Shown here: in pieces, positions 1 to 64,000 of the stretch
Position numbering within the stretch: the first letter of the stretch is position 1
How the letters are laid out: every line of letters begins with the position of its first letter
NCBI GenBank assembly: GCA_011364985.1
Contig: RDOC01000002.1
Span: forward strand, 1 to 64,000
Direction: 5' to 3'
From: Candidatus Thorarchaeota archaeon
GTDB taxonomy: Archaea; Asgardarchaeota; Thorarchaeia; Thorarchaeales; Thorarchaeaceae
Length of the DNA stretch: 64,000 nt
Notes under the pieces: model-generated
Databases searched by the model: none
Told to the model about the DNA's origin: nothing
Seen by the model: only the letters and a program-made list of their open reading frames with translations
Position numbers and translations under genes: made by a program

Positions 1-271
1 ACCCAAGGCTATCTCTTATTTCCTCAATTGACTGTCCGTCATTCCACCGTTGACCGACACGCCAGCCAATATCTGTGAGTGAATAGCTTGAACCGTGAAA
101 TTCATCAAGAAATCCATACTGGACAAGTTGCTTCAGTTGTTTCTTGAACCCTTTTTTATTTCTGATATGACATAGTCCTGCAATAGAGTCCACTCGACGA
201 TGGCTCTTACCTATGACCTTCTTTCTGAAGAAACAAGCTAGTAGATCAAGGTCATCCTTTTCGAGTGGCAT
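1..271 (-). CDS. Partial winged-helix-like small protein, cut by window edge
   Basis: An open frame runs leftward from ATG at 271 to the edge (about 90 codons, no stop). The start reads MPLEKDDLDLLACFF. The rest has the helix and turn pattern of a winged-helix DNA-binding domain: a helical segment with SHRRVDS, a recognition-like segment around KGFKKQLKQLVQYGFLDE, then a short wing ending SYSLTDIGW, as in MarR/PadR-type folds. The C-terminus is outside the window. An AT-rich stretch with TATA-like sequence lies just upstream on the minus strand. The exact family is not recognised, and the DNA-binding role is inferred from fold pattern only. Confidence 0.55.
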   Translation of the reverse strand, partial: MPLEKDDLDLLACFFRKKVIGKSHRRVDSIAGLCHIRNKKGFKKQLKQLVQYGFLDEFHGSSYSLTDIGWRVGQRWNDGQSIEEIRDSLG

Positions 272-406
272 GAAAGGTATATAGCAAATCTGGATTTAAG
301 GATTGCGTTTGTTGTGTGTTATTAACGATATAATTAGTTTTATAAATAGTATCGCAAATAATAGCATACAAATGTAAGATTTATATACATAAATTGTTAC
401 AATAAA

Positions 407-592
407 GCACGCGAACAATCACGCGACAAAACGTGCAAACAAATTGACATAACAAGTGCAAGTAAACACTCTAACAAACACGAGAAAAGGCATGCAATTA
501 ACCATGCATCAAGGTGCACGAATAATTGCATAGTTAATTGTGCAGTTAATGGCACGAAAACAATCGTGACTATCTATATGATTACTTGCATT
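407..592. repeat. Phased array of TGCA/GCAC/CACG motifs
   Basis: The AT-rich spacer between two divergent winged-helix genes holds about a dozen short GCAC, CACG, GTGC or TGCA cores. They lie near 407, 420, 433, 457, 478, 490, 504, 514, 527, 541, 552, 564 and 587. Most are 10-14 bases apart, and the larger gaps are near double that. ATGCA and GTGCAC versions are palindromic. This resembles a multi-site operator or an iteron-like array for a DNA-binding protein, perhaps the neighbouring regulators. The motif spacing is visible; the function is inferred. Confidence 0.4.
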
Positions 593-656
593 GTGAATGC
601 CACATTAAAACTACAATGTCAATGCCCGCACAGAATGATTGGAGTACGGATACACG

Positions 657-1346
657 ATGGTAAAGCGAAAGAGAACCTCGGTGGAAGATGCACTTGAAAT
701 CATACTGAAGCAGTTGCCGAAAGACACTCCTTCAACAATAAGCGAAATTGCCAGTGAAACGAATCTCAGCTGGAATGTCGTTGATCGTGCTACAAGTCTT
801 GCTATGGATATGCAAGACTATTTCCACGCCAACAAGATTGAGGTCCTCGGAGGGAGGGGTCGCAAGATCGTGCTTGTGGAGTTGCGGATTGACCTGACCA
901 GACTTCCCAGCAAGGTCAGAGAGTGGTTTATTGATGAGAAGTTCTTCAAGGGGAAGGAGAAAAATCATTGTACTACCGATGAGGCTAGGCAGATCCTTGG
1001 GACCAATACTGAGAACGAAGGCAGAACCAAGTTTGAGAGTGCGGTCCAGTGTGTCATAGATGCTCTTGAGCTTGAGGATGAGCTTTCGATCCTTGAGCTC
1101 TCAAAGCGAATCGAAATCAATCGGAGGACAATAGAGAGAGTTCTGGATTTCTTTCTCAGGTTTCAGGAATATTTCGCCGATTTCTATCTGAAGAAGATTG
1201 AAGGAAGTCTAGTTCTCAGAAATCATCCAGATATCTATGCCTTAGATGAAACAAGGATGATATACATGCTGAAGAAATTATACCTGCCACACCTTAAGGT
1301 GGAGTTGCCCGATGAGAAAGAGAGAACTCTATTTCAGACTGCTTAG
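657..1346 (+). CDS. Two-domain winged-helix protein of unknown role
   Basis: About 229 residues from ATG 657, which has GGAG at 641-644 as a possible ribosome site. A TTG at 639 would add six residues. Two similar HTH-like halves are visible: an N-terminal one around STISEIASETNLSWNVVDRA and a C-terminal one around LSILELSKRIEINRRTIERVL. Each is followed by a helix with an aromatic FL-QEYF/DYF pattern. This points to an internally duplicated winged-helix DNA-binding protein. No enzymatic motif is seen. It lies directly downstream of the TGCA motif array, so it may bind there, but that is inference. Confidence 0.6.
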   Translation: MVKRKRTSVEDALEIILKQLPKDTPSTISEIASETNLSWNVVDRATSLAMDMQDYFHANKIEVLGGRGRKIVLVELRIDLTRLPSKVREWFIDEKFFKGKEKNHCTTDEARQILGTNTENEGRTKFESAVQCVIDALELEDELSILELSKRIEINRRTIERVLDFFLRFQEYFADFYLKKIEGSLVLRNHPDIYALDETRMIYMLKKLYLPHLKVELPDEKERTLFQTA

Positions 1347-1400
1347 GCAAGAATGTCCTATTTGATCTATTTACTTACTCAATGGAACAATGAGAACTAG

Positions 1401-1508
1401 GTGAAGATGGTGTTCGTGAGCGCTGCAGAGGGGGACCTATTTGCGAAGTATATCAACGAGTTCGCCTAGGAGATCCGGAAGATAGGGCCGAATCCAATCA
1501 GATTGTGA
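1401..1508 (+). pseudogene. mvhD-like C-terminal remnant, copy 1
   Basis: Translating from 1401 gives FVSAAEGDLFAKYINEFA, then a stop, then EIRKIGPNPIRL and the terminal stop. This matches the C-terminal end of MvhD/FlpD-type hydrogenase delta subunits (ISASEG..FA..VNEFT..I..LGPNP). Only the last 35 codons remain, broken by an in-frame TAG. Two longer relatives follow at 2377 and 3319. The fragment sits just upstream of the first toxin-antitoxin module. Family assignment is from recalled conserved motifs, not from a search. Confidence 0.6.
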
Positions 1509-1565
1509 TGGGAGAGCCAGAGGAATCTTTATGTGTGCAAGATATTATATTGTACACGATGTATC

Positions 1566-1868
1566 ATGGAGACTGTCACTGCTAGATTACCAGAGGAAAT
1601 GATCAAGAAGCTGGAACTCATTGCAAGAGAGGAACAGATAGACAGGTCTGAGTTGATCAGAAGGGCACTTGATATTGGGATACAGCAGTTTCTTCTAGAA
1701 CGAGCACTCAAGGAGTACAGAGAGCGACGAGTGTCTCTCTGGAAAGCTGCATCCATGGCAGGGCTTCCCTTGAGAACTATGATGAAAGAAGCGGACCGAG
1801 CGATGATTCCTGTAGCATACGACGAGGAAGACTTGGAGCGTGATCTTGCATTTGTCAGGGACCAGTAG
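1566..1868 (+). CDS. RHH/UPF0175-type antitoxin
   Basis: About 100 residues from ATG 1566. The N-terminus (TVTARLPEEMIKKLELIA, then SELIRRALDIGI) is a ribbon-helix-helix DNA-binding domain. The C-terminal half (RRVSLWKAASMAGLPLRTMM) matches the UPF0175 antitoxin pattern. The product should bind its own promoter and neutralise the downstream PIN toxin. A TATA-like TATTATATTG lies at about 1544. The toxin frame begins within a few bases of the stop, so the two are surely co-transcribed. The module is flanked by mvhD-like remnants. Confidence 0.8.
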   Translation: METVTARLPEEMIKKLELIAREEQIDRSELIRRALDIGIQQFLLERALKEYRERRVSLWKAASMAGLPLRTMMKEADRAMIPVAYDEEDLERDLAFVRDQ

Positions 1869-1869
1869 A

Positions 1870-2370
1870 GTGGTGAGCAATGCAAGTCCTCTAATCTATC
1901 TCTCAATGGTAGGCAATCTTCGCTTGCTCAATAATTTGTTTAATGAAATTCTTATTCCGGAGGAAGTCTTCAGAGAGGTATGCGGTATGCGGGACACTCC
2001 TGATTCGATTGTGATATCTTCGGCTGTGGATGATGGATGGATACATACCAAGGATGTGGTAAGTAGAGATATTGATTCTCTCGCAAAGAGTTCTGGGATT
2101 GACATTGGAGAAGCGGCAGCAATACTGCTAGCAAAAGAAACAGAAGCTTTGCTTCTCATTGACGATAAGATGGGGAGAACTACAGCTGAGATCCTAGGAG
2201 TCAGGTGTTTGGGCACAGTAGGTGTGCTCCTACGAGCTTTATCTATTTCAATAATAGACCTCAGTGAATATGTAGAGATTCTTGATAGAATGATTGATTC
2301 AGGATTTCGATTGGACTCAAAAGTCTACAGACTAGCAGTACGAATAGCTAAGGATCTTGATGAGAAATAG
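1870..2370 (+). CDS. DUF3368 PIN-domain toxin
   Basis: About 166 residues from a GTG just after the antitoxin stop (alternative GTG at 1873). VSNASPLIYLSMVGNL carries the first PIN acidic patch in its DUF3368 form. LIPEEVFREVC, then GIDIGEAAAILLAKE and LLLIDDKMGR supply the later conserved acidic residues of a PIN ribonuclease. As the toxin of a type II pair it would cleave RNA, with Mg-dependent catalysis. Base use resembles its neighbours. It ends six bases before the second mvhD-like remnant. Confidence 0.8.
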   Translation: MVSNASPLIYLSMVGNLRLLNNLFNEILIPEEVFREVCGMRDTPDSIVISSAVDDGWIHTKDVVSRDIDSLAKSSGIDIGEAAAILLAKETEALLLIDDKMGRTTAEILGVRCLGTVGVLLRALSISIIDLSEYVEILDRMIDSGFRLDSKVYRLAVRIAKDLDEK

Positions 2371-2376
2371 TCCTTA

Positions 2377-2623
2377 ATGCAATGCATGTATGCTGCTGCT
2401 GATCTAGCGGGGACCATGAAGCTACAGTACGATGTCACGAGCAGGATCAGCAGAATGCCATTGTACTGCGAGGCTGGATATCAACTTCATTCTGAAGGTG
2501 CTGTAGGAGGGGCGGATGAAGATAGTCTTCGTGAGCGCAGCAGAGGTGGACCTGTTCACAGCTGAGATTAACAAGTTTACTGAGAAGATACGGAAGATTG
2601 AACCGAATCCGATACGGCTTTAG
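2377..2623 (+). pseudogene. mvhD-like remnant, copy 2 (internal deletion, frameshift)
   Basis: The 5' part reads QCMYAAADLAGTMKLQYDV, matching the CxYCAYGAADLAG.. region of MvhD. After a deletion and frame change, the 3' part reads MKIVFVSAAEVDLFTAEINKFTEKI and ends EPNPIRL with a stop. Over the first 84 bases it is close to copy 3, with roughly ten mismatches by eye, so the duplication is fairly recent. Cysteines expected for an Fe-S site are largely lost. Its last bases overlap the end of the convergent PIN gene. Confidence 0.65.
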
Positions 2624-3015
2624 TAAGACTCGACATGCAGTCCTTCAAAACGTTCGAAATGCCTCTGATTTCTAGTGACAACCATTTCGTTATGTTGTAA
2701 GGCAATTCCTGCTATCTGTGCATCGATGGGGTCCACAAGTAGCCCCTCCTTCCTCAAACGGCCAAGTTCAATGCCTGCGCGCCATGCTGAAATCGCATCT
2801 AGAGGAAGGACCTGAAAGTCTCCGATAATTGTATCGATGCGATTCTGTTCCTTTTCAGGAAGCTGGGCCAACGAAATACCAACTGCAATCTCCATGACTG
2901 TGGGAGTTGTGAGATATTGCGTGGTTCCATCTCTGGATAGCGCTTCAAGCTTAGCCAAGGCGTCTTTCGATTTCCTCATAATATCGATGATGAAACTTGA
3001 ATCTGCGATCATCAC
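2620..3015 (-). CDS. vapC: VapC-type PIN toxin
   Basis: 131 residues. The PIN signature is complete: MIADSSFIIDIMR at the N-terminus (first Asp pair), a Glu in VMEIAVG, and PIDAQIAGIALQHNEMVVTRNQRHFERF with the later acidic residues and TRN-x-HF motif. It is a Mg-dependent ribonuclease toxin. Its start lies five bases after the upstream antitoxin stop, forming a two-gene operon on the minus strand. Its 3' end abuts mvhD-like remnant copy 2. Confidence 0.9.
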   Translation of the reverse strand: MMIADSSFIIDIMRKSKDALAKLEALSRDGTTQYLTTPTVMEIAVGISLAQLPEKEQNRIDTIIGDFQVLPLDAISAWRAGIELGRLRKEGLLVDPIDAQIAGIALQHNEMVVTRNQRHFERFEGLHVESY

Positions 3016-3019
3016 TTGT

Positions 3020-3256
3020 TCAACTCATCAGTTCTTCCATGCTTTGGCCCCAGAGTTCACTTCGTTCCTTCCTGAAGTCTTCCAAAGCCTTTGAGAGTTT
3101 GATGGCGGAGTCATCGGAGATAGAGTCTATGAAGTCGCTCAATGTTCGTTTATGTGCAAGTCGTATCACAACCTGACTGAAGCTCTCGTTTTCTCTTTTC
3201 GCCTTTCGTAGGACCTCATAGGCTTCTTCTGAAAGGGAGATCGTCTTATATCCCAT
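3020..3256 (-). CDS. vapB: VapB-type (DUF217) antitoxin
   Basis: 78 residues. The N-terminal KTISLSEEAYEVLRKAKRENESFSQVV is the classic DUF217/VapB archaeal antitoxin start, a short DNA-binding element followed by SFSxV. The acidic, helical C-terminus would mask the toxin's active site. The gene directly precedes vapC. The ATG at 3256 has an AT-rich upstream region shared with mvhD-like remnant copy 3 on the other strand. Confidence 0.88.
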   Translation of the reverse strand: MGYKTISLSEEAYEVLRKAKRENESFSQVVIRLAHKRTLSDFIDSISDDSAIKLSKALEDFRKERSELWGQSMEELMS

Positions 3257-3318
3257 CGATTATTCCTCATGTATGTATGTGTATGATGTGAATTTAAGCT
3301 CGTTGCTAAGTGAGTTTC

Positions 3319-3624
3319 ATGCAATGCATGTACGACGCTGCGGACCTAGCTGGAACCATGAAGCTACAGTACGATGTCACGAGCAGGATCAGCAGGATGC
3401 CCTGCACCGCGCGATTAGGCCTCAACTTCATCCTGAAGACAGTGCAGAAGAGGGCTGAGAGAAGGATGTGGTTCGCGAGAAAGCTGATTGGCCAGCTGGG
3501 CTTGAACGAGGGGCGAGTCAAGATGATGTTTGTTAGTGCTGCAGAGGGAGACATTTTCGCGGCTGAGATGAACAAGTTCACCAAGTAGATTCGAGAAACA
3601 GGGCTGAATCCAGTAAGATTATGA
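3319..3624 (+). pseudogene. mvhD-like remnant, copy 3 (most complete)
   Basis: It reads MQCMYDAADLAGTMKLQYDV, then RMPCTARLGLNFILK, ERRMWFARKLIGQLGL and VKMMFVSAAEGDIFAAEMNK. A premature TAG follows, then RETGLNPVRL and a stop. The block order matches the C-terminal half of MvhD/FlpD (AADLAG, RVPCSGR, FILKA, ER..F..LL..LG, ISASEG, GPNP). The central glycine/cysteine segment is missing. It is therefore a decayed copy of a hydrogenase/heterodisulfide reductase electron-transfer subunit. No intact version lies in the window. Confidence 0.65.
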
Positions 3625-3772
3625 ACCGAATGATTGATTTCCTGTCCTAGTTTGGATAACAATAAACGAGGAACAGATATGGGAAGCGTACTCCATCTCG
3701 TTTCTTATGAGAGTTATTGTTATAGGTAGCCTTGGTTGGGGGATGGTAGGTTTATTTCGTGAAGGGATAAAT

Positions 3773-4219
3773 ATGAATCAGAATGGTGAACGTAAGACTC
3801 TGAAGATAGGTGATCTTTGGCATGAACCTGTTGCCTTCAGAGCATCAGTTGTTAAGGAAGGTAACTGCAGAGCCAACCACAAGAAGGGGCAGGTCTTCGA
3901 ATTTGTTTGGTGTACTCCTAAGGGTATGTGCGGCGAGAGTTTCGTAGGTATGTATCCTGTCCTTCATTCGTTGAGAGTATTGGGTGATATGAGAGAGCTA
4001 GGAAGTCCGCACCGTCACATTCGCGTCTACAACTGTCCTGGAAGGGTCATTCAGTTTGAGATTGAGGCCACATACAGATGCAATCTGTGTGGCAGTGAGC
4101 TACCAATAGAAAACGGCGAAGTGCAATCAAAGAAGCTCGAAAACCCAGAACAGCATCTTTGGGTGCGTGTCTGTTCTGACTGCTCAAAGAAGTATTCCAA
4201 TACCGAGCTTGTTTGGTGA
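3773..4219 (+). CDS. TIGR04076-like protein with C-terminal zinc ribbon
   Basis: About 148 residues from ATG 3773, which has GAAGGG at 3761 as a ribosome site. An upstream in-frame start at 3707 is less likely. The first 100 residues match the small TIGR04076 family: VVKEGNCRANHKKGQVFEF, TPKGMCGESFVGMYPVL, then HIRVYNCPG..IQFEIEA. The family's function is unknown. A C-terminal extension with CNLCG and CSDC pairs adds a zinc-ribbon-like knuckle not typical of the family as I know it. It stands alone, between mvhD-like remnant copy 3 and a poor-coding stretch. Confidence 0.6.
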   Translation: MNQNGERKTLKIGDLWHEPVAFRASVVKEGNCRANHKKGQVFEFVWCTPKGMCGESFVGMYPVLHSLRVLGDMRELGSPHRHIRVYNCPGRVIQFEIEATYRCNLCGSELPIENGEVQSKKLENPEQHLWVRVCSDCSKKYSNTELVW

Positions 4220-4762
4220 CTCTCAGGAAACTCGCAGAACTGACTCTCTCCAAGAATATAACGTCGACAAATTCGACAAGGGGCTTCGGAAGATACACTC
4301 AAAGACAAATCGGTTATAAATCCGATTAACTCATTCGATTTGCTTCCACTTATATTTGATTAGAAGTATGAATGAGCAATTGGTTCTGATACCATGGATT
4401 CTTGATGTGATTATTGACAGAATTCCCAAAGCACCGACTACTACGTATTCTTCAAGGAAAAGAAGAATGCGTGATTGACTCACAGCTGGTGCGAGTTTGT
4501 TCTGTTATGAGGCGTCTTCCGGACAAGATGTGGATGTCTAGCGACTGCAGTCCTTGTTTCTTCAATCATTCTGGTTGGTATGTTTCTCATTCTTCTATTG
4601 CCAATTGTATCGAAACATGCCTCATAGAAGACATTTGAATCTATGCAGTGATTTCAGGACTTATATGGATAGAGAGGCTCTTCAACTGCAGATAGACTCT
4701 GCTGATGGCTTGCATGCCAACGAAACTGCAAAGACAGGTTCAGATTCTGTTAGTATGATGAG
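4220..4762. other. Poor-coding gap with small membrane-peptide remnants
   Basis: No convincing gene. A 36-residue frame at 4368-4478 (MNEQLVLIPWILDVIIDRIP...) follows a TATA-like TTATATTTG. In another frame, a hydrophobic segment ending at 4627 (TAVLVSSIILVGMFLILLLPI) would span a membrane. Together they may be a frameshifted membrane protein, or chance. Confidence 0.3.
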
Positions 4763-5197
4763 TCATAACCGTTTTCTCATAGCATAGGCACGGATCTCAA
4801 AACCCAGTTTGTCATACAGATGCTTTGCTGCTTTCGCCTCAATAGGACAGTGGAGAAGAGCAATATCAATACCCTCCGTTTTCAGGGTTCGAAGTAGTTT
4901 GTCAAGCAGTTCTTCACCAATGCCTTGTCTTCGATATGATGTATCGACAGCCAGAAGTTCGATCTGGGCCACCTTGGTTGCAGTCCATCTGCTCAGGACC
5001 TCATCAGGAACCTCTCGTAGATAGGCAAAGACAAATCCAACCAGTTTGCCGTCGATTTCTGCAACGAGAAAACCCTGGGAAAATGACTGTGCTGGTTGAA
5101 AGAACTCCTCAGTGACATCAGAATCGAAGGATGAGTATTTGTTCGCGAGATCAATCACTTGGTTGAGATCTTCGTGTTCAAAGGTACGGATGTTCAT
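4763..5197 (-). CDS. GNAT-family N-acetyltransferase
   Basis: 144 residues, standard GNAT length. The acetyl-CoA pyrophosphate loop is visible as VDTSYRRQGIGEELL (Q/R-x-x-G-x-G). Before it is IELLAV (beta-4), and after it the motif B region HLYDKLGFEIRA. It would transfer an acetyl group from acetyl-CoA to an unidentified amine. The gene is monocistronic, with a TATA-like TTTATAGG upstream on the minus strand near 5235. The substrate cannot be inferred. Confidence 0.85.
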   Translation of the reverse strand: MNIRTFEHEDLNQVIDLANKYSSFDSDVTEEFFQPAQSFSQGFLVAEIDGKLVGFVFAYLREVPDEVLSRWTATKVAQIELLAVDTSYRRQGIGEELLDKLLRTLKTEGIDIALLHCPIEAKAAKHLYDKLGFEIRAYAMRKRL

Positions 5198-5535
5198 GAT
5201 TGAATCGCCTTGCGAATTCGGAGAGCCTATTTTGCCTATAAACTGATGTTCCTGAGCTGTCAGGAGCTTGGAACCGAGCTGCGTTCAGACCCGTCTTCGA
5301 AGAACTAATACCAGCACAGCAATGGCGCGAAAAGCTCTCAAACCGAAAGCGGTTATTGTCAATGGATTGATTCGGAGACTCAGTCGGATCGATCTTAAGA
5401 CAACTGAGCTTTTCCAAGTAGAGTTCACACTGGTGGAATAGGACTCCTAGTTCAATGAGGTGGATAGGATTTCTGCCTGCAACAAAATGTCTTTTATGAA
5501 AGCCGAATCCATTTTAGGCGAAGGGCATACGGGAA
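5198..5535. other. Intergenic region between divergent genes
   Basis: 338 bases separating the GNAT gene (minus) from the HD gene (plus). It holds a TATA-like element near 5235 for the GNAT gene and TTTTATGAAAG near 5490 for the HD gene. No open frame with coding character is seen. Confidence 0.4.
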
Positions 5536-6393
5536 TTGAGCATTGATAGGAAGAAACAGAGTGTGTCACAAATGACAAAGACACAGAAGGCAAGGTACAC
5601 CCTGAAAGATAGGTTACGAAAGGCGCTCAAAGATAACAGACTATGTAGAATAGCGCTTGATGAATTGGAGAAGGATGTCGAAGTTCAAACACTTCTTGAA
5701 GACTCGAACAGGATGGCAATTGATAGAATGGGATATTCTGACCATGGTCATACTCACTCACTCATTGTAGCAATGAATGGTATCAAGTTGATACAGGCAC
5801 TTAGTCATGGACTTGAACCATCCATTGTGCAAGAAGGCACAGGAGGGCTTGATGACGCGGAACTCGTAGTGTTTCTCGGTTGCTACCTTCACGATATCGG
5901 AATGGTTGTGGCCAGAAACAATCACGATATTTTCACCGTCGTGCTGGCAACACCAATTCTTGACAAGATTCTTGCAAAGATATACCCTGATGATCAGCAC
6001 AGACAGGTACATATCCGAGGCCATGTGCTTCATACCATTTATTCTCATGATATGGCTGCCCCACCATTGACGGTAGAAGCGGGTGTAGTTGGGATTGCTG
6101 ATGCCCTAGATATGACAAAGGGCCGAGCAAGGATACCCTTTGAAGCAGGTAGTGTAAACATTCATTCAGCATCCGCAATGGCAATCGACGAGGTTCGTAT
6201 CCGAAAGGGAGAGAAGAAGACAGTTCGAATCGATGTGATTATGAATAATGCAACAGGGATATTCCAGATACAGGAACTACTGGAGAAGAAGATACGCGGA
6301 GCGCCCAGACTACTTGAACACATAGAATTGTATGCAGTGATGTCTGGGAAGGCAGACAGCATAATTACAACTGAGGAGCTTCAAGTACTTTAG
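5536..6393 (+). CDS. HD-domain metal-dependent phosphohydrolase
   Basis: 285 residues from TTG 5536; ATG 5572 is a credible alternative. HD metal ligands are in order: H in SDHGHTHS, the HD doublet in LGCYLHDIGMVVAR, H in RQVHIRGHVLHTIYSHD, and the distal D in GIADALDMTKGR. This is the pattern of archaeal HD phosphohydrolases acting on nucleotides or phosphorylated compounds. The C-terminal 80 residues look like a small beta-rich domain. It is monocistronic, followed by an Lrp-type regulator. The substrate is unknown. Confidence 0.8.
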   Translation: MSIDRKKQSVSQMTKTQKARYTLKDRLRKALKDNRLCRIALDELEKDVEVQTLLEDSNRMAIDRMGYSDHGHTHSLIVAMNGIKLIQALSHGLEPSIVQEGTGGLDDAELVVFLGCYLHDIGMVVARNNHDIFTVVLATPILDKILAKIYPDDQHRQVHIRGHVLHTIYSHDMAAPPLTVEAGVVGIADALDMTKGRARIPFEAGSVNIHSASAMAIDEVRIRKGEKKTVRIDVIMNNATGIFQIQELLEKKIRGAPRLLEHIELYAVMSGKADSIITTEELQVL

Positions 6394-6539
6394 TCTGCAG
6401 TATCATCCTATGTGTTGAAACCGCTGATTTGAGTTCCGACGATTACGAACACCTATTGTAACGAGACCGTACATATCAGCTAATATATATGTGCGATAGC
6501 GGGCGCTGCGTGCATCATCTACGTCAGAGTGATAACACA

Positions 6540-6977
6540 ATGGAGCTTGATCCAATCGACCACAGAATAATCGGGATGCTTCAGGAAAACGGAAGACGGT
6601 CATATAGCGAAATAGCTGAAAAAGTAAAGCGCACAGAAGTTACCATACGTCGAAGAGTAAAGCGTCTGGTCGATGAAGGGTATATCAAGAAATTCACTGT
6701 CATCTTAGATCCCTTGAAGACAGGTCGCAAAATACGAGCCTTCATCAGGGTCAAGACAGCCATGAAGGAAGCATCTGTTATATCCAAGAGAGTGCATGAC
6801 TTCAAAGAAGTGGATGAGGCCTATTTCTTAGACGGCGCCTGCGGAATTATGCTAAAAGTCACTGTGGATGACCTCCAGAAGCTCAGAGAGTTTCTTGAAG
6901 TACAACTGGGCAAGGTTTCTGGTGTTGGAGAGATAGAGACTTGCATCGTACTTGAGGACATCAAATCGACATCTTAA
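6540..6977 (+). CDS. Lrp/AsnC-family transcriptional regulator
   Basis: About 145 residues from ATG 6540 (MELDPIDHRIIGMLQENGRRSYSEIAEKV), the standard Lrp start; an upstream frame start at 6489 is unlikely. The N-terminal HTH runs to RRRVKRLVDEGYIKKFTVIL, and a C-terminal RAM/ligand domain follows. A TATA-like TAATATATAT lies at about 6481. It binds DNA as a dimer or octamer, perhaps responding to amino acids. The JAMM gene starts 14 bases downstream, so co-transcription is likely. Confidence 0.88.
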   Translation: MELDPIDHRIIGMLQENGRRSYSEIAEKVKRTEVTIRRRVKRLVDEGYIKKFTVILDPLKTGRKIRAFIRVKTAMKEASVISKRVHDFKEVDEAYFLDGACGIMLKVTVDDLQKLREFLEVQLGKVSGVGEIETCIVLEDIKSTS

Positions 6978-6990
6978 TGGGTGAAATGTC

Positions 6991-7404
6991 ATGCAAAGGG
7001 CGCTATTGATGCAATCATCTCAACTCGAAACGCTTCATGAACATGCGGAAGGCGCTCTTCCATTGGAGGCAGTTGCGTTGCTCTTCGGACAGGTTATGGA
7101 GTCCCAAGTGGAAGTTGCTAGTATAGAGCTGATGGAGAACATGGCCAACTCCTCAACATCCTTTGAGGTGGATCCAGAGAGAGAGTATAGACTGCTAGTT
7201 GACGCTGAAGAGAGAGGACAAGATCTAGTTGGCATCTTTCATTCCCACCCTGCACTTCCAGAACCATCAGCAAGAGACAAAAGAAACATGAAAGTGAATC
7301 CAGTTGTTTGGCTAATTGCATCGAAACTGACAGGAAGATGGGAATGCAATGCTTTTGTATACGAAGATGAGAGAGTTCAAAGAGTGGAAATTGTATTAGG
7401 TTAG
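6991..7404 (+). CDS. JAMM/MPN-domain metalloprotease
   Basis: 137 residues. The zinc-binding JAMM motif is complete: Glu in LPLEAVALLFG, then HSHPALPEPSARD with two His, Ser and Asp. JAMM proteins remove ubiquitin-like modifiers or process small sulfur-carrier proteins. No ubiquitin-like or E1-like gene lies in this window, so the target is unknown. It follows the Lrp-type regulator closely, and its end overlaps the convergent rnp2 gene by nine bases. Confidence 0.88.
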   Translation: MQRALLMQSSQLETLHEHAEGALPLEAVALLFGQVMESQVEVASIELMENMANSSTSFEVDPEREYRLLVDAEERGQDLVGIFHSHPALPEPSARDKRNMKVNPVVWLIASKLTGRWECNAFVYEDERVQRVEIVLG

Positions 7405-7719
7405 TTCCAACTTCTTCTTCAGCGCCCTAATTGTCCCCGAGATTCTTCTTGGTTCGAAAGAAACGGATGTTGCATCGATCATTCCGATGACTGCTGCGGC
7501 CGCGATGACCTTATGTAGACTCTTTTCAGAGCATTGAAGAATGCCAATTCCAGACTTCTGCTGATATTCGTTAAGATAGAGCTTTGAGTCTGCAACAACC
7601 AGTTCGCCATAGAGGGAGAGAAGCTGTTTTCTAATCTCGGATACTAGCGCTTTCTCAGGAACGGGAGGACCATCTCTGTGGAGCGTAAAGAGAAGATATC
7701 TACGTCGTACGTCTCTCAT
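7396..7719 (-). CDS. rnp2: Ribonuclease P protein component 2 (Pop5)
   Basis: 107 residues matching archaeal Pop5/Rnp2: RRRYLLFTLHRDGPPVPEKALVSEI at the N-terminus and the VIAAAAVIGMID..ISGTIRALKKK end. It forms a heterotetramer with Rnp3 that activates the catalytic domain of RNase P RNA in tRNA 5' maturation. Its ATG overlaps the stop of rnp3, so it is translationally coupled and last in the eL15 operon. Confidence 0.9.
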   Translation of the reverse strand: MRDVRRRYLLFTLHRDGPPVPEKALVSEIRKQLLSLYGELVVADSKLYLNEYQQKSGIGILQCSEKSLHKVIAAAAVIGMIDATSVSFEPRRISGTIRALKKKLELT

Positions 7720-8411
7720 TTGTTGTCCTCCTCTCTGACCAATTCCATCCCAGGTCCCAGATACTCTGACTGAAACCGCTTGAGATTAGAGGATACTATT
7801 GTGTGGGGATATTCAAAAGCTGCCCTCTTTGCCTCCTTTATGTCCAATCCGAGAAGTAGCCCAATATGGCTTAGAGCCATCGGAGACCGCATGTGAATTG
7901 GCACACTGCAGCCGCTGGAGAGAACAATATGCATTCCTGCATTCACTGCGATTTTGGTATTCTCTCTAAGGCTCTTAAGAAGTCGAGCTCTCACCAATCC
8001 TGTTGTGTGCAGAAGAGGCAAGACAGGCACCTCTAAGGCCGTATGAGAGGCTGCTGCCAGTTTTGCAGTGGTTGGGCGAAGCTTGTATTCATTCAGTGGC
8101 TCTGTTAGAGTCAGTAGGTCAATTCTGGAGTCCTCAGCTGCCCAATTGGCTACTTCTATGCCTCGAAGAGGCAGAGCAACAATGGTTGACTTCATTCGAA
8201 GACGCATAGCGGATCTCTTTACTGCCTTCAGGGAGGTTTCAAGAATTTCAGCACGATTTACTAAGACCGTCTCCCCTTCTGTGCCATTCAAGTAGGGCGC
8301 CTTAGTTCCCATAGCTGCAATGCCTACGAACCCCAACTTCTTTGCCATCGATAGAAAATGGGAAATGTCTACTTCACTTGGAACTCGTACATTGAGGTCT
8401 ATCGCCATCAA
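7716..8411 (-). CDS. rnp3: Ribonuclease P protein component 3 (Rpp30)
   Basis: 231 residues with the TIM-barrel Rpp30/Rnp3 pattern: DLNVRVPSE at the start, RIDLLTLTEPL in the middle, and the conserved GMHIVLSSGCSVPIHMRSPMAL segment near residue 165-185. It partners Rnp2 in the RNase P holoenzyme. It overlaps both neighbours by four bases in the order eL15, RNA-binding protein, rnp3, rnp2, a classic archaeal operon. Confidence 0.92.
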   Translation of the reverse strand: MMAIDLNVRVPSEVDISHFLSMAKKLGFVGIAAMGTKAPYLNGTEGETVLVNRAEILETSLKAVKRSAMRLRMKSTIVALPLRGIEVANWAAEDSRIDLLTLTEPLNEYKLRPTTAKLAAASHTALEVPVLPLLHTTGLVRARLLKSLRENTKIAVNAGMHIVLSSGCSVPIHMRSPMALSHIGLLLGLDIKEAKRAAFEYPHTIVSSNLKRFQSEYLGPGMELVREEDNK

Positions 8412-8875
8412 TTGTGCCCTCCAGCATTTTCAAGCCGGTCAATAATGAATTTGGCCGCGTCATCATATTTGCATCGAGGAAGCTGCTGCAAATGAACTCG
8501 TAGGCTAATTACATCAGGTCCAATTGCTAACTTCAGTCTTTCTAGAAAGGCCTCTTGCTTTTCTAATCGAAGATAGAATATACATTGATCATCTATTCTT
8601 GATTCGATAGTCCGGGATAGAGTCCTCTTATCAGGCATGGACAAAGTGTTCATGATGCTTTCAAATGCATTGATACATGCTTTTTCGCCTTCCAGTACTG
8701 CGATGACAACGAACATGAGAATGCCGCTGTGAGTCTCTACCTTAGTCCAAGTTGTTTCCAGTTGATCATGATATATTTCCGGGAATACGTTGGTCACTGC
8801 GGCAAGTACTCTATCAGGAACCTCGGTAGCCCGAACATGAGCACGTGCTTCAATTCTTCTGACGGCCATCATCAT
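8408..8875 (-). CDS. COG1325-type RNA-binding protein
   Basis: 155 residues of the archaeal COG1325 family, often annotated as an exosome-associated RNA-binding subunit. VRRIEARAHVRATEVPDRVLAAV opens the protein, and LRLEKQEAFL.. with ISLRVHLQQLPRC closes it. The fold resembles the L5/L11-like RNA-binding superfamily. Its role is inferred from context: always with eL15 and the RNase P proteins. It overlaps rnp3 downstream and follows eL15 by about 25 bases. Confidence 0.82.
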   Translation of the reverse strand: MMMAVRRIEARAHVRATEVPDRVLAAVTNVFPEIYHDQLETTWTKVETHSGILMFVVIAVLEGEKACINAFESIMNTLSMPDKRTLSRTIESRIDDQCIFYLRLEKQEAFLERLKLAIGPDVISLRVHLQQLPRCKYDDAAKFIIDRLENAGGHN

Positions 8876-8900
8876 GAGTACCCCTTACAGGGGCTGCTAA

Positions 8901-9482
8901 CTATTTGGCTAGATTCCCCTTGGCTCCAAGAGAGGGACGCACCTTCTCTGCTCCACGTCCTTTCTTCCTTAGGCCTCGGCTTCGTTTCCCAGCTGATGTA
9001 AGGCCACGATTCTCTCGTCCCTGTTGAATTGCATCACAAATCCAATTGATCGCAGGATCGTTGTAAATCACTGGATGATTGGGATCAACAAGAATTACTT
9101 CATGGAACAGCCATCTGTGGTCCGACCCCACCCAATAGGAGTTTAGTACTCTGAGATTTGGATACTTAGTTGCTGCACGCTCTTCCGCAATCCATCTGCG
9201 TGATTTTTGAGGTGTGTACTTGGTCACACCCAGGCTCCTTGGTTTTCTACCCATTCGGGGCCGTGGTTTTTCACGAGGACCACGCCCTGTTTTGACTCTA
9301 ACTACAATGTAGCCTTGTTTGGCTTTATAACCAAGGAAGCGAGCTCTACCCAGTCGAGTGGGTTTCTCCAATCTGACAATACTACCTTGCTTTCTCCAGA
9401 CAATGAGCCGACTCCTCACGAGATCGGAACGTTGCTTCTGTTCCTTAATCCAGCTCTCATTCATGTGCTTGTACGCAGACAT
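8901..9482 (-). CDS. rpl15e: 50S ribosomal protein eL15
   Basis: 193 residues, the usual archaeal length. Recognised by WRKQGSIVRLEKPTRLGRAR, GYKAKQGYIVVRVK, GRGPREKPRPRMGR and the LNSYWVGSDHRWLFHEVILVD block. The C-terminus is rich in Arg/Lys/Gly, as expected for the rRNA-penetrating tail. It is the first gene of the operon with the COG1325 protein, rnp3 and rnp2, transcribed from a promoter in 9483-9680. Confidence 0.96.
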   Translation of the reverse strand: MSAYKHMNESWIKEQKQRSDLVRSRLIVWRKQGSIVRLEKPTRLGRARFLGYKAKQGYIVVRVKTGRGPREKPRPRMGRKPRSLGVTKYTPQKSRRWIAEERAATKYPNLRVLNSYWVGSDHRWLFHEVILVDPNHPVIYNDPAINWICDAIQQGRENRGLTSAGKRSRGLRKKGRGAEKVRPSLGAKGNLAK

Positions 9483-9683
9483 CGATTATACCATCCTTTG
9501 CAGTTACAAGTTCGCTTTGTTTGTGGTTCAGCCTTTTATGGCCACATCCCTGCGGACGGATCCGCCTAAACAAAGGAAATGGTTTAGTTTCGAAGGTGAC
9601 GAATATGCCGCCTCTGAGCTTTGCTAATCACGAATTCATTTGCTTAAAGGTCTAGCGATTGGTCGCAATATCAACATCCAGTG

Positions 9684-10595
9684 CTACTTAAATTCGGCAA
9701 TTACTTTGTCCACAGTGAGACTGCCAACGCGCTCCTGAGCCTCGCTAGTGGATGATGAAATATGAGGGGTTGCTATGACCTTCGGATGTTTTGCGATTGA
9801 CCAATCCTGTAATGGTTCAGACTCGAACACATCAAGAGCAGCTCCAGCTATTTTTCCTTCATTCAATGCCTTGAGCAACGCCTTTTCATCAACAATGCCC
9901 CCACGTGCAGTATTAATTACATAAGCGGTTTCCTTCATCAAATCAAACTCCTTGGGACCAATCATCCCTTGTGTATGAGGTAAAAGGGGAACGTGTACAG
10001 AAATGTAATCTGAGCTTCTGAGAAGCGTTTCTAGGTCGGTACGTTCTGCACCAAGTTTCTTGCAGGCATTATCAATGTCCAAAACATCATAAGCAAGAAC
10101 TGTCATTTCGAGTGCCTTTGCTCGTTTTGCTGCTTCGTAACCAATTCTGCCAAGGCCAATAATGCCCAGAGTCTTCTGCCAAAGCTCTGTTCCTGTAAGC
10201 TTCTTTTTCTCCCATTGCTCATTCTTCATCGAGCTATCTGCCGAAGTGAGTCGTCTTGACAGAGCAAACATTAACGCAATGACCATTTCAGCTACTGAAA
10301 CTGATGGGGCTTCAGGAGTATTCATCACCTTGACTCCTTTTGCCTTTGCGGCATCTTGATCGACGTTATCTAGACCAACTCCAGCCCGCACGACTAGTTT
10401 CAGATTGTCAGCTGAATCGATGACTTCCTTCGTCACCTTGGTTGCACTTCTGACTATTACGCAATCGAATCCCTTGATCTGTTCTTCAATTGGACCATCG
10501 GATTCCTTGTCTCTTACAACTACTTCCAAGCCAGCATCCATTAGTTGCTGCATTGCTGAATCTGCAAGTGGATCTGCTACAAGAATTCGTGCCAT
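9684..10595 (-). CDS. serA: D-3-phosphoglycerate dehydrogenase, short form
   Basis: About 303 residues from ATG 10595 (MARILVADPLADSAMQQLM). NAD-binding GxGRIG is in LGIIGLGRIGYEAAKRA. Catalytic Arg is in NTARGGIVDE, with Glu in FESEPL and His in TPHISSS. It oxidises 3-phosphoglycerate in the first step of serine synthesis. It ends after the catalytic domain with no C-terminal ACT domain, so no serine feedback site is present. An in-frame start at 10643 exists, but the family start favours 10595. Confidence 0.9.
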   Translation of the reverse strand: MARILVADPLADSAMQQLMDAGLEVVVRDKESDGPIEEQIKGFDCVIVRSATKVTKEVIDSADNLKLVVRAGVGLDNVDQDAAKAKGVKVMNTPEAPSVSVAEMVIALMFALSRRLTSADSSMKNEQWEKKKLTGTELWQKTLGIIGLGRIGYEAAKRAKALEMTVLAYDVLDIDNACKKLGAERTDLETLLRSSDYISVHVPLLPHTQGMIGPKEFDLMKETAYVINTARGGIVDEKALLKALNEGKIAGAALDVFESEPLQDWSIAKHPKVIATPHISSSTSEAQERVGSLTVDKVIAEFK

Positions 10596-10695
10596 TGATG
10601 AATACCTTCTTAGGTTATTGAGCTTCGTCGGTCCCAGACTCATCTTAAATCTGACGACCGCGACATTTTTCTTGTGTGTGATTTAGTCAGATGAT

Positions 10696-11232
10696 ATGAA
10701 AAAGGAAATCAGACCCACAACAGCAATTGTGCCATGTCCCGTTGTTCTTCTCAGTGTGGCTGGGAAGAACAGACCTAATATTATCACATTATCTTGGGTT
10801 GCTAATGTGTGTAGCAAGCCGCCTACTGTTGTGGTCGGAATACGGCCAGAGCGGCACAGCCACGATATGGTAAGGGAAGCAGGAGACTTTGTCCTCAATA
10901 TTCCATCGACGAAGGAACTTGAGGCATGTAAGTTCGCTGGGACCAAATCAGGACGTGAATACGATAAGTTCGAAACGTGTAATCTGACTCCAATTCCTTC
11001 CAGCAAGGTGAAGTCTCCAATGATAGAAGAATGCCCAATAAATGTCGAGTGCAAGGTAAGGCATGTCCAGAATCTTGGGGCACATGATCTCTTCATTGCC
11101 GAAGTGGTTGCAGTTCATCTTGACAAGTCTATTCTGGACACGCGCGAGAGCTTTGACCCCTCTAAGATGGATTTGCTTACGTATCTGCCCCTCTCAGGTC
11201 AGTACTGGTCCTTAGGCGAACGTCTTAGTTAG
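10696..11232 (+). CDS. Flavin reductase-like FMN-binding protein
   Basis: 178 residues of the flavoredoxin/flavin reductase domain: PVVLLSV..NRPNIITLSWVANVCSKPPTVVVGIRPERHSH (FMN-binding), then DFVLNIPSTKEL and the C-terminal HDLFIAEVVAVH. Such proteins bind FMN and shuttle electrons or reduce flavin for a partner. The gene is transcribed divergently from serA, with a TATA-like TTAAAT at about 10645 between them. The partner is unknown. Confidence 0.85.
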   Translation: MKKEIRPTTAIVPCPVVLLSVAGKNRPNIITLSWVANVCSKPPTVVVGIRPERHSHDMVREAGDFVLNIPSTKELEACKFAGTKSGREYDKFETCNLTPIPSSKVKSPMIEECPINVECKVRHVQNLGAHDLFIAEVVAVHLDKSILDTRESFDPSKMDLLTYLPLSGQYWSLGERLS

Positions 11233-11257
11233 ACTATCATCCTCATTGGGTAGAGAC

Positions 11258-11707
11258 CTAAGGAATCTCTATCTCCTCGGAATCTTCCTCATCATAGAAA
11301 CGGTTCTGATGCAGATATCGCTCGTAATTGTCACCATCAGATCTCAGGATGACCCAAGCACCAACAGGTATGTTTCTCTCCTTGAGAAAGACGTCGAAGG
11401 TTATTCCTGGGAATTCGACAACTATGGGTCGATGCCCGAGAAGCTTGAATAGCCCACAGACCTCTCGTGCCCGACTGAATGAGTCAAGACGAGCAAGGAT
11501 TGGTATCCATTCTTGAGAGACCCCAGCCCATTTTAGAATTGGCCAAGAATGTGGCGGAGGCCATTTTCCTTTCATTACAAGGGCGTACTCTCTGGTTTCA
11601 AGCTCGTAGATTGTAGGCGCTTCACCTAATCGCGCACAACGAGCGCCACATGCCTTTGCATCATCCAAGGTCAGAAATATCTCCAAAGTCTCGATCACCC
11701 CAGACAA
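11258..11707 (-). CDS. Hypothetical protein
   Basis: 149 residues, family not recognised. The N-terminal half reads LTLDDAKACGARCARLGEAPTIYELE, and the middle is rich in Trp/Pro (GKWPPPHSWPILKWAGVSQEW). The C-terminus is strongly acidic (YDEEDSEEIEIP). There is no signal peptide or membrane segment. Codon usage matches the neighbours, so it is probably real. It stands alone between the flavin reductase (convergent) and the YchF gene. Confidence 0.6.
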   Translation of the reverse strand: MSGVIETLEIFLTLDDAKACGARCARLGEAPTIYELETREYALVMKGKWPPPHSWPILKWAGVSQEWIPILARLDSFSRAREVCGLFKLLGHRPIVVEFPGITFDVFLKERNIPVGAWVILRSDGDNYERYLHQNRFYDEEDSEEIEIP

Positions 11708-11899
11708 TTATTCTAATGGATTGTACAATGAATAAGCACTGAACATCATTTGGTAAGCTGAGTACTTCTTTCTGCCGCAGATTCATCAATCAGATGACTT
11801 TGACAAGGAAACCGTCACTGATTATGTTACATTCTTAAATTGGGTAAGAACAACATATTATGTCAGCAAGAGTCCTCTGAACCCCCTTGGGAATCATCA

Positions 11900-13117
11900 C
11901 TATTTCGTACCCTTCGCACTAACAATCTTCACAACATCGCGATCCTTGAGTTCATGTTTATCAGATATTCTCATCTTCGTCCTGGCATCGATGGCATGGA
12001 TAAAGGACTCCATTAGGTCTGTGTGAATATACCCAGCAAATTCCTTTGCAGTTGTACCTTCGGGAACTAGATAGACGTCAGGAAGAACATTCCCATCCCT
12101 ATCCGTGAGTGCGTTGGAATCATGGACAGGATATACCGTTATCATGTGAAGGAAATCAAATACCGCTCTGTCCAGTATGTTTTGAACTCCTGTGCCGCCA
12201 TACTTCTTCAGGATATGTTCCTTAATCTTCTCCAGTTGATCTAGCTCAGCAGCTTTGAAACTATCGGGGTTTAGAATCTCGAAATCGGCGCTTCCTGGAA
12301 TGTACTTGATCATGTTTTTTCTGGCCAGATCTTTGAGAGCCTTTTCTGCAAGAGCACTTATTGGAACAATGAAGTAATTAGGAAACTCCATCTTCATTCG
12401 TTCATAGTTATCTTCGGCGCCAGGACGATCTATCTTGTTGGCTGCAACAATAATTGGTTTGGCAGTACGCCATAAGAAAGAAGCGAAGTTGCGTATCTCT
12501 TCCTCGCTCCATTTGTCTGCGGTTTCAACTTTGAGTTCTGCCTCGCGGATGGCCTTGAGAATGTGCTTTCGCTTGATATTGAGACCAGAGAGCTTCTCAA
12601 GAAGCAGTTCGTCCATCTTCGCCCCTTCAGTTCTAACGCGTCCGGCTATTCGTCTCCAGTCCTTATGGAGTATTCCAAGCACCCATTCTGTAATCTCCTC
12701 TTCAAGAAATCTTATGTCATCGATTGGGTCATAGCTACCAGCATCAACTTCCTGCCCCTCGGCATCAAGTCCCCCACTTGCATCCACTATATGGATAAGA
12801 ACGTCAGCTTGACGAAGGTCATCGAGAAATTGGTTTCCCATACCTCTTCCAGTATGGGCGCCAGGCACTAATCCGGCAACATCTATCAGCTTTATGGGAA
12901 CTAGACGAATGCCGTCAATGCAGATTGAATTCTGGGGATTGTCCTCTACGTTGAAATCTCTGCAGGCGCAGACTGTTCGAACGTGCGTAACGCCAAGGTT
13001 GGCCTTTATTGTTGTGAACGGATAGCTGCCAACTGGAAAGTCGGTCATGCAAGCAGCATTTGTAAAGGACGTCTTTCCACATGACGGTTTTCCAACAATT
13101 CCAATACTGAATCCCAT
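11900..13117 (-). CDS. OBG-family GTPase/ATPase, YchF-like
   Basis: 405 residues. P-loop GKPSCGKTSFTNAA, switch/G3 DVAGLVPGAHTGRGMGNQFLDDLRQAD, G4-like ANKIDRPGAE, and a C-terminal TGS domain (PEGTTAKEFAGYIHTDL). This is the archaeal member of the Obg/YchF group that associates with ribosomes; the precise role in archaea is uncertain. The P-loop residue SC-GK resembles other archaeal homologues. It is monocistronic, with its own promoter in 13118-13255 shared with the divergent NifX-like gene. Confidence 0.92.
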   Translation of the reverse strand: MGFSIGIVGKPSCGKTSFTNAACMTDFPVGSYPFTTIKANLGVTHVRTVCACRDFNVEDNPQNSICIDGIRLVPIKLIDVAGLVPGAHTGRGMGNQFLDDLRQADVLIHIVDASGGLDAEGQEVDAGSYDPIDDIRFLEEEITEWVLGILHKDWRRIAGRVRTEGAKMDELLLEKLSGLNIKRKHILKAIREAELKVETADKWSEEEIRNFASFLWRTAKPIIVAANKIDRPGAEDNYERMKMEFPNYFIVPISALAEKALKDLARKNMIKYIPGSADFEILNPDSFKAAELDQLEKIKEHILKKYGGTGVQNILDRAVFDFLHMITVYPVHDSNALTDRDGNVLPDVYLVPEGTTAKEFAGYIHTDLMESFIHAIDARTKMRISDKHELKDRDVVKIVSAKGTK

Positions 13118-13255
13118 TTCCGCTCACCTTTTGGAGATACAGAAGAATTGATATTCGGTCAGATTTAAAGTATAGAGGTTATGGTCCTTTCGATGAGATT
13201 TTATGTGCTTAAGCTCATAATAGTTTTAGAAAGCGTATAAGGCTGGTTTCAGTAA

Positions 13256-13681
13256 ATGTCGAAAATATGTGTTACATCCACCGGAAAAACTCTGGAGGCA
13301 CAGATTGACCCTCGATTTGGCAGATGTGCTTATTTTGTAATTGTAGACCCCAACACGATGGAGTTTGAAGCGATTTCAAACACAGCCGTTGGCGCATCCG
13401 GGGGGGCAGGAATTCAAGCGGCTCAGGCAGTCTCCGGCAAAAACATTGAGGCTGTTGTCACAGGAAGCGTTGGCCCTAATGCCTATTCTGCTCTTGCGAG
13501 CTCTGACATCAAGATTATGACTGGAGCATCTGGTACTGTAAAGAGTGCAGTCGAGATGTATAAGGCGAACAAGCTCAGTGAAATCACCACTCCTGGACCA
13601 TCCCACATGGGTATGAGAGGAGGCGGAGGAAGACGTGATGGCAGAGGGAGAGGACAAGGTGGAAGAGGAGGTTGGGGCTAG
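13256..13681 (+). CDS. NifX/NifB-associated domain protein with RGG tail
   Basis: 141 residues. The first 110 match the dinitrogenase Fe-Mo-cofactor-type fold (IDPRFGRCAYFVIVD, GASGGAGIQAAQAV, VTGSVGPNAYSAL). The family binds Fe-S or FeMo-co-like clusters. The last 30 residues are a Gly/Arg-rich tail (MRGGGGRRDGRGRGQGG), low in complexity. No nitrogenase genes are visible, so the role is more likely general Fe-S cluster handling. First gene of a cluster with a second NifX-like protein and two MinD-ferredoxin ATPases. Confidence 0.85.
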   Translation: MSKICVTSTGKTLEAQIDPRFGRCAYFVIVDPNTMEFEAISNTAVGASGGAGIQAAQAVSGKNIEAVVTGSVGPNAYSALASSDIKIMTGASGTVKSAVEMYKANKLSEITTPGPSHMGMRGGGGRRDGRGRGQGGRGGWG

Positions 13682-13683
13682 TC

Positions 13684-14052
13684 TTGACCTGTAGGCTCCT
13701 TATTCCAAGTGATGATGCAGATGGGATATCGGTTGCAGATCATTTTGGCCGGGCTTCGTTCTTCGTTCTTGTTGACCTCGATAACCGCGGAAATATCACT
13801 TCTAGATCGGTCCAGCGCAACACAAGTGGGCATCTAGGAGGAAGAGGACATGCTCATGACAATGTATTGAGCTACTCACCGCACGTGGTAATTGTTCAAG
13901 GAATGGGCCCGAGAGGTCTAAGAAGCTTCGAATCTCAAGACATTGCTGTTCTACAGAGTAGGAGTCGATTGGTTGATGAAGCCATAGCATCTTACCTTCG
14001 TGGAGACCTACCTGAACTCACTGAGGGCTGTTCTCACGCCCACCACAAGTAG
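13684..14052 (+). CDS. Second NifX-like protein with His-rich tail
   Basis: About 122 residues from TTG 13684, three bases after the upstream stop; an overlapping start at 13672 is possible. It shares the NifX fold: VADHFGRASFFVLVD, HDNVLSYSPHVVIVQGMGPRGLRSF. The C-terminus ends GCSHAHHK, which could bind metal. Its pairing with the preceding gene suggests a two-protein cluster carrier. The next gene's usable start lies just downstream. Confidence 0.75.
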   Translation: MTCRLLIPSDDADGISVADHFGRASFFVLVDLDNRGNITSRSVQRNTSGHLGGRGHAHDNVLSYSPHVVIVQGMGPRGLRSFESQDIAVLQSRSRLVDEAIASYLRGDLPELTEGCSHAHHK

Positions 14053-14080
14053 AACCGATATTCTGGAGTTGCATAGTATC

Positions 14081-14923
14081 GTGATTATCACAGTTGCCTC
14101 TGGAAAAGGTGGTACTGGCAAGACCACAATTGCGGTGAATCTGGCCCTCTCGATAGGAAATGCGAATATTCTAGATTGTGATGTGGAGGAGCCCAATGTA
14201 CATACACTGTTGAAGCCAAGGAAAATCGCAACTGAAGATGTCCTGTTGCCAACCCCGGTAGTAGATCATGGCAAATGTAGTCTCTGTGGGAAATGCGGTG
14301 AGTTCTGCGAGTTCAACGCGATCTTTGTGGGCAAGAAGAAGGTTGTAGTCTACCCAGAGATTTGCCATTCCTGTGGTGGTTGCAGGTTAGTATGCCCGGA
14401 AAAGGCAATTGAAGAAGAGGGACGAACAATAGGAAAGATTCACCAAACCCATGTTAAGGCCATACACCTTGTGTATGGAGAGCTGAAGATAGGGGAACCA
14501 TTAGCTACTCCAATCATTAAGGCCGTGAAGAAACAGATTGAACCAAAGAAGATTAACATACTTGACGCTCCTCCGGGCACTGCGTGTCCGGTCATCGAAA
14601 CAATGGAGAAGAGCGATTTCCTAATGCTTGTAACGGAACCAACACCCTTTGGCTTACATGACTTGGCCATGGCAGTGGATGTTGTGAAACAGCTTGGAAT
14701 TCCTCATGGAGTTGTGGTTAACCGAGCAGGTATTGGTGACAATGCTGTACAAGAGTATTGTAAGGAAATGGATATTCCCATCTTGCTAGAGATCCCGTTT
14801 GACAGAGAGATTGCTGAGTTCTACTCAAGAGGGGTTCCCTTTGTTGAAGAAATGCCTGAATGGAAAGAACAGTTTCTTGAGCTGTTCGAAAACGCAAAGG
14901 AGATAATGAGAAATGACAGCTGA
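14081..14923 (+). CDS. MinD-type ATPase with inserted ferredoxin domain (1)
   Basis: About 280 residues from GTG 14081, preceded by GGAG at 14065. Deviant Walker A ASGKGGTGKTT at the N-terminus. Two CxxCxxC ferredoxin motifs follow (CSLCGKCGEFC and CHSCGGCRLVCPEKAI), then DAPPGTACPVIE. The MinD/ParA-like ATPase with a 2[4Fe-4S] insert is a known partner of NifX-like proteins and probably acts in Fe-S cluster assembly or transfer. It overlaps the next ATPase gene by 11 bases. Confidence 0.88.
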   Translation: MIITVASGKGGTGKTTIAVNLALSIGNANILDCDVEEPNVHTLLKPRKIATEDVLLPTPVVDHGKCSLCGKCGEFCEFNAIFVGKKKVVVYPEICHSCGGCRLVCPEKAIEEEGRTIGKIHQTHVKAIHLVYGELKIGEPLATPIIKAVKKQIEPKKINILDAPPGTACPVIETMEKSDFLMLVTEPTPFGLHDLAMAVDVVKQLGIPHGVVVNRAGIGDNAVQEYCKEMDIPILLEIPFDREIAEFYSRGVPFVEEMPEWKEQFLELFENAKEIMRNDS

Positions 14924-15797
14924 GATTGCAGTTATCAGTGGAAAGGGTGGAACCGGTAAAACAACCTTCTCTGCAGCCTTTGCGGCATTAGCGAACGGCA
15001 TCGTGATTGCGGATTGTGATGTTGACGCACCGGATATGCACATTCTCCTTCAGCCCCACACAAAACAGACTATGGAGTTCAAGAGCTCAAAAGTTGCCTC
15101 GATTAATCAGGAGCTCTGTACTCAGTGTGGAGTATGTCATGATAATTGTCGATTTGACGCTGCAAATCCACCAGAGATTAATGCGATAGCTTGTGAGGGC
15201 TGTGGTGTCTGTGCATATCTATGTCCCGAAGAAGCTATCAGCATGGATAATCGTGTATCTGGCATGCTGTACTATTCTGAAACCAGATTTGGCCCGATGT
15301 CTCATGCGAAACTTCTTCCTGGAGAAGGCAATTCAGGCAAGCTGGTAACAGACGTGAGAAGACAGGCACAGGAGATGGCAAAAGAACGCAATCTGGATAG
15401 GATTCTCATTGATGGTTCGCCAGGCATAGGTTGCCCTGTAATTGCTACTGTCACTGGCATCAGTATTGGCATTATTGTAACTGAACCAACTATGTCTGGG
15501 ATTCATGATATGGAAAGAGTAGCAGGTCTTCTCGACAAATTTGGAGTGTCGGGAGCTGTCATTATCAACAAGTATGACCTGAATGTGGAGAATACCCAGC
15601 AAATTGAGGAGTACTGCCAGGAGAACGGTCTCTATTTGCTAGGACGCGTGGCCTTTGACTCCATCATGACTGAATCGATGGTAGCAGCAAAAACCCTTCC
15701 TGAGTTTGCCCCATCACACGAGATTACGGGTTTCGTCAGAAAGATGTGGTCGGCAATCGAAGAGATTCTTCTGCAAGAAAAAAAAGAAAAGGTGTAG
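14913..15797 (+). CDS. MinD-type ATPase with inserted ferredoxin domain (2)
   Basis: 294 residues, a paralogue of the previous gene. Walker A SGKGGTGKTTF; ferredoxin motifs CTQCGVCHDNCRFDA (third spacing extended) and CEGCGVCAYLCPEEAI; then LIDGSPGIGCPVIATVTG. The two ATPases usually occur as an adjacent pair and may form a heterodimer. Its last residues (LLQEKKEKV) are basic/acidic and helical. Convergent to the DUF5320 gene, nine bases away. Confidence 0.88.
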   Translation: MTAEIAVISGKGGTGKTTFSAAFAALANGIVIADCDVDAPDMHILLQPHTKQTMEFKSSKVASINQELCTQCGVCHDNCRFDAANPPEINAIACEGCGVCAYLCPEEAISMDNRVSGMLYYSETRFGPMSHAKLLPGEGNSGKLVTDVRRQAQEMAKERNLDRILIDGSPGIGCPVIATVTGISIGIIVTEPTMSGIHDMERVAGLLDKFGVSGAVIINKYDLNVENTQQIEEYCQENGLYLLGRVAFDSIMTESMVAAKTLPEFAPSHEITGFVRKMWSAIEEILLQEKKEKV

Positions 15798-15805
15798 AGG
15801 AGTAT

Positions 15806-16135
15806 CTATTGATCCTCCTCTAGCTTTGCAAGTCTTTCTTGAATCGTCTTTAGGGACTCTTGAATTGACTCGAGACTCTGTTGGAGCATTGCTTTCTGTT
15901 GCTCCAGAACTCTCCTCTCTGCATCAGGTGCAATACTTGGTGGGGTGCTTGTTGGAGCGTTTAGTGGAGGCCAGTTGCGGTATCCCAAGTACCAACACGA
16001 TCCAGGACCATAAAGCCAGCCTGGACGTTCCCAGGGTGGGAGATCCCTAAATGGGCCGTTCCCAGGCCACATGCCACTGCCTCGACCTCGTCCAAAGCCA
16101 CCGCCTCGACCTCTACCATAACCGTAGTATGCCAT
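15806..16135 (-). CDS. DUF5320-type Gly/Arg-rich coiled-coil protein
   Basis: About 109 residues from ATG 16135 (MAYYGYGRGRGGGFGRGRG). A Gly/Arg/Trp-rich N-terminal half with GPGSCWYLGYRNWPP is followed by a C-terminal coiled coil (LEQQKAMLQQSLESIQESL). This is the DUF5320 layout, found with NifX-like/MinD Fe-S clusters and DUF134 regulators. Function is unknown. It is transcribed divergently from the DUF134 gene, with palindromic operators between them. Confidence 0.78.
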   Translation of the reverse strand: MAYYGYGRGRGGGFGRGRGSGMWPGNGPFRDLPPWERPGWLYGPGSCWYLGYRNWPPLNAPTSTPPSIAPDAERRVLEQQKAMLQQSLESIQESLKTIQERLAKLEEDQ

Positions 16136-16154
16136 TGTATCTACCTCAAATATT

Positions 16155-16170
16155 ATGTGCATATGCACAT
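16155..16170. promoter_or_regulatory. 16-bp perfect palindrome between DUF5320 and DUF134
   Basis: ATGTGCATATGCACAT reads the same on both strands. It lies 20 bases upstream of the DUF5320 start, in the divergent promoter region. It is a likely operator, perhaps for the DUF134 product. Confidence 0.6.
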
Positions 16171-16178
16171 TTTTAACC

Positions 16179-16194
16179 TTGTTCATACGAACAA
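16179..16194. promoter_or_regulatory. Inverted repeat TTGTTC-ATAC-GAACAA
   Basis: Six-base arms separated by four bases, eight bases to the right of the perfect palindrome and upstream of the DUF134 gene. The arm sequence is unrelated to the first palindrome, so it may be a second regulator's site or a second half of control. Confidence 0.5.
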
Positions 16195-16259
16195 TAATCA
16201 ATATAAGAACAGCCCAGAAGGACGTACCATTCGCTCAGAAAACTGGTGTGTAATTATCT

Positions 16260-16580
16260 ATGAGAAGGCACAGACGAGGCGGACGAGGAAGATATCCCTT
16301 TCAGGATTTCATAACGGGGACAAAACCAAAGGCAAGGCGCATGGATCCAGTTCCCGTTGGGGATTCAAAGCCCGTGTATATCGACGAAGCTGAAGTGGAG
16401 GCGCTACGACTAGTGGACCTTGAAGGCCAGTATCAAGAGGAGGCAGGAATGTCAATGAATGTGTCTAGGGGGACAGTCTGGAGACTACTTACCGAAGCTC
16501 GGCGCAAGGTGATACAGGCATTGTTTGAAGGGCGTCCATTAATAATAGGGCAGATAGCTGACAACATTGAAGATGAGTAG
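16260..16580 (+). CDS. DUF134 HTH regulator
   Basis: 106 residues. Start RRHRRGGRGRYPFQDF, then EVEALRLVDLEGQYQEEAGMSMNVSRGTVWRLLTEARRKVIQALFEGRPL, which is the DUF134 signature with a sigma-70-region-4-like HTH. DUF134 proteins neighbour NifX-like and MinD Fe-S genes and are presumed to regulate them. The adjacent palindromes fit autoregulation and control of the divergent DUF5320 gene. Confidence 0.85.
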   Translation: MRRHRRGGRGRYPFQDFITGTKPKARRMDPVPVGDSKPVYIDEAEVEALRLVDLEGQYQEEAGMSMNVSRGTVWRLLTEARRKVIQALFEGRPLIIGQIADNIEDE

Positions 16581-16787
16581 TCTACGAGAAATCTATTTGG
16601 CCATTTGTTAAGTAGTGTGGTCTGTAAGTCAACCTTCTCTTTGCGTCGTTTTCCGGAGATAGATGTCTGAGTAATACAACCTCTCAAAAACCGCTTCTGA
16701 AATATTCTGCGTGGGCTCTGAGGCACGCGCATATGCGATGCTGCCTTATATGTATTTTTTGTGATTCATTAGTCAGAGAGGAACACA

Positions 16788-17210
16788 ATGCAGACAGGCA
16801 TTTCCACCCCATTGGAAGCGGTCACGGTTCCCGTGCTAATTAGAAGACCTTCGTTCCCGCGAAAATGGGACTCATTAGCAAGACCTCATGTTGCCATCGT
16901 CGTCAAGGACACTGACAGTGAGATTCGATATTACCTGTCACGAAGAGCAAAGGACGAATCCAGCAATCGTGATGTTCTTGAGGTTGCGGACATTGACGAT
17001 TTGCCTGAAGGTACCCTCCTTGAAGTCCGTTTCAATGCTACTAAGGCCAATCTCTATAAAATGGAAACAGTGGATAATGTGCCTTGCTGGAGATGGGTTG
17101 GTCGATGTCGAGAACTCGCTGATTTTGACTATCCTAGCGAAATTCGCTGGAACGGTTTGCTTGAGAACGAAGAATATCCCGAAAATTCATGGCATATGGT
17201 TGATTCCTAG
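16788..17210 (+). CDS. Hypothetical protein
   Basis: 140 residues, family not recognised. It looks like a compact beta-rich protein: HVAIVVKDTDSEIRYYLSRR, then LPEGTLLEVRF, a tryptophan-rich CWRWVGRCRELADFDYPSEIRW, and an acidic end. No signal peptide, membrane segment or metal motif. ATG 16788 has GAGAGGAA ten bases upstream as a ribosome site. A TATA-like TTATATGTATTTT at about 16745 sits in place for this gene. Confidence 0.65.
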   Translation: MQTGISTPLEAVTVPVLIRRPSFPRKWDSLARPHVAIVVKDTDSEIRYYLSRRAKDESSNRDVLEVADIDDLPEGTLLEVRFNATKANLYKMETVDNVPCWRWVGRCRELADFDYPSEIRWNGLLENEEYPENSWHMVDS

Positions 17211-17253
17211 CCACTGAATTTCCTTCCTTTATCACACACCTTAGGAGCAACAA

Positions 17254-18003
17254 CTAGAAAATTAGGGACAGACAGGTAAGTGCCCCTTCACACTTCTCAA
17301 ATTCGCTCATGTTGACGGGAATGACCTCAAACCCATGTTCTTTGACCATACTGATGGATCTCAAATGACCTGCGGGCATCAAGACTATATCATCAATTGT
17401 CAAGGTGTTTGTTGCATATTGCTCATCGAGAGGGACAACTACTTTTTCAGAATCGAGAAAGACAGGATGATTGGCAAAGATACTGCTCACAATGAAGAGA
17501 CCGTCAGCAATGTATGTCGCATGGCTCTTAAGATGCACAATGCTATAATCAGTAACAAGCTTTGAATCAACTTGAAGCCACTCGACCATCTGATCAACTC
17601 CGACCAGATTGGTTCGTTGAGTTATTCCAGTGACTAGTCTATCTGAAAGATGAATAACATCGCCCCCCTCAATCGTAGCCGGGAAAGTGGCTTCTCTTGT
17701 TCGCATATGCTCACTGAGAAGCCTTAATACTACTGCTTCTTCCCCTCGTCTACTCTCGCATGCCATTCTTGTAATGAACGCCCTGTTTCGATGAATCACG
17801 GCTGTATCCTCCACAAAGCAGGCGTCAGGATGAAGATGGTCGGCCTCAAGTTCTATCACATCGAGTCCCAATTCCGTGAGGATTCGACAGTACTCTGCAT
17901 GTTGTTGCCGGGCCAACTTAAGGTCAACTGAATAACAATCAGTATGGGAAGAGATACATTTAGGATAGCTGTCACCAGGCGGGCGAACAAGGGCACGTTT
18001 CAT
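17254..18003 (-). CDS. Dimethylarginine dimethylaminohydrolase-like amidinotransferase
   Basis: About 249 residues from ATG 18003. The fold is the guanidino-group-modifying superfamily: DACFVEDTAVIHRNRAFITR (substrate Asp/Glu), EGGDVIHL, a LKSHATYI segment with the catalytic His region, and CEGALTCLSLIF with the nucleophilic Cys near the C-terminus. DDAH converts methylarginines to citrulline; archaeal members may act on other guanidines. Monocistronic; the XRE regulator operon starts about 140 bases away in the opposite direction. Confidence 0.8.
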   Translation of the reverse strand: MKRALVRPPGDSYPKCISSHTDCYSVDLKLARQQHAEYCRILTELGLDVIELEADHLHPDACFVEDTAVIHRNRAFITRMACESRRGEEAVVLRLLSEHMRTREATFPATIEGGDVIHLSDRLVTGITQRTNLVGVDQMVEWLQVDSKLVTDYSIVHLKSHATYIADGLFIVSSIFANHPVFLDSEKVVVPLDEQYATNTLTIDDIVLMPAGHLRSISMVKEHGFEVIPVNMSEFEKCEGALTCLSLIF

Positions 18004-18089
18004 GACTTGTAGTTCCAAGGATTTGTCCTATATCAATTGTAAGTCTTCTTGGTCTTTCATTTCAGTAGAGAAGAACGATAGCCTTAAAT

Positions 18090-18121
18090 GTAAAGTCTAT
18101 TTTACGTAAAGTGTACTTTAC
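18090..18121. promoter_or_regulatory. Tandem 16-bp operators GTAAAGTSTAYTTTAC
   Basis: Two directly abutting 16-bp units, GTAAAGTCTATTTTAC at 18090-18105 and GTAAAGTGTACTTTAC at 18106-18121. The second has perfect seven-base arms around GT. They lie just upstream of the XRE gene start and probably mark autoregulation by that dimeric repressor. Confidence 0.7.
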
Positions 18122-18141
18122 ATCTCAATGGATGCGATGGC

Positions 18142-18375
18142 GTGATTGTGAACAGAATCAAAGAGATTCGGGAAGAACGAATGGCTGAAAGCTCCACTCC
18201 CGATATGTGGACGCAGGAAGGCCTGGCACGTCGCTTGGGAATTACACGTCAGACAGTCATCTCAATGGAGAAAGGCACCTATAACCCCTCCCTTCAACTT
18301 GCGTTCAAGTTAGCCCGTGTGTTTGAGATGAGAATCGAGGAGATCTTTAGTTATGGTGATGATGATGAAACGTAG
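18142..18375 (+). CDS. XRE-family HTH regulator (short)
   Basis: 77 residues from GTG 18142 (alternative GTG 18148). A single HTH_XRE domain fills it: NRIKEIREERM, WTQEGLARRLGITRQTVISMEKGTYNPSLQLAFKLARVF..IEEIF. Such short regulators (YozG-like) are usually coupled with small membrane proteins, as here. Its end overlaps the next small membrane gene (ATG within the last codons). Confidence 0.9.
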   Translation: MIVNRIKEIREERMAESSTPDMWTQEGLARRLGITRQTVISMEKGTYNPSLQLAFKLARVFEMRIEEIFSYGDDDET

Positions 18376-18487
18376 TATTGTAGCAATAGATTCTATCACA
18401 ATTATGGCCGCTGCTGGACTAGTATTCTCACTATGGTCTGTCTCGGTTGCAATCTACCTTCTGGGATTGCTCTACTACTATAGATAA
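18365..18487 (+). CDS. Small single-pass membrane protein
   Basis: 40 residues from ATG 18365, overlapping the XRE gene end by 11 bases. A hydrophobic run from about residue 11 to 38 (ITIMAAAGLVFSLWSVSVAI...YLLGLLYYYR) forms one or two membrane passes. It lies between the regulator and a DUF2178-like gene, so it is part of the same operon. Function is unknown. Confidence 0.6.
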   Translation: MKRSIVAIDSITIMAAAGLVFSLWSVSVAIYLLGLLYYYR

Positions 18488-18500
18488 TAAAGGTGATTTC

Positions 18501-18893
18501 TTGACGGAAGAGAAGCTATCAAACAAATCGTTTTTTGTGATGTTGATTTGCCTTGCTTTCGGATGGGGGGCTGGACAACTCGTTACGAGTCTTATCTTCC
18601 CGAATGCGGACTGGCCCACGTTGGTTTCGTCGGCGTTTGGAGGGATCGTCTTCATTGCGGTAATGATGGGCTTTATGATATACTCACAAAGGCTCCGTGA
18701 TGAGCGGACTATCTACATATCCGACAAGGCCGCACGCAATGGATTTGCCTTCGTATTGTTCTTGGTCCCGGCTGCAATTGTTGGCCTCTCGGCAACTGAT
18801 ATTTCGACTGATGTCTCTCTTGCACTTGTTCTGCTATGGTTCGGAGCTGTTGCAGTTGCATCCATCAGCGCGTTCTATTATTATCGAAAATAG
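18501..18893 (+). CDS. DUF2178-like membrane protein
   Basis: About 130 residues from TTG 18501, preceded by AGGTGA at 18491 with proper spacing; the frame opens further upstream, but no better start has a ribosome site. Four hydrophobic segments are seen, with the RLRDERTIYISDKAARNGFAFV loop typical of DUF2178 proteins paired with XRE regulators. Probably controlled by the tandem operators. Function of the family is unknown. Confidence 0.75.
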   Translation: MTEEKLSNKSFFVMLICLAFGWGAGQLVTSLIFPNADWPTLVSSAFGGIVFIAVMMGFMIYSQRLRDERTIYISDKAARNGFAFVLFLVPAAIVGLSATDISTDVSLALVLLWFGAVAVASISAFYYYRK

Positions 18894-19055
18894 GTGTAGA
18901 TGAAAACTGGGTGAGATAGAACACGGAAGATAGTATTGAGTTATTGGCAGACCTATGAAAACCCTTAAGAGCCTCACAGGGGCAATTTCCTGTAGCAATA
19001 GCGGATTGGGTATCGTACTCAAGCCTTGTCTTTGCTAAAACAGATGTTTAAGTAA

Positions 19056-19200
19056 AGCGGGTTGGGGAAGCCGCAGAATATCGGATTCGTTCCGGGCTGC
19101 TTCATAGGCCTATCCCGCAGGGCTCATAACCCTGAGATCGGATGTTCAAAATACTGCGCAGGGTCATCCTGCCCGTAGGAATCTCATCCACCCGCTACCA
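19056..19200 (+). tRNA. Initiator tRNA-Met(CAU) with inserts in D-loop and T-loop
   Basis: Acceptor 5' AGCGGGT (19056) pairs perfectly with ACCCGCT (19190-19196); A73 and CCA are encoded to 19200. The anticodon arm is CAGGG-CTCATAA-CCCTG with CAT at 19125-19127. The three G-C pairs and A1-U72 mark an initiator. About 33 extra bases sit in the D-loop (near 19073-19105, with GCAG/CTGC pairing). About 35-38 sit in the T-loop between T-stem arms GGATG (19140) and CATCC (19185), with GCAGG/CCTGC pairing. These look like two non-canonical introns; exact splice points are uncertain. Confidence 0.85.
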
Positions 19201-19252
19201 CTTAACCATGGTTAATTTTCTTGTTTCTTTCCTGAACCTATCATCACTTTTC

Positions 19253-20062
19253 TTAGAAATCTTCCTCATGGAAAGTGGGATTGAGTCTATACCCCTCCTC
19301 ACCGCCATCTAGGACGACCGGCAGAATCTCATTCTCTTCAGTGGCAATCCTGAAAGCATCCTTAAGATAGTCGGGTTCGTCCATAAAGAGCTGCTTGATG
19401 ATGTCTTTCTTTGAGATACCCTCAGGAGACGCTCGTACCGCCTCCAATATTCCGTGGGCGAGGTCATGAATATCGGCAATATACATACGGAAGTCTTCCT
19501 TCCTTGAAAACTCCTCATGCATCTCTTCCATGGTTCTCTTATATTCCTCAGTCTTCTCGTATTCTGGAATAAGCATGAAGCAATGAATTGACTTCCCGTC
19601 ACATGTCGCTTTTGTTCTCCTTATTCTATTTGGAATATCCATCCAGTCAAGGTCATCATTAGAAAAGCCTTTGGCAGCAAGTCTGTCTCTGACTTCTTTA
19701 ATAGGTGTCTCGCCAGGAAAAACACCATCTGCTTCTTGTACTATTCTAAGAAGACCTAATGCCATTGGAGATAAGTCGCGAATTTCTTGTTTTTCCTCTA
19801 TTGATAAAATTTTCAAATGCCAACATGGTCGCCCTGAATCAAGTTCAGAATCATCAGATGGGCAATCAACAACAAGATCGATTGCAAGTTTGTTGATAAG
19901 ATTCGTTATGGCACCATTCACATGTCCGATGCTATATTGGGATGAAAGATTATTCTCGACCAAACTTCTGGGGAGCTGACCGTTGCTCTCATTTTCTAGC
20001 ATTCGGAGAATGCTCTCCTCTACTTCCTCTATTGATGTACTCAAGTCAAGTATTCCTCCCAA
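19253..20062 (-). CDS. Hypothetical protein with winged-helix-like ends
   Basis: 269 residues, family not recognised. The N-terminal part (EEVEESILRMLENE..LPRSLVENNL..INKLAIDLVV) and the C-terminal part (ILEAVRASPEGISKKDIIKQLFMDEP...YRLNPTFHEEDF) both look like winged-helix domains. A helical charged linker lies between them (EYKRTMEEMHEEFSRKEDF). A DNA- or RNA-binding role is guessed only. It overlaps a possible 38-residue frame upstream by 22 bases. Confidence 0.6.
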   Translation of the reverse strand: MGGILDLSTSIEEVEESILRMLENESNGQLPRSLVENNLSSQYSIGHVNGAITNLINKLAIDLVVDCPSDDSELDSGRPCWHLKILSIEEKQEIRDLSPMALGLLRIVQEADGVFPGETPIKEVRDRLAAKGFSNDDLDWMDIPNRIRRTKATCDGKSIHCFMLIPEYEKTEEYKRTMEEMHEEFSRKEDFRMYIADIHDLAHGILEAVRASPEGISKKDIIKQLFMDEPDYLKDAFRIATEENEILPVVLDGGEEGYRLNPTFHEEDF

Positions 20063-20157
20063 ACAGGATTCACGGACTGCCCATCAGCCTCAATCTGCCT
20101 TGCGATTTCACGACTGTGATTTCTATCACTTGTAACTAAATCGATTGACACTTTCAT
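20041..20157 (-). CDS. Possible small protein upstream of hypothetical gene
   Basis: 38 residues from ATG 20157: MKVSIDLVTSDRNHS then REIARQIEADGQSVN and PVWEEYLT. The start and composition look protein-like (beta strand, then amphipathic helix). It overlaps the following gene's start by 22 bases, suggesting coupling. The family is not known, and a chance frame cannot be excluded. Confidence 0.35.
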   Translation of the reverse strand: MKVSIDLVTSDRNHSREIARQIEADGQSVNPVWEEYLT

Positions 20158-20613
20158 CTTAATAGAGTAGTTTGGCGGGGCTATAAGTACACAACAAATT
20201 GCGTCATTCTTTGTTCTTGTTTCTGCAGAAGATGACAAAGAGAGCCTTTGACTTTGTATAGTATTGCAGAGTTCTCATCGGGGTATATTCGTGCTGGTTA
20301 TACTATTTGTATTCGTACTGTATTCTCACGAAGCAATTGAATTACTTCGATTGTGTTCATTTGCTTTCGTTCTACTCATTTTATGACTAAGCAACATGGA
20401 TTCAGAGATTTTCACCATACTTCCGTTTTCATTGCAGACAATTTAAACCCCCTCGATTTGCAGTCAAGGGTTTTTCCACCATGATATATGGCCATCGCTT
20501 TGGGGCTGATAGTCGGACATAAACATGCCCTTAAGGCCTGCCGGTTGAGACTCTCCTATGACATACCAACCGCCCTTGCATCTTAGATTCATCTCTTTCT
20601 AATTCGCGATAAC
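20158..20613. other. Long intergenic region with a possible structured RNA
   Basis: 456 bases without a clear gene. Within it, CAAGGG (20464-20469) can pair with CCCTTG (20573-20578), enclosing hairpins CCAT/ATGG and GGTTG/CAACC. This could be an RNA gene or leader, weakly supported. Nothing else is seen. Confidence 0.3.
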
Positions 20614-21378
20614 ATGACCATAAAGTTCTATAAATCAAGAAAACAGCACGGTACTTGGTGGTGTGTGGTGAATACAAAAGAGAGCCTTCATCAGAGGTCC
20701 GAGAGAAAGGCGATTCAAATCATCACGGACACTGTGTTTGGCTTGGCTCTCGGCCTTGGAGCTTTTAGCCTTACTGAATATGAAATATCTACCATTGAAG
20801 ATGTCTATTTCGCAATAGGTTTCTTTTTCTTGACCTTCTTCCTTGTCAGTCTGTTTTGGGTTTGGGTTCGTCGCTTCTTTGAGGATTATGTGGTGTATGG
20901 AGAGACTATCTCGGGGATTCTTTATATTCTGTGTTTGTTAGTAGCTATTCTACCATTCATTATGCGACTCTTCTTTTCCGGATTCATTGGAGAATCAGGA
21001 GAGGTATCATTCTTGGCTCAGACATGGTTGTATCCATTAGATATGGGCAGTATTGGTATGCTGGTTGGATCGTTGCATGTGCTCTTCCTGAATCAAGGCC
21101 GAGGTAGGGTTCCGTGGGAGGAATACAAGCACGTTGTGACCGACGGATATACCGCTTTTGTCCTTGGAGGGGGGTTTTTGCTCTCTGCAGCAATACCGAA
21201 CAACCTGACTCTGGCAGATATTCTGTTCTTTTCGATTCCAAGCCCCTTTGCAGACATAACAGCGAAAATTGGAGTCTGGTTCATCGTAGTCCTCCTTGCA
21301 GTGATTGTCTATATACCAATAGAGCTTGGCCTGAGAGGGATAGAGAAATCATATACCTATACAGGACAGGCATTATGA
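20614..21378 (+). CDS. Multi-pass membrane protein, TMEM175-like
   Basis: 254 residues. At least six hydrophobic segments are visible. The first (RKAIQIITDTVFGLALGLGAFSL) resembles the start of TMEM175/DUF1211 potassium channels, where R-x..-D-x-VF precedes the pore helix, but the FSDG signature is altered to ITDT. It might therefore be a divergent cation channel. There is no operon partner. The N-terminal 30 residues are basic and may be cytoplasmic or mis-started. Confidence 0.5.
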   Translation: MTIKFYKSRKQHGTWWCVVNTKESLHQRSERKAIQIITDTVFGLALGLGAFSLTEYEISTIEDVYFAIGFFFLTFFLVSLFWVWVRRFFEDYVVYGETISGILYILCLLVAILPFIMRLFFSGFIGESGEVSFLAQTWLYPLDMGSIGMLVGSLHVLFLNQGRGRVPWEEYKHVVTDGYTAFVLGGGFLLSAAIPNNLTLADILFFSIPSPFADITAKIGVWFIVVLLAVIVYIPIELGLRGIEKSYTYTGQAL

Positions 21379-21426
21379 ATCAGGCAGACCTCAAGCATGT
21401 ATATGGAGATTGATTATTGATAACAG

Positions 21427-21946
21427 ATGGAACTCTGTCAGTTGTATACCTCCGATATTCAAGGGGCATATGCGACTCCATATTATGGATTTCAGAGTCT
21501 GGAGAAAAGAGAAATGGATTTTGATGAAATTCTCGACTCGGCCCCTTCCTATAAGGAGTTCATGACTGTCAGCGAGCTTGATAGATCGAGCAAGATGCTC
21601 TCAGAGGAGTTCGCCGAGGTTTCCTTATAGATGATTGGAGAATTTGAAGAAGAAAGACCTATTTCATGCTTGAAGATTGGCAGAGATGAGAAGAATGCAC
21701 TTCTATTTGCGTTTCCTCATCCCAATGAGCCCATCGGGAGTATGACGGTCGAGTTCCTCTCAAGATACCTAGCGGAGAATACTGAGTTCATTGAGAAGAC
21801 GGGATTCACGTGGCATCTCATTAAAGTCATAGATCCTTGATGGTACAGCGCTAAACGAGGGGTGGTTTAAGAGCGGCTTCGATCCGGTGAAATATGCCAA
21901 ACACTACTATAGGCCGACACCACACGAACAGATGAATCTAGGATGA
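21427..21946 (+). pseudogene. Broken M14 zinc carboxypeptidase fragment
   Basis: PSYKEFMTVSELDRSSKMLSEEFAEVSL ends at a TAG (21628-21630). The same frame then reads MIGEFEEERPISCLKIG, FAFPHPNEPIGSMTVEFLSRYLAE (zinc-binding HxxE of M14 peptidases) and WHLIKVIDP, then stops. A +1 shift restores DGTALNEGWFKSGFDPV..HYYRPTPHEQ. So the N-terminal third of an M14 peptidase is present, but with a nonsense codon and a frameshift; the rest is gone. It converges with another broken gene. Confidence 0.75.
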
Positions 21947-21971
21947 GAGCTACAACCGATTTCATTTCATA

Positions 21972-22639
21972 TTATGCCTTTGAGTTCTTACGATGTGCAG
22001 ATAGCAGGTTTACAACCTTATCATCAGAAACATCATACCAATTCGCGTATGCATTGGCAACAGCAAAGGCAAAGCCGGTTTCGATTCTTGGGCCAGACCA
22101 GATGATCCACGAGAGGCCTTACTCTTTGGGCTGCACTTCCTGAAGAAGTCGGGATTGCAACAGTGACCGACTTGGTAAAAACTCCTTTACCGACTGAATT
22201 GCAGCCATCATTGTGAATCCGGATGCCAATCCATCATCAACTAGAATCACATCTCGATTCTCAGGGTTCTCAATGCCGACAAGCCGGTGATATGCCGCCC
22301 TTCTGTTTTCGATTTGTGCTAGAGTCTGCTCGCGAATCGACATGATTTCATTCTCGGTCAATCCAATTCTGGCAACCAAATCCTCGTTCAGAATCATTGT
22401 CCCAAGTGATGTCAGAACACCAAAGCCAGCCTCAGTATTGTACGGAATTGCATCTTCCATACAATAATAAGATCAAGACTAGCATTGAGTGCTTTCGCAA
22501 TCTGAACAGCAATAGTGACTCCACCATTAGGAATTGCTAGAACCATCGGCCTAGACCACAATTTGATATGGCGCAGCTCGTTCGCAAGAATCATACCTGC
22601 ATGGCCACGATCTTGATAGGACCATCTCAGAGAAATCAC
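21972..22639 (-). pseudogene. Broken phosphoribosyltransferase
   Basis: Three frames each hold one part of a PRTase: LRHIKLWSRPMVLAIPNGGVTIAVQIAKAL (22639 downward), then YNTEAGFGVLTSLGT...NRDVILVDDGLASGFTMMAAIQSVKEFLP (the PRPP-binding DDGLASGFT motif), then FAFAVANAYANWYDVSDDKVVNLL. The last is the usual PRTase end, reading to a stop at 21972. At least two frameshifts separate them. It would once have made a PRPP-dependent transferase. It lies tail to tail with the broken M14 gene. Confidence 0.75.
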
Positions 22640-22693
22640 CTAAGGACTCTATATAGCCGCTGCAATTCATATATGTTGTAGCATAAGGCAGGA

Positions 22694-22963
22694 ATGACAC
22701 TAGACATGATACCAGAGATTGCTCTCCTCATTGGCATTTACTCCATCTGGATACTGATTCTTGTTGCATCGATGGTTTCCACCGAGGAGGTGTCTCTTAC
22801 TATGACCACCCTTCCGTTCATAGTCACCTTTCCTATTGCGATGATTCTGGCGGCGCTAATAGAGACATTCATTCCTGGCACCTTCGCGGTGAATCTTCTG
22901 CTGACAATAGTAGTTGGAGTGTTACTCTTCATTCGATGGGTAATGGCCATAGTAGATGAATAG
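22694..22963 (+). CDS. Small membrane protein
   Basis: 89 residues with three hydrophobic segments (EIALLIGIYSIWILILVASMV, LPFIVTFPIAMILAALI, FAVNLLLTIVVGVLLFIRWV). No family is recognised and no charged functional motif is seen. It converges with the eS27 gene, 32 bases away. Confidence 0.55.
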   Translation: MTLDMIPEIALLIGIYSIWILILVASMVSTEEVSLTMTTLPFIVTFPIAMILAALIETFIPGTFAVNLLLTIVVGVLLFIRWVMAIVDE

Positions 22964-22995
22964 CCATAGGTCTCTTAGAAGCCTCTTGAGGTCAG

Positions 22996-23163
22996 CTAGC
23001 CTTCCTGCTTGTCCTTTCGCTTGAATTCCGTATAGCCGCATCGACCACAAGCAAAACGGTCAAAATGCTCGGCCATAAAGGTGCCCTTCTCGCACCGGGG
23101 GCATTCTCGACGGGTACGGGAGATTATGCCTTTCTTATCAACTTTATACAGCTTATGTGACAC
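22996..23163 (-). CDS. rps27ae: 30S ribosomal protein eS27 (S27ae type)
   Basis: 55 residues from GTG 23163: [18 protein letters not shown], then zinc-ribbon cysteines CPRC and CGRCGYTEF. This is the ubiquitin-fold-free archaeal S27ae. Its GTG begins directly after the TAA of eS24, so translation is coupled. Last gene of the Rpo7-Spt4-eS24-eS27 block. Short but certain. Confidence 0.93.
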
Positions 23164-23457
23164 TTATGTGCCCTCCTTCTTTGTCTCATGCCTGACAAGG
23201 ATATGTTTGCGCTCTACTTTTTTCATCTGTTCTGAGGAATCATATATTCTGGCGATGCCCTCGGAGTGATCACTCCCAAATCTCGTCTTGAGGCTTCTGA
23301 CAACAACCCTTGCCTCATCTGCATCGAATTGCGCGATAATTTTGGCACGCACATCGGCCCTGCTTGGAGTCGTACCGCCTGTATGTAGTACCTTGAACTT
23401 TATCTCCTTTCTAGCAAGAGGCGCATTCTCGATTTCTTTGAGGATTTCGATTTTCAT
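23164..23457 (-). CDS. rps24e: 30S ribosomal protein eS24
   Basis: About 97 residues from ATG 23457 (MKIEILKEIENAPLARKEI). Typical eS24: FKVLHTGGTTPSRADVRAKI, VVVRSLKTRFGSDHSEGIARIYDS. It binds rRNA in the small subunit. The stop abuts the eS27 start. An in-frame ATG nine bases upstream (23466) is possible. Confidence 0.95.
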   Translation of the reverse strand: MKIEILKEIENAPLARKEIKFKVLHTGGTTPSRADVRAKIIAQFDADEARVVVRSLKTRFGSDHSEGIARIYDSSEQMKKVERKHILVRHETKKEGT

Positions 23458-23561
23458 GTACATCACTTACTACAAATGGGCATTTCCGGAGTGGAGTCAG
23501 CCATTCGACTCTGGGTTGTCTAATAAAGTTTTCACCACAGCAGCGGCAATTGTATAGAATC

Positions 23562-23774
23562 CTAACGGACCTTGAGGGCATACTTGCCTGGTTTATCGAT
23601 GTTCAGTCGTGAAGCTATGTATGAATGCTTTCGTGGGTCATCGTGAGGTTTGCTTCCGGGAAGGATAACAACTATTCCAGTGTACGAACTTGAAAGGTTG
23701 GTACTTCTACAATTTGGACACTGATCCTCTATGGTGAGAAAATGGCATTCTCTACAGGCTCTTGGTTTGGCCAT
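23562..23774 (-). CDS. spt4: Transcription elongation factor Spt4 (RpoE'')
   Basis: 70 residues. The zinc finger CRECHFLTIEDQCPNCRS at the N-terminus and YTGIVVILPGSKP..SYIASRLNI are diagnostic. Spt4 pairs with Spt5 and clamps RNA polymerase to raise processivity. It follows rpo7 by 16 bases; eS24 and eS27 come next, the standard archaeal order. Confidence 0.93.
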   Translation of the reverse strand: MAKPRACRECHFLTIEDQCPNCRSTNLSSSYTGIVVILPGSKPHDDPRKHSYIASRLNIDKPGKYALKVR

Positions 23775-23790
23775 TCTTCTTCAATCCTCG

Positions 23791-24393
23791 CTATTTCTTC
23801 TTTACGTCTTTGTCTTTCTTTGACTTCTCCCCACGGGCCATTTTCACATCATCCTCGACCCAAGAGTGATCTGGGCCGATTTTGCCAAGAAAGGGTTGAC
23901 GCATTGTGAGGCCGAGTTTTCCGGACCTGCTCCCTGATTCAAAGCTTATTGATGTGATTCGTGCGCGTACCATGTCACCTTCTGAAAGAGTACGTCCAGT
24001 TTCCTTTCCCAACAGAGCACTTCCCTTTGAGTCTTGTGTGATAAAGTCATCACAGATTTGACTAACATGACAGAGACCGTCTAGTGGACCCATTCGAATG
24101 AATGCACCGAAGTCCATCAGCTCCACAACGTTGCCTTCAACAATTTCTCCCCGGATAGGTTTGAAGACAAGAACCTGATATGTGACCGAGTGGTAAGTAG
24201 CGCCGTCGCCGGGCATAAGGCGACCTTGGCCTATTTCTTCAATTCCAATTACCGCAATCATCAGCCCAATGTCCCTATCAAGGACATTTTCATGTTGTTT
24301 GCGCAGATGTACCATTGCTGCCTCTTCGATTGGTGCACCAAATTCCTTAGGAGGAATACGTACAACATCTCTCACTGTTACTATTGAGTACAT
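23791..24393 (-). CDS. rpo7: DNA-directed RNA polymerase subunit Rpo7 (RpoE')
   Basis: 200 residues. The N-terminal tip domain starts MYSIVTVRDVVRIPPKEFG, and the S1 domain FKPIRGEIVEGNVVELMDFGAFIRMGPLDGLCHVS follows. A basic lysine tail (SKKDKDVKKK) ends it. With Rpo4 it forms the RNA polymerase stalk that helps open the promoter and holds nascent RNA. The operon leads on to spt4, eS24 and eS27. Confidence 0.95.
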   Translation of the reverse strand: MYSIVTVRDVVRIPPKEFGAPIEEAAMVHLRKQHENVLDRDIGLMIAVIGIEEIGQGRLMPGDGATYHSVTYQVLVFKPIRGEIVEGNVVELMDFGAFIRMGPLDGLCHVSQICDDFITQDSKGSALLGKETGRTLSEGDMVRARITSISFESGSRSGKLGLTMRQPFLGKIGPDHSWVEDDVKMARGEKSKKDKDVKKK

Positions 24394-24524
24394 TTCAGAC
24401 GCTCCTTGACTGACAGGACAATTCCGAATAGAATGACCAGACTGATGAGTGAATCATATAAATCTGAACCCGCCGGTTCAGCGGTGCAACACTTTGAAAA
24501 ACATAAAAACATTGTGAATCGGCC

Positions 24525-24932
24525 TTATTCTATAAGACCTTCAAGAGAGAGATGTTTCTTGGCCCTCAAATAGAGGACAGGTATTCCTTGTTTCCTGGCT
24601 GAAGCCCTGAGTTCGCGATCATTCGTTGCAAGAATGCCCTTGATAGAAGTGGCATACATTAACAGTTGAAGGTCAACTGGCAATTCGGGAAAAGGGCTCT
24701 CAATGACTGTACATCTCTCCGCTAATCTGCGTGCGATCCCAAAAATCCGGCGATTTGTTAGGCCTTTTCCTTCACCGAGAGCCTCGATTTCATCAAGGAC
24801 AGAGGAGAGTAGAATGAACTCGGGTTGACGTTCCAGTATTCTTTCGGCTTCTAGAAACATATCAATATTGAACTGAGCAGGGATAGTCATGAAGTTTGCA
24901 TCGACCACTACGAGAACTGCCAAATCGTTCAC
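24525..24932 (-). CDS. PIN-domain protein, Fcf1/COG1412-like
   Basis: 135 residues: VVVDANFMTIPAQFNIDMFLEAERIL, LSSVLDEIEAL, then GILATNDRELRASARKQGIPVLYLR. This is the archaeal Fcf1-like PIN family, inferred to be an endonuclease in rRNA processing because it always sits between aIF2-gamma and rpo7. Starts at 24932, 12 bases from the aIF2-gamma stop. No antitoxin partner, so not a toxin. Confidence 0.88.
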   Translation of the reverse strand: MNDLAVLVVVDANFMTIPAQFNIDMFLEAERILERQPEFILLSSVLDEIEALGEGKGLTNRRIFGIARRLAERCTVIESPFPELPVDLQLLMYATSIKGILATNDRELRASARKQGIPVLYLRAKKHLSLEGLIE

Positions 24933-24944
24933 ATGCCATGCATC

Positions 24945-26186
24945 TTAGATCTCGGCATAACCGACAAGACGCCATTTGTTTTCTACCTGGCGTCCGAGTG
25001 CGATACGTTGCCCTTTTTCCGCCGCAACAGGCCGCTTTAGAGATAGCTCAATCTCGTCGCCGTGCAAACGTGTGATAATACCCACGGTGGCAGCTGTTCC
25101 TATGACCATCATCAAAGGCTCATTGAGCCGAAGGTTCTCAACAATTTTTTTTGTTTCCATTCCAACAACACGTTCCATAAGCTTGGGCTTAATCATGAGC
25201 TTGTCAATGATATTTGGCATTTTATTCACTTTGCCAACGACATTCCCAACCAAACGGTCTGCACGAGTCGATGCAGGGTCGAGTCCAGTACCCACACCAA
25301 TTAGCCCACCAGGTCGAGCTTCTTCAAGAGGATTGTTGCTTCCTGATAAAAGACTGGCAATTCTAGCTCTGATTGGCTCAAAGCCCTTGTCACCCTTCGA
25401 ACCAGGAGCGATTTCAATCTCATCGCCCACTTTGAGAACACCACGAACGATAGAGCCACCAACAACGCCACCCTTGAGCTGGTTGGGAGGAGTTCCTGGC
25501 TTGTTTATATCGAAGGATCTAGCAACGAACATCTTTGGTGGTGCATCCTCGTCTCTATGAGGGGTGGGTATAACTTCCTCGATTCGTTGAATCAACAAGT
25601 CAGTGTTTGCACCAAAGACCGCAGAAACAGGAATGATCGGAGCGTTCTCTGCGGTGGTTCCCTTCACAAAATCCTGAATCTGTTTGTAATGTTTAAGAGC
25701 CTCTTCCTTTGACACTAGTTCAATCTTGTTTTGGACAATGATAAGGTTCTTCACGCCAACAATTTCCAGTGCACGAAGATGTTCCGATGTCTGGGGCATG
25801 GGGCAAGGCTCATTGGCTGCAATAACCAATATTGCACCATCCATTATACTTGCTCCGCTCAGACAAGTTGCCATAAGTGATTCATGACCAGGACTATCAA
25901 CGAAGGAGATCTCACGAAGCACCTCAAGGGACCCTCCACACTTAGGACATTTATTCTCTCTTGCCAAATACGACGTGGTGTAACAATCGGGTTCTGGACA
26001 TTTCGTACATTTGAAAAGAGTCGTAGCAGCATAGCCCAGTCTAATGGAGATACCCCTTCTCACCTCGTCCGAGTGTCTATCTGTCCACTCTCCCGTTAGA
26101 TATTCTACCAGAGTGGTCTTCCCATGGTCAACATGACCGAGGGTGCCAATACTAACTTCGGATTGTCCTTCGTACTTTTTAGTCAC
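24945..26186 (-). CDS. eif2g: Translation initiation factor aIF2 subunit gamma
   Basis: About 413 residues from GTG 26186, chosen because GGAAGTGA lies seven bases upstream; the frame continues to 26264. G1 GHVDHGKTTL, a zinc knuckle (CTKCPEPDC and CPKCG), G3 DSPGHE, G4 NKIE. aIF2-gamma carries initiator Met-tRNA to the 30S subunit, and the initiator tRNA itself is in this window at 19056. The gene lies downstream of rps6e and upstream of the PIN/rpo7 block. Confidence 0.95.
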   Translation of the reverse strand: MTKKYEGQSEVSIGTLGHVDHGKTTLVEYLTGEWTDRHSDEVRRGISIRLGYAATTLFKCTKCPEPDCYTTSYLARENKCPKCGGSLEVLREISFVDSPGHESLMATCLSGASIMDGAILVIAANEPCPMPQTSEHLRALEIVGVKNLIIVQNKIELVSKEEALKHYKQIQDFVKGTTAENAPIIPVSAVFGANTDLLIQRIEEVIPTPHRDEDAPPKMFVARSFDINKPGTPPNQLKGGVVGGSIVRGVLKVGDEIEIAPGSKGDKGFEPIRARIASLLSGSNNPLEEARPGGLIGVGTGLDPASTRADRLVGNVVGKVNKMPNIIDKLMIKPKLMERVVGMETKKIVENLRLNEPLMMVIGTAATVGIITRLHGDEIELSLKRPVAAEKGQRIALGRQVENKWRLVGYAEI

Positions 26187-26303
26187 CGAGTTGTCACTTC
26201 CAAGGTCCAATAGTGATTCGCACAATAAAGCCAACTGAATCATATTTATGAAGACTGTGGTCAAGTCAGAAGATGCTGTGTAGGTGGAGAAGCTTGGGGT
26301 GGT

Positions 26304-26687
26304 CTAGGCTTCCTTCAATACCAGTTCTTCTAAGGGTGCACTTCCTCTCTCTTCGATACGCACATTTACTTGGGATATATCTGGACTCAATTCTCGACCA
26401 CGAACCGTCTTCCTTCGGGCTATTCCTCTCCGCTTCGGGCGAAAACCAGGTGGGCCACGAACTAAAATACGCTTCTTGCCGCTCCCGTGTACATCTGGAC
26501 GAACTGGAAAACCAGAAGAGTCACTACCCCCAGTAATCCTTAGCTTATATCCTGGTAGGCCCATCGCATCACCTTCCACTACATCCCCGACACTCTTTCC
26601 TACTAATGCATTGGTCTTTGCATCATCTAGTTCGTACTGGATGGCTTTACCATTTTCTGGATCAGATATTACTAATTTGAATGGCAA
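26304..26687 (-). CDS. rps6e: 30S ribosomal protein eS6
   Basis: 127 residues: FKLVISDPENGKAIQYEL, GDAMGLPGYKLRITGGSDSSGFPVRPDVHG, RRGIARRKTVRGRELSPDISQVNV. This is standard archaeal eS6 sequence. It is the gene upstream of aIF2-gamma, as in most archaea. Both genes face left. Confidence 0.96.
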   Translation of the reverse strand: MPFKLVISDPENGKAIQYELDDAKTNALVGKSVGDVVEGDAMGLPGYKLRITGGSDSSGFPVRPDVHGSGKKRILVRGPPGFRPKRRGIARRKTVRGRELSPDISQVNVRIEERGSAPLEELVLKEA

Positions 26688-26865
26688 CTGACAAATCGCC
26701 TACCTAGAGTCGTAAAGAGAATCCTTGATGCGGACTCTGGCGGTACGCAAATGACATCACTTTATGAGGATTGTGGTCGGGCAGATGGATTCAATCTCTC
26801 TTCGGTACACTACATAAGCATTATAACACTGAAAGTTTGTGACGCACTAACCACCGAAGGCAGAG

Positions 26866-28044
26866 ATGCACGTAATAATGGATACACTTACTCTTATCTT
26901 CACAATTGTCATCGTTTGGACCACGATTTACATAGTTTCTCAGGCTATTGGCCTTGAGAAACTGAACGAAAAGGGAGTGGATGCAGGAACTCCATTCTTT
27001 CTCATGTTCAAGACAGAGAGACTCAATTCATTTCTTACCAGAGCTGGAAAACGATTTCCCAAGCTGTTTTGGAATATCGGGATTGTAGTGGCTTTCATTG
27101 GTATGGCACTTGGATTCTATATCTTCACAGATAATCTTCTGAAGTTATTCTTCGCACCCGTTGAGGCAGGAGGTGTAGTTCCCATTATTCCCGGCATTAC
27201 AATCACTGGGTTGCCCCTATTTTACATGATGATAGGTCTAGGAATTACGCTTATCACACATGAGTTTGCACACGGTATGGCTGCGTCGAAGGACGATATT
27301 CCAGTGAAGAGTTCTGGACTTCTCTTCTTCTTCCTCTTGTTCGGTGGCTTTGTTGAACCGGACGAGGAAGTGTATGAGAAGAAAGCAACATCAAAACAGA
27401 GAATGCGACTTCTCGCCGCGGGGTCATATGCTAATCTCATAGCAGCTGTCTTTCTGCTTCTTATAATCATGAATTTCAATCCCATAATGTCGGTTGCATT
27501 TAACCAACCAAGTGGAGCATTCATCTATGAAACGGAAACAGGGACAGCAGGCGGGGCGGCTCTAGAGTTTGGCGATGTCATTATAGGACTAAATGACACA
27601 GTCATCGAATCGTGGGCTGATGTGGGCGAGTTCATGTCTACTGCCCCTGTAGGTGCTCAGGTTACAATTGAAACACTGGATGGGTCTGTGATAGTGATCT
27701 TGGGCCAACATCCGGACAACGCGTCAAGAGGGTATATTGGAGTATTTGGGGCAGATTATTGGGAACCGAAGCCGGGTTGGAACTTGTTTCTGAGTCCGTT
27801 GTACGTTTTTCACCTTCAGCAGACCCTGTTCTGGACATGGATAATCTTGGTTTCGGTGGGCCTGTTTAATCTTCTACCCATACCCCTATTCGATGGCGAC
27901 AAGATACTTAGAGAATCACTTCGCCTGACTGTAAAGGATGAGAGAAAGATCCAATATATCATGTGGCCAGCAAGGATTATTGCCGTGTCAATAGTAGTTC
28001 TCAGTATTGGTTTGAGCCTTTATCTTGGAAAAGGGCTTTTCTGA
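26866..28044 (+). CDS. Site-2 (M50) membrane metalloprotease
   Basis: 392 residues, multi-pass. HEFAHG (zinc-binding HExxH) is in a hydrophobic segment, and LLPIPLFDGDKI carries the third zinc ligand. A PDZ-like domain lies between (YETETGTAGGAALEFGDVIIGL...). It is an intramembrane protease that cleaves membrane-bound regulators. ATG 26866 is chosen after a TATA-like region at about 26810. The substrate is unknown. Confidence 0.88.
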   Translation: MHVIMDTLTLIFTIVIVWTTIYIVSQAIGLEKLNEKGVDAGTPFFLMFKTERLNSFLTRAGKRFPKLFWNIGIVVAFIGMALGFYIFTDNLLKLFFAPVEAGGVVPIIPGITITGLPLFYMMIGLGITLITHEFAHGMAASKDDIPVKSSGLLFFFLLFGGFVEPDEEVYEKKATSKQRMRLLAAGSYANLIAAVFLLLIIMNFNPIMSVAFNQPSGAFIYETETGTAGGAALEFGDVIIGLNDTVIESWADVGEFMSTAPVGAQVTIETLDGSVIVILGQHPDNASRGYIGVFGADYWEPKPGWNLFLSPLYVFHLQQTLFWTWIILVSVGLFNLLPIPLFDGDKILRESLRLTVKDERKIQYIMWPARIIAVSIVVLSIGLSLYLGKGLF

Positions 28045-28157
28045 GAAGACAGTCCACATAGGATTTTATGGACAAGGGCGTCTGAAAACAAGATTGTGGG
28101 AAGTTTGGGCTTCATGGGACCTAAAAAGAACCTGTCATGACTCATGAAAGATGAACA

Positions 28158-28565
28158 ATGATTACTCCACAAATGTCGACTATTCCAGATACACGTGAAC
28201 GGGTTCGAAAAGCAATTACAGACTATCTTGCCATGTTTCTGCCGGGTTCTTGGACAGAGCCCTTGGTCCGGCTGAAGCTGCTTTTACAATCGAATTCCGA
28301 GATTGATTGGGATGCTCTAAAGGGGCATTCCTTGGCGTTCTTTGATGAGCAGAGATTGGCTCAAGATAGAATAGAGTCTCTGGCTCGGATTGAGAGATTC
28401 GTTGATGCCTTTAAGGACTTGTACAAAGTGTTGTCACCTGCAGAATGGCATAAGGCGGTAGATGATATCTTTCAAGCAGCGAATTTCAGAGTATCCAAGG
28501 CAGCTCTTAGTCGCCCAGAGACAAGGTTTCTTGATGAGCGGAAGAAGGAGTCGAGTACAAATTAG
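28158..28565 (+). CDS. Hypothetical protein
   Basis: 135 residues, family not recognised. Almost entirely helical and charged: TRERVRKAITDYLAMFLPG, then DRIESLARIERFVDAFKDLYKV. No membrane segment or signal peptide. It lies between the site-2 protease and the tRNA thiolase with its own upstream spacer. Confidence 0.55.
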   Translation: MITPQMSTIPDTRERVRKAITDYLAMFLPGSWTEPLVRLKLLLQSNSEIDWDALKGHSLAFFDEQRLAQDRIESLARIERFVDAFKDLYKVLSPAEWHKAVDDIFQAANFRVSKAALSRPETRFLDERKKESSTN

Positions 28566-28691
28566 AGTTCTCTTGAGTAGTATATTATCAGTGAAACGAT
28601 ACAAGAAACACAGTTGCCTTGTACCGTTGTAACACCCAGAGAGGAGTCTTTAACAGGCAACTCGTCTTGCTAGCTATGGAGTAGCTAGTAC

Positions 28692-29618
28692 ATGTCCACA
28701 CCATGTTCAAAGTGCGGGAAACCAGCAGTATACCTGAGAAGATACACTATGGAGCAGCTTTGCAAGTCATGTCTTGTTAAGACAACTCAACTTCGGGTTC
28801 AGAAGACCATTAACAAGGGAAAGATGCTTCGTGAAGATGACAGAATAGCTGTGGCCATATCTGGTGGAAAGGATAGCGCAGTGCTCCTTGAGATCCTCGT
28901 TCAGATTGAGAAAGACTATCCTAGAACAGAACTAGCCCCGCTCACGATAGACGAAGGAATAAAGGGATACAGAGACAGGGCTCTTGAAGCTGCGCGTGAA
29001 CTCTGCTCAAAGCTCGATCTCGCACTTGAAGTTAGAACCTTCAAAGATCTTTTTGGACACTCATTGGATTGGATTGTAGAGAACAGAGAAAACTCATCAA
29101 CAGGAGCATGTTCGTACTGTGGTGTTCTGAGAAGACAGGCATTGAATACTGCAGCCCTTGAGATTGAAGCAGATGTTGTAGTGACTGGCCATAATCTTGA
29201 TGATGAAGCCCAGACCGTGGTGATGAATGTGATGCGAGGAGACAGCAGACGCATTGCCCGCACAAATCGGTCTCAAGAATTCCCCATTCCGGGTCTGGTA
29301 CCTCGTGCAAAGCCAATAAAGGAACTTAGTGAAAGAGACATAGTTGCCTATGCTTATTATTTGCATTTGCCTTATCACGATGTGACGTGTCCATACGCAG
29401 AAGAAGCGTATCGGAATGACATCAGGACCTTCTTGAATGAGATGGAACATAAACGGCCTGGAACTCTTCTTGCAATTCTTCGTTCTGGAGATGCCATTGC
29501 AGAGATCTACGAGCTGTTGCCACAAGTAGCCCGAATTCACAAATGCGTAAGCTGCGGTATGCCTACTTCCAAGAAGATCTGCAAGGCATGTTCGTTGCTG
29601 GCGGAGTTTGGGGGCTAG
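28692..29618 (+). CDS. tRNA 2-thiolation enzyme, Ncs6/TtuA-like
   Basis: 308 residues. CSKCGKPAVYLRRYTMEQLCKSC forms an N-terminal zinc site. The PP-loop VAISGGKDSAVLLEIL binds ATP. STGACSYCGVLRR gives catalytic cysteines and GHNLDDEAQTVVMNVMRGD the family motif. A second zinc site, CVSCGMPTSKKICKAC, closes it. It thiolates tRNA uridine using a ubiquitin-like sulfur carrier. It overlaps the nucleotidyltransferase gene by 11 bases. Confidence 0.9.
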   Translation: MSTPCSKCGKPAVYLRRYTMEQLCKSCLVKTTQLRVQKTINKGKMLREDDRIAVAISGGKDSAVLLEILVQIEKDYPRTELAPLTIDEGIKGYRDRALEAARELCSKLDLALEVRTFKDLFGHSLDWIVENRENSSTGACSYCGVLRRQALNTAALEIEADVVVTGHNLDDEAQTVVMNVMRGDSRRIARTNRSQEFPIPGLVPRAKPIKELSERDIVAYAYYLHLPYHDVTCPYAEEAYRNDIRTFLNEMEHKRPGTLLAILRSGDAIAEIYELLPQVARIHKCVSCGMPTSKKICKACSLLAEFGG

Positions 29619-30324
29619 GAAGTTGTCGAAACGGCCGGAACAACTTCATGACACACGGAGTGTAGTATATGATGAAAGCCATTGGAAAGTATTGAGCAAT
29701 CTTAGGAAAAAGGCATTGCAGATCATGAGATTTCTGGAGAACTATGAGATTCAATCCTTTGCTTATGGTTCACTTGCGCGTGGAGACGTTACTGAAGCGT
29801 CGGATATTGACATTGTAATTCCATATCCTGTTTCAAGTTACAGGCTAGAAGTCTGTCTTGGAAAGCAGACATATCGAGAACTCGTTCAAGCTACTCCTTC
29901 AATGATTCTCAAGGGCCATATTCACCTTGAACAAAACATGACGGTGACCTTTCCCTTATTCAAACTCCGTTCAAGAGAAGAGGAGTTTTACAAATGGGGT
30001 GGGAGAATTGGACTTGCGGATATTGAGGAACAGACTCGAGTTCCAGGAGTAGACAAGAGACTGATACTAATTGAGCCCAATGAACAGGGTCATGAAGAGA
30101 AAGGTGTTATTGGATATGAAAGCCAAGTAGCAAGACGACTCGAAGTAAGCCCTGACATTGCTCATGAACGTGTTCGGGTGCTCAGACGACGTGATAGTGT
30201 GGGTAGGACTGGAGTGTATCTTACACGTCCGCTTTCGGAAGAAGAGAGCTTTGAAGCTGTTGCAAAGAGCCTTATGGACAGTGATCCGGCCATCCGACGC
30301 ACAGCTGAAAAACGCCAAGGATAG
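29608..30324 (+). CDS. Nucleotidyltransferase-domain protein
   Basis: 238 residues. The Pol-beta-type motif is clear: FAYGSLARGDVTEASDIDIVI (G-S..D-x-D). The C-terminal half holds an HTH-like region (VARRLEVSPDIAHERVRVLRRRDSVGRTGVYLTRP). It likely transfers a nucleotide onto RNA or protein; the substrate is unknown. It begins inside the thiolase gene and ends 13 bases before the radical SAM gene, so the three form an operon. Confidence 0.78.
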   Translation: MGARKLSKRPEQLHDTRSVVYDESHWKVLSNLRKKALQIMRFLENYEIQSFAYGSLARGDVTEASDIDIVIPYPVSSYRLEVCLGKQTYRELVQATPSMILKGHIHLEQNMTVTFPLFKLRSREEEFYKWGGRIGLADIEEQTRVPGVDKRLILIEPNEQGHEEKGVIGYESQVARRLEVSPDIAHERVRVLRRRDSVGRTGVYLTRPLSEEESFEAVAKSLMDSDPAIRRTAEKRQG

Positions 30325-30337
30325 GTGAACGGCAAGA

Positions 30338-31453
30338 TTGGTTCGTTCTATCAAGAAACTTGATGAGGACTCCTTGATTATAGGTCAATTGCCAACTGGA
30401 TGCAGATATTGTACAAGAGGCGCAAAACTGATTCTGTTTGTCACTGGTCTCTGTGATAGCAGGTGTTTCTATTGCCCACTCTCTGAAGAAAAGGCTAACA
30501 AAGACGTGGTCTTCGCAGATGAAATGCCAGTCATGACAGACAAAGATATTCTTCTTGAAGCAGATGCCATTAATGCAGAAGGGGCAGGGTTGACTGGGGG
30601 AGATCCTCTATGTAGACCTGAACGAACTGTTGATTTCATCAGAATGTTGAAGTCGCACTATGACCACGCCTTTCACATTCATCTCTATACTAGTCAGTCT
30701 TCCGCTTCAAAGAGTGTGCTCTCACAGTTGGCAGACGCCGGGCTTGATGAGATACGATTCCATCCCCAGAGTAAGAATTGGGATGGTTTGGAACGTAGCT
30801 TGGACCTTGGGATGGAAGTGGGTATTGAAGTCCCTGCTATGCCAAGTCGTATCAATGATCTGAAGAATGTTGCAGCCAGAGCAGAGAAGATTGGGGTCTC
30901 CTTTCTCAACATAAACGAGCTTGAGAGCAGTGAAACCAACTTTGCACATTTGGTTTCTCTGGGAATGAAGCTTCGAAATACTGCGACATCTGCTATTGAA
31001 GGAAGTGCCGAAACCGCATTTGAAGCCATGCAATGGGCTGCCAACAATCTTGAGCATCTATCAATTCATTATTGCTCTTCTCGTTTCAAGGATGCTGTCC
31101 AATTGCGCAATAGGCTCTCCAGACGACTTGATAATGTCATTCGGAAGTTTGAAGAACGGGATGAATCTGACCCCCTTCTAATCCTAGGAGTAATTCGAGC
31201 GCCCTATGGGAAGAAACTAACTGCTAAGAAGCTTGAAGATATCGCAAGTACTCTCTCCAAGTCTTTTGATGTTCCATCAGATTTGATGAGTGTTGATTAT
31301 TCCCGAATGAGAATCGAAATTGCGGGATGGATTCTGGAAGAAATCGCTAGTGAACTAAGAAATGTTCTTCAAGATGGAGAGAACTTGGAAATAGGAACTG
31401 CATTGGAGTATCCATCGTGGGACCGATTACAGGTACTCTTTGAACCTTTGTAG
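30338..31453 (+). CDS. Radical SAM protein (COG2108-like)
   Basis: 371 residues. The cluster motif is VTGLCDSRCFYCPLSEEK (CxxxCxxC). TGGDPLCRPERT gives the GGD/SAM site, and FHIHLYTSQSS follows. The C-terminal 150 residues form an extra domain with SIHYCSSRFKDAVQLRNRL. It matches archaeal COG2108 proteins, whose reaction is not established. Last gene of the thiolase/nucleotidyltransferase set and convergent with pelota. Confidence 0.82.
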   Translation: MVRSIKKLDEDSLIIGQLPTGCRYCTRGAKLILFVTGLCDSRCFYCPLSEEKANKDVVFADEMPVMTDKDILLEADAINAEGAGLTGGDPLCRPERTVDFIRMLKSHYDHAFHIHLYTSQSSASKSVLSQLADAGLDEIRFHPQSKNWDGLERSLDLGMEVGIEVPAMPSRINDLKNVAARAEKIGVSFLNINELESSETNFAHLVSLGMKLRNTATSAIEGSAETAFEAMQWAANNLEHLSIHYCSSRFKDAVQLRNRLSRRLDNVIRKFEERDESDPLLILGVIRAPYGKKLTAKKLEDIASTLSKSFDVPSDLMSVDYSRMRIEIAGWILEEIASELRNVLQDGENLEIGTALEYPSWDRLQVLFEPL

Positions 31454-31456
31454 CAT

Positions 31457-32545
31457 CTATCTTGTGATTTTGAAACGAAGAAGAGCAGCAATACCGCCAA
31501 GGCTCTGGAGCTGGTCACCAGCAGGATGATCAGAGGAAACAATATGAAAAGCACCTCGAGCCTTCTCGGTATCACGAATCAGTGCATCTAACCATCTTCG
31601 CTGGCTATCATCTTCCTCTCGCAGTTTTATATCGGTAATCAGCAGATTCTCTACTGCACCATACTGAACAGCCTGCGCTACTTCCTTGTCCCCGTAGGCT
31701 CCAAGGCCGTCACCCTTTGCGATATGCTCGATTATTTGAGAGATTAGCTGCGTTTCAGTTTCAATCTTCAGATTTTCTACAACCTTTGAAATAATTCCGC
31801 GAAATAGAATCTCCTTTGCCCCGGGAATGCCAATGGAATTCGTACTCTCTGCAACAGTCGGAGGCATGTTCTTTATTCCAGCCTTCTTCAGCTGCTCAAT
31901 GAAGTGGTCCTTCACAAAACCAGGGCCGGCTACAATAATCAATGCGATTTCATTCTGTTCTAGCTGAGAATAAATTGCAAGATTAACATCACTGAAGAAT
32001 TCGTTCATTGTAGCATCGTAGGATTTCTGGTCACCTCTCTTTCTGGATATGCTGGTACGTATGCGTGTGGCCTCTTTGATTCCAAAGTCTGCAACTAGAA
32101 ACAGCTCAGCAGTTCCGTCCTCAATAGTGACAAGAAGACAGACCGGTCTCAATCCAGCTTTTTGTGCCTCTTCCAGCCTAGTAAGAAGATACTTCGGCCA
32201 ATGCTCCTTAATTATGGTAAGTGTATTGCCTACTTCTACGTTGAAGGTATGATATGCCCCTATATTCACCAAGTCACTCGGTCCTTCCTTAATTATGCCT
32301 TTGATTCGTACTCGGTTTGAAAAGGCATGAAATGATACATCGTCCACCTGAAGAATAAGTGTCATTGGTTTTCGAACGCTCTCTTGTTTGCGGCTATCCT
32401 CATCACCCACTTTGACTCGCCGTGTTGTTCTGGATACTACAATATCACCAGGGCTGACAACGTTGTACAGGTGCCAAAGGTCATCTAATACTTCGATTTT
32501 TAGTGATATTTTTCCCTCTTTTAGAACCCGTTTAAGTATCTTCAA
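31457..32545 (-). CDS. pelA: mRNA surveillance protein Pelota
   Basis: 362 residues with the three Pelota domains: an Lsm-like N-terminal domain (LWHLYNVVSPGDIVVSRTTRRV), a central eRF1-like domain (LIIVAGPGFVKDHFIEQL, lacking a GGQ loop) and a C-terminal domain (AVQYGAVENLLITD). It works with aEF1-alpha and ABCE1 in rescuing stalled ribosomes. It lies directly after the Lon-type ATPase gene, 27 bases downstream. Confidence 0.94.
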   Translation of the reverse strand: MKILKRVLKEGKISLKIEVLDDLWHLYNVVSPGDIVVSRTTRRVKVGDEDSRKQESVRKPMTLILQVDDVSFHAFSNRVRIKGIIKEGPSDLVNIGAYHTFNVEVGNTLTIIKEHWPKYLLTRLEEAQKAGLRPVCLLVTIEDGTAELFLVADFGIKEATRIRTSISRKRGDQKSYDATMNEFFSDVNLAIYSQLEQNEIALIIVAGPGFVKDHFIEQLKKAGIKNMPPTVAESTNSIGIPGAKEILFRGIISKVVENLKIETETQLISQIIEHIAKGDGLGAYGDKEVAQAVQYGAVENLLITDIKLREEDDSQRRWLDALIRDTEKARGAFHIVSSDHPAGDQLQSLGGIAALLRFKITR

Positions 32546-32572
32546 GATGACATCACACCAAGAAAGCTCTGC

Positions 32573-34042
32573 TTAGAAGAAATAGTCTTCGTACCTACTA
32601 TGTTCTTTGTTCGGATTGGTATTTCTTGGATGTCGTGACTCCAACAAGGTTAGGCCTTGACTCAAAGCCTCGGCTTTCTTTACATGAGAGTTCTCAACAA
32701 GATTGTGCCCATCTTGAACAGCCAGATCGCCCGAGATACGAATGATTCCACCTAGTTCTCGTAGTCTAAGTGTGAAAGCATTATGTTGGCCATCAATCCT
32801 TCTCGCAATGTCTTTGGCAATCTCAAGCACGGAGAGAACAGCTTCAGAGCTAAGGTGGGGAATTCGTCTATCTTCTATTACTGTCTGTGCAATAAATCGA
32901 ACAAGATTGTTCGCGTTTTGTGGCGTCTTTGGCATCCAGTGATTGAGCATTATCTCATACCCATAGCCGCGAATACGGGAGCGCAGAGGAGGCAAGATAA
33001 ACTTCAAGTCCTCCATGTTACAGGAAGCAAAGAGAAGAAAGTCACAAGGTACATCATCCACACGAATTGCTGCTCCAGAGCTTGTAGGGTTGTGCCCAGA
33101 TATCGGATACTTTCGCTCCTGCATCGCAGTGAGCAAGTACTTCTGAAGAATACCGAGTGCAGCAATCTCATCGACATAGAGTATTCCCTCATGTGCTTCA
33201 TGAATAGCACCTGGTATGACTCTCATGTGTGGTGCGATGCCAATGTCATCTGCCCCTCCATAGGGATCGTGACGCACATCGCCGAGAAGCTCTGTAGAAC
33301 TTGTTCCACTTACTCTAACAAATCTTGACGAATCATACGAAACGAGAACATTCATGGAGCTGTGTGAGTGTGTGAGTGCTTCAGCTTCGTTGTGGTCAAG
33401 AGGAGTTCGTAGAACCCGGATATTGTCAAGGCCCTCCCTGCGATAAGTGACTTTGAATGGATGGCCATCCAAATCTTCAATATACCAATCTTCTAGCAGG
33501 GCTGCCTCACTGGCAATATTGAACACACGAAGAAGACCAGAGTAAGATTTGTATTGCTGATAGCTTTCATAGCTTCTGTCACTTCGCTTAGGAGAGTCGC
33601 ATTCAATGCAAAGCTCTTGACTAGGTAGGGACAGACTATTACAGATTGGACACCGATATCCCATTCTTACTGCAATATCGAAGGGTAAGTCATCAGGCCG
33701 AACGTATTCATCAATGGTGTTCAAAGCATAGGGATTCGGGATGTCGTTCTTTTCTGTCCTTCGAACAAGTACCTTTGGTCGACTATCCTGTTCCAGATTA
33801 GGGAGAATGACAATTTCGGTTTCGGGTTCTGGCAGAAGAGAGAATGCAGCACTGGCAAGCATTGATTTCCCAATTCCAGGTTCTCCGCAGAGTAATACAT
33901 GTCTTCTCTGTGTGATAGCCGAACGAACTAGAGTAACCGCATGATCTTGACCGATTATCCTCTGAAACGGGTCATTGGTAGTGCATATTTCTGCCGTTGA
34001 TTCCCTACCTTCTAAAATCCAAGCAAGATCATCGAGTTTCAA
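32573..34042 (-). CDS. Lon-type AAA+ ATPase lacking the protease domain
   Basis: 489 residues. N-terminal Walker A GEPGIGKSMLAS, Walker B GILYVDEIAAL, a sensor/arginine region LRSRIRGYGYEIM. These match archaeal LonB and related AAA+ ATPases. The chain ends SRHPRNTNPNKEH...YEDYFF, with no Ser-Lys protease domain after the ATPase. Where LonB has a membrane insert, this protein has a zinc-ribbon-like CPICNSLSLPSQELCIEC. It may be a remodelling ATPase or a subunit. Pelota lies 27 bases downstream and dnaG about 130 bases upstream, all on the minus strand. Confidence 0.8.
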   Translation of the reverse strand: MKLDDLAWILEGRESTAEICTTNDPFQRIIGQDHAVTLVRSAITQRRHVLLCGEPGIGKSMLASAAFSLLPEPETEIVILPNLEQDSRPKVLVRRTEKNDIPNPYALNTIDEYVRPDDLPFDIAVRMGYRCPICNSLSLPSQELCIECDSPKRSDRSYESYQQYKSYSGLLRVFNIASEAALLEDWYIEDLDGHPFKVTYRREGLDNIRVLRTPLDHNEAEALTHSHSSMNVLVSYDSSRFVRVSGTSSTELLGDVRHDPYGGADDIGIAPHMRVIPGAIHEAHEGILYVDEIAALGILQKYLLTAMQERKYPISGHNPTSSGAAIRVDDVPCDFLLFASCNMEDLKFILPPLRSRIRGYGYEIMLNHWMPKTPQNANNLVRFIAQTVIEDRRIPHLSSEAVLSVLEIAKDIARRIDGQHNAFTLRLRELGGIIRISGDLAVQDGHNLVENSHVKKAEALSQGLTLLESRHPRNTNPNKEHSRYEDYFF

Positions 34043-34173
34043 GTCTCACACGTCACTTGGAGATGGAAGTCTGGAGCAAAATCATAACTGTGAGTATTAC
34101 TCGACAAGATGGCGAATGAACTAAGGGATGAAATAATGGAAACCGGCCTATCTTTCATTAGAATTGGTCGGAA

Positions 34174-35445
34174 TTAGGCACCTATGTCATCGAAAGTGAC
34201 TATCTGAATACCTGTTACTCCCTTCTCAAGATCAGCTATTGCAGCGCCTATTAGTAGACTTGTCTTCTTTCGTTTCGCGATGTCTACAAGGCGTTGTGTG
34301 ATTACTCCATCAAATACCACAATATGCGGGTTTTCGAGGCCCTCAAGAACTCTTGCAAGGTCGGCAACACCACAATCTGCAATCACATTCTTCTCCTGAT
34401 CGAAGATCACGGCTTTGAAAGCTTCTTTAATCTCAATAGCCTTCTGTATGTAAACTTCATCTACTTCTATTGATTGTTTTCGCCGAGGTGCTCCTCTTCT
34501 TGAAACCTCTTCATCATCCTTCCGAGCCGGTACACGCCGGTCGGTTCTTCTTGAATGTGGCTCTCTCTTTGGTTTCGTTTCTTTTCTTCTTGACAGGGGT
34601 TGTTTATCACTCACCAGCGCCAGAGCTTGGTCTGCTGGGATTTGTGTTTGAAGAGCTTTGATTACTTCTCCCCGTGTTAGTTCTTCCACTTCTTTGCCTT
34701 CAGGAGCACGGGCGATGTAATCAACCCTAGCAACCTGCATCAATTCTCTGAGGATAAGGTCACCTCCCCTATCCCCATCAAGAAAAGCAATAATTTTCTT
34801 CTTGCTCTTCTTCGTCAGGTCAGCAATCGATTTCGATACGTGAGTGCCTTCTACAGCCACGGTATTCTCTATTCCGAACTTCATGAGATTGACAATATCA
34901 GCTCTTCCCTCAACAATGATTATCTCCTCAGCTCCTTCCATTCCAGGACCTGCTGGCAGGTTATCAGGACCGTACTTCGTGATTGTACCCTTTCGTCCTT
35001 TAGTGACTGCAGAAGTGATTTCTTCTGTCCCTGGTGCAATATCTTCTTCCCATCCTTTGAGAATACTGATAGCACGGCTAACAACCCTTCGCCTCTTCGC
35101 GCCCCTAATATCTTCAACCTTTTCCAATGTCACTTTGGCGGTACAAGGCCCCACCCTATCTACGGTTTCGAGAGAAGCGGCAAGTATTGCAGTCGCTGTC
35201 TTGTTGAGCGAAACAGGAATTACAATCTCTCCCTTGCTATTGCCCCCTGTGGAGCGTATTGCAATTTGAATTCGTCCGATTCTGCCGGTCCGTTGTAGTT
35301 CACGAAGATCTAATTCCTCGCCCAGAAGCCCCTCTGTCTGCCCAAATATGGCTCCAACAACGTCTGGTTTGTCTACTACTCCATCTATCTCAATCTTTGC
35401 TCTAATGACGTATTTTGCAGCACTTGAGTCAAAATCTGTACCCAA
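34174..35445 (-). CDS. dnaG: Archaeal DnaG-type primase
   Basis: 423 residues. TOPRIM core: EEIIIVEGRADIVNLMKFGI, IIAFLDGDRGGDLILRELMQV. N-terminal VVGAIFGQTEGLLGEELDLRELQ and the C-terminal domain ending FDDIGA are typical of archaeal DnaG. In archaea the protein associates with the exosome as well as making RNA primers. A basic, Arg/Lys-rich linker (residues 280-320) joins TOPRIM to the C-terminal domain. Confidence 0.95.
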   Translation of the reverse strand: MGTDFDSSAAKYVIRAKIEIDGVVDKPDVVGAIFGQTEGLLGEELDLRELQRTGRIGRIQIAIRSTGGNSKGEIVIPVSLNKTATAILAASLETVDRVGPCTAKVTLEKVEDIRGAKRRRVVSRAISILKGWEEDIAPGTEEITSAVTKGRKGTITKYGPDNLPAGPGMEGAEEIIIVEGRADIVNLMKFGIENTVAVEGTHVSKSIADLTKKSKKKIIAFLDGDRGGDLILRELMQVARVDYIARAPEGKEVEELTRGEVIKALQTQIPADQALALVSDKQPLSRRKETKPKREPHSRRTDRRVPARKDDEEVSRRGAPRRKQSIEVDEVYIQKAIEIKEAFKAVIFDQEKNVIADCGVADLARVLEGLENPHIVVFDGVITQRLVDIAKRKKTSLLIGAAIADLEKGVTGIQIVTFDDIGA

Positions 35446-36446
35446 CGATGAAATCTCCTATGAAATCCAGTGCCATAGACTCTCCCAAATCAAACTTAGG
35501 GCATTTTGCCCATTTCCTGTCTTTCTATTGACTCGGGAATACTTCTTCATACCCCCACCGGGAACTTGATTCGCTATGCGCCATTTCCCATTAAACATGC
35601 ATTGTGAGTATGTGATTTGATGAGTGATGAATGATAAGCGTCCTGTGCAATGGCTCAACAGTCCTCAGGAACCGGGATCAGTGTTTGTTCGAGGAATCTG
35701 TGGCACTTGTAATATGATGATTTGATAAGTTGTGGGTGTGACCAAATATTACTATATTTCAGAAACACCCTACATCTTAATCTGGGAGTACACGCTATTT
35801 GAAGCTGTCGTTAGAGTCATCATTAATATGCTCTTCATGGAGGATGGGCCAGATAATTGTGTGATACGCGCCAATTGATAAGGCTAATAACCACTGGGAG
35901 AGAATTAATTCATGTTCAGGAGAAATATCCCTCTTACGAGGGCGCGCTGAGGTTTGCACAATGAAGCGTTGCGCAAGAAGGGGGTAACAGTCTGAACAGA
36001 TGCCTGCCAAGGACCATTCGGACGAGCCATAACGGACTCGCGTGATGAGGATTTCTCCTTAGATGAGCCGCGGGTCACCCAGGCCTCGTACATTGGCAGG
36101 ACGGCCGATGTCATGAATGTCCAGCACGAGACAACTCAGCAGAGCCGGATGTATTTCTGATGCCATGATGCTGGGAGTTAGTGGTATGGAGTATAGATAT
36201 CGGCCACTTTCTAATTCTAGATAGCTATATTCTTAGTTTCTTCAATCTTCAGAATCTCCACTCGAGAGCCGGGAGCTTTTTCAGACACAAGCTCCACAGA
36301 CTTCTGAGTATCTGCTTTGATAACTGAACAAATCCAGCCATGGATATTCTCATATATCATTATTCGCTCGGAATAACTCTTCTTGGTTTTTCATATATGG
36401 AATATCTTAAGATGGAGAAAACATGCAGAATGAGAAGTGAATAGGT
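35446..36446. other. 1-kb non-coding region between dnaG and map
   Basis: No gene with coding character. It is AT-rich at both ends but GC-rich from about 35930 to 36175, where a structured RNA is proposed. The rest includes probable promoter sequence for map just upstream of 36447. Short frames on the minus strand here look like shadows of the structured segment. Confidence 0.5.
35929..36174 (+). ncRNA. Candidate structured RNA of unknown family
   Basis: A chain of nested stems fits one RNA: hairpin CCCTC-TTAC-GAGGG (35929-35942); CCTGCCAA (36003-36010) with TTGGCAGG (36093-36100); ACGAG (36022-36026) with CTCGT (36085-36089); GACTCGCG (36035-36042) with CGCGGGTC (36069-36076, one G-U); tip AGGA-TTTC-TCCT (36048-36059); then CCAGCA (36121) with TGCTGG (36169-36174). 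The G-U pair favours the plus strand. No RNase P, SRP or tRNA core is recognised. Boundaries are approximate. Confidence 0.6.
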
Positions 36447-37352
36447 ATGGTTACCGCTCCTCATCCAGATTTTGTAGAAGCAGGTCGTATTGCGGCCAAA
36501 GTAATCGAGGAAGTAGCTAGAGAAGTTCGTCCGAGAGTCAAGGTTCTACGAATTTGTGCTCTTGCCGAAAGAAGGATACTGGAATATGTTGGGAAAAGAG
36601 GAGGAATTGCTTTTCCATGCAATGTTTCTATCAATGAAGAGGCCGCACATTATACAAGCCCTCGAGGAGATACGAAGATGTTTCCGGAACAGGGTCTTGT
36701 TAAAATCGATATTGGAGCACATGTAAATGGGCATATCTCTGATACAGCGGTGACAGTGGACCTTGATGGAACATTTGAAAAGTTCGTTGCCGCGGCCAAA
36801 TCATCTCTCGATGCAGCTATTGATGTTGTCCGTCCAGGAATACAGGTAGGTGAAGTGGGTGCAGAGATTGAGAAAACTATCAAGAGACACGGTCTCAAGC
36901 CAGTTCATCAGCTATCAGGACACCAGTTAAAACCATGGATATTGCATGCCGGAAAGAACGTTCCCAATGTGAGAATAAGGCGAAGTGCGGAAATGAAAGT
37001 CGGGGAAACTTACGCGATTGAACCTTTTGCGACCAATGGGAATGGTACGATAAGAAGTGGTGAGAATGCCTTCATATTTTCAAACAATATGTCAAACAAG
37101 AAGAAGCTTGATAGACTATCCGTTCAGATTCGAAATCAGACCAGACAACGGTTTGGCACATTGCCTTGGGCATCAAGATGGTTGAGAAGTCAGAAAGTTG
37201 ATACAAATACAATCATTGCGACCTTGGTTAAAGCTGGAGTAGTTAGGGAGTACCCAATTCTATACGAGGGCAGAAATGGCATGGTTTCGCAGTTTGAGCA
37301 TAGCATATTTGTTGGAGAAGATGGAGCCATTGTAACAACTCTTCGCAAGTAG
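36447..37352 (+). CDS. map: Methionine aminopeptidase type II (copy 1)
   Basis: 301 residues. Metal ligands: VKIDIGAHVNGHISDTAVTVDL (two Asp), His in LSGHQLKPWILHAGK, Glu in YAIEPFATNG, and Glu in QFEHSIFV. The auxiliary His is in EEAAHYTSP. Removes N-terminal Met from new proteins. It belongs to the archaeal type II class, with the inserted helical segment (RFGTLPWASRWLRS). Followed 67 bases later by a paralogue. Confidence 0.93.
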   Translation: MVTAPHPDFVEAGRIAAKVIEEVAREVRPRVKVLRICALAERRILEYVGKRGGIAFPCNVSINEEAAHYTSPRGDTKMFPEQGLVKIDIGAHVNGHISDTAVTVDLDGTFEKFVAAAKSSLDAAIDVVRPGIQVGEVGAEIEKTIKRHGLKPVHQLSGHQLKPWILHAGKNVPNVRIRRSAEMKVGETYAIEPFATNGNGTIRSGENAFIFSNNMSNKKKLDRLSVQIRNQTRQRFGTLPWASRWLRSQKVDTNTIIATLVKAGVVREYPILYEGRNGMVSQFEHSIFVGEDGAIVTTLRK

Positions 37353-37419
37353 TTTCGTCCAGCGTACATAAAACGGCTTAAGAATAGCAAGATGCATTTT
37401 GATGTAAGGGTGCATTCAA

Positions 37420-38316
37420 TTGCTCAAACCACATCCAGACGCCGTCAAGGCTGGAGAAATTGCAGCACGCGTTCTCAAAGAAACAAGAAAAATGGTCGAG
37501 CCTAATACAAAGATTATCCGGCTGTGTGTCCATGCTGAGAAGAGAATCGTTGAATACGGGGGAAAACCAGCATTCCCATTTAATGTATGTATCAACAATA
37601 TTGCCGCGCATCGAACATCGCCAAGAAATGATTCCGAAATCATACCTGAGTTTGGTCTTGTCAAGCTTGATGTTGGAGTACATGTGAATGGCTATATTGC
37701 TGATACTGGACTAACGGTTGATATTGATGGTTCACTAGAGGGGTTTCCGGCAGCAACTGATGACGCTCTTCAAGAAGCGTTTGCCCTGTTCAAGCCTGGT
37801 ATGAGCCTAAGCAAAGTTGGGAAGCAAATTGAGAGGACCATTGGGGCATACGGTCTTAGACCTGTGAAAGACCTCAGTGGACATAGTATTGCAAGATTCA
37901 AGCTGCATGCCGGCAAGAAAGTACCAAACATAGGAATGCGAAACCTTCCAACAATCGAAGCAGGAGAATACTATGCAATTGAGCCCTATGCAACCAGTGG
38001 TTCAGGTAGAGTAGTTGAAACAGATCACATCTTCATCTTCGCAAATAGGGGTAAAGCAGAACCCCTCGAAGGTACAACAGAAAAGCTACGATTATACCTT
38101 AGAGAGAAATATGGATCACTACCTTTTGCCATACGGTGGGTCAAGTCATCAAGTGCAAAAGTGAACTTGGTTGACGAGTTCAGAGAACTCTTGAAAAACA
38201 GAGCAATCAGGCCAATCCCTATGTTGGTGGAAAAGAGTACCAGGCCCGTGAGTATGTCGGAGCATACTATCTTTGTCTCTAAAGACGGGCCTGTGATCTT
38301 GACCAAGGTGAGCTAG
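37420..38316 (+). CDS. map: Methionine aminopeptidase type II (copy 2)
   Basis: 298 residues, paralogue of the previous gene. All catalytic ligands are kept: VKLDVGVHVNGYIADTGLTVDI, LSGHSIARFKLHAGK, YAIEPYATSG, SEHTIFV, and the auxiliary His in IAAHRTSP. Both copies look active. Gene overlap at the 3' end with a convergent membrane-protein gene is four bases. Two full-length type II MetAPs in tandem are unusual for archaea; one may serve different protein N-termini or stress. Confidence 0.92.
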   Translation: MLKPHPDAVKAGEIAARVLKETRKMVEPNTKIIRLCVHAEKRIVEYGGKPAFPFNVCINNIAAHRTSPRNDSEIIPEFGLVKLDVGVHVNGYIADTGLTVDIDGSLEGFPAATDDALQEAFALFKPGMSLSKVGKQIERTIGAYGLRPVKDLSGHSIARFKLHAGKKVPNIGMRNLPTIEAGEYYAIEPYATSGSGRVVETDHIFIFANRGKAEPLEGTTEKLRLYLREKYGSLPFAIRWVKSSSAKVNLVDEFRELLKNRAIRPIPMLVEKSTRPVSMSEHTIFVSKDGPVILTKVS

Positions 38317-38672
38317 ACTGTTGGAACGGGCTCTTCTTCTCGCACCATATAGACACCTTGAATTGTCATTGAACCTTGGCACTTCGGGCATTTGGTTTCG
38401 AGTGACTTTAGAATAAAGTCGCCCTTCTGAAAGTCTCTAATCTCCTTGAATGTGCACTCTGGGTTGTCACACGCAATCTCAGTGACAGTTGGGGGATTGG
38501 GTTTCTCCTCCTTCTTGCCACCGGCAGTGAGTAGTGAGAAGCCCATAGCCATAATTGTAAGGCCAAGGAAGTAGTAGATAATATTCATGTTCTGGTCTGA
38601 AGATCCTAAGAAGAACATGATGCCTCCTCCGACTACGAGCACAATTCCGAGTAGTTTTGAAATTACACCCAT
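38313..38672 (-). CDS. Membrane protein with C-terminal zinc-ribbon motif
   Basis: 119 residues. Two N-terminal hydrophobic segments (LLGIVLVVGGGIMFFLG, IYYFLGLTIMAMGFSLLTAGG) are followed by a soluble part with CDNPECTF and CPKCQ cysteine pairs. The family is not recognised. It follows DUF1512 downstream (11 bases), so both are probably membrane partners in one operon. Confidence 0.68.
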   Translation of the reverse strand: MGVISKLLGIVLVVGGGIMFFLGSSDQNMNIIYYFLGLTIMAMGFSLLTAGGKKEEKPNPPTVTEIACDNPECTFKEIRDFQKGDFILKSLETKCPKCQGSMTIQGVYMVREEEPVPTV

Positions 38673-38683
38673 TTTTGGAACCT

Positions 38684-39805
38684 CTAAAGACCAATACCAA
38701 TCGTGTTCCCAATGCCTGCAAGGATTATTTTGTCACCAGGCTTGGTACGCTTCAGTATTGCTGTACGTATTCGCTCAATTACTTCAGGGACGGCATCTAA
38801 GATTTTTTTATCCATGACGCCAACTGCTGCAGCCTCATTTTCCTTGATGACAATAGCCTCGATGCCGATGTTATTCTCGGTTGCAGCCTGTTCCATTGCG
38901 TGCTTCTCTGGTCCAAGATCACCAATTGCTGCACCTGTTCCCTCAGATACCCTTCCGAGCTCTTCGCCCTCAAGTTTCAAGGCAGCATCGACGGTGATAA
39001 TTCGTGCAATTCTGCCTTTGTTTTGCTCTACAAGGGTCTTTACTGCAAGCCCAGGCTTACCAACAGTACCTCCAGGACCAGTTGCACGGAGAGCGTATAC
39101 TGTTCGCCCCTCTACTTCAACCGGATAATAGCCAACTTCGCGAGAGATTTCTGTAATATATGAGTCAGGAGTAGCTCCATACTCTCTTGCGAATCTTGTG
39201 ACCACAAGAGGGCCGATGCCATCACCTATCGGTTTTCCTTCGGAGAAGGCATCAAGCGAATCAAAGTAGGCTTTAGCAAGCAGTAGGATGTCCGGAAGCT
39301 GCATCTGCACTTGCATGATTATGAGTTGGCTGTTTGTCTTCTTGCCGAGAATATAGTAGTGACGCACAATTCGAAATACAAGACTAAGTACTTGGGTCAC
39401 TTCCAAAGTATTTTCCAAGGTCTGTAGCTCGGCTTGTGATGCCTCAGGAGCTAAGTCCGTTACAAACTCTTGAAAACGGTCTCTGCGCTCATCAAGAAGG
39501 TGGTCAAGTCGTTTTAGTATTCCCGCTGGGTCTAGGTCCACAGGCATGATAGTGAAATAGTCAAGCCAGCGGTCTAGCTCCTTGGCGACTTCTTCATCGC
39601 CCTTTCCATACCTCTTGAAGGTTTCAATGGCGGTTTCCCTAGATTCTAGTGCCATCTTCTTGAGCTCAATCAGTCCGGCTTCAATCTGCTTTAGCCATTG
39701 CCATATCTGAAACTTGGCACCATAAAGACTGAAAATGATGATGAATGCGAAGAAAGCCAGATTTATGATCCAGCTGAATTCGCTATCTGCTCCTATTCCC
39801 TGCAT
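38684..39805 (-). CDS. DUF1512 membrane-anchored protein
   Basis: 373 residues. One N-terminal membrane segment (WIINLAFFAFIIIFSLY) leads into a helical region. The conserved C-terminal DUF1512 core follows (YALRATGPGGTVGKPG, GRVSEGTGAAIGDLGPEKHAMEQAA). The family is archaeal with no assigned function. Upstream is the 5S rRNA gene on the same strand, about 90 bases away. The small membrane/zinc protein is its likely partner. Confidence 0.85.
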   Translation of the reverse strand: MQGIGADSEFSWIINLAFFAFIIIFSLYGAKFQIWQWLKQIEAGLIELKKMALESRETAIETFKRYGKGDEEVAKELDRWLDYFTIMPVDLDPAGILKRLDHLLDERRDRFQEFVTDLAPEASQAELQTLENTLEVTQVLSLVFRIVRHYYILGKKTNSQLIIMQVQMQLPDILLLAKAYFDSLDAFSEGKPIGDGIGPLVVTRFAREYGATPDSYITEISREVGYYPVEVEGRTVYALRATGPGGTVGKPGLAVKTLVEQNKGRIARIITVDAALKLEGEELGRVSEGTGAAIGDLGPEKHAMEQAATENNIGIEAIVIKENEAAAVGVMDKKILDAVPEVIERIRTAILKRTKPGDKIILAGIGNTIGIGL

Positions 39806-39895
39806 CTGTATCAGCTCGACAAATTCCGGTTATGCTTTAACCCTTGTCATTTAGACATTCGGTTGTAGGTATATGAAGCTGATATGGAGAAGTAG

Positions 39896-40042
39896 TGGCA
39901 GCTTGCAGACCTGTCACGCGCTCGCGCAGCGAACATCTTCTGCAACGATCCTAGCATACGTCAGCCCGTGGAATGACTCCAGCAGCTTTTAACTTCCGAG
40001 TTCGGAATGGGATCGGGTGTGCCCTAGGACCTATGGCCGCCA
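39896..40042 (-). rRNA. rrf: 5S ribosomal RNA (enlarged)
   Basis: The minus strand from 40020 to about 39989 reads the 5S core ACACCCGATCCCATTCCG followed by AACTCGGAAGTTAA. Helix I can be formed by TGGCGGC at the 5' end (40042) and GCTGCCA at the 3' end (39896), giving 147 bases against the usual near 120. The extra length lies in the 3' half, where GCAG/CTGC (39927-39944) and CGCG/CGCG hairpins can form. The 5' end and core are clear; the 3' end rests on helix I pairing. It is not adjacent to 16S or 23S genes. Confidence 0.85.
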
Positions 40043-40227
40043 TCGAAGTAGGAGAGACGCCGTGAGTTTTTAAAGATTACCTTAGGTTCATGAATCTTCT
40101 TTCCACCAATGATGGGAAGTTATGCCTTGATGGGAAAAGACGTTTGCAACCCTTTCGATATCCTCGGATATACTATTCAGTCAAAGCTTTACACGCTTGC
40201 GCTTAACCAAATCATTAGGAGAAGCAA

Positions 40228-40530
40228 TTATACCCAGCTTAATTGCATTCTCTCCTGTGGCCGTCCATCTCCAAGAAACAGAAACTCTTCCATACTTTCC
40301 ATGGTAGTGGACAGAAACAGGTCTAGCCAAGACATGCACTCCAATTCTCTTGAGAATTCTAATTTCTCTTTGATGAGATTGATCGGATTGAAGTAAACTG
40401 CATCATAGAGTGTCTTAGCCATTGATGCATTGGGGTCGTCTGTATCTTTTAGACAAATCATCTCTCCAAAAGGTAACTTCCAGCTCCCATCTTCTGTTTT
40501 ACCCGTTTTAATGAAGACAACCTCTCTACT
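40228..40530 (-). pseudogene. Possible protein fragment, broken from upstream frame
   Basis: From about 40530 the frame reads SREVVFIKTGKTEDGSW, then KLPFGEMICLKDTDDP, then ASMAKTLYDAVYFNPINLIKE, to a stop at 40228. No ATG opens it before residue 22 or so (ATG 40461). Composition looks like a real protein, probably the far end of a decayed gene. The family is not recognised. It may belong with the frame at 40596-41054, separated by a shift and stops. Confidence 0.35.
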
Positions 40531-40595
40531 GCCTACACTAGGGGTTCATGGTCATAGGTGGAAGATTTATCACCTGCATGTAATGCCATAGAATG

Positions 40596-41054
40596 TCAGC
40601 AAGAAGAACGCCATGGTTTGAAATGGCCATCTTCTGGTATTGTATCCTCAATAAATGCACAAAGAGCGGTCCAAGAAAAGCCTTCAGCGAATTCTGTTCG
40701 AAGTTCTGGATTCTGAATTGTTTTATCATCTACTTCCAAACCAAGATACTGAACTATTATATTGAAGACATTCGACAAATAAGAGGAGTATAATCTCTGT
40801 TTCTCATTCCATATTGGATTCAGGGGAACATACCCAAACTCCTGCAAACCAAGCTCAATTTTGACTATTCTCTCGATATTTGACTCATAATAGTCAATTC
40901 CCTTCTTGTTTTCTTGGATGTTTCCATCACATAGAATTGTAACCACAAGACGTGCAAGCGCAATCTCGGAATCTACGCCTTCTAGAAATTTCGGATTTTC
41001 AATCCTCCCTGTACCTATGGAATTGCTTGCGACTGTGAACACACGACCTTCCAA
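40596..41054 (-). CDS. Hypothetical protein, possibly N-terminally truncated
   Basis: 152 residues from TTG 41054. The open frame runs on upstream past 41180 with protein-like sequence (HHDLERLDAINDKGQLYRIHK, then NLRFLLSLTGLLLAQLEGRV) but with no ATG found, so it may be truncated or start elsewhere. Middle segments such as GVDSEIALARLVVTILCDGN, and a region rich in I/E/Y, are seen. No family recognised. Confidence 0.4.
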   Translation of the reverse strand: MEGRVFTVASNSIGTGRIENPKFLEGVDSEIALARLVVTILCDGNIQENKKGIDYYESNIERIVKIELGLQEFGYVPLNPIWNEKQRLYSSYLSNVFNIIVQYLGLEVDDKTIQNPELRTEFAEGFSWTALCAFIEDTIPEDGHFKPWRSSC

Positions 41055-41598
41055 TTGCGCAAGTAAGAGTCCTGTGAGACTGAGAAGAAATCGAAGGTTC
41101 GTTTTATGAATACGGTAGAGTTGCCCTTTATCATTGATGGCATCTAACCGTTCAAGATCATGATGCCAGAATAATACTTGGCTGTGAGTCAGAATCTGGC
41201 TGTGAACCCAGACTGTGAAATCATGGAGAATTATGTGGGAACAATGACAAAGCCTTGGCAGCCTAGAAATGCGAGGAATGGAAAACAGGGAGTCCGACTC
41301 TTGCTTATATGTACCATAATTTCGCTTATTGGCAAATATTTACAAATTGGGATGCTGTGGGAACACACGGGTTTCTGCCTTGTTAGGATCCTAATTGCCC
41401 GACTCCACTAGATTCCTTGATATGACCCTGAGAACCACCGAGAAGATTCCTTGGCGATATATGGGAGCTAGTATTTCTATCAAGAAGCGTCATCGGAAGG
41501 GAGTGTCAACAGCAGGATTGATATACAAGTCATTTGATTTAAGACAGGGCTGTAAGACTGCTGTGATTTCACGGAAAGAACTGAAATGAGGAAGGAGT
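41055..41598. other. Sparse region, partly an open minus-strand frame
   Basis: The right part of the minus-strand hypothetical frame extends into 41055-41230. Beyond that, to 41598, only short, unconvincing frames occur, with an AT-rich stretch near 41310-41350. Nothing else is seen. Confidence 0.35.
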
Positions 41599-42195
41599 AT
41601 GAGATCGGAAATAGAGGAAACTGTCGAATGGGCACGAAACGAAGCTAGATTGAACATTGAGCGGATCTTCCAAGGAACCGAGCTCTTGGAACCAGTACAA
41701 TCGATGTTCGACCGGATCAGATGGGACATCATTGGCGAGAAAATCGAGAATATTTTTCCCGGGAACTTCCCGGGATCCATGGAGGATTGGCAGCTCTGGG
41801 TTGCGAATACAATGGCCGCGGCACTTCCGGAGACACAATCAACACCACAGAGAATTGACCCTGTACACACGAGTCAACTTGGCAAGGACTTTCAGAAGAT
41901 GCTGGAGAATCTGAGAAAGGCTCGAAAGGACTTTCTGTTGCAAGAACAGGGGCATATGCGTAAGGGGCAGACTGGAAGTATGGAGCAGCTCGTAAAGCCG
42001 CTCGTGAATAGCTTTCAGCAACAATCATCAGGAGAGAAGCTCACTGGCGTAGCAGCAATTGTTACAACCGTGGGAGCTATGATTGCCGTAGGCGCCGCTA
42101 CTACCACTGCAGGCACAATAGCAGCAGGTGTTCTTGCAGTAGGTGGAGGACTTGCGTTGGCAGGATGGGCCCAAAAGCTGTTGCCAAAGAAATGA
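41599..42195 (+). CDS. Hypothetical protein with glycine-rich membrane-like C-terminus
   Basis: 198 residues. The N-terminal 145 are charged and helical (EWARNEARLNIERIFQG, LGKDFQKMLENLRKARKDFLLQEQ). From about residue 148 a small-residue hydrophobic stretch begins (TGVAAIVTTVGAMIAVGAA, TTAGTIAAGVLAVGGG) with GxxxG/AxxxA spacing, ending basic (KLLPKK). It would insert in a membrane as one or two glycine-zipper helices. The family is not recognised. Confidence 0.5.
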   Translation: MRSEIEETVEWARNEARLNIERIFQGTELLEPVQSMFDRIRWDIIGEKIENIFPGNFPGSMEDWQLWVANTMAAALPETQSTPQRIDPVHTSQLGKDFQKMLENLRKARKDFLLQEQGHMRKGQTGSMEQLVKPLVNSFQQQSSGEKLTGVAAIVTTVGAMIAVGAATTTAGTIAAGVLAVGGGLALAGWAQKLLPKK

Positions 42196-42886
42196 CCAGC
42201 CAATGTAATGTCACTTTTCGTCAGAAACGACCAATTTTGAGAGAAGGAGAAACTCTGAGTCCTCTTCTTTTTCTCTCCCCTTTTTGGGAGTACCATATTA
42301 GTGTGGAAACGGACTATCATACGGTAAAGGATCATGGCAACTCCGAAAAATTCAGAAACGGACTCCGTTACGAAACAGGCTTTCAGATACTTATCAGATC
42401 TGCTCCAAAGATTATGATGAATCCTTCGAGTATTCCAAGAATACGATCTCATCTAGGGGCGTATGAACAAGTATTTGGTTTTGACATTCCAAATCTTCAA
42501 GATGGATACTCCTTTTTCATCAATTCAGCAACCACTTACAAACTCGTCGCTTGCTGAACTAGAGATTCTGCATTATGAAGACAACGGAATGTGTTGGTTC
42601 GGACAATATGAGGAAGTCGGTTACATGAAATATGAAGAAATCAGCTTCTCCAAGGCTCAGGTCTGACTGGGATTTGGAGTGTCTGCGTCATTTATTCACT
42701 CATCTTCGAGTGTATGTTGGTAACACTGAAAGCGAGGGCCGTAAGCGATTTTGTGATGCTTTGAGCGTCTCATACCGCAAATAATCTGCAAGACGTAGGA
42801 ATGTTCACAGAAAACTCTGGGAGGCTTTATTTGGCAGTATCTGCAACTACCATAGAACGACTGTTCAAGTGATCGACTATGCGATC
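42196..42886. other. Poor-coding gap
   Basis: 691 bases with only short conflicting frames. One of 67 codons at 42463-42666 (LEILHYEDNGMCWFGQYEEV...) has protein-like composition near its end, but it has no clear start and no family. It may be remnant sequence. Confidence 0.3.
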
Positions 42887-43747
42887 TTAGTTACTAGTCG
42901 AAGAGAATTTTGACCCCAAAAGATTGGATCGGACTCCGCCAATAGGAAGAGATACTTTGCCTTTTCTGTGGAGATATCCGAGAACAACCATAGTGGCAAG
43001 AAGACCTACAATAACGATCACCAGCATCGTATCAACAAGTTGGATGAGCGGTGCTGTTCCTTCACTTGTAACGGTGAGTACATCTGCGTCAGCAGTAAAT
43101 GTGACTGCTAAGGAGTAGTTGGATAACGTAGCCTGAGGAGCTAGCTCATTACTGTACTTCAGCAGCTCGATATCAACATCACCAACAATAATCTCAGTGC
43201 CATCATCCAATACAAAGCTCAATTCCCTAAAGACAAAAGTACCACCAAAATATGACATGTAACTTGAAACGGGATCTTCATCAATTCGCATTCCAGTAAA
43301 TACATGAGCCCCATCGGGAATGTAATCATTAATCATGAACATCGAGCTCGTATTGTATAAATCGTGAGCATAACCTGCGCTATCAGTCCACTTAGGATAA
43401 AAGGCCACATTATCTACTGCGATAAACTGCACAATGTTTCGACCAAGTGGAGTCTTCCCGTAGTAGAAACCAATATTGGCATACATTGTATGCCTTCGTC
43501 TTGGGACTTCGTTGATATCAGTGGGATAGCTATATTGAAGCCAATAAGATCCCCGGATGAAAAGGGCTTCAACTCCATCGGACAGTCTAAATGAGAAACG
43601 GTAGCCAAAATCATCGACCTTCTCTCTTGCATAAGAAGCGGCAAAACGGTTATTTTGCGGGTTGACTGCTTCAACATATGCAATGGGAAATACAGATACA
43701 AGGAGTGCAAGCAGAACGATTGTTGATTTGACTCTGACCGATTTCAT
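42887..43747 (-). CDS. Secreted or cell-surface protein, anchored
   Basis: 286 residues. Signal peptide at the N-terminus: KSVRVKSTIVLLALLVSVFPIAYVEA. A beta-rich outer domain with many Tyr/Phe follows. A C-terminal membrane segment (IQLVDTMLVIVIVGLLATMVVLGY) with a basic tail anchors it. No cysteine-rich or catalytic motif. The family is not recognised. It precedes a 190-base spacer leading to tRNA-Trp, on the opposite strand. Confidence 0.68.
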   Translation of the reverse strand: MKSVRVKSTIVLLALLVSVFPIAYVEAVNPQNNRFAASYAREKVDDFGYRFSFRLSDGVEALFIRGSYWLQYSYPTDINEVPRRRHTMYANIGFYYGKTPLGRNIVQFIAVDNVAFYPKWTDSAGYAHDLYNTSSMFMINDYIPDGAHVFTGMRIDEDPVSSYMSYFGGTFVFRELSFVLDDGTEIIVGDVDIELLKYSNELAPQATLSNYSLAVTFTADADVLTVTSEGTAPLIQLVDTMLVIVIVGLLATMVVLGYLHRKGKVSLPIGGVRSNLLGSKFSSTSN

Positions 43748-43934
43748 TTCGACTTCATCTACTATATTGACTCATGTTTAGCCATTTTAGTAAAAGTGGT
43801 TGCTATAGAAGCAATTCCTTTCTTCAAGAATCTGTGTTCATTCTGATAGAAAAAAACCTTCTATCTCAGTACTAACTAGTAGACGAAAGCTTATTATCGG
43901 GACTTTGTGCACGCCCTCAAGCCTATTGCACAAC

Positions 43935-44070
43935 GGGGCGGTGGCCTAGTCCGGCATGGCGACGGGCTCCAGATCGGGGTTCACTTCGAACCTGAATTGT
44001 GGGGTCAGAACTGGCCGTCGTCGTAGAAGACACTCGTCGATCGTGGGTTCAAATCCCACTCGCCCCACCA
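43935..44070 (+). tRNA. tRNA-Trp(CCA) with 59-base intron
   Basis: Acceptor GGGGCGG (43935) pairs with TCGCCCC (44060-44066). The anticodon arm is ACGGG-CTCCAG-intron-A-CTCGT, with CCA at 43969-43971. T-arm GTGGG-TTCAAAT-CCCAC. CCA is encoded (44068-44070). The intron is placed after position 37, 43973-44031 by structure, the standard archaeal Trp site. It is short, and I see no clear C and D box pair (TGATGA, CTGA), so the usual guide RNA may be absent. TATA-like TTATTAT lies about 40 bases upstream. Confidence 0.93.
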
Positions 44071-44115
44071 CCTCACTACTATATTGCTCAATATTACACG
44101 GATTGATGTTTTGCC

Positions 44116-44808
44116 ATGAATAATCGCCAGATGTCGCTTCAAGGAATTGCAGGAATCGATGAAGCTGGACGAGGACCAGTGGTGGGCCCAATGGTGATTT
44201 GTGGAGTTCTATTCATGCCCGATATTGTCCCCGAGCTCCGTGTTCTAGGTGTCAGAGATTCCAAGACCCTTACTCCACAGAGTCGTGAGAAGATGGTCAT
44301 TCCAATAAAGAAACTGGCAAAGAGATTTGCATTGAGGACAGTTGATGCCCTAGAGATTGACCAGCTTAGGGCTCGTGGAATTACTTTGAATGAGATAGAG
44401 CTGCAATCATTTGTTTCGATAGCGAAAGAATTACAGCCAGCTGAGCTTTATCTTGATGCAGCTGATGTAATAGCGGAACGCTTTGGCAACCAAATTGGTC
44501 AGAGAAGCTTCCTTTCAGAAAAGGGATGCAGAATAGTATCCGAGCACAAGGCTGATTCCAAGTATGAAGTTGTTGCGGCTGCATCAATAATCGCAAAAGT
44601 GCAGCGAGATACCCTAATCGCACAATTGCACAGTAAACATGGAGACTTCGGTTCTGGATATCCTAACGACCCAAGAACAGTGGACTTTATTCGAAAGATT
44701 GCGAAAAGCGGTAGTGAATTGCCAGATATCATTCGAAAATCATGGGAATCTGTCAGTCGTATTATGGAAGAGAACAACTCCATTCAAACGAATCTAGATA
44801 CTTCTTGA
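44116..44808 (+). CDS. rnhB: Ribonuclease HII
   Basis: 230 residues. GIDEAGRGPVVGPMV holds the first catalytic Asp/Glu pair; VRDSKTLTPQSREKM and AELYLDAADV supply the later acidic residues. KYEVVAAASIIAKVQRD is the family's substrate-binding block. It removes RNA from RNA-DNA hybrids, such as primers and misincorporated ribonucleotides. Follows tRNA-Trp and converges tightly with the COG1395 regulator. Confidence 0.94.
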   Translation: MNNRQMSLQGIAGIDEAGRGPVVGPMVICGVLFMPDIVPELRVLGVRDSKTLTPQSREKMVIPIKKLAKRFALRTVDALEIDQLRARGITLNEIELQSFVSIAKELQPAELYLDAADVIAERFGNQIGQRSFLSEKGCRIVSEHKADSKYEVVAAASIIAKVQRDTLIAQLHSKHGDFGSGYPNDPRTVDFIRKIAKSGSELPDIIRKSWESVSRIMEENNSIQTNLDTS

Positions 44809-44809
44809 G

Positions 44810-45802
44810 CTAGTGGTCCGAACGTTCCTCTATTATCTTTCTGAGTTCCTGTGGTTTTTCAATCTCGTCCAGCTCTAGCTGTCGTATAACAGGAAGAGCT
44901 GCAATACTCTCGTCAGCACTCCCTTCTTCAACGATGATTACTGCATCTGATTCTGTGACCTTTGAAACACTGCGTAGAATCTCAACGCGTTTTAGGGAAA
45001 GGAAACGAACAGGATCCTTTTCAGTTTGTGGACCACGCAAGGAACCTACAGTTGAAATTAGAGGTGGCCCCTCTTCCTTTGCAGCTACATGGAATGGTGC
45101 TCTATCAGTCCATATGATTTTCATGCCGAGCTTCTCGAAAAATTCATTGACACGCGTTTCTAGACTAGGCAGTTCTGTTGGCGTCTTCTGCTGGAATGAT
45201 TCTCTCTGTGAAAATGCTCCACCAAGTATGTCAACTGGAATGATTAGATCGGTTTCAAGAACTTGTTCAAGCTTTTCCGCAACATTCGAACTGATATCCA
45301 TCTCATTTCTTTCATATGCTAGTATCGCTCTCGCCGAAACGTGAATACAGCCTGCAAGTTCTTCCTTGCTCATCTCCCGAGATAGACGGATTTTCTTCAT
45401 TTTGGCACCATTAATAGAAACAAAGCGGCCGCCGCGTTGAACAAACTCATGTGGCATATTATTCTTTACGACCAGAGACTCAAAACTTGGAGCAGTGATT
45501 GTGGATACACCATGACGAGCATAGATGACACCTTGTTCCAGTTGTCCTCTTCTCGTCTTGGAGCCAATGATGAGTGGTACTGCATTGAAAAAGTGTGCCA
45601 CGAGTTGGAGGGCAAGCGCGTCTTCCTTCTGAAAACTGTCAACATTTGATAAAGCCTTGATGAGAACAAGCTGATCACCTTTCCTTGCAGCTATGTCAAA
45701 ACAGCTCGGTTTCACATCACAGGGCGAAGAAACATCGAACCCAGCTTCTTCTAGGTGAAATGTAACCTCATCGATTATCTGGGTTCGTCCCTTTGTCATC
45801 AT
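44810..45802 (-). CDS. COG1395-type HTH regulator
   Basis: 330 residues. The N-terminal part resembles a nuclease-like fold (KPSCFDIAARKGDQLVLIKAL). The middle holds an XRE-type HTH (GAKMKKIRLSREMSKEELAGCIHVSARAILAYERNE), and a C-terminal domain follows. This is the archaeal COG1395 predicted-regulator layout. It may control a housekeeping set, but its target is unknown. Start at 45802 with an AT-rich spacer upstream. Confidence 0.85.
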   Translation of the reverse strand: MMTKGRTQIIDEVTFHLEEAGFDVSSPCDVKPSCFDIAARKGDQLVLIKALSNVDSFQKEDALALQLVAHFFNAVPLIIGSKTRRGQLEQGVIYARHGVSTITAPSFESLVVKNNMPHEFVQRGGRFVSINGAKMKKIRLSREMSKEELAGCIHVSARAILAYERNEMDISSNVAEKLEQVLETDLIIPVDILGGAFSQRESFQQKTPTELPSLETRVNEFFEKLGMKIIWTDRAPFHVAAKEEGPPLISTVGSLRGPQTEKDPVRFLSLKRVEILRSVSKVTESDAVIIVEEGSADESIAALPVIRQLELDEIEKPQELRKIIEERSDH

Positions 45803-45890
45803 TCTGACCTTATGCTTGCCTTATTTCGTTGGTTTTTAGACATTGCTGAATGTAGATTTTTGATTCCAATGTATTCTTAGACTGATTTGT

Positions 45891-46334
45891 CTATTTCTCT
45901 GCAACCACCGTAACAAAGCCTATGCAAGTTGCTGACGGAAATCTCCGTCTTAATTCTTGGACCTGTGGTCGCATTATCTGTTCTATAGGTTTCCAAGAAC
46001 TCATTTCTTCCCATGGTAGGTCAATATATCCTAGGATATGATGAACGAGAAAGAGATCGAATCTTCCTCCTGAGATTGTATAGATGCCAGAGCCGTAATC
46101 CATTCGCCTCAGAATAAGTATTGGAAGCTTAATCTCTTCATGAAGATGTGATGGAACCTCTTTTGCCAGATTCTGTATCTCTTCCTTCTTGATAATCGAT
46201 TCTTGGCCAGTTCTAGTAAAGTATTTTGGCGATTCCAGTAGGAGAAGCGATTTCAGAGTGTGCCTGACTGCTGGCATATGGTCATTAATCGATTCAATTT
46301 CCCTTTCCAGCATTCGGTCTATGCCTGAGGTCAC
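45891..46334 (-). CDS. DUF61/UPF0216 protein
   Basis: About 147 residues from GTG 46334, where GTGA overlaps the fibrillarin stop; an ATG lies at 46313. MLEREIESINDHMP and LPILILRRMDYGSGIYTISGGRFDLF match the UPF0216 family, which has no assigned role. Its coupling to fibrillarin and Nop5 suggests a link with rRNA modification or ribosome assembly. Third gene of this operon. Confidence 0.8.
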   Translation of the reverse strand: MTSGIDRMLEREIESINDHMPAVRHTLKSLLLLESPKYFTRTGQESIIKKEEIQNLAKEVPSHLHEEIKLPILILRRMDYGSGIYTISGGRFDLFLVHHILGYIDLPWEEMSSWKPIEQIMRPQVQELRRRFPSATCIGFVTVVAEK

Positions 46335-47029
46335 ATTATACCCTCCGTGACCCTGCAAAGCACAAGATGATGGTCCTTCTCAAGCGGTGCGAGATCGAGA
46401 TTTTCTATTATCTCTAGACCATAATCACTAAGTAAGGAGATTTCTTGACCTATGATATCATCCACACTCGATGTGGAATCAATACTTCTGGCCTTGATCG
46501 CAATCATTCCCCATGCTCCAAAAGATGTGAATTTCTTAATGTTCTCGAAAAAAATTCTTGCTTGGTCTGGTTGAGATAGGTCCTGATAGACAACATCCAT
46601 GGGACTTCCAACTAGTGCAGCATACCTTGCTGGGTATCTTGCATCATCCACAATTGGCACTATGTTTGTCCTGCTTTCAGCCAATTGAATAAGGTCTCTT
46701 GCAGTTCTTGCGGAGAACTCAACGGCATAGATTACCCCTTTAGGCCCAACGATATCAGAACAGTGGCTAACAGTAGTGCCTGAGGCTGCGCCCAGATACA
46801 GAACTCTTGAGCCTAGCTGGATTGGCATCTGAGTGATTCCCTTTTGGATGGCAGCGCCGAGCTTGGACCGTCTCGGAGCCCAAGGACGATAATCGCCATC
46901 ATCAGAATGAACTACTTTCTCACCGTACACGCTTTGGTTAGGAATAAGGCTACGTGTAGCAATCGATGTTCGTCCCTTCTCGGCTATTGTGAAAATGCCA
47001 GAGAATTTGTGATTTTCGATTCTTGGCAT
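46331..47029 (-). CDS. flpA: Fibrillarin-like rRNA 2'-O-methyltransferase
   Basis: 232 residues. SAM-binding VLYLGAASGTTVSHCSDIVG, AVEFSARTARDL, and DVVYQDLSQPDQARIF with YRPWAPRRSKLGAAI. It is the catalytic part of the C/D box RNP that methylates rRNA and tRNA at sites chosen by C/D sRNAs. Its ATG overlaps the Nop5 stop by one base. Followed by DUF61. Confidence 0.96.
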   Translation of the reverse strand: MPRIENHKFSGIFTIAEKGRTSIATRSLIPNQSVYGEKVVHSDDGDYRPWAPRRSKLGAAIQKGITQMPIQLGSRVLYLGAASGTTVSHCSDIVGPKGVIYAVEFSARTARDLIQLAESRTNIVPIVDDARYPARYAALVGSPMDVVYQDLSQPDQARIFFENIKKFTSFGAWGMIAIKARSIDSTSSVDDIIGQEISLLSDYGLEIIENLDLAPLEKDHHLVLCRVTEGIM

Positions 47030-48312
47030 TATTTTCTGCCTCCCTTCTTTCTCCCATGACTTCCTGACCGTTGTTTTGTTTGGTTTCGCTTGGGTCGTTT
47101 GAGCGGCTTCATGGGGGCTTTAGAAACCGGAGCCTCTGGATGTTGTCTTTTGATTTCTTCAACTCGCTCTAGGAATTTCTGGCGAAGAAAGTCTCCTATG
47201 TTCCTCTCTGAAAATGCATCAACACGAGCTGCAATTGAGATTCTCCCAGCCAGCGCCCTAGCAATCTTGCCACGGTGCCAATATGGAGCTGAGTGTATCT
47301 CCGGAACCTGATAGATTATGCCGTGTTTTGGAGGTGCAGCTCCTGTCTTAAGGCTCCTGAAAAGAGCCTTCTCTGCTCCAAGGATTTGCACAGTGCTCGA
47401 TGGTTTACGAGCAAGCTCTTCTAATGATCCGGCGAAACTTACGAGTCGTGCACCCACCAATGGACCGATGAGGGTGGTGATATTGGGTGCAACTTCATGC
47501 ATCATTTCCGAAATATACTCCTCAAGCTCCTTCCTCATTTGAAACAGGTCTTGCACATGTTCTGAAAGACTTCGGATGATCAAGAAGTCCTTTTCTTCTA
47601 ATGGTGCTCCAAGGTCTTTTCGAGAGGATTCCATGATGACTTGAAGTAGGTCGTAAGGAACTCCACCTAATTCAATGCACTCTTGAGTCAGGGATGTACT
47701 GCCACCGCAGTTCTTTACAATCCTAACATAGGTTTCATTATCTTCAACAAGCTGATCAAGGGACGGATGATGAAGAGAGTACCACTCCCGAAGTCGCATT
47801 GCTAGGACGTTGATTGACTTGTCAATCTCACCAATAGCATCGATTGCGTGTTTGATAAGAAGGTCCTTCTCCGCACTTGCCGAGGAGATTCTCTTTCGCG
47901 CAACTTCGATAGCAACAGACCGTCTAAAGGTGTAGACTTCTTGGAGGCTATCTAGCTTGCCAGTTTCCACCAAATAGGAGTCATGGTTGTCCCGAAACCA
48001 TTTTATGATGTCGGAGTCGGATTCCGTTGTGACCTGAATTTCTGTAAGCCTAGAGAGGGCCTTGTTTAGTGATGCATCCTCAACAACAACAATGTCAGGT
48101 TTGACAGACTCCAATTGACTGGCGACCTTCTGGAGCAATTCGGTCGATTCTCCCTCTGCAATAGCAACAGCTTCTCTGGCGGCCATCTCGATGCTTGGAT
48201 AGACTAGATGCTCTGCTATTACATTACTTTCTTTGTTCAAGAGTAGGAATCCGAAGCAAGTGAATAAGAGATGGACTGGCAAGTTTCTTTCCTCCAAAGG
48301 ACTGCATACCAA
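47029..48312 (-). CDS. nop5: Nop5 (Nop56/58-like) C/D RNP protein
   Basis: 427 residues. C-terminal Nop domain: NITTLIGPLVGARLVSFAGSLEELARKPSSTVQILGAEKALFRSL and KHGIIYQVPEIHSAPYWHRGKIARALAGRISIAARVDAFSE. The central coiled coil and a basic tail (KRPKRNQTKQRSGSHGRKKG) bind partner Nop5 and RNA. It bridges fibrillarin, L7Ae and the guide RNA. Start uncertain because of a hydrophobic N-terminus (LFTCFGFLLL). Confidence 0.93.
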   Translation of the reverse strand: MVCSPLEERNLPVHLLFTCFGFLLLNKESNVIAEHLVYPSIEMAAREAVAIAEGESTELLQKVASQLESVKPDIVVVEDASLNKALSRLTEIQVTTESDSDIIKWFRDNHDSYLVETGKLDSLQEVYTFRRSVAIEVARKRISSASAEKDLLIKHAIDAIGEIDKSINVLAMRLREWYSLHHPSLDQLVEDNETYVRIVKNCGGSTSLTQECIELGGVPYDLLQVIMESSRKDLGAPLEEKDFLIIRSLSEHVQDLFQMRKELEEYISEMMHEVAPNITTLIGPLVGARLVSFAGSLEELARKPSSTVQILGAEKALFRSLKTGAAPPKHGIIYQVPEIHSAPYWHRGKIARALAGRISIAARVDAFSERNIGDFLRQKFLERVEEIKRQHPEAPVSKAPMKPLKRPKRNQTKQRSGSHGRKKGGRK

Positions 48313-48376
48313 ATCTGTTTGATTGTCGAATAAATCTGACTGTCGACCGTGATGTCAGTCGTACGGAAGAAGGCCG

Positions 48377-49297
48377 ATGCCATTGTGCTTATTACGGAAT
48401 AGCAAACTCACAGCCCAAGGTGTATCATTGAAAATAGAGGGATATTGGTTAGCATCGGGTATTTTAGGTGTGACAGCCTCGATTCTAAAGCGCATAGGAC
48501 ACGCTGGTGCCGACGCAGTGGTCACAAAGTCAATCGGGAAGGTTCCAAGAAAAGGACACCAAGGACCAGTGCTTACTACTTCGCATGGGGGATTACTCAA
48601 TGCCGTTGGTTTGACAAACCCTGGCATAGATGAATTTGCAGAAGAGATGAATTTGCTCACCTCCTCTGATGTGCCTGTAGTTTTGAGTATCTTTGGTTCG
48701 TCAATAGATGAAACAGTTGAAGTTGCATGCAAGGGGGCCAATTTGGGACCTGATGCAATAGAACTCAATCTATCATGTCCACATGCAGAAATCAGTCAGA
48801 TTTCTCATGACCCTTTACTTACTCATGACTACGTAGAGGCCGTAAAGAGCGTGGTCAATTGTCAGGTCTTTGCTAAGATCAGTCCAAATGTGTCAGATAT
48901 TGTCGCTATCGGCAAAGCAGCAGAAAAAGCTGGGGCAGATGCAGTTGTGGCGATCAATACATTGAAAGGAATGAAAATAGACATTCAGCAGAAACGGCCC
49001 GTTCTTGGGAATAAGATTGGAGGGCTCTCAGGCCCACCCATCTTCCCGATAGCAATTCGAGCCGTTTACGAACTGTACGAGTGTCTATCAATACCGATAA
49101 TTGGTGTTGGGGGAGTATCCTCTTGGGAGGATGCAGTAGAAATGCATCTTGCGGGAGCGAGTGCAATACAGATTGGCTCTGCCCTCCTTCAAGGAATGTC
49201 GGTCTTTAGGGAAATACGAGAAGGTGTTCAGCAGTACTTGAAGACTCAAGGATTCTCTCGTACTTCTGAGATAATTGGAATTGCAGGAGAAAAATGA
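48377..49297 (+). CDS. pyrD: Dihydroorotate dehydrogenase B, catalytic subunit
   Basis: 306 residues, FMN-type 1B. Recognisable: AGADAVVTKSIG, GLTNPGIDEF, ELNLSCPHAE, ITKL-like INTLKGMKIDI, and GVGGVSSWEDAVEMHLAGAS for the phosphate/FMN site. It converts dihydroorotate to orotate in pyrimidine synthesis. It overlaps pyrK by four bases, so the two form the known PyrD-PyrK heterotetramer that passes electrons to NAD. Confidence 0.93.
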   Translation: MPLCLLRNSKLTAQGVSLKIEGYWLASGILGVTASILKRIGHAGADAVVTKSIGKVPRKGHQGPVLTTSHGGLLNAVGLTNPGIDEFAEEMNLLTSSDVPVVLSIFGSSIDETVEVACKGANLGPDAIELNLSCPHAEISQISHDPLLTHDYVEAVKSVVNCQVFAKISPNVSDIVAIGKAAEKAGADAVVAINTLKGMKIDIQQKRPVLGNKIGGLSGPPIFPIAIRAVYELYECLSIPIIGVGGVSSWEDAVEMHLAGASAIQIGSALLQGMSVFREIREGVQQYLKTQGFSRTSEIIGIAGEK

Positions 49298-50124
49298 CAG
49301 TGAATCTTGGTGACCTAGTGCAGCAAATTGGGTCTGTTGAAATCACAAGGGTAGTAGAAGAGAACTTGCTGGTTCGTACGCTCTATTTTGAACTGCAGAG
49401 CCCCGAGATTGATATTCGACCAGGCCAATTCCTTATGGTGTGGATACCAGGAGTAGACGAGATTCCAATGAGTGTGTCTTCTTGGAACAAACCTGAAGCC
49501 GGGATAACTGTTCTTCCAGTTGGGGAAGCAACGAAATCAATGACCAGATTGAAAAAGGGAGATTCTGTTGGAATTCGTGGGCCATTCGGAACTAGCTTCC
49601 AGCCATCATATAGAAAACAACTTGTTGTTGGAGGAGGCATAGGAATAGCACCTCTAAGGTTTCTAGTCAGAACGCTAGTTGGACGTAGCTCAGAAGTCAC
49701 ACTCATAGCTGCGGCTAGGTCTGCCAGTAATCTCATATTCTTAGATGAGTTGAAGGGTATATCCAACCAAAAATTCCAACTCATCATATCTACTGATGAC
49801 GGAACAGCTGGATTCAATGGATTGGCAACTGATGTAGCTAAGGAGCTGTTATCTGAGCAGCAGTTTGGTGGAATATGCACCTGTGGCCCAGAACCGATGA
49901 TGGCAAAACTGTTTGGGTTGGCACAATCAACAAAAATAGAGTTTCAAGCTTCCCTTGAGAGATTTATGAAGTGTGGTTGCGGTCTTTGTGGGACCTGCTC
50001 ATTGGACCCCAATGGTGATCTAGTCTGTATTGATGGTCCTGTCTTTACAGGAAACCAGCTTGCCAAAATAGATGAATTTGGACGGTATCAAAGAAATGCT
50101 ATGGGAATTAAAATGAAGTTTTGA
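49294..50124 (+). CDS. pyrK: Dihydroorotate dehydrogenase electron-transfer subunit
   Basis: 276 residues. The FAD domain holds PGQFLMVWIPGVDEIPMSVSS and VGGGIGIAPLRFLVRTLV; the NAD part ends CTCGPEPMMAKLF. The C-terminal [2Fe-2S] site is MKCGCGLCGTC with a distal C in DLVCIDGPVF. It accepts electrons from PyrD. Ends 38 bases before the convergent eS30 gene. Confidence 0.92.
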   Translation: MTVNLGDLVQQIGSVEITRVVEENLLVRTLYFELQSPEIDIRPGQFLMVWIPGVDEIPMSVSSWNKPEAGITVLPVGEATKSMTRLKKGDSVGIRGPFGTSFQPSYRKQLVVGGGIGIAPLRFLVRTLVGRSSEVTLIAAARSASNLIFLDELKGISNQKFQLIISTDDGTAGFNGLATDVAKELLSEQQFGGICTCGPEPMMAKLFGLAQSTKIEFQASLERFMKCGCGLCGTCSLDPNGDLVCIDGPVFTGNQLAKIDEFGRYQRNAMGIKMKF

Positions 50125-50161
50125 ATCAGAGAAGAAATAGAAAACGGCCTGAATCTGGCAT

Positions 50162-50323
50162 TTATTTCATCTGACCGGTGACTCTTCCCTTTACCATCCT
50201 CTTGACAAAGTTTTTCTTGTTGCGCACTCTAGGAATGGGTGTGTGGCGTTCGCGTCCTTGAACTTTCGGTGTGGACTCTCGAACCTTTCCAGCCTTTGTA
50301 AGTGAGCCGTGTGAACCTGGCAT
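50162..50323 (-). CDS. rps30e: 30S ribosomal protein eS30
   Basis: 53 residues from ATG 50323: [20 protein letters not shown], then [19 protein letters not shown] and the basic end. This is the archaeal eS30 sequence, absent from Euryarchaeota. It is below common size cut-offs and easily missed. Transcribed divergently from elp3, separated by 133 bases holding both promoters. Confidence 0.93.
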
Positions 50324-50456
50324 TCATGTCTACCTCTTTGAGTAGTTAGTTTTGCAAAGGTTGCTGTTTTAAGGCTTGTCGTGTGGAGAGCTTTACAGAA
50401 GTGTTGGTAACAGTTGGACCACATGGTTTAACCGGATAAAGACACTTGGCAACATT

Positions 50457-52055
50457 ATGACTGCATCTGGAAACTATGACCTTCACAGAGCAATAATTGA
50501 AGCCCTACTGAGGTCAGATAAGGCTCTCAACAGGCAGTCTATCAATCAAATCAAGAACAAGATATGTGCTGAGTTTGGAGTGTCGAGAGTTCCTTCCAAT
50601 GCGGATATACTTCAGACGACAATCCCCGAGGAACTTGAAATTCTGGCACCACTAATGCGCAAACGCCCTGTCCGTACTGCTTCTGGGGTGTCTGTTGTGG
50701 CAGTGATGACAGACCCACAGGCATGCCCTCATGGGAAGTGTGCCTATTGTCCTGGAGGACCTGACTTAGGTGTGCCACAGAGCTATACGGGACACGAGCC
50801 AGCCACAATGAGAGGAATTCAGTACAGGTTTGACCCGTATGAACAGGTAGAGGGGCGACTTGCTCAGCTAGCTGCCATTGGACACAATATCGACAAGACA
50901 GAACTGATTGTAATGGGTGGTGACTGGTGTTCAAAGGCCTTTGACTATCGTGAGAAGTTTGTCAAGGGATGTATCGATGCAATGAATGGAGAGGTCGGCA
51001 GGAGTCTTTCTGATGCTATACACCTCAATGAATACGCATCTGTACGGAATGTTGGCATGACGTTTGAAACAAGACCAGACTGGGTAACAGAACAAACCAT
51101 CAATGAGATGCTGGAGTTCGGTGCAACGAGAGTAGAGGTGGGAGTTCAAAGCCTCTCAAATGAAACCCTAAAGCGAGTTGAAAGGGGCCATGGTGTTGAA
51201 GAAACAATAGCGGCCACCAAGAAGCTAAGAGATAGTGGACTGAAGATATGTTATCATATGATGCCTGGACTGCCAGGAAATACTCCTGAAAGCGATATTG
51301 AAGAATTTGTCACTCTTTTCGCTGATCCTCAATTCAGACCCGACATGTTCAAGATTTATCCTACAATTGTGGTGAAGAATACCAAGCTCTACGAATGGTG
51401 GAGAAAGGGCAAGTACTCACCCTATACAAACAGCCAGATGATTGACCTTGTTGCAAAAGCAGTGAGTCTAATGCCAGAGTACGTCCGAATTCAGAGAATG
51501 CAGCGTGATATTCCACTCCATCAAATCGAGGCCGGTCTCAGCGTGGGAAACTTAAGAGAGCTAGTGCATGAAAAGATGAGAAAGGAAGGGCTTAGAAATC
51601 CAACCATTCGATACCGAGAGATTGGCCATTTCCAAATGAGGACCAAGGCTGAAATCAACTTGGAGAACATTCGGTCGGTCCGCCGTGACTACGATGCTGC
51701 AGGGGGTACAGAGATTTTTCTGTCGTACGAAGAATCAGACTTAGACATCATCTTTGGATTTCTTCGTTTGAGAATTCCTAGTGAAAAAACATTCAGACCA
51801 GAGATATCGCAAAGACCCTGTGCCATTATTCGAGAACTTCGTGTATATGGTCCAATGGTGGAAATTGGGCAAAGAAATCCGGAAGCATGGCAGCATTTAG
51901 GCCTTGGCGAGAAAATGATCGAGTTAGCAGAAATGATTGGTAGAGACGAATACGATTCGAAAAGAATCTTGGTGAACAGTGGAATTGGTGCAAAACCATA
52001 TTATCGCGCGTTGGGGTTTGATGATTTGGGTCCTTTCTTGTCGAAACCTGTCTAG
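50457..52055 (+). CDS. elp3: Elp3-type tRNA uridine-34 modifying enzyme
   Basis: About 533 residues from ATG 50457; an upstream in-frame start at 50376 is less likely. Radical SAM site: CPHGKCAYCPGGP. VGVQSLSNETLKRVERGH and YHMMPGLPGNTPESD follow. The C-terminal GNAT domain (FLRLRIPS..., GLGEKMIELAEMI, YRALGFDDLGP) binds acetyl-CoA. It adds carboxymethyl to uridine 34 of tRNA. In archaea it works without the eukaryotic Elongator partners. Monocistronic, followed by tRNA-Ser on the other strand. Confidence 0.94.
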   Translation: MTASGNYDLHRAIIEALLRSDKALNRQSINQIKNKICAEFGVSRVPSNADILQTTIPEELEILAPLMRKRPVRTASGVSVVAVMTDPQACPHGKCAYCPGGPDLGVPQSYTGHEPATMRGIQYRFDPYEQVEGRLAQLAAIGHNIDKTELIVMGGDWCSKAFDYREKFVKGCIDAMNGEVGRSLSDAIHLNEYASVRNVGMTFETRPDWVTEQTINEMLEFGATRVEVGVQSLSNETLKRVERGHGVEETIAATKKLRDSGLKICYHMMPGLPGNTPESDIEEFVTLFADPQFRPDMFKIYPTIVVKNTKLYEWWRKGKYSPYTNSQMIDLVAKAVSLMPEYVRIQRMQRDIPLHQIEAGLSVGNLRELVHEKMRKEGLRNPTIRYREIGHFQMRTKAEINLENIRSVRRDYDAAGGTEIFLSYEESDLDIIFGFLRLRIPSEKTFRPEISQRPCAIIRELRVYGPMVEIGQRNPEAWQHLGLGEKMIELAEMIGRDEYDSKRILVNSGIGAKPYYRALGFDDLGPFLSKPV

Positions 52056-52154
52056 ATCTAAAGCCCGTAGTCTAAGCCGTTGCAGAGCTTCAATCTTTTC
52101 CTGCCATTATAAAATTGGTATCAATACGCAGATTTTAGGAAAAAAAAGAAGAAA

Positions 52155-52272
52155 TGGCGCCGAGGATGAGATTCGAACTCATGCGTGACAAAGCACACTG
52201 GTTGGCTTGGTTTGTTTCCGGAGAAACTGATTTTCAAGACCAGCGCCGTAATCCGGGCTTGGCTACCTCGGC
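52155..52272 (-). tRNA. tRNA-Ser(UGA) with 29-base intron
   Basis: Acceptor GCCGAGG (starting 52272) pairs with CCTCGGC (52059-52065 region, i.e. 52159-52165). T-arm ATGAG-TTCGAAT-CTCAT. The anticodon loop is CTTGAA with TGA, and CTGGT pairs with ACCAG once an intron at 52204-52232 is removed after position 37. The long variable arm (GTG...CAC at 52083-52097 offset, 52183-52197) is class II, as for Ser. CCA is encoded. Splice points were placed from structure. Confidence 0.9.
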
Positions 52273-52360
52273 TCTTTCTTGCAGACCCTAGAGGACCAAC
52301 GGTTGCAAGCCGTTGGAAATGCCTTTTAAGCTTCGTGTAGTGGTTTCTGAAAGACAGAGG

Positions 52361-52798
52361 ATGACGCCTAGACAGGGTTTCGAGTTTCACGAGCACACCG
52401 CTGACATTACAATAGAATGTTGGGCATCGTCATTAAAGGAGGCTTTTGAACAAGCTGCATTGGCAACTTTTGAAGTAATATTGAACACAGATACTGTGAG
52501 GCCGATAGAATCTGTGAATGTTAGTGTACAGGGGATTGATATTCAGGAACTCCTTGTTGAGTGGATTGGACACTTGATTGCACTGATTGACATTAATACT
52601 CAGTTCTACTCAATGTTCGAGGTATTGGAGCTTGATGAGAAAGATGAAGGCTGTTCTCTCAAAGGAAGAGTTTGGGGGGAGGAGATTGACCTTGATAGAC
52701 ATGAAACACGAACTGAAGTCAAAGCAATGACTTATGCTGATATGAGAATTGATCAGCGGCCAGAGTCCACGACTCTCTGGTTCACCTTAGACCTCTAG
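52361..52798 (+). CDS. Archease (RtcB cofactor)
   Basis: About 145 residues from ATG 52361 (MTPRQGFEFHEHTADITIECW); the frame extends upstream to 52313. The HTADI motif, then LEELLVEWIGHLIALID and DRHETRTEVKAMTY.., are archease hallmarks. It activates the RNA ligase RtcB, which joins tRNA exons, fitting the intron-rich tRNAs here. The next gene begins 12 bases later. Confidence 0.93.
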   Translation: MTPRQGFEFHEHTADITIECWASSLKEAFEQAALATFEVILNTDTVRPIESVNVSVQGIDIQELLVEWIGHLIALIDINTQFYSMFEVLELDEKDEGCSLKGRVWGEEIDLDRHETRTEVKAMTYADMRIDQRPESTTLWFTLDL

Positions 52799-52809
52799 GA
52801 GGGAGCCTC

Positions 52810-53673
52810 TTGACGCTGGAAGTTGCTATCCCTGATACTGCCCTGATAGACTGCTCAGACCTTCGACAAAAGACCGTAAAGCTGGGGCTTCTTGGGCGAG
52901 CCTTTGCGGTGTTTAAGGTTGACAAAATTTGGTTGTATAAGACAGAGAAACTCTCCCAAAGACAGCTACGCGATGTGGAATTGATAATGGGCCTGTTGAG
53001 ATATATGGACACACCTCAGTATCTCCGAAAACGAATCTTTCCCAAGTCACCAATGCTGAAATATGCAGGCATTTTGCCACCTCTCAGAACACAGAGCCAC
53101 CCTCTGGGAGAGGCTTCGAAACCCATCACAGAGGAAGATATTCGGTGGGGAGTTCAGGTACGAGCAGGAAAAATAGACATCGGCCTAGACCAATTGGTTG
53201 ACTTTTCAGAGAGTGTTAGTGAGCGAGAACCGACACAATTTCGAATCGTTAAGACACAGCCTAGGATAAAACTAGAAATCATTGGACATACCGAGATTGG
53301 AAAATACTGGGGTTGGGAAATCAGAAAGACTCCCTCAATATCTGAAGAGCTCGAAAAGATGTCCCAAAAAACGCGAATTGCATTCTCACGAAATGGAGTG
53401 GATTATAATCGGATTGAATCCGAGATCAAATCTACGGTGTCTGGCACAAGAGCAGTAGTGGCCCTTTTTGGTGGTCCTAGGAGAGGGATTTCAAAGCTTG
53501 TTTCAAGGGAACTGTCATCACTGAAACAGCATGTTGATTTTTGGGTTAATACAATACCAGACCAAGGAACTGAAACTGTCAGACTTGAAGAGGCTCTGTT
53601 AATCAGTCTAGGTATATTGAATAACTCGGTTGGAGCTCTACTGTCAGAGCCCGGTTATTACGAAAGCATATAG
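52810..53673 (+). CDS. SPOUT-type RNA methyltransferase (COG2106/DUF171)
   Basis: 287 residues from TTG 52810. N-terminal VAIPDTALIDCSDLRQKTVKLGLLGRAFAVFKVD and YLRKRIFPKSPMLKYAGILPPLRTQSHP are diagnostic, and the SPOUT knot lies near the C-terminus (VVALFGGPRRGISKL, DFWVNTIPDQGTETVRLEEAL). Usually found just upstream of uL3, here separated from it by a glycyl radical enzyme gene. Target is probably rRNA. Confidence 0.88.
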   Translation: MTLEVAIPDTALIDCSDLRQKTVKLGLLGRAFAVFKVDKIWLYKTEKLSQRQLRDVELIMGLLRYMDTPQYLRKRIFPKSPMLKYAGILPPLRTQSHPLGEASKPITEEDIRWGVQVRAGKIDIGLDQLVDFSESVSEREPTQFRIVKTQPRIKLEIIGHTEIGKYWGWEIRKTPSISEELEKMSQKTRIAFSRNGVDYNRIESEIKSTVSGTRAVVALFGGPRRGISKLVSRELSSLKQHVDFWVNTIPDQGTETVRLEEALLISLGILNNSVGALLSEPGYYESI

Positions 53674-53766
53674 TCAAACCTTGTATTCACCATGGGTTTT
53701 ATAGTGTAATAATAGCAAGCGAAATCGTAATGATGGACCTATGCCCAGTATTCGGTGAATCGTATT

Positions 53767-56133
53767 ATGATGTCAAAGAGAGTGAAACACCTCAGAAGGG
53801 ATAGTATTGAAACTGTGCCCTATATTTCAACTGAGCGAGCAGAATTGCTTACCGACTTTTATAAGAGCGGAAAAGCAGATACACTCTCCACTCCTGTGGC
53901 TCGAGCCTCGGCTTTCCGTCATATTCTGCTCAATAAGGAAGTCTACATTGGTGACAATGAGCTCATTGTAGGAGAACGCGGGCCAAGTCCACGAGCTACT
54001 CCAACATATCCAGAATTGTGTTGCCACAGCATTGCCGATTTAGAAACTTGCCATAGTAGAGCACGATCAAGGTTCATTGTTAATGAAGATACAAAAGAAA
54101 CCTACCAGGATGAAATAATCCCATTTTGGCGCGGTAGGGCTATGCGCGAACAGGTCTTTGCTTCGGTGTCGGATGATTGGATGAGAGCATTTGAAACAGG
54201 TGTCTTTACAGAGTTTATGGAACAGCGAGCGCCAGGTCATGCCATTCTTGACGACAAGATATACCGGAGAGGGGTACGAGAGATTATACAAGACATTGAT
54301 GAACGTCTGTTGAAGATTGATTTTTACCGAGATCCTGATGCCTATACAAAGGATCAGAATCTGAGAGCAATGCGTATTGCAGCTGAAGCCATCATTGAAT
54401 TTGCACAAAGATATGCAGATAAGGCCATGGAAATGGCAGAAAAAGAACCGAACCCTGAGCGGGAAAAGGAACTGAAGAGAATTGCTGATGTTTGTAATCA
54501 TGTTCCTGCGAATGCTTCGCGCACCTTCTGGGAAGCCTTGCAGTCTTATTGGTTCATTCATCTTGGAGTCATTACGGAACTGAATGTGTGGGATAGTTTC
54601 AATCCTGGTAGACTTGATCAGCATCTATGTTCCTTCTATGAAAAAGAACTTCAGACTGGTGAATTGACACGTGATTTCGCAAAAGAGTTACTTGAATGCT
54701 TCTGGATAAAGGTACATAATCAACCTGCACCACCTAAAGTTGACATTACAGAAGAACAGAGCGGCACATATCAGGACTTCACTCTCATCAATACAGGAGG
54801 GCTGACAGTTGATGGAGAGAATGCTGTCAACGATGTGTCATATCTCCTGCTTGAAGTGTGCGAAGAGATGCAACTAATGATGCCTAGCCTGTGCGTGCAG
54901 GTCAGTGAACAGACTCCTGATGATTTTCTCTTGAGAACAACAGAAGTAGTTGCTACTGGGTTTGGGCAGCCCTCTATTTTCAATACGGATGTGATAATTG
55001 AAGAATTTCTTCGGATGGGTAAATCAATCGAAGATGCCCGTTGTGGAGGACCTAGCGGCTGTGTTACCATTGGAGCCTTCGGGAAGGAGAGCGTGATTCT
55101 TACTGGGTATATGAACTTGCCAAAGATACTCGAACTGACATTAAATAATGGTATTGACCCATTGACAAAGAAGCAAGTTGGAATAGAATCAGGCAATCCA
55201 TTAGACTTTGAATCGTTCGATGAGTTATTTGATGCTTTCAGTCAGCAATTGGAGCATTTTGTTAATCTAAAGATACAGGGTAACAACATCATTGAACGAC
55301 TCTATGCAATGTATATGCCTTCCCCATTCATGTCTATACTCATGGATGATTGTATTAAGAGAGCCAAGGATTATCATGACGGAGGATCCAGATATAATTC
55401 CACGTACATTCAAGGAGTGGGAATAGGTACGATAACCGATTGCCTCTCTGCAATCAAGCACCATGTCTTTGACAAGAAAAGCCTTTCAATAGCTGCTTTG
55501 CTAACTGCTTTGAAAGATGATTTTGAAGGACATGAAACGCTGCAGCAGATGCTGATGAATAGGACCCCAACTTATGGAAATGATGATGACTTTGCAGACA
55601 GTCTTGCTATGGCTGTATTTGATGACTACTTCAACAATCTAGATGGTCGACCAAACACAAAAGGTGGTGAATACCGTATGAATCTTCTCCCCACAACAGT
55701 TCACATTTACTTTGGGCAAGTCACAGGTGCAACACCAAATGGAAGAAGAGCAGGACAACCACTCTCAGACGGAATATCTCCGTCTCATGGTGTCGACATC
55801 AAGGGACCTACTGCAGTCATAAAATCAGCCTCCAAGATTGATCATAGACGTACTGGAGGCACATTATTGAACCAGAAACTGATGCCGGACCTCTTAGCAG
55901 ATAATGAAGGTCGAATGAATCTCGTCTATCTAATTAGAACATACTTCAAGCTTGGTGGTCATCATATTCAGTTCAATGTGGTTGACAGAGAAACTCTTTT
56001 GAATGCTCAGAATCATCCAGAATTATATGGCGACCTCATTGTTAGAGTGGCTGGGTATAGTGATTACTTCGTCAATCTTGGGAAGCCTCTTCAAGATGAG
56101 ATCATTGCTCGAACAGAGCAGAAGTTTCTCTGA
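53767..56133 (+). CDS. Glycyl radical enzyme with atypical Cys loop
   Basis: About 788 residues from ATG 53767, preceded by GGTGA at 53754; GTG 53755 is also open. The C-terminal glycyl radical motif is RVAGYSDYFVNLGKPLQDEI. The Cys loop is CGGPSGCVTIGAFGKES. Most radical dehydratases and decarboxylases keep Glu two residues after the active Cys (GCVE); here it is Thr. Overall length and QALQ.. pattern match the pyruvate formate-lyase superfamily. No activating enzyme is nearby. It sits between the SPOUT gene and uL3. Confidence 0.88.
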   Translation: MMSKRVKHLRRDSIETVPYISTERAELLTDFYKSGKADTLSTPVARASAFRHILLNKEVYIGDNELIVGERGPSPRATPTYPELCCHSIADLETCHSRARSRFIVNEDTKETYQDEIIPFWRGRAMREQVFASVSDDWMRAFETGVFTEFMEQRAPGHAILDDKIYRRGVREIIQDIDERLLKIDFYRDPDAYTKDQNLRAMRIAAEAIIEFAQRYADKAMEMAEKEPNPEREKELKRIADVCNHVPANASRTFWEALQSYWFIHLGVITELNVWDSFNPGRLDQHLCSFYEKELQTGELTRDFAKELLECFWIKVHNQPAPPKVDITEEQSGTYQDFTLINTGGLTVDGENAVNDVSYLLLEVCEEMQLMMPSLCVQVSEQTPDDFLLRTTEVVATGFGQPSIFNTDVIIEEFLRMGKSIEDARCGGPSGCVTIGAFGKESVILTGYMNLPKILELTLNNGIDPLTKKQVGIESGNPLDFESFDELFDAFSQQLEHFVNLKIQGNNIIERLYAMYMPSPFMSILMDDCIKRAKDYHDGGSRYNSTYIQGVGIGTITDCLSAIKHHVFDKKSLSIAALLTALKDDFEGHETLQQMLMNRTPTYGNDDDFADSLAMAVFDDYFNNLDGRPNTKGGEYRMNLLPTTVHIYFGQVTGATPNGRRAGQPLSDGISPSHGVDIKGPTAVIKSASKIDHRRTGGTLLNQKLMPDLLADNEGRMNLVYLIRTYFKLGGHHIQFNVVDRETLLNAQNHPELYGDLIVRVAGYSDYFVNLGKPLQDEIIARTEQKFL

Positions 56134-56450
56134 TTTGAAGCGAGGATCTGGCGTTGACTTAGTCAGGTCGATATGGCTTTCTCTCACAATATGTCTAATG
56201 ATTATCTTAAGATCGATGGACAAACAAACCATTTCAACTCAGAAATAGGATATAGATATTTGTCAAAAGCCTGAGAACAATGAGAATGACCGACACAGGC
56301 CTTCATAAATAGAGGGTCCATTCCACTAGTGATTCTAAGAAAGTTGGTCAGTGGGTAAGTTTTAAAAGATGACTCCCGTTCGAGCCCTGCAGTAGTACGA
56401 ATAGCCCAGTCAGTAGGCCGTTCGGTACGGGAAAGATGCGATGTGATTTA
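56134..56450. other. Leader region upstream of uL3
   Basis: 317 bases. A TATA-like TTCATAAATA lies near 56300, which would start a transcript about 25 bases later and leave a leader of roughly 120 bases before uL3. Part of it folds (separate entry). No gene is seen. Confidence 0.45.
56375..56431 (+). promoter_or_regulatory. Structured leader hairpin upstream of the uL3 operon
   Basis: CCCGT at 56375-56379 pairs with ACGGG at 56427-56431, closing 57 bases. Inside, CGA-GCC can pair with GGC and TCG around a three-base bulge. It lies 20 bases before the uL3 start, where ribosomal-protein autoregulatory leaders occur. Function is inferred. Confidence 0.4.
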
Positions 56451-57458
56451 ATGGCACATAGAAAGAAGCATGCACCAAGACACGGTAGTCTAGCATATTT
56501 GCCGCATGGTCGGGCTTCGAAATTTTTACCCCGCATCAAGAACTGGCCTGAGTATGATGATTCGGCTGCAAAACTACTTGGTTTCGTTGGATACAAGGCT
56601 GGTATGACCCATGCTGTAGTAACCGTTGATAATCCCAATAGCCCATTCAAGGGTCAGGAGACTGTCATCCCTGTTACAGTGATAGACGTTCCACCAATAC
56701 GACCATTTTCAATAAGGGGATATAATGTAACAGTATATGGAAAACAACTTGTGACAGAAGTTTTGGCTGAGAACCTAACAGAAGACCTCCGTAGAGTATT
56801 TCCTATGCCAAAGAGCTATGACTTCGAAGCCAAGTTACAGGAGTTTGAGAACCAACTCGACTCGCTTGCCGAGATTCGGATGCTAATCCACACTCAGCCC
56901 AGACTTGCAGGGGTTCCTAAAAAGAAGCCTGATATTACTGAATACAAGATTGGCGCTCCTAGTGTCACTGATGCCTTTGAATATGCTAAGGAGATCCTTG
57001 GAGCTGATATTCGTGTTGCAGACATCTTGGAAGAAGGGATGCTTATCGACTCAATTGCTGTTACTAAAGGCCATGGCTTTCAAGGACCTGTACGTCGATG
57101 GGGCATACGGATTCTCCAGCATAAATCACGGAAGACCAAGCGAGGTGTGGGATGTATTGGCCCTTGGTCACCAACAAACATCAGGTATACAGTTCCGAGA
57201 CCTGGTCAGACAGGTTTTCATACACGTACCAGTTTCAATAATATCATCGTGAAGCTTGGAGAACGTGGTGAGGAGATTACTCCCTCCGGGGGCTTTGTCA
57301 ACTATGGAGTTATCCGTGGTGATTATGTAATGCTAAAAGGCTCAGTCCCAGGCTCAGTAAAGCGACCAGTCCGATTGCGATTTGCCGTACGTCCGAAAAG
57401 AAAACACGAGGTCAAGCCGATTCAGGTGAGCTATGTTAGTACCACCTCGAAGCAATGA
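56451..57458 (+). CDS. rpl3: 50S ribosomal protein uL3
   Basis: About 335 residues from ATG 56451 (MAHRKKHAPRHGSLAYLPHGRA). Central GFVGYKAGMTH, VTKGHGFQGPVRRWGI, KTKRGVGCIGPWSPT, and FNNIIVKLG..GGFVNYGVI mark uL3. Heads the uL3-uL4-uL23-uL2 operon. It binds near the peptidyl transferase centre. A 17-base gap separates it from uL4. Confidence 0.96.
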   Translation: MAHRKKHAPRHGSLAYLPHGRASKFLPRIKNWPEYDDSAAKLLGFVGYKAGMTHAVVTVDNPNSPFKGQETVIPVTVIDVPPIRPFSIRGYNVTVYGKQLVTEVLAENLTEDLRRVFPMPKSYDFEAKLQEFENQLDSLAEIRMLIHTQPRLAGVPKKKPDITEYKIGAPSVTDAFEYAKEILGADIRVADILEEGMLIDSIAVTKGHGFQGPVRRWGIRILQHKSRKTKRGVGCIGPWSPTNIRYTVPRPGQTGFHTRTSFNNIIVKLGERGEEITPSGGFVNYGVIRGDYVMLKGSVPGSVKRPVRLRFAVRPKRKHEVKPIQVSYVSTTSKQ

Positions 57459-57475
57459 TAGGGAGATAAGAAATA

Positions 57476-58264
57476 ATGGCAAGTGTATCTACATATTCTC
57501 TAAAAGGAAAAGCTGGCTCAAAGGTCAAGCTTCCGCAGCAGTTCGAAACTCCTTATAGGCCAGATATTATCAAAAGAGCAGTCTTGTCGCTGCAGTCCAA
57601 GAAACGTCAGCCACACGGTGTTGATGAGCTGGCAGGAAAAAGAAATACTGCCCAGAGCTGGCAAACAGGCCATGGAAGGTCTAGAGTACCGCGTGTGAAA
57701 GGCAGTGGAACATTAGCTGCAAATAAGGCGGCTTTTGCTCCTGGTACAGTTGGTGGAAGAGTTGCTCATCCATCCGAAGCAAGAAAAGTGATTATTGAGA
57801 GAATCAATAAGAAGGAGAATCGTCTTGCTATCAGATCAGCCATAGCTGCAACAGCAGACCAAAGAATAATTGGTTACAGAGGCCATAAGGTAGGATCTGT
57901 ACCTGAGATTCCTCTCGTAGTCGACGACAAGATTGAAACTCTTCAGACCACGAAAGAGGTCAGAGATGTTGTGATGTCGCTAGGGTTGGAAGATGACCTC
58001 TTCAGAGCCATTCAAGGTCGTGGCATCAGAGCAGGAAAGGGCAAGATGCGCGGCCGGAGGAAGAAAACTCCAAAGTCATTCTTGATAGTTGTAGGAAAAG
58101 ACCAAGGGATAAGGAAGGCAGCCCGAAATCTGCCAGGTGTGGATGTTGCAGTGGTACACGGGCTTAATGCAGAATTACTTGCTCCTGGAACTCATGCCGG
58201 AAGACTTGTTGTCTGGTCAAAGTCGGCTATCGAGAAATTGGAGCAGGAAGCTCTCTTCATGTGA
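57476..58264 (+). CDS. rpl4: 50S ribosomal protein uL4
   Basis: 262 residues: YRPDIIKRAVLSLQSKKRQPHG, GHGRSRVPRVKGSGTLAANKAAF (the exit-tunnel loop), and RGIRAGKGKMRGRRKKTPKSFLIV, all standard. GGGAGATAAG precedes the ATG as ribosome site. Ends 11 bases before uL23. Confidence 0.97.
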   Translation: MASVSTYSLKGKAGSKVKLPQQFETPYRPDIIKRAVLSLQSKKRQPHGVDELAGKRNTAQSWQTGHGRSRVPRVKGSGTLAANKAAFAPGTVGGRVAHPSEARKVIIERINKKENRLAIRSAIAATADQRIIGYRGHKVGSVPEIPLVVDDKIETLQTTKEVRDVVMSLGLEDDLFRAIQGRGIRAGKGKMRGRRKKTPKSFLIVVGKDQGIRKAARNLPGVDVAVVHGLNAELLAPGTHAGRLVVWSKSAIEKLEQEALFM

Positions 58265-58275
58265 GGTGAGAAGTC

Positions 58276-58536
58276 ATGGATCCAAATGAGATAATCATAA
58301 GACCTGTAATCACAGAAGCCAGCCTCGAATCCGTAGACAGTCACAATCGACTCACCTTCTATGTCAATCGGAGAGCTAACAAGAACACAATTCGGTGGGC
58401 TGTGGAAACCCTCTATGAAGTCGTTGTAGAGAAAGTAAACACGTTGATACTGCCTGATGGAAGAAAGAAGGCATTCGTGCGTCTGGCACCTGAGTATAGT
58501 GCTGCAGAGGTTGCAACCAACCTTGGGATATTCTAA
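58276..58536 (+). CDS. rpl23: 50S ribosomal protein uL23
   Basis: 86 residues: IIIRPVITEASLESVDSHNRLTFYVNRRANKNTIRWAVETLYEV and LPDGRKKAFVRLAPEYSA. Standard archaeal uL23, located at the polypeptide exit where SRP docks. Twelve bases separate it from uL2. Confidence 0.97.
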   Translation: MDPNEIIIRPVITEASLESVDSHNRLTFYVNRRANKNTIRWAVETLYEVVVEKVNTLILPDGRKKAFVRLAPEYSAAEVATNLGIF

Positions 58537-58548
58537 GGAGGCCTCAAA

Positions 58549-59268
58549 ATGGGTAGACGTATACTCGTTCAGCGCAAGGGAAGAGGAACAACTCAATGGA
58601 GAAGCCCCAGTCATAAGAAAATTGCTCCTGCCAGACATCCAAAATGGGCACCGGAGAAGACCTATACTGGAAAAGTGACGAATCTTCTCCATGAAGCTGG
58701 CAGAGGAGCTCCGCTAGCTGAAGTCAGATATGAAAATGAAGCAAGAATCCACTATATGATAGCCCCTGAAGGAATTATGATTGGTCAGGCAGTTGAATGC
58801 GGAGAAGATGCAACCCTTCAAAATGGGAACACTCTCATGCTTCAACATATTCCAGAGGGAACACCTGTCTACAATATTGAAGGAAGTCCCGGAGATGGGG
58901 GAAAGTATGTGAGAGCATCTGGTCTCACAGCCACAATAGTCTCCATAGACCCAACTAAGGCCATGGTCAGGCTTCCCAGCGGTCACCAAAAGTCGTTTAG
59001 CCCAAAATGCCGTGCCACGATTGGAATAGTTGCCGGTGGCGGAAGAACCGAAAAACCGTTCCTTAAAGCAGGTGCTGTTTGGCACCACACTCGTGGAAAG
59101 GCAAGGAAATGGCCTGTTGTCCGAGGAGCTGCAATGAATGCGTGCAGTCATCCTCATGGAGGAGGCTCACATCAGTCCCCCGGACGTCCTACAACTGTTA
59201 GTAGGAATGCGCCTCCAGGTAGAAAAGTTGGCAATATCGCCGCTAGACGAACTGGCAGAAAGAAGTAG
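58549..59268 (+). CDS. rpl2: 50S ribosomal protein uL2
   Basis: 239 residues: RILVQRKGRGTTQWRSPSHKK, APEGIMIGQAVECGEDA, GIVAGGGRTEKPFLKAG, and the conserved WPVVRGAAMNACSHPHGGGSHQSPGRPTTVSRNAPPGRKVG with the His essential for peptidyl transfer. Last gene of this run; uS19 and uL22, which usually follow, are absent here, so the operon is broken after uL2. Confidence 0.97.
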   Translation: MGRRILVQRKGRGTTQWRSPSHKKIAPARHPKWAPEKTYTGKVTNLLHEAGRGAPLAEVRYENEARIHYMIAPEGIMIGQAVECGEDATLQNGNTLMLQHIPEGTPVYNIEGSPGDGGKYVRASGLTATIVSIDPTKAMVRLPSGHQKSFSPKCRATIGIVAGGGRTEKPFLKAGAVWHHTRGKARKWPVVRGAAMNACSHPHGGGSHQSPGRPTTVSRNAPPGRKVGNIAARRTGRKK

Positions 59269-59851
59269 ATTCGAAGAAAGGATTCCTCTCTTCACTCCTC
59301 TTCTTTGACCAGATATTGTTGGATCAAAAAGCAGTCATTATGAAAAAGTGAAAGATGATAGGCAGAGTGACCTTCCAATAGACCACTCTGTCACCGAAAG
59401 GTAGTTCTGTATTTGTCAGGGACACAGAACAAAAGCGACATTGATGACATCAATGGACCATTGAAGAAGATTAATCTTCATCGTCCAAATCGTCATCTTC
59501 GTCCCAGTCGTCTTCGTCCCAGTCGTCGTCTTCATCCCAATCGTCTTCGTCGAAGCGCATTGAGCAATACACCTCAAAATCCATATCTAACATGAATAGA
59601 GTAAAGTATACCCCAAAACCAATGAGAGAAAATAAACTCTCTTTTTTTCCAAAATACTGCTATGAGATGATATAGGGGAGCTGAAGGGGTTATCAACATT
59701 GTTTTATATTTCGGAAAGACTAAAGATGTTGATTGACAATTTTGGACACTTATTCCTATGTGAAGTTTCTGTCACCTTGGAAAGGTGTAAAAGCGATATT
59801 GTGAGTAATGAAATACACATGCTTTGATTCGTTTTTGAAGAGGACTAGTGA
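59269..59851. other. Intergenic region with microprotein and inverted repeats
   Basis: 583 bases. It holds the acidic microprotein gene (minus, separate entry), inverted repeat CAGAGTG/CACTCTG with a 14-base loop (59363-59390), and CATTGATG-A-CATCAATG (59439-59455). A plus-strand frame at 59413 is antisense to the microprotein and is discounted. Confidence 0.45.
59471..59593 (-). CDS. 40-residue Asp/Glu/Trp microprotein
   Basis: ATG 59593, reading MLDMDFEVYCSMRFDEDDW, then repeats of DEDDW and DEDDDW, ending DLDDED and a TAA at 59471. Twenty-two of the 40 residues are Asp or Glu and three are Trp at regular spacing. It is too short for common cut-offs. The repeated codons (GAC/GAA/GAT) make the plus strand look like Arg-rich frames. 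TATACTTT lies at about -25. A nucleic-acid-mimic or metal-binding role is speculative. Confidence 0.5.
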   Translation of the reverse strand: MLDMDFEVYCSMRFDEDDWDEDDDWDEDDWDEDDDLDDED

Positions 59852-60670
59852 ATGGCCGAGTCGCAGGACATGACGATGCCTAAGGATGACCTCAGAATGA
59901 GAGGGCCATCCTTGTTGGTAGTATTCTATCGACCCAGAACTCCTACAAAACAGCTCATGAGTCTATCAGAGAGTCATAGTGTACACAGAGTAAGAAAAGG
60001 ACTCTTCTTGGTCTGCGGAAAGCCAAAGCAGGTAATAGAAGCCTTATCAAAAGTCCCTCATATAGCCCTTAGACGAACAAAGGAGATTCCTCGAAGAAAA
60101 TCGAGAAAGATGCGTACGGCACCACATCGCAGCTTTGCACTAGTTGCATATCGCACGAAGACCACCTCTCCACAGTTTAAGAAAGCCGTTCAGCGACTAG
60201 TAGCAAGAACACCTTCTATTCGACTACGACCAGGTGTATTTCTTTTTCCTCATATGAGGTCAAAGGATTTGAAGAAAGAAAGAGATGGAAAAGGTGCGCA
60301 ATCTCTACTCAATTCTATGCAGTTCTCACAGGCTCTCAAGGAGATGGGCGCCAAAGTATTTCGTTGGACACGTTTACAGGTAACAGAAGCGACTAATCCA
60401 GCTCCCATTCTAGACCTGATTCAAGAACGAATTGACTTTGAGATTGAAGCAGTTTCATCAAGGATCAGGCAATTGCGGAATCAGGCAAAAGATGCGCTTT
60501 CTGATAGTGCAAGATTGAAGAAGAGATACGTTGAGTATTCGAAGCAATTCACTCAACTAAAATTGAAAACCGAAGCCATTGAAACAATCTGGCATCTTGA
60601 CCTCGGTCCAAGAATGAAACAACTGTATAATCAGTTTCTTAGTGCCCGACGCATAATACGCGAGCTCTAG
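59852..60670 (+). CDS. Internally duplicated protein with coiled-coil tail
   Basis: 272 residues, family not recognised. Two similar halves appear: LLVVFYRPRTPTKQLMSLSE..VHRVRKGLFLVCG (near residue 20-60) and FALVAYRTKTTSPQFKKAVQRLV..IRLRPGVFLFP (near 95-130). Each has a beta-alpha-beta pattern like Cas2 or PaaX-type ferredoxin folds. The C-terminal 100 residues form a charged coiled coil. No Cas genes or CRISPR lie nearby. Between uL2 and the FtsZ pair. Confidence 0.55.
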   Translation: MAESQDMTMPKDDLRMRGPSLLVVFYRPRTPTKQLMSLSESHSVHRVRKGLFLVCGKPKQVIEALSKVPHIALRRTKEIPRRKSRKMRTAPHRSFALVAYRTKTTSPQFKKAVQRLVARTPSIRLRPGVFLFPHMRSKDLKKERDGKGAQSLLNSMQFSQALKEMGAKVFRWTRLQVTEATNPAPILDLIQERIDFEIEAVSSRIRQLRNQAKDALSDSARLKKRYVEYSKQFTQLKLKTEAIETIWHLDLGPRMKQLYNQFLSARRIIREL

Positions 60671-60795
60671 AGATGTGATGAGTCTTAAGACAAGGATGAC
60701 TAACAGTTACCTTAGACCTAGAAAATCCTAGACACTGAGTAGGCTGTTCTTTGAAGAATCGTCATGTTCTCTCCATAATGGAAGGAGAAAGCGGG

Positions 60796-60909
60796 GGGTA
60801 CTTCTACTACGGGAAGTGTGAAGAGCACTTTCATGCTGATGTGAATACAGCACGAAACGTCATTCATGTTCATGAAGAACCCAGTACCGTTACTAGGCGG
60901 ACTGCCTAG
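60796..60909 (+). pseudogene. TnpB-like C-terminal remnant
   Basis: The frame reads GYFYYGKCEEHFHADVNTARN, then VIHVHEEPSTVTRRTA and a stop. The HADVNTARN segment resembles the last RuvC motif of IS200/IS605 TnpB proteins (ADxNAARNI), next to a zinc-finger half. Only about 38 codons remain, and no start or terminal repeats are seen. Short similarity could be chance. Confidence 0.4.
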
Positions 60910-60998
60910 ACTAGCTGTCTAGGTCTGTCTAGATTACAATTAATGGTAATATCCACATTCATATCTCACAAATAGGTGGTCTATCATGAGGTCTAGAT

Positions 60999-61181
60999 AT
61001 GCGACTCATTGCTGTACATCTGCCTGAGAAGATAATTGATGACATTCAGCGTCTTGTAGACCGAGGGCTTTATCCGAATCGATCGGAAACTATCCGGATT
61101 GCGATTCGAGACCTATTGAAGCGGGAACTTTGGGAGCACAGTGTGCATCGAGAAAAGGCAAGTGAGGTAGCTCAACAATGA
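60999..61181 (+). CDS. RHH regulator upstream of ftsZ
   Basis: 60 residues. RLIAVHLPEKIIDDIQRLVDRGLYPNRSETIRIAIRDLLKREL is a complete ribbon-helix-helix domain of the CopG type. It overlaps the ftsZ start by four bases and so is coupled to it. It probably regulates the pair, perhaps the FtsZ level. Confidence 0.85.
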   Translation: MRLIAVHLPEKIIDDIQRLVDRGLYPNRSETIRIAIRDLLKRELWEHSVHREKASEVAQQ

Positions 61182-62440
61182 AGACATTAATCGATTCAGC
61201 AAGAGAGCATATCAGAGCTGAAAGAAACACCCTCGGAACTCGTGACATGGGTCAAGCACGCATAGTCGTTGTTGGATGTGGTGGTGCTGGGAATAACACA
61301 GTGAAACGACTAATGACCATTGGTGTCCAAGGTGCTGAGTGTATAGCTATAAATACAGACCGTCAGCATTTGGCTGTTACTACCGCCCATAGGAAGCTGT
61401 TGATTGGGGAGAAGATAACTCGAGGGCTGGGCGCAGGAGGATACCCACCCGTTGGACAAGCTGCAGCAGAGGAATCAGCAGACCAGCTTGCCGAACTGCT
61501 TCGAGATGCGGATCTGGTATTTATCGCAGCGGGCTTGGGAGGCGGTACGGGTACTGGTAGTGCTCCGATTGTTGCTGAAATCGCCAAACGAAACAATGCC
61601 ATTGTTGTCGGAGTTGTGACCATGCCCTTTGATTTGGAGCGAACTCGACTCGATAAGGCGAAGGCCGGACTTGCGAAACTCCAAGAAAATGTAGATACTG
61701 CTGTTGTTATTGATAATCAAAAGCTCATGGAGCTTGTTCCCGATCTCCCGCTGGAGGAAGCCTTTGGTGTGGCTGATGAGGTTCTTGCGAACATGGTAAA
61801 AGGCATTACTGAAACAATAACTATGCCCAGTTTGATCAACCTAGATTATGCAGATGTCCGGTCCATTATCTGTAATGGTGGTGTTGCATTGGTTGGGCTT
61901 GGAGAAGCGTCAGGAAGCAATCGGGCAAACGAAGCTATTAAGAACGCCTTGAATAGTCCGCTTCTGGAAGTTGAGTGGAATGGAGCGACCGGTGCACTCA
62001 TTCATATCACTGGAGGATCAGATATGTCGCTTGCTGAAGCAAATGAAGTTGGGGAGCTTGTTTCTCAAAAGATGAGTTCAGATGCCAATGTGATATGGGG
62101 TGCACGTGTGGACCCAAGATTAAGTAGCATTCTACGTGTCATGCTAATCCTTACAGGAGTCAAGAGCCCACAGCTTCTACCGTGTTCCAGAGAAGAAGAA
62201 AAACCTAGGAAAGGGATAAGCAGACTCTCGGAACTGGGGATTCTTGCGGCTCATGTCAGTACTACCGCATCTAGATCGGTTTCTGCCAAAGCGCGCAGTT
62301 TTGGAAAGATACCTCCATTTTCATCAAGTGGGAGTTGGGAAGACCGCCTCAAACCCTTGGAGAAGAAACTGCTAGAGAGAACACCTAAATCTGTTGAAGA
62401 AACGGATTTGAGAGAACTTGGTCTTCGAAGATTACTTTGA
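61178..62440 (+). CDS. ftsZ: Cell division protein FtsZ
   Basis: 420 residues. GTP-binding [22 protein letters not shown] at the N-terminus, the T7 loop [13 protein letters not shown] for catalysis with the next subunit, and NKGV-like region. The C-terminal 90 residues are disordered-looking and end [10 protein letters not shown], a probable docking peptide. It forms the division ring. It begins with about 20 extra residues ([17 protein letters not shown]). Confidence 0.95.
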
Positions 62441-62525
62441 TTTAATCTGTTGCAGCAGTTAACCTAACGTTGTCTAAGGTGACCGATTCAGTCATTGAAG
62501 CATGTGTTGTTTCATATTTTGGAGT

Positions 62526-62960
62526 CTAGTCGAGACCGTGATCCTTGAACCATTCGTCAGCAATAGCCTTGACCCTTTCGTATAAAGGACCGCTGCCATC
62601 TACTCCATCTTCTGCGGTTATTCTAACTTTATTCATCACGATTACGATTCCAGTATCGGGAAAGTACTGAACACCACCAGGAGGAAATGCCTTTTCAAGT
62701 TCCTTGACCAGTCCTTCTAGGGTGACTTCTTTCTCGGCAACAGAGAAGGAAATGATACCAGTTCCATAGATGAATATCCTCGGAATATTGGTTCCATCTG
62801 CGTCTAGTACATCTGAAAGAACTATACTCAGAGTGTTTTGATCAATTCCCTTCAGAGTGCCCGTGTATTTCTCACCAGTCTGTGTCACGACCTCAACAGT
62901 CGCTCCAATAACGGAGCCAAGTTCACGGTTGAAGGCTCTCATTGCTGCAACATCTGACAT
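62526..62960 (-). CDS. Lsm/Sm-like protein with C-terminal domain
   Basis: 144 residues. Sm fold: NRELGSVIGATVEVVTQTGEKYTGTLKGIDQNTLSIVLSDV and RIFIYGTGIISFSV. Residues from about 80 add a helical-beta C-terminal domain, the SmAP3 layout. It binds U-rich RNA as a ring. Monocistronic and divergent from the oxoacid oxidoreductase pair. Confidence 0.88.
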   Translation of the reverse strand: MSDVAAMRAFNRELGSVIGATVEVVTQTGEKYTGTLKGIDQNTLSIVLSDVLDADGTNIPRIFIYGTGIISFSVAEKEVTLEGLVKELEKAFPPGGVQYFPDTGIVIVMNKVRITAEDGVDGSGPLYERVKAIADEWFKDHGLD

Positions 62961-63052
62961 TCCTAATCACCATATACTTGGGAAAATCAAATGCTGGCTT
63001 CAATGATGTTGTTTTAAAAGTGATGCTCTCGCAATGTTATTAGCTAAGAAGC

Positions 63053-63943
63053 TTGCCGCCTGAGAATCACATATTAGTCTCATGGAGCCACAAGCACTTA
63101 CTCAAGGTGGTTTTCAAGCTGACAGCGTCCACAGTTCATTTCGCAAGGCAATACTTACGGGAAGTGAATAGCTTATTTTGCCCAGGATGCGGTAACGGAA
63201 TTATCGCAAATTCATTCATGAAAGCAGTAAAGGACCTTGGACATGAAGATCTAAGTAGCTTTGCCTTTGTATCAGGAATTGGATGCGGGGCTTGGATTGT
63301 GTCTCCACATTTTAGAGCTGACACACTCCATACTACACATGGAAGAGCGATTGCATTTGCATCTGGTCTGAAGCTAGCTAGACCTGAGCTGAAGGTTGTT
63401 GTGATAAGCGGAGACGGAGATCTTGTAGCAATCGGTGGAAATCACCTGATCCATGCTGCAAGACGCAACATAGACATGACGGTCATATGTTCCAATAACT
63501 ACATTTATGGAATGACCGGTGGACAGGTAGGACCTACAACCTTCACAGGTGATAGAACTACAACAACGCCTTATGGGAATCCGGAACGGCCCTTTGATGT
63601 TGCTAGATTGGTAGCTGCAGCAGGGGCGAATTATGTAGCAAGATGGACAACAGGACACCCGTTGCAGGCTGCCCGTTCGATTAAGACAGCCTTGCAGAAA
63701 AGAGGTTTTACTTTCGTGGAGATGCTGAGCCAATGTCCGACTGCCTATGGACGAAGAACTAAGGCTGGAGATGCAGTCGATATGTTGGCATGGTTCAAGA
63801 AATTGCCTGTTAGAAAGAAAGATGACCCTATGGACTATAAGACACCCACACATGACGGTATCGATTTGGGCGTGTTTGTAGATAGGGATGAAGCTTCATT
63901 TCTAGATTCCTTAGCCAGCACTTACTCGCATTTGGGAGCGTAA
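63053..63943 (+). CDS. korB: 2-oxoacid:ferredoxin oxidoreductase beta subunit
   Basis: 296 residues; the first 40 may be untranslated, since the family starts near FARQYLREVNSLFCPGCGNG. The thiamine-diphosphate motif is ISGDGDLVAIGGNHLIHAARRN with NNYIYGMTGGQ. CPGCGNG carries Fe-S ligands. Paired with a gamma subunit and probably used for 2-oxoglutarate or similar oxidation. No alpha subunit is seen upstream. Confidence 0.9.
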   Translation: MPPENHILVSWSHKHLLKVVFKLTASTVHFARQYLREVNSLFCPGCGNGIIANSFMKAVKDLGHEDLSSFAFVSGIGCGAWIVSPHFRADTLHTTHGRAIAFASGLKLARPELKVVVISGDGDLVAIGGNHLIHAARRNIDMTVICSNNYIYGMTGGQVGPTTFTGDRTTTTPYGNPERPFDVARLVAAAGANYVARWTTGHPLQAARSIKTALQKRGFTFVEMLSQCPTAYGRRTKAGDAVDMLAWFKKLPVRKKDDPMDYKTPTHDGIDLGVFVDRDEASFLDSLASTYSHLGA

Positions 63944-63949
63944 ATAGCT

Positions 63950-64000
63950 TTGAGAATAGAGGTACGGATAGCTGGAACGGGTGGTATGGGCGTCGTTCTA
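63950..64000 (+). CDS. korC: 2-oxoacid:ferredoxin oxidoreductase gamma subunit, partial
   Basis: TTG 63950 begins MRIEVRIAGTGGMGVVL, cut by the window edge after 17 codons. The RIAGxGGxG start is typical of the gamma subunit of this enzyme class. It follows korB by six bases. Confidence 0.75.
   Translation, partial: MRIEVRIAGTGGMGVVL

Follow-up and report, generated by a model that had tools for sequence, protein, structure and literature searches.

The initiator tRNA-Met gene in this Thorarchaeota genome is interrupted at two non-canonical positions, one in the D-loop and one in the T-loop. The gene occupies 145 nt on the plus strand, at positions 19056-19200 of the 64,000-nt stretch of DNA that was analysed (the window), and encodes its own CCA. 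We consider it very probable, from genome comparison, that this is the organism's working initiator gene and that it carries two bulge-helix-bulge (BHB) introns, which would be excised by a tRNA splicing endonuclease, with RtcB joining the exons. The inserts had originally been predicted to be non-canonical introns, and the reading of them as introns within a real initiator tRNA is supported because an intron-free homologue has identical exons, BHB motifs can be drawn at both inserts, relatives carry homologous introns, and the genome contains a gene for a putative broad-specificity endonuclease.

Gene identity and exon boundaries

Archaeal initiator tRNA-Met is marked by an A1-U72 pair, a CAU anticodon and GGG/CCC pairs at the foot of the anticodon loop. 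The window gene has A1-U72, CAU and GGG/CCC at positions 29-31/39-41, and a full cloverleaf can be read from it, with AGCGGGT/ACCCGCT as the acceptor stem, CAGGG-CTCATAA-CCCTG as the anticodon arm and GGATG/CATCC as the T-stem; the pairing of these acceptor, anticodon and T-stem halves had been anticipated from the letters. A BLAST search of the window genome with the uninterrupted 79-nt initiator gene of G022 (L073), a genome from the same GTDB family, returned three pieces, each at 100% identity, which are the exons listed in Table 1. The insert limits follow from this search, since the G022 gene matches exactly these three pieces, and a shift of either insert boundary by a single base loses the identity. 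The gene is thus laid out as AGCGGGTTGGGGAAGCC-[33 nt]-AGGCCTATCCCGCAGGGCTCATAACCCTGAGATCGGATGTTCAAA-[33 nt]-TCATCCACCCGCTACCA. Excision of both inserts restores a normal tRNA that is identical to the G022 gene at 79 of 79 positions, CCA included. The three-piece match bears out the original prediction of an initiator tRNA-Met with D-loop and T-loop inserts; the predicted size of the D insert, about 33 nt, was correct, whereas the T insert, put at 35-38 nt, is actually 33 nt.

Table 1 Exons and introns of the initiator tRNA-Met gene in the window
Feature	Position	Strand	Comparison with relatives
tRNA-iMet exon 1, positions 1-17	19056..19072	+	100% identical to G022; invariant in relatives' alignment
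D-loop intron (putative), 33 nt, position 17/17a	19073..19105	+	absent in G022; same-site introns in G008, G010, G017, G041, G044; BHB
tRNA-iMet exon 2, positions 17a-59, anticodon CAU, anticodon-stem GGG/CCC	19106..19150	+	100% identical to G022
T-loop intron (putative), 33 nt, position 59/60	19151..19183	+	absent in G022 and G017; similar same-site intron in G020 (L072); relaxed BHB
tRNA-iMet exon 3, positions 60-73, encoded CCA	19184..19200	+	100% identical to G022

As had been foreseen, standard tRNA searches miss the gene: ARAGORN called no gene at 19056-19200, and the Rfam tRNA model placed this interval below its gathering score. Genomes of this kind would consequently appear to be without an initiator tRNA.

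We rejected the possibility that the gene is a pseudogene because its exons are identical to those of the intron-free homologue. A related scenario, which we regard as quite unlikely, is that an intact initiator gene lies in the quarter of the genome missing from the assembly and that the interrupted copy is unused. The window assembly is approximately 74% complete, and second copies do occur in relatives: G034, from the same genus, has two, one of them truncated, and G008 has two on separate contigs. Against this, the window exons are base-for-base those of the intron-free G022 gene, with no sign of drift, and in relatives that are 97-99% complete (G002, G004, G005, G007, G028 and G038) a 5'-end pattern search finds one initiator gene each, which is interrupted. 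Whether this is the only initiator gene had been raised as a check, and searches of the roughly 74%-complete assembly by BLAST and with the anticodon arm (up to two mismatches) found no other initiator gene, intact or otherwise. Besides the window gene, the anticodon-arm search returned a single CAT tRNA (C16:174560); its first base is G and its anticodon stem is not of the initiator type.

Predicted splice motifs and splicing enzymes

In archaeal BHB introns, the splice sites lie in 3-nt bulges that flank a 4-bp central helix (the strict form), or the motif takes a relaxed form. Both inserts in the window gene fit the relaxed form. In the D insert, the central helix is GAAG/CUUC (four of four pairs), the bulges are CC↓G and AU↓A, and an inner helix CAG/CUG (three pairs) is accompanied by a weak outer helix. 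The T insert combines an outer helix GGAUG/CAUCC with a central helix UUCA/GGAA, in which three of four positions pair and the other is an A.G mismatch, bulges AA↓A and UC↓U, and an inner helix UAC/GUA (three pairs). The stems GCAG/CTGC and GCAGG/CCTGC noticed in the original prediction are present, but in the splice register the inner helix of the D insert is CAG/CTG; the flanking G belongs to the bulge and the flanking C to the central helix.

A BHB prediction at each insert had been suggested as a check. When the register was left free to slide, the best BHB fell on the same boundaries as those defined by G022, for both inserts. With the register fixed, the fraction of shuffled inserts that paired as well as the observed one was 0.0056 for the D insert and 0.0157 for the T insert. 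The free-register scores for the two inserts of this single gene, 0.04 and 0.058, are marginal, so the case rests on the boundaries and on comparison with relatives; free-register scoring performs weakly on single genes and on anticodon introns and was therefore not used alone. Across the class, mean BHB scores were 6.3 against 4.2 in shuffles for D introns and 7.4 against 4.4 for T introns, in relatives that are not independent of one another. The inner helices also show compensatory changes, from CAG/CUG in the window to CCUG/CAGG in G017 and UCUG/CAGA in G044 on the D side, and from UAC/GUA in the window to AGC/GCU in G020 on the T side.

These registers bear on whether the inserts could instead be retained as expansion loops of an enlarged tRNA, which we judge very unlikely. 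Each insert can fold into a hairpin able to sit on its loop, and some 5S rRNAs are documented to retain insertions (PMC7812874), but the inserts interrupt the D- and T-loops, from which the tRNA elbow is built, they are missing or located elsewhere in relatives with near-identical exons, and the BHB registers fall at their exact boundaries.

The window genome contains two splicing endonuclease genes, encoding an alpha subunit of 188 amino acids (L001) and a beta subunit of 213 amino acids (L002). The alpha protein matches the Aeropyrum pernix subunit (E value of 1.7e-46) and keeps the catalytic Tyr, His and Lys, whereas the beta protein is without the His, the pattern expected of an (alpha-beta)2 enzyme with one catalytic (Tyr-His-Lys) and one structural gene product. 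A loop in the alpha protein, RKPKSADF (KPK), aligns with EKPRGADF of A. pernix (K44, P45 and R46), the Crenarchaea-specific loop, and has the conserved lysine beside the active site. The motif GIRKPK is found in this loop in all 30 alpha proteins compared (L001 and 29 class homologues), and most of the 47 class genomes have two endonuclease matches. The loop lysine K44 has been named in reviews as necessary for relaxed motifs (PMC6379350, PMC12397907). Together, these genes suggest that the window genome encodes a putative (alpha-beta)2 endonuclease of broad specificity; a gene for the RtcB ligase is also present. The 'Crenarchaea-specific' loop in Asgard alpha subunits links the same enzyme trait with intron-rich tRNAs beyond Crenarchaeota.

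On the basis of these motifs and genes, we infer a precursor in which the 3' part of the D intron would be base-paired to GAAG at exon bases 12-15, and the 3' part of the T intron to UUCA at T-loop exon bases 54-57. Each pairing would form a relaxed BHB, with a weak outer helix on the D side and one A.G mismatch on the T side. The (alpha-beta)2 endonuclease would cut inside the bulges and RtcB would join the exons, giving a standard archaeal initiator tRNA that would then be used in translation.

Introns across the class, the initiator locus and other RNA genes

A search of the 47 class genomes with a 5'-end pattern identified initiator genes in 32, and 33 complete genes were counted. An exact anticodon-arm pattern found them in only 13 of the 47, because anticodon-loop introns break it. 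Among the 33 complete genes, one (G022) has no intron. A single intron site is occupied in the D-loop in seven genes, in the anticodon loop in nine and in the T-loop in three. Two introns are present as D and T in two genes (the window and G019), as D and anticodon in six and as anticodon and T in two, and three genes (G008, G011 and G020) have all three. By best register, the D introns occupy 17/17a or 18/19; those in the T-loop are found at 56/57 or 57/58, and in the window and G020 at 59/60. G017, G041 and G044 have the D intron alone at the window's site, and G005, G015 and G016 have a T intron alone, which indicates that each insert comes and goes independently while the exons stay intact. 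The window eIF2-gamma shares 79% identity with the protein from a Candidatus Thorarchaeota genome; the initiator gene of that genome, together with its flanks (L033), matches that of G015 exactly, and G015 belongs to the same family as the window genome. In other Asgard classes, where the 5' ends probably differ, the 5' pattern found few initiator genes, several of which are also interrupted.

An interrupted initiator gene is therefore the rule in this class (32 of 33 genes) and not an isolated case outside Thermoproteales; the original view that a multi-intron initiator would be unusual outside that group does not hold. The recurrence also speaks to an assembly or sequencing artefact, which we consider extremely improbable: the window genome is a draft in 22 contigs, yet introns at the same sites appear in other, separate genomes. 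Within the archaeal group that is closest to eukaryotes, the class offers a natural series of zero, one, two or three introns on near-identical exons, which could be used to date intron gain and loss and to test why these introns persist. Normally a single essential gene encodes the initiator tRNA, so that every protein made would depend on the splicing of this tRNA.

The locus itself varies. The leader of the window gene (18946-19055, plus strand) is long, with a candidate TATA-like element near 18960, about 100 bases upstream of the gene. After this element, AGCGGATTGGG (19000-19010) resembles a relic of the tRNA-iMet start, although a match this weak is expected by chance. The equivalent leader in G028 (L079) contains an exact duplicate of the tRNA start, AGCGGGTTG, roughly 70 bp upstream of the gene, and the G032 leader is without the extra segment. 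In G034, two initiator genes lie 2.3 kb apart (L118; G034:C1:421300-424100). The upstream copy has D and anticodon introns and is truncated by a break in the T-arm; the second copy is complete and has anticodon and T introns. This pair suggests an insertion at the locus. A published suggestion for why introns are retained is that they protect tRNA genes from integrating elements (cited in PMC3218864). The truncated copy in G034 and the duplicated tRNA start in G028 are compatible with traffic of integrating elements at this locus, a fit rather than a proof.

The 5S rRNA gene in the window (39893-40044, minus strand) is 152 nt long, compared with 118-121 nt in the 42 further class genomes that gave a match. 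The difference comes with a 32-nt insert after GAAGTTAA, absent in all 42 relatives. The insert fits a BHB register with bulges AA↓A and UA↓U and an inner helix AGCU/GGCU, and its excision would leave a 120-nt 5S rRNA; the fraction of shuffles scoring as well was 0.03 at fixed length and 0.10 at free length. Its hairpin loop, GUCAU, is the same as that of the initiator T intron. We rejected the 5S hairpin TGGAGTCATTCCA as a marker of a genome-wide intron family, as its only other exact match lies outside any recognisable tRNA. We tentatively propose, with rather less than even confidence, that BHB introns turn over rapidly at three sites of the normally single, essential initiator tRNA and that the machinery has spread to the 5S rRNA (40044-39893), the insert of which would be removed by the tRNA splicing endonuclease. 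If the 5S insert is an intron of the same kind, this would be the less expected finding.

Other tRNA genes in this genome are also enlarged, with approximately 10 of the 27 Rfam-detected tRNAs carrying inserts. In the window, a tRNA with anticodon CCA, probably tRNA-Trp (43935-44067, plus strand), has about 60 extra nucleotides in the anticodon loop, and a probable tRNA-Ser(UGA) (52158-52272, minus strand) has about 40 following the anticodon stem, some of which may belong to a long variable arm. A tRNA-Leu(CAA) called by ARAGORN (37043-37144, plus strand) is without Rfam support, folds poorly and is probably false.

Comparison with known systems

None of the open-access main texts consulted gave an account of the Thorarchaeota initiator tRNA. 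A close likeness is with Atabeyarchaeia and Freyarchaeia, also Asgard archaea with several introns per tRNA at non-canonical sites; the available part of that report describes, for three Asgard genomes, introns in 92-95% of tRNA genes, often at non-canonical positions, with more than half having several (PMC11291895). Those are other classes, and that part of the report does not single out the initiator, which is traced here in 32 genomes from the Thorarchaeota class. In Thermoproteales, genes with as many as three BHB or relaxed-BHB introns have been described, at sites that include 59/60 (Sugahara et al. 2008, as cited in PMC4090602 and PMC8450103); these are thermophilic Crenarchaeota, unlike the Asgard archaeon studied here. 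The (alpha-beta)2 endonuclease of Aeropyrum pernix (PDB 3p1z, 3ajv) shares the lysine loop and the Tyr, His and Lys of the alpha subunit with the putative window enzyme, which is from an Asgard archaeon.

Initiator genes in pieces have been reported elsewhere. The tRNA-iMet of Thermofilum pendens is permuted, with a junction at 59/60 (a site shared with the window gene) plus an intron at 37/38, and that of Nanoarchaeum equitans is split (PMC3218864). In contrast to these permuted or split genes, the window gene keeps its parts in the normal order and has two cis introns. As multi-intron Asgard tRNAs and interrupted initiators are already published, the kind of gene is known; the addition here is the lineage series on the initiator tRNA.
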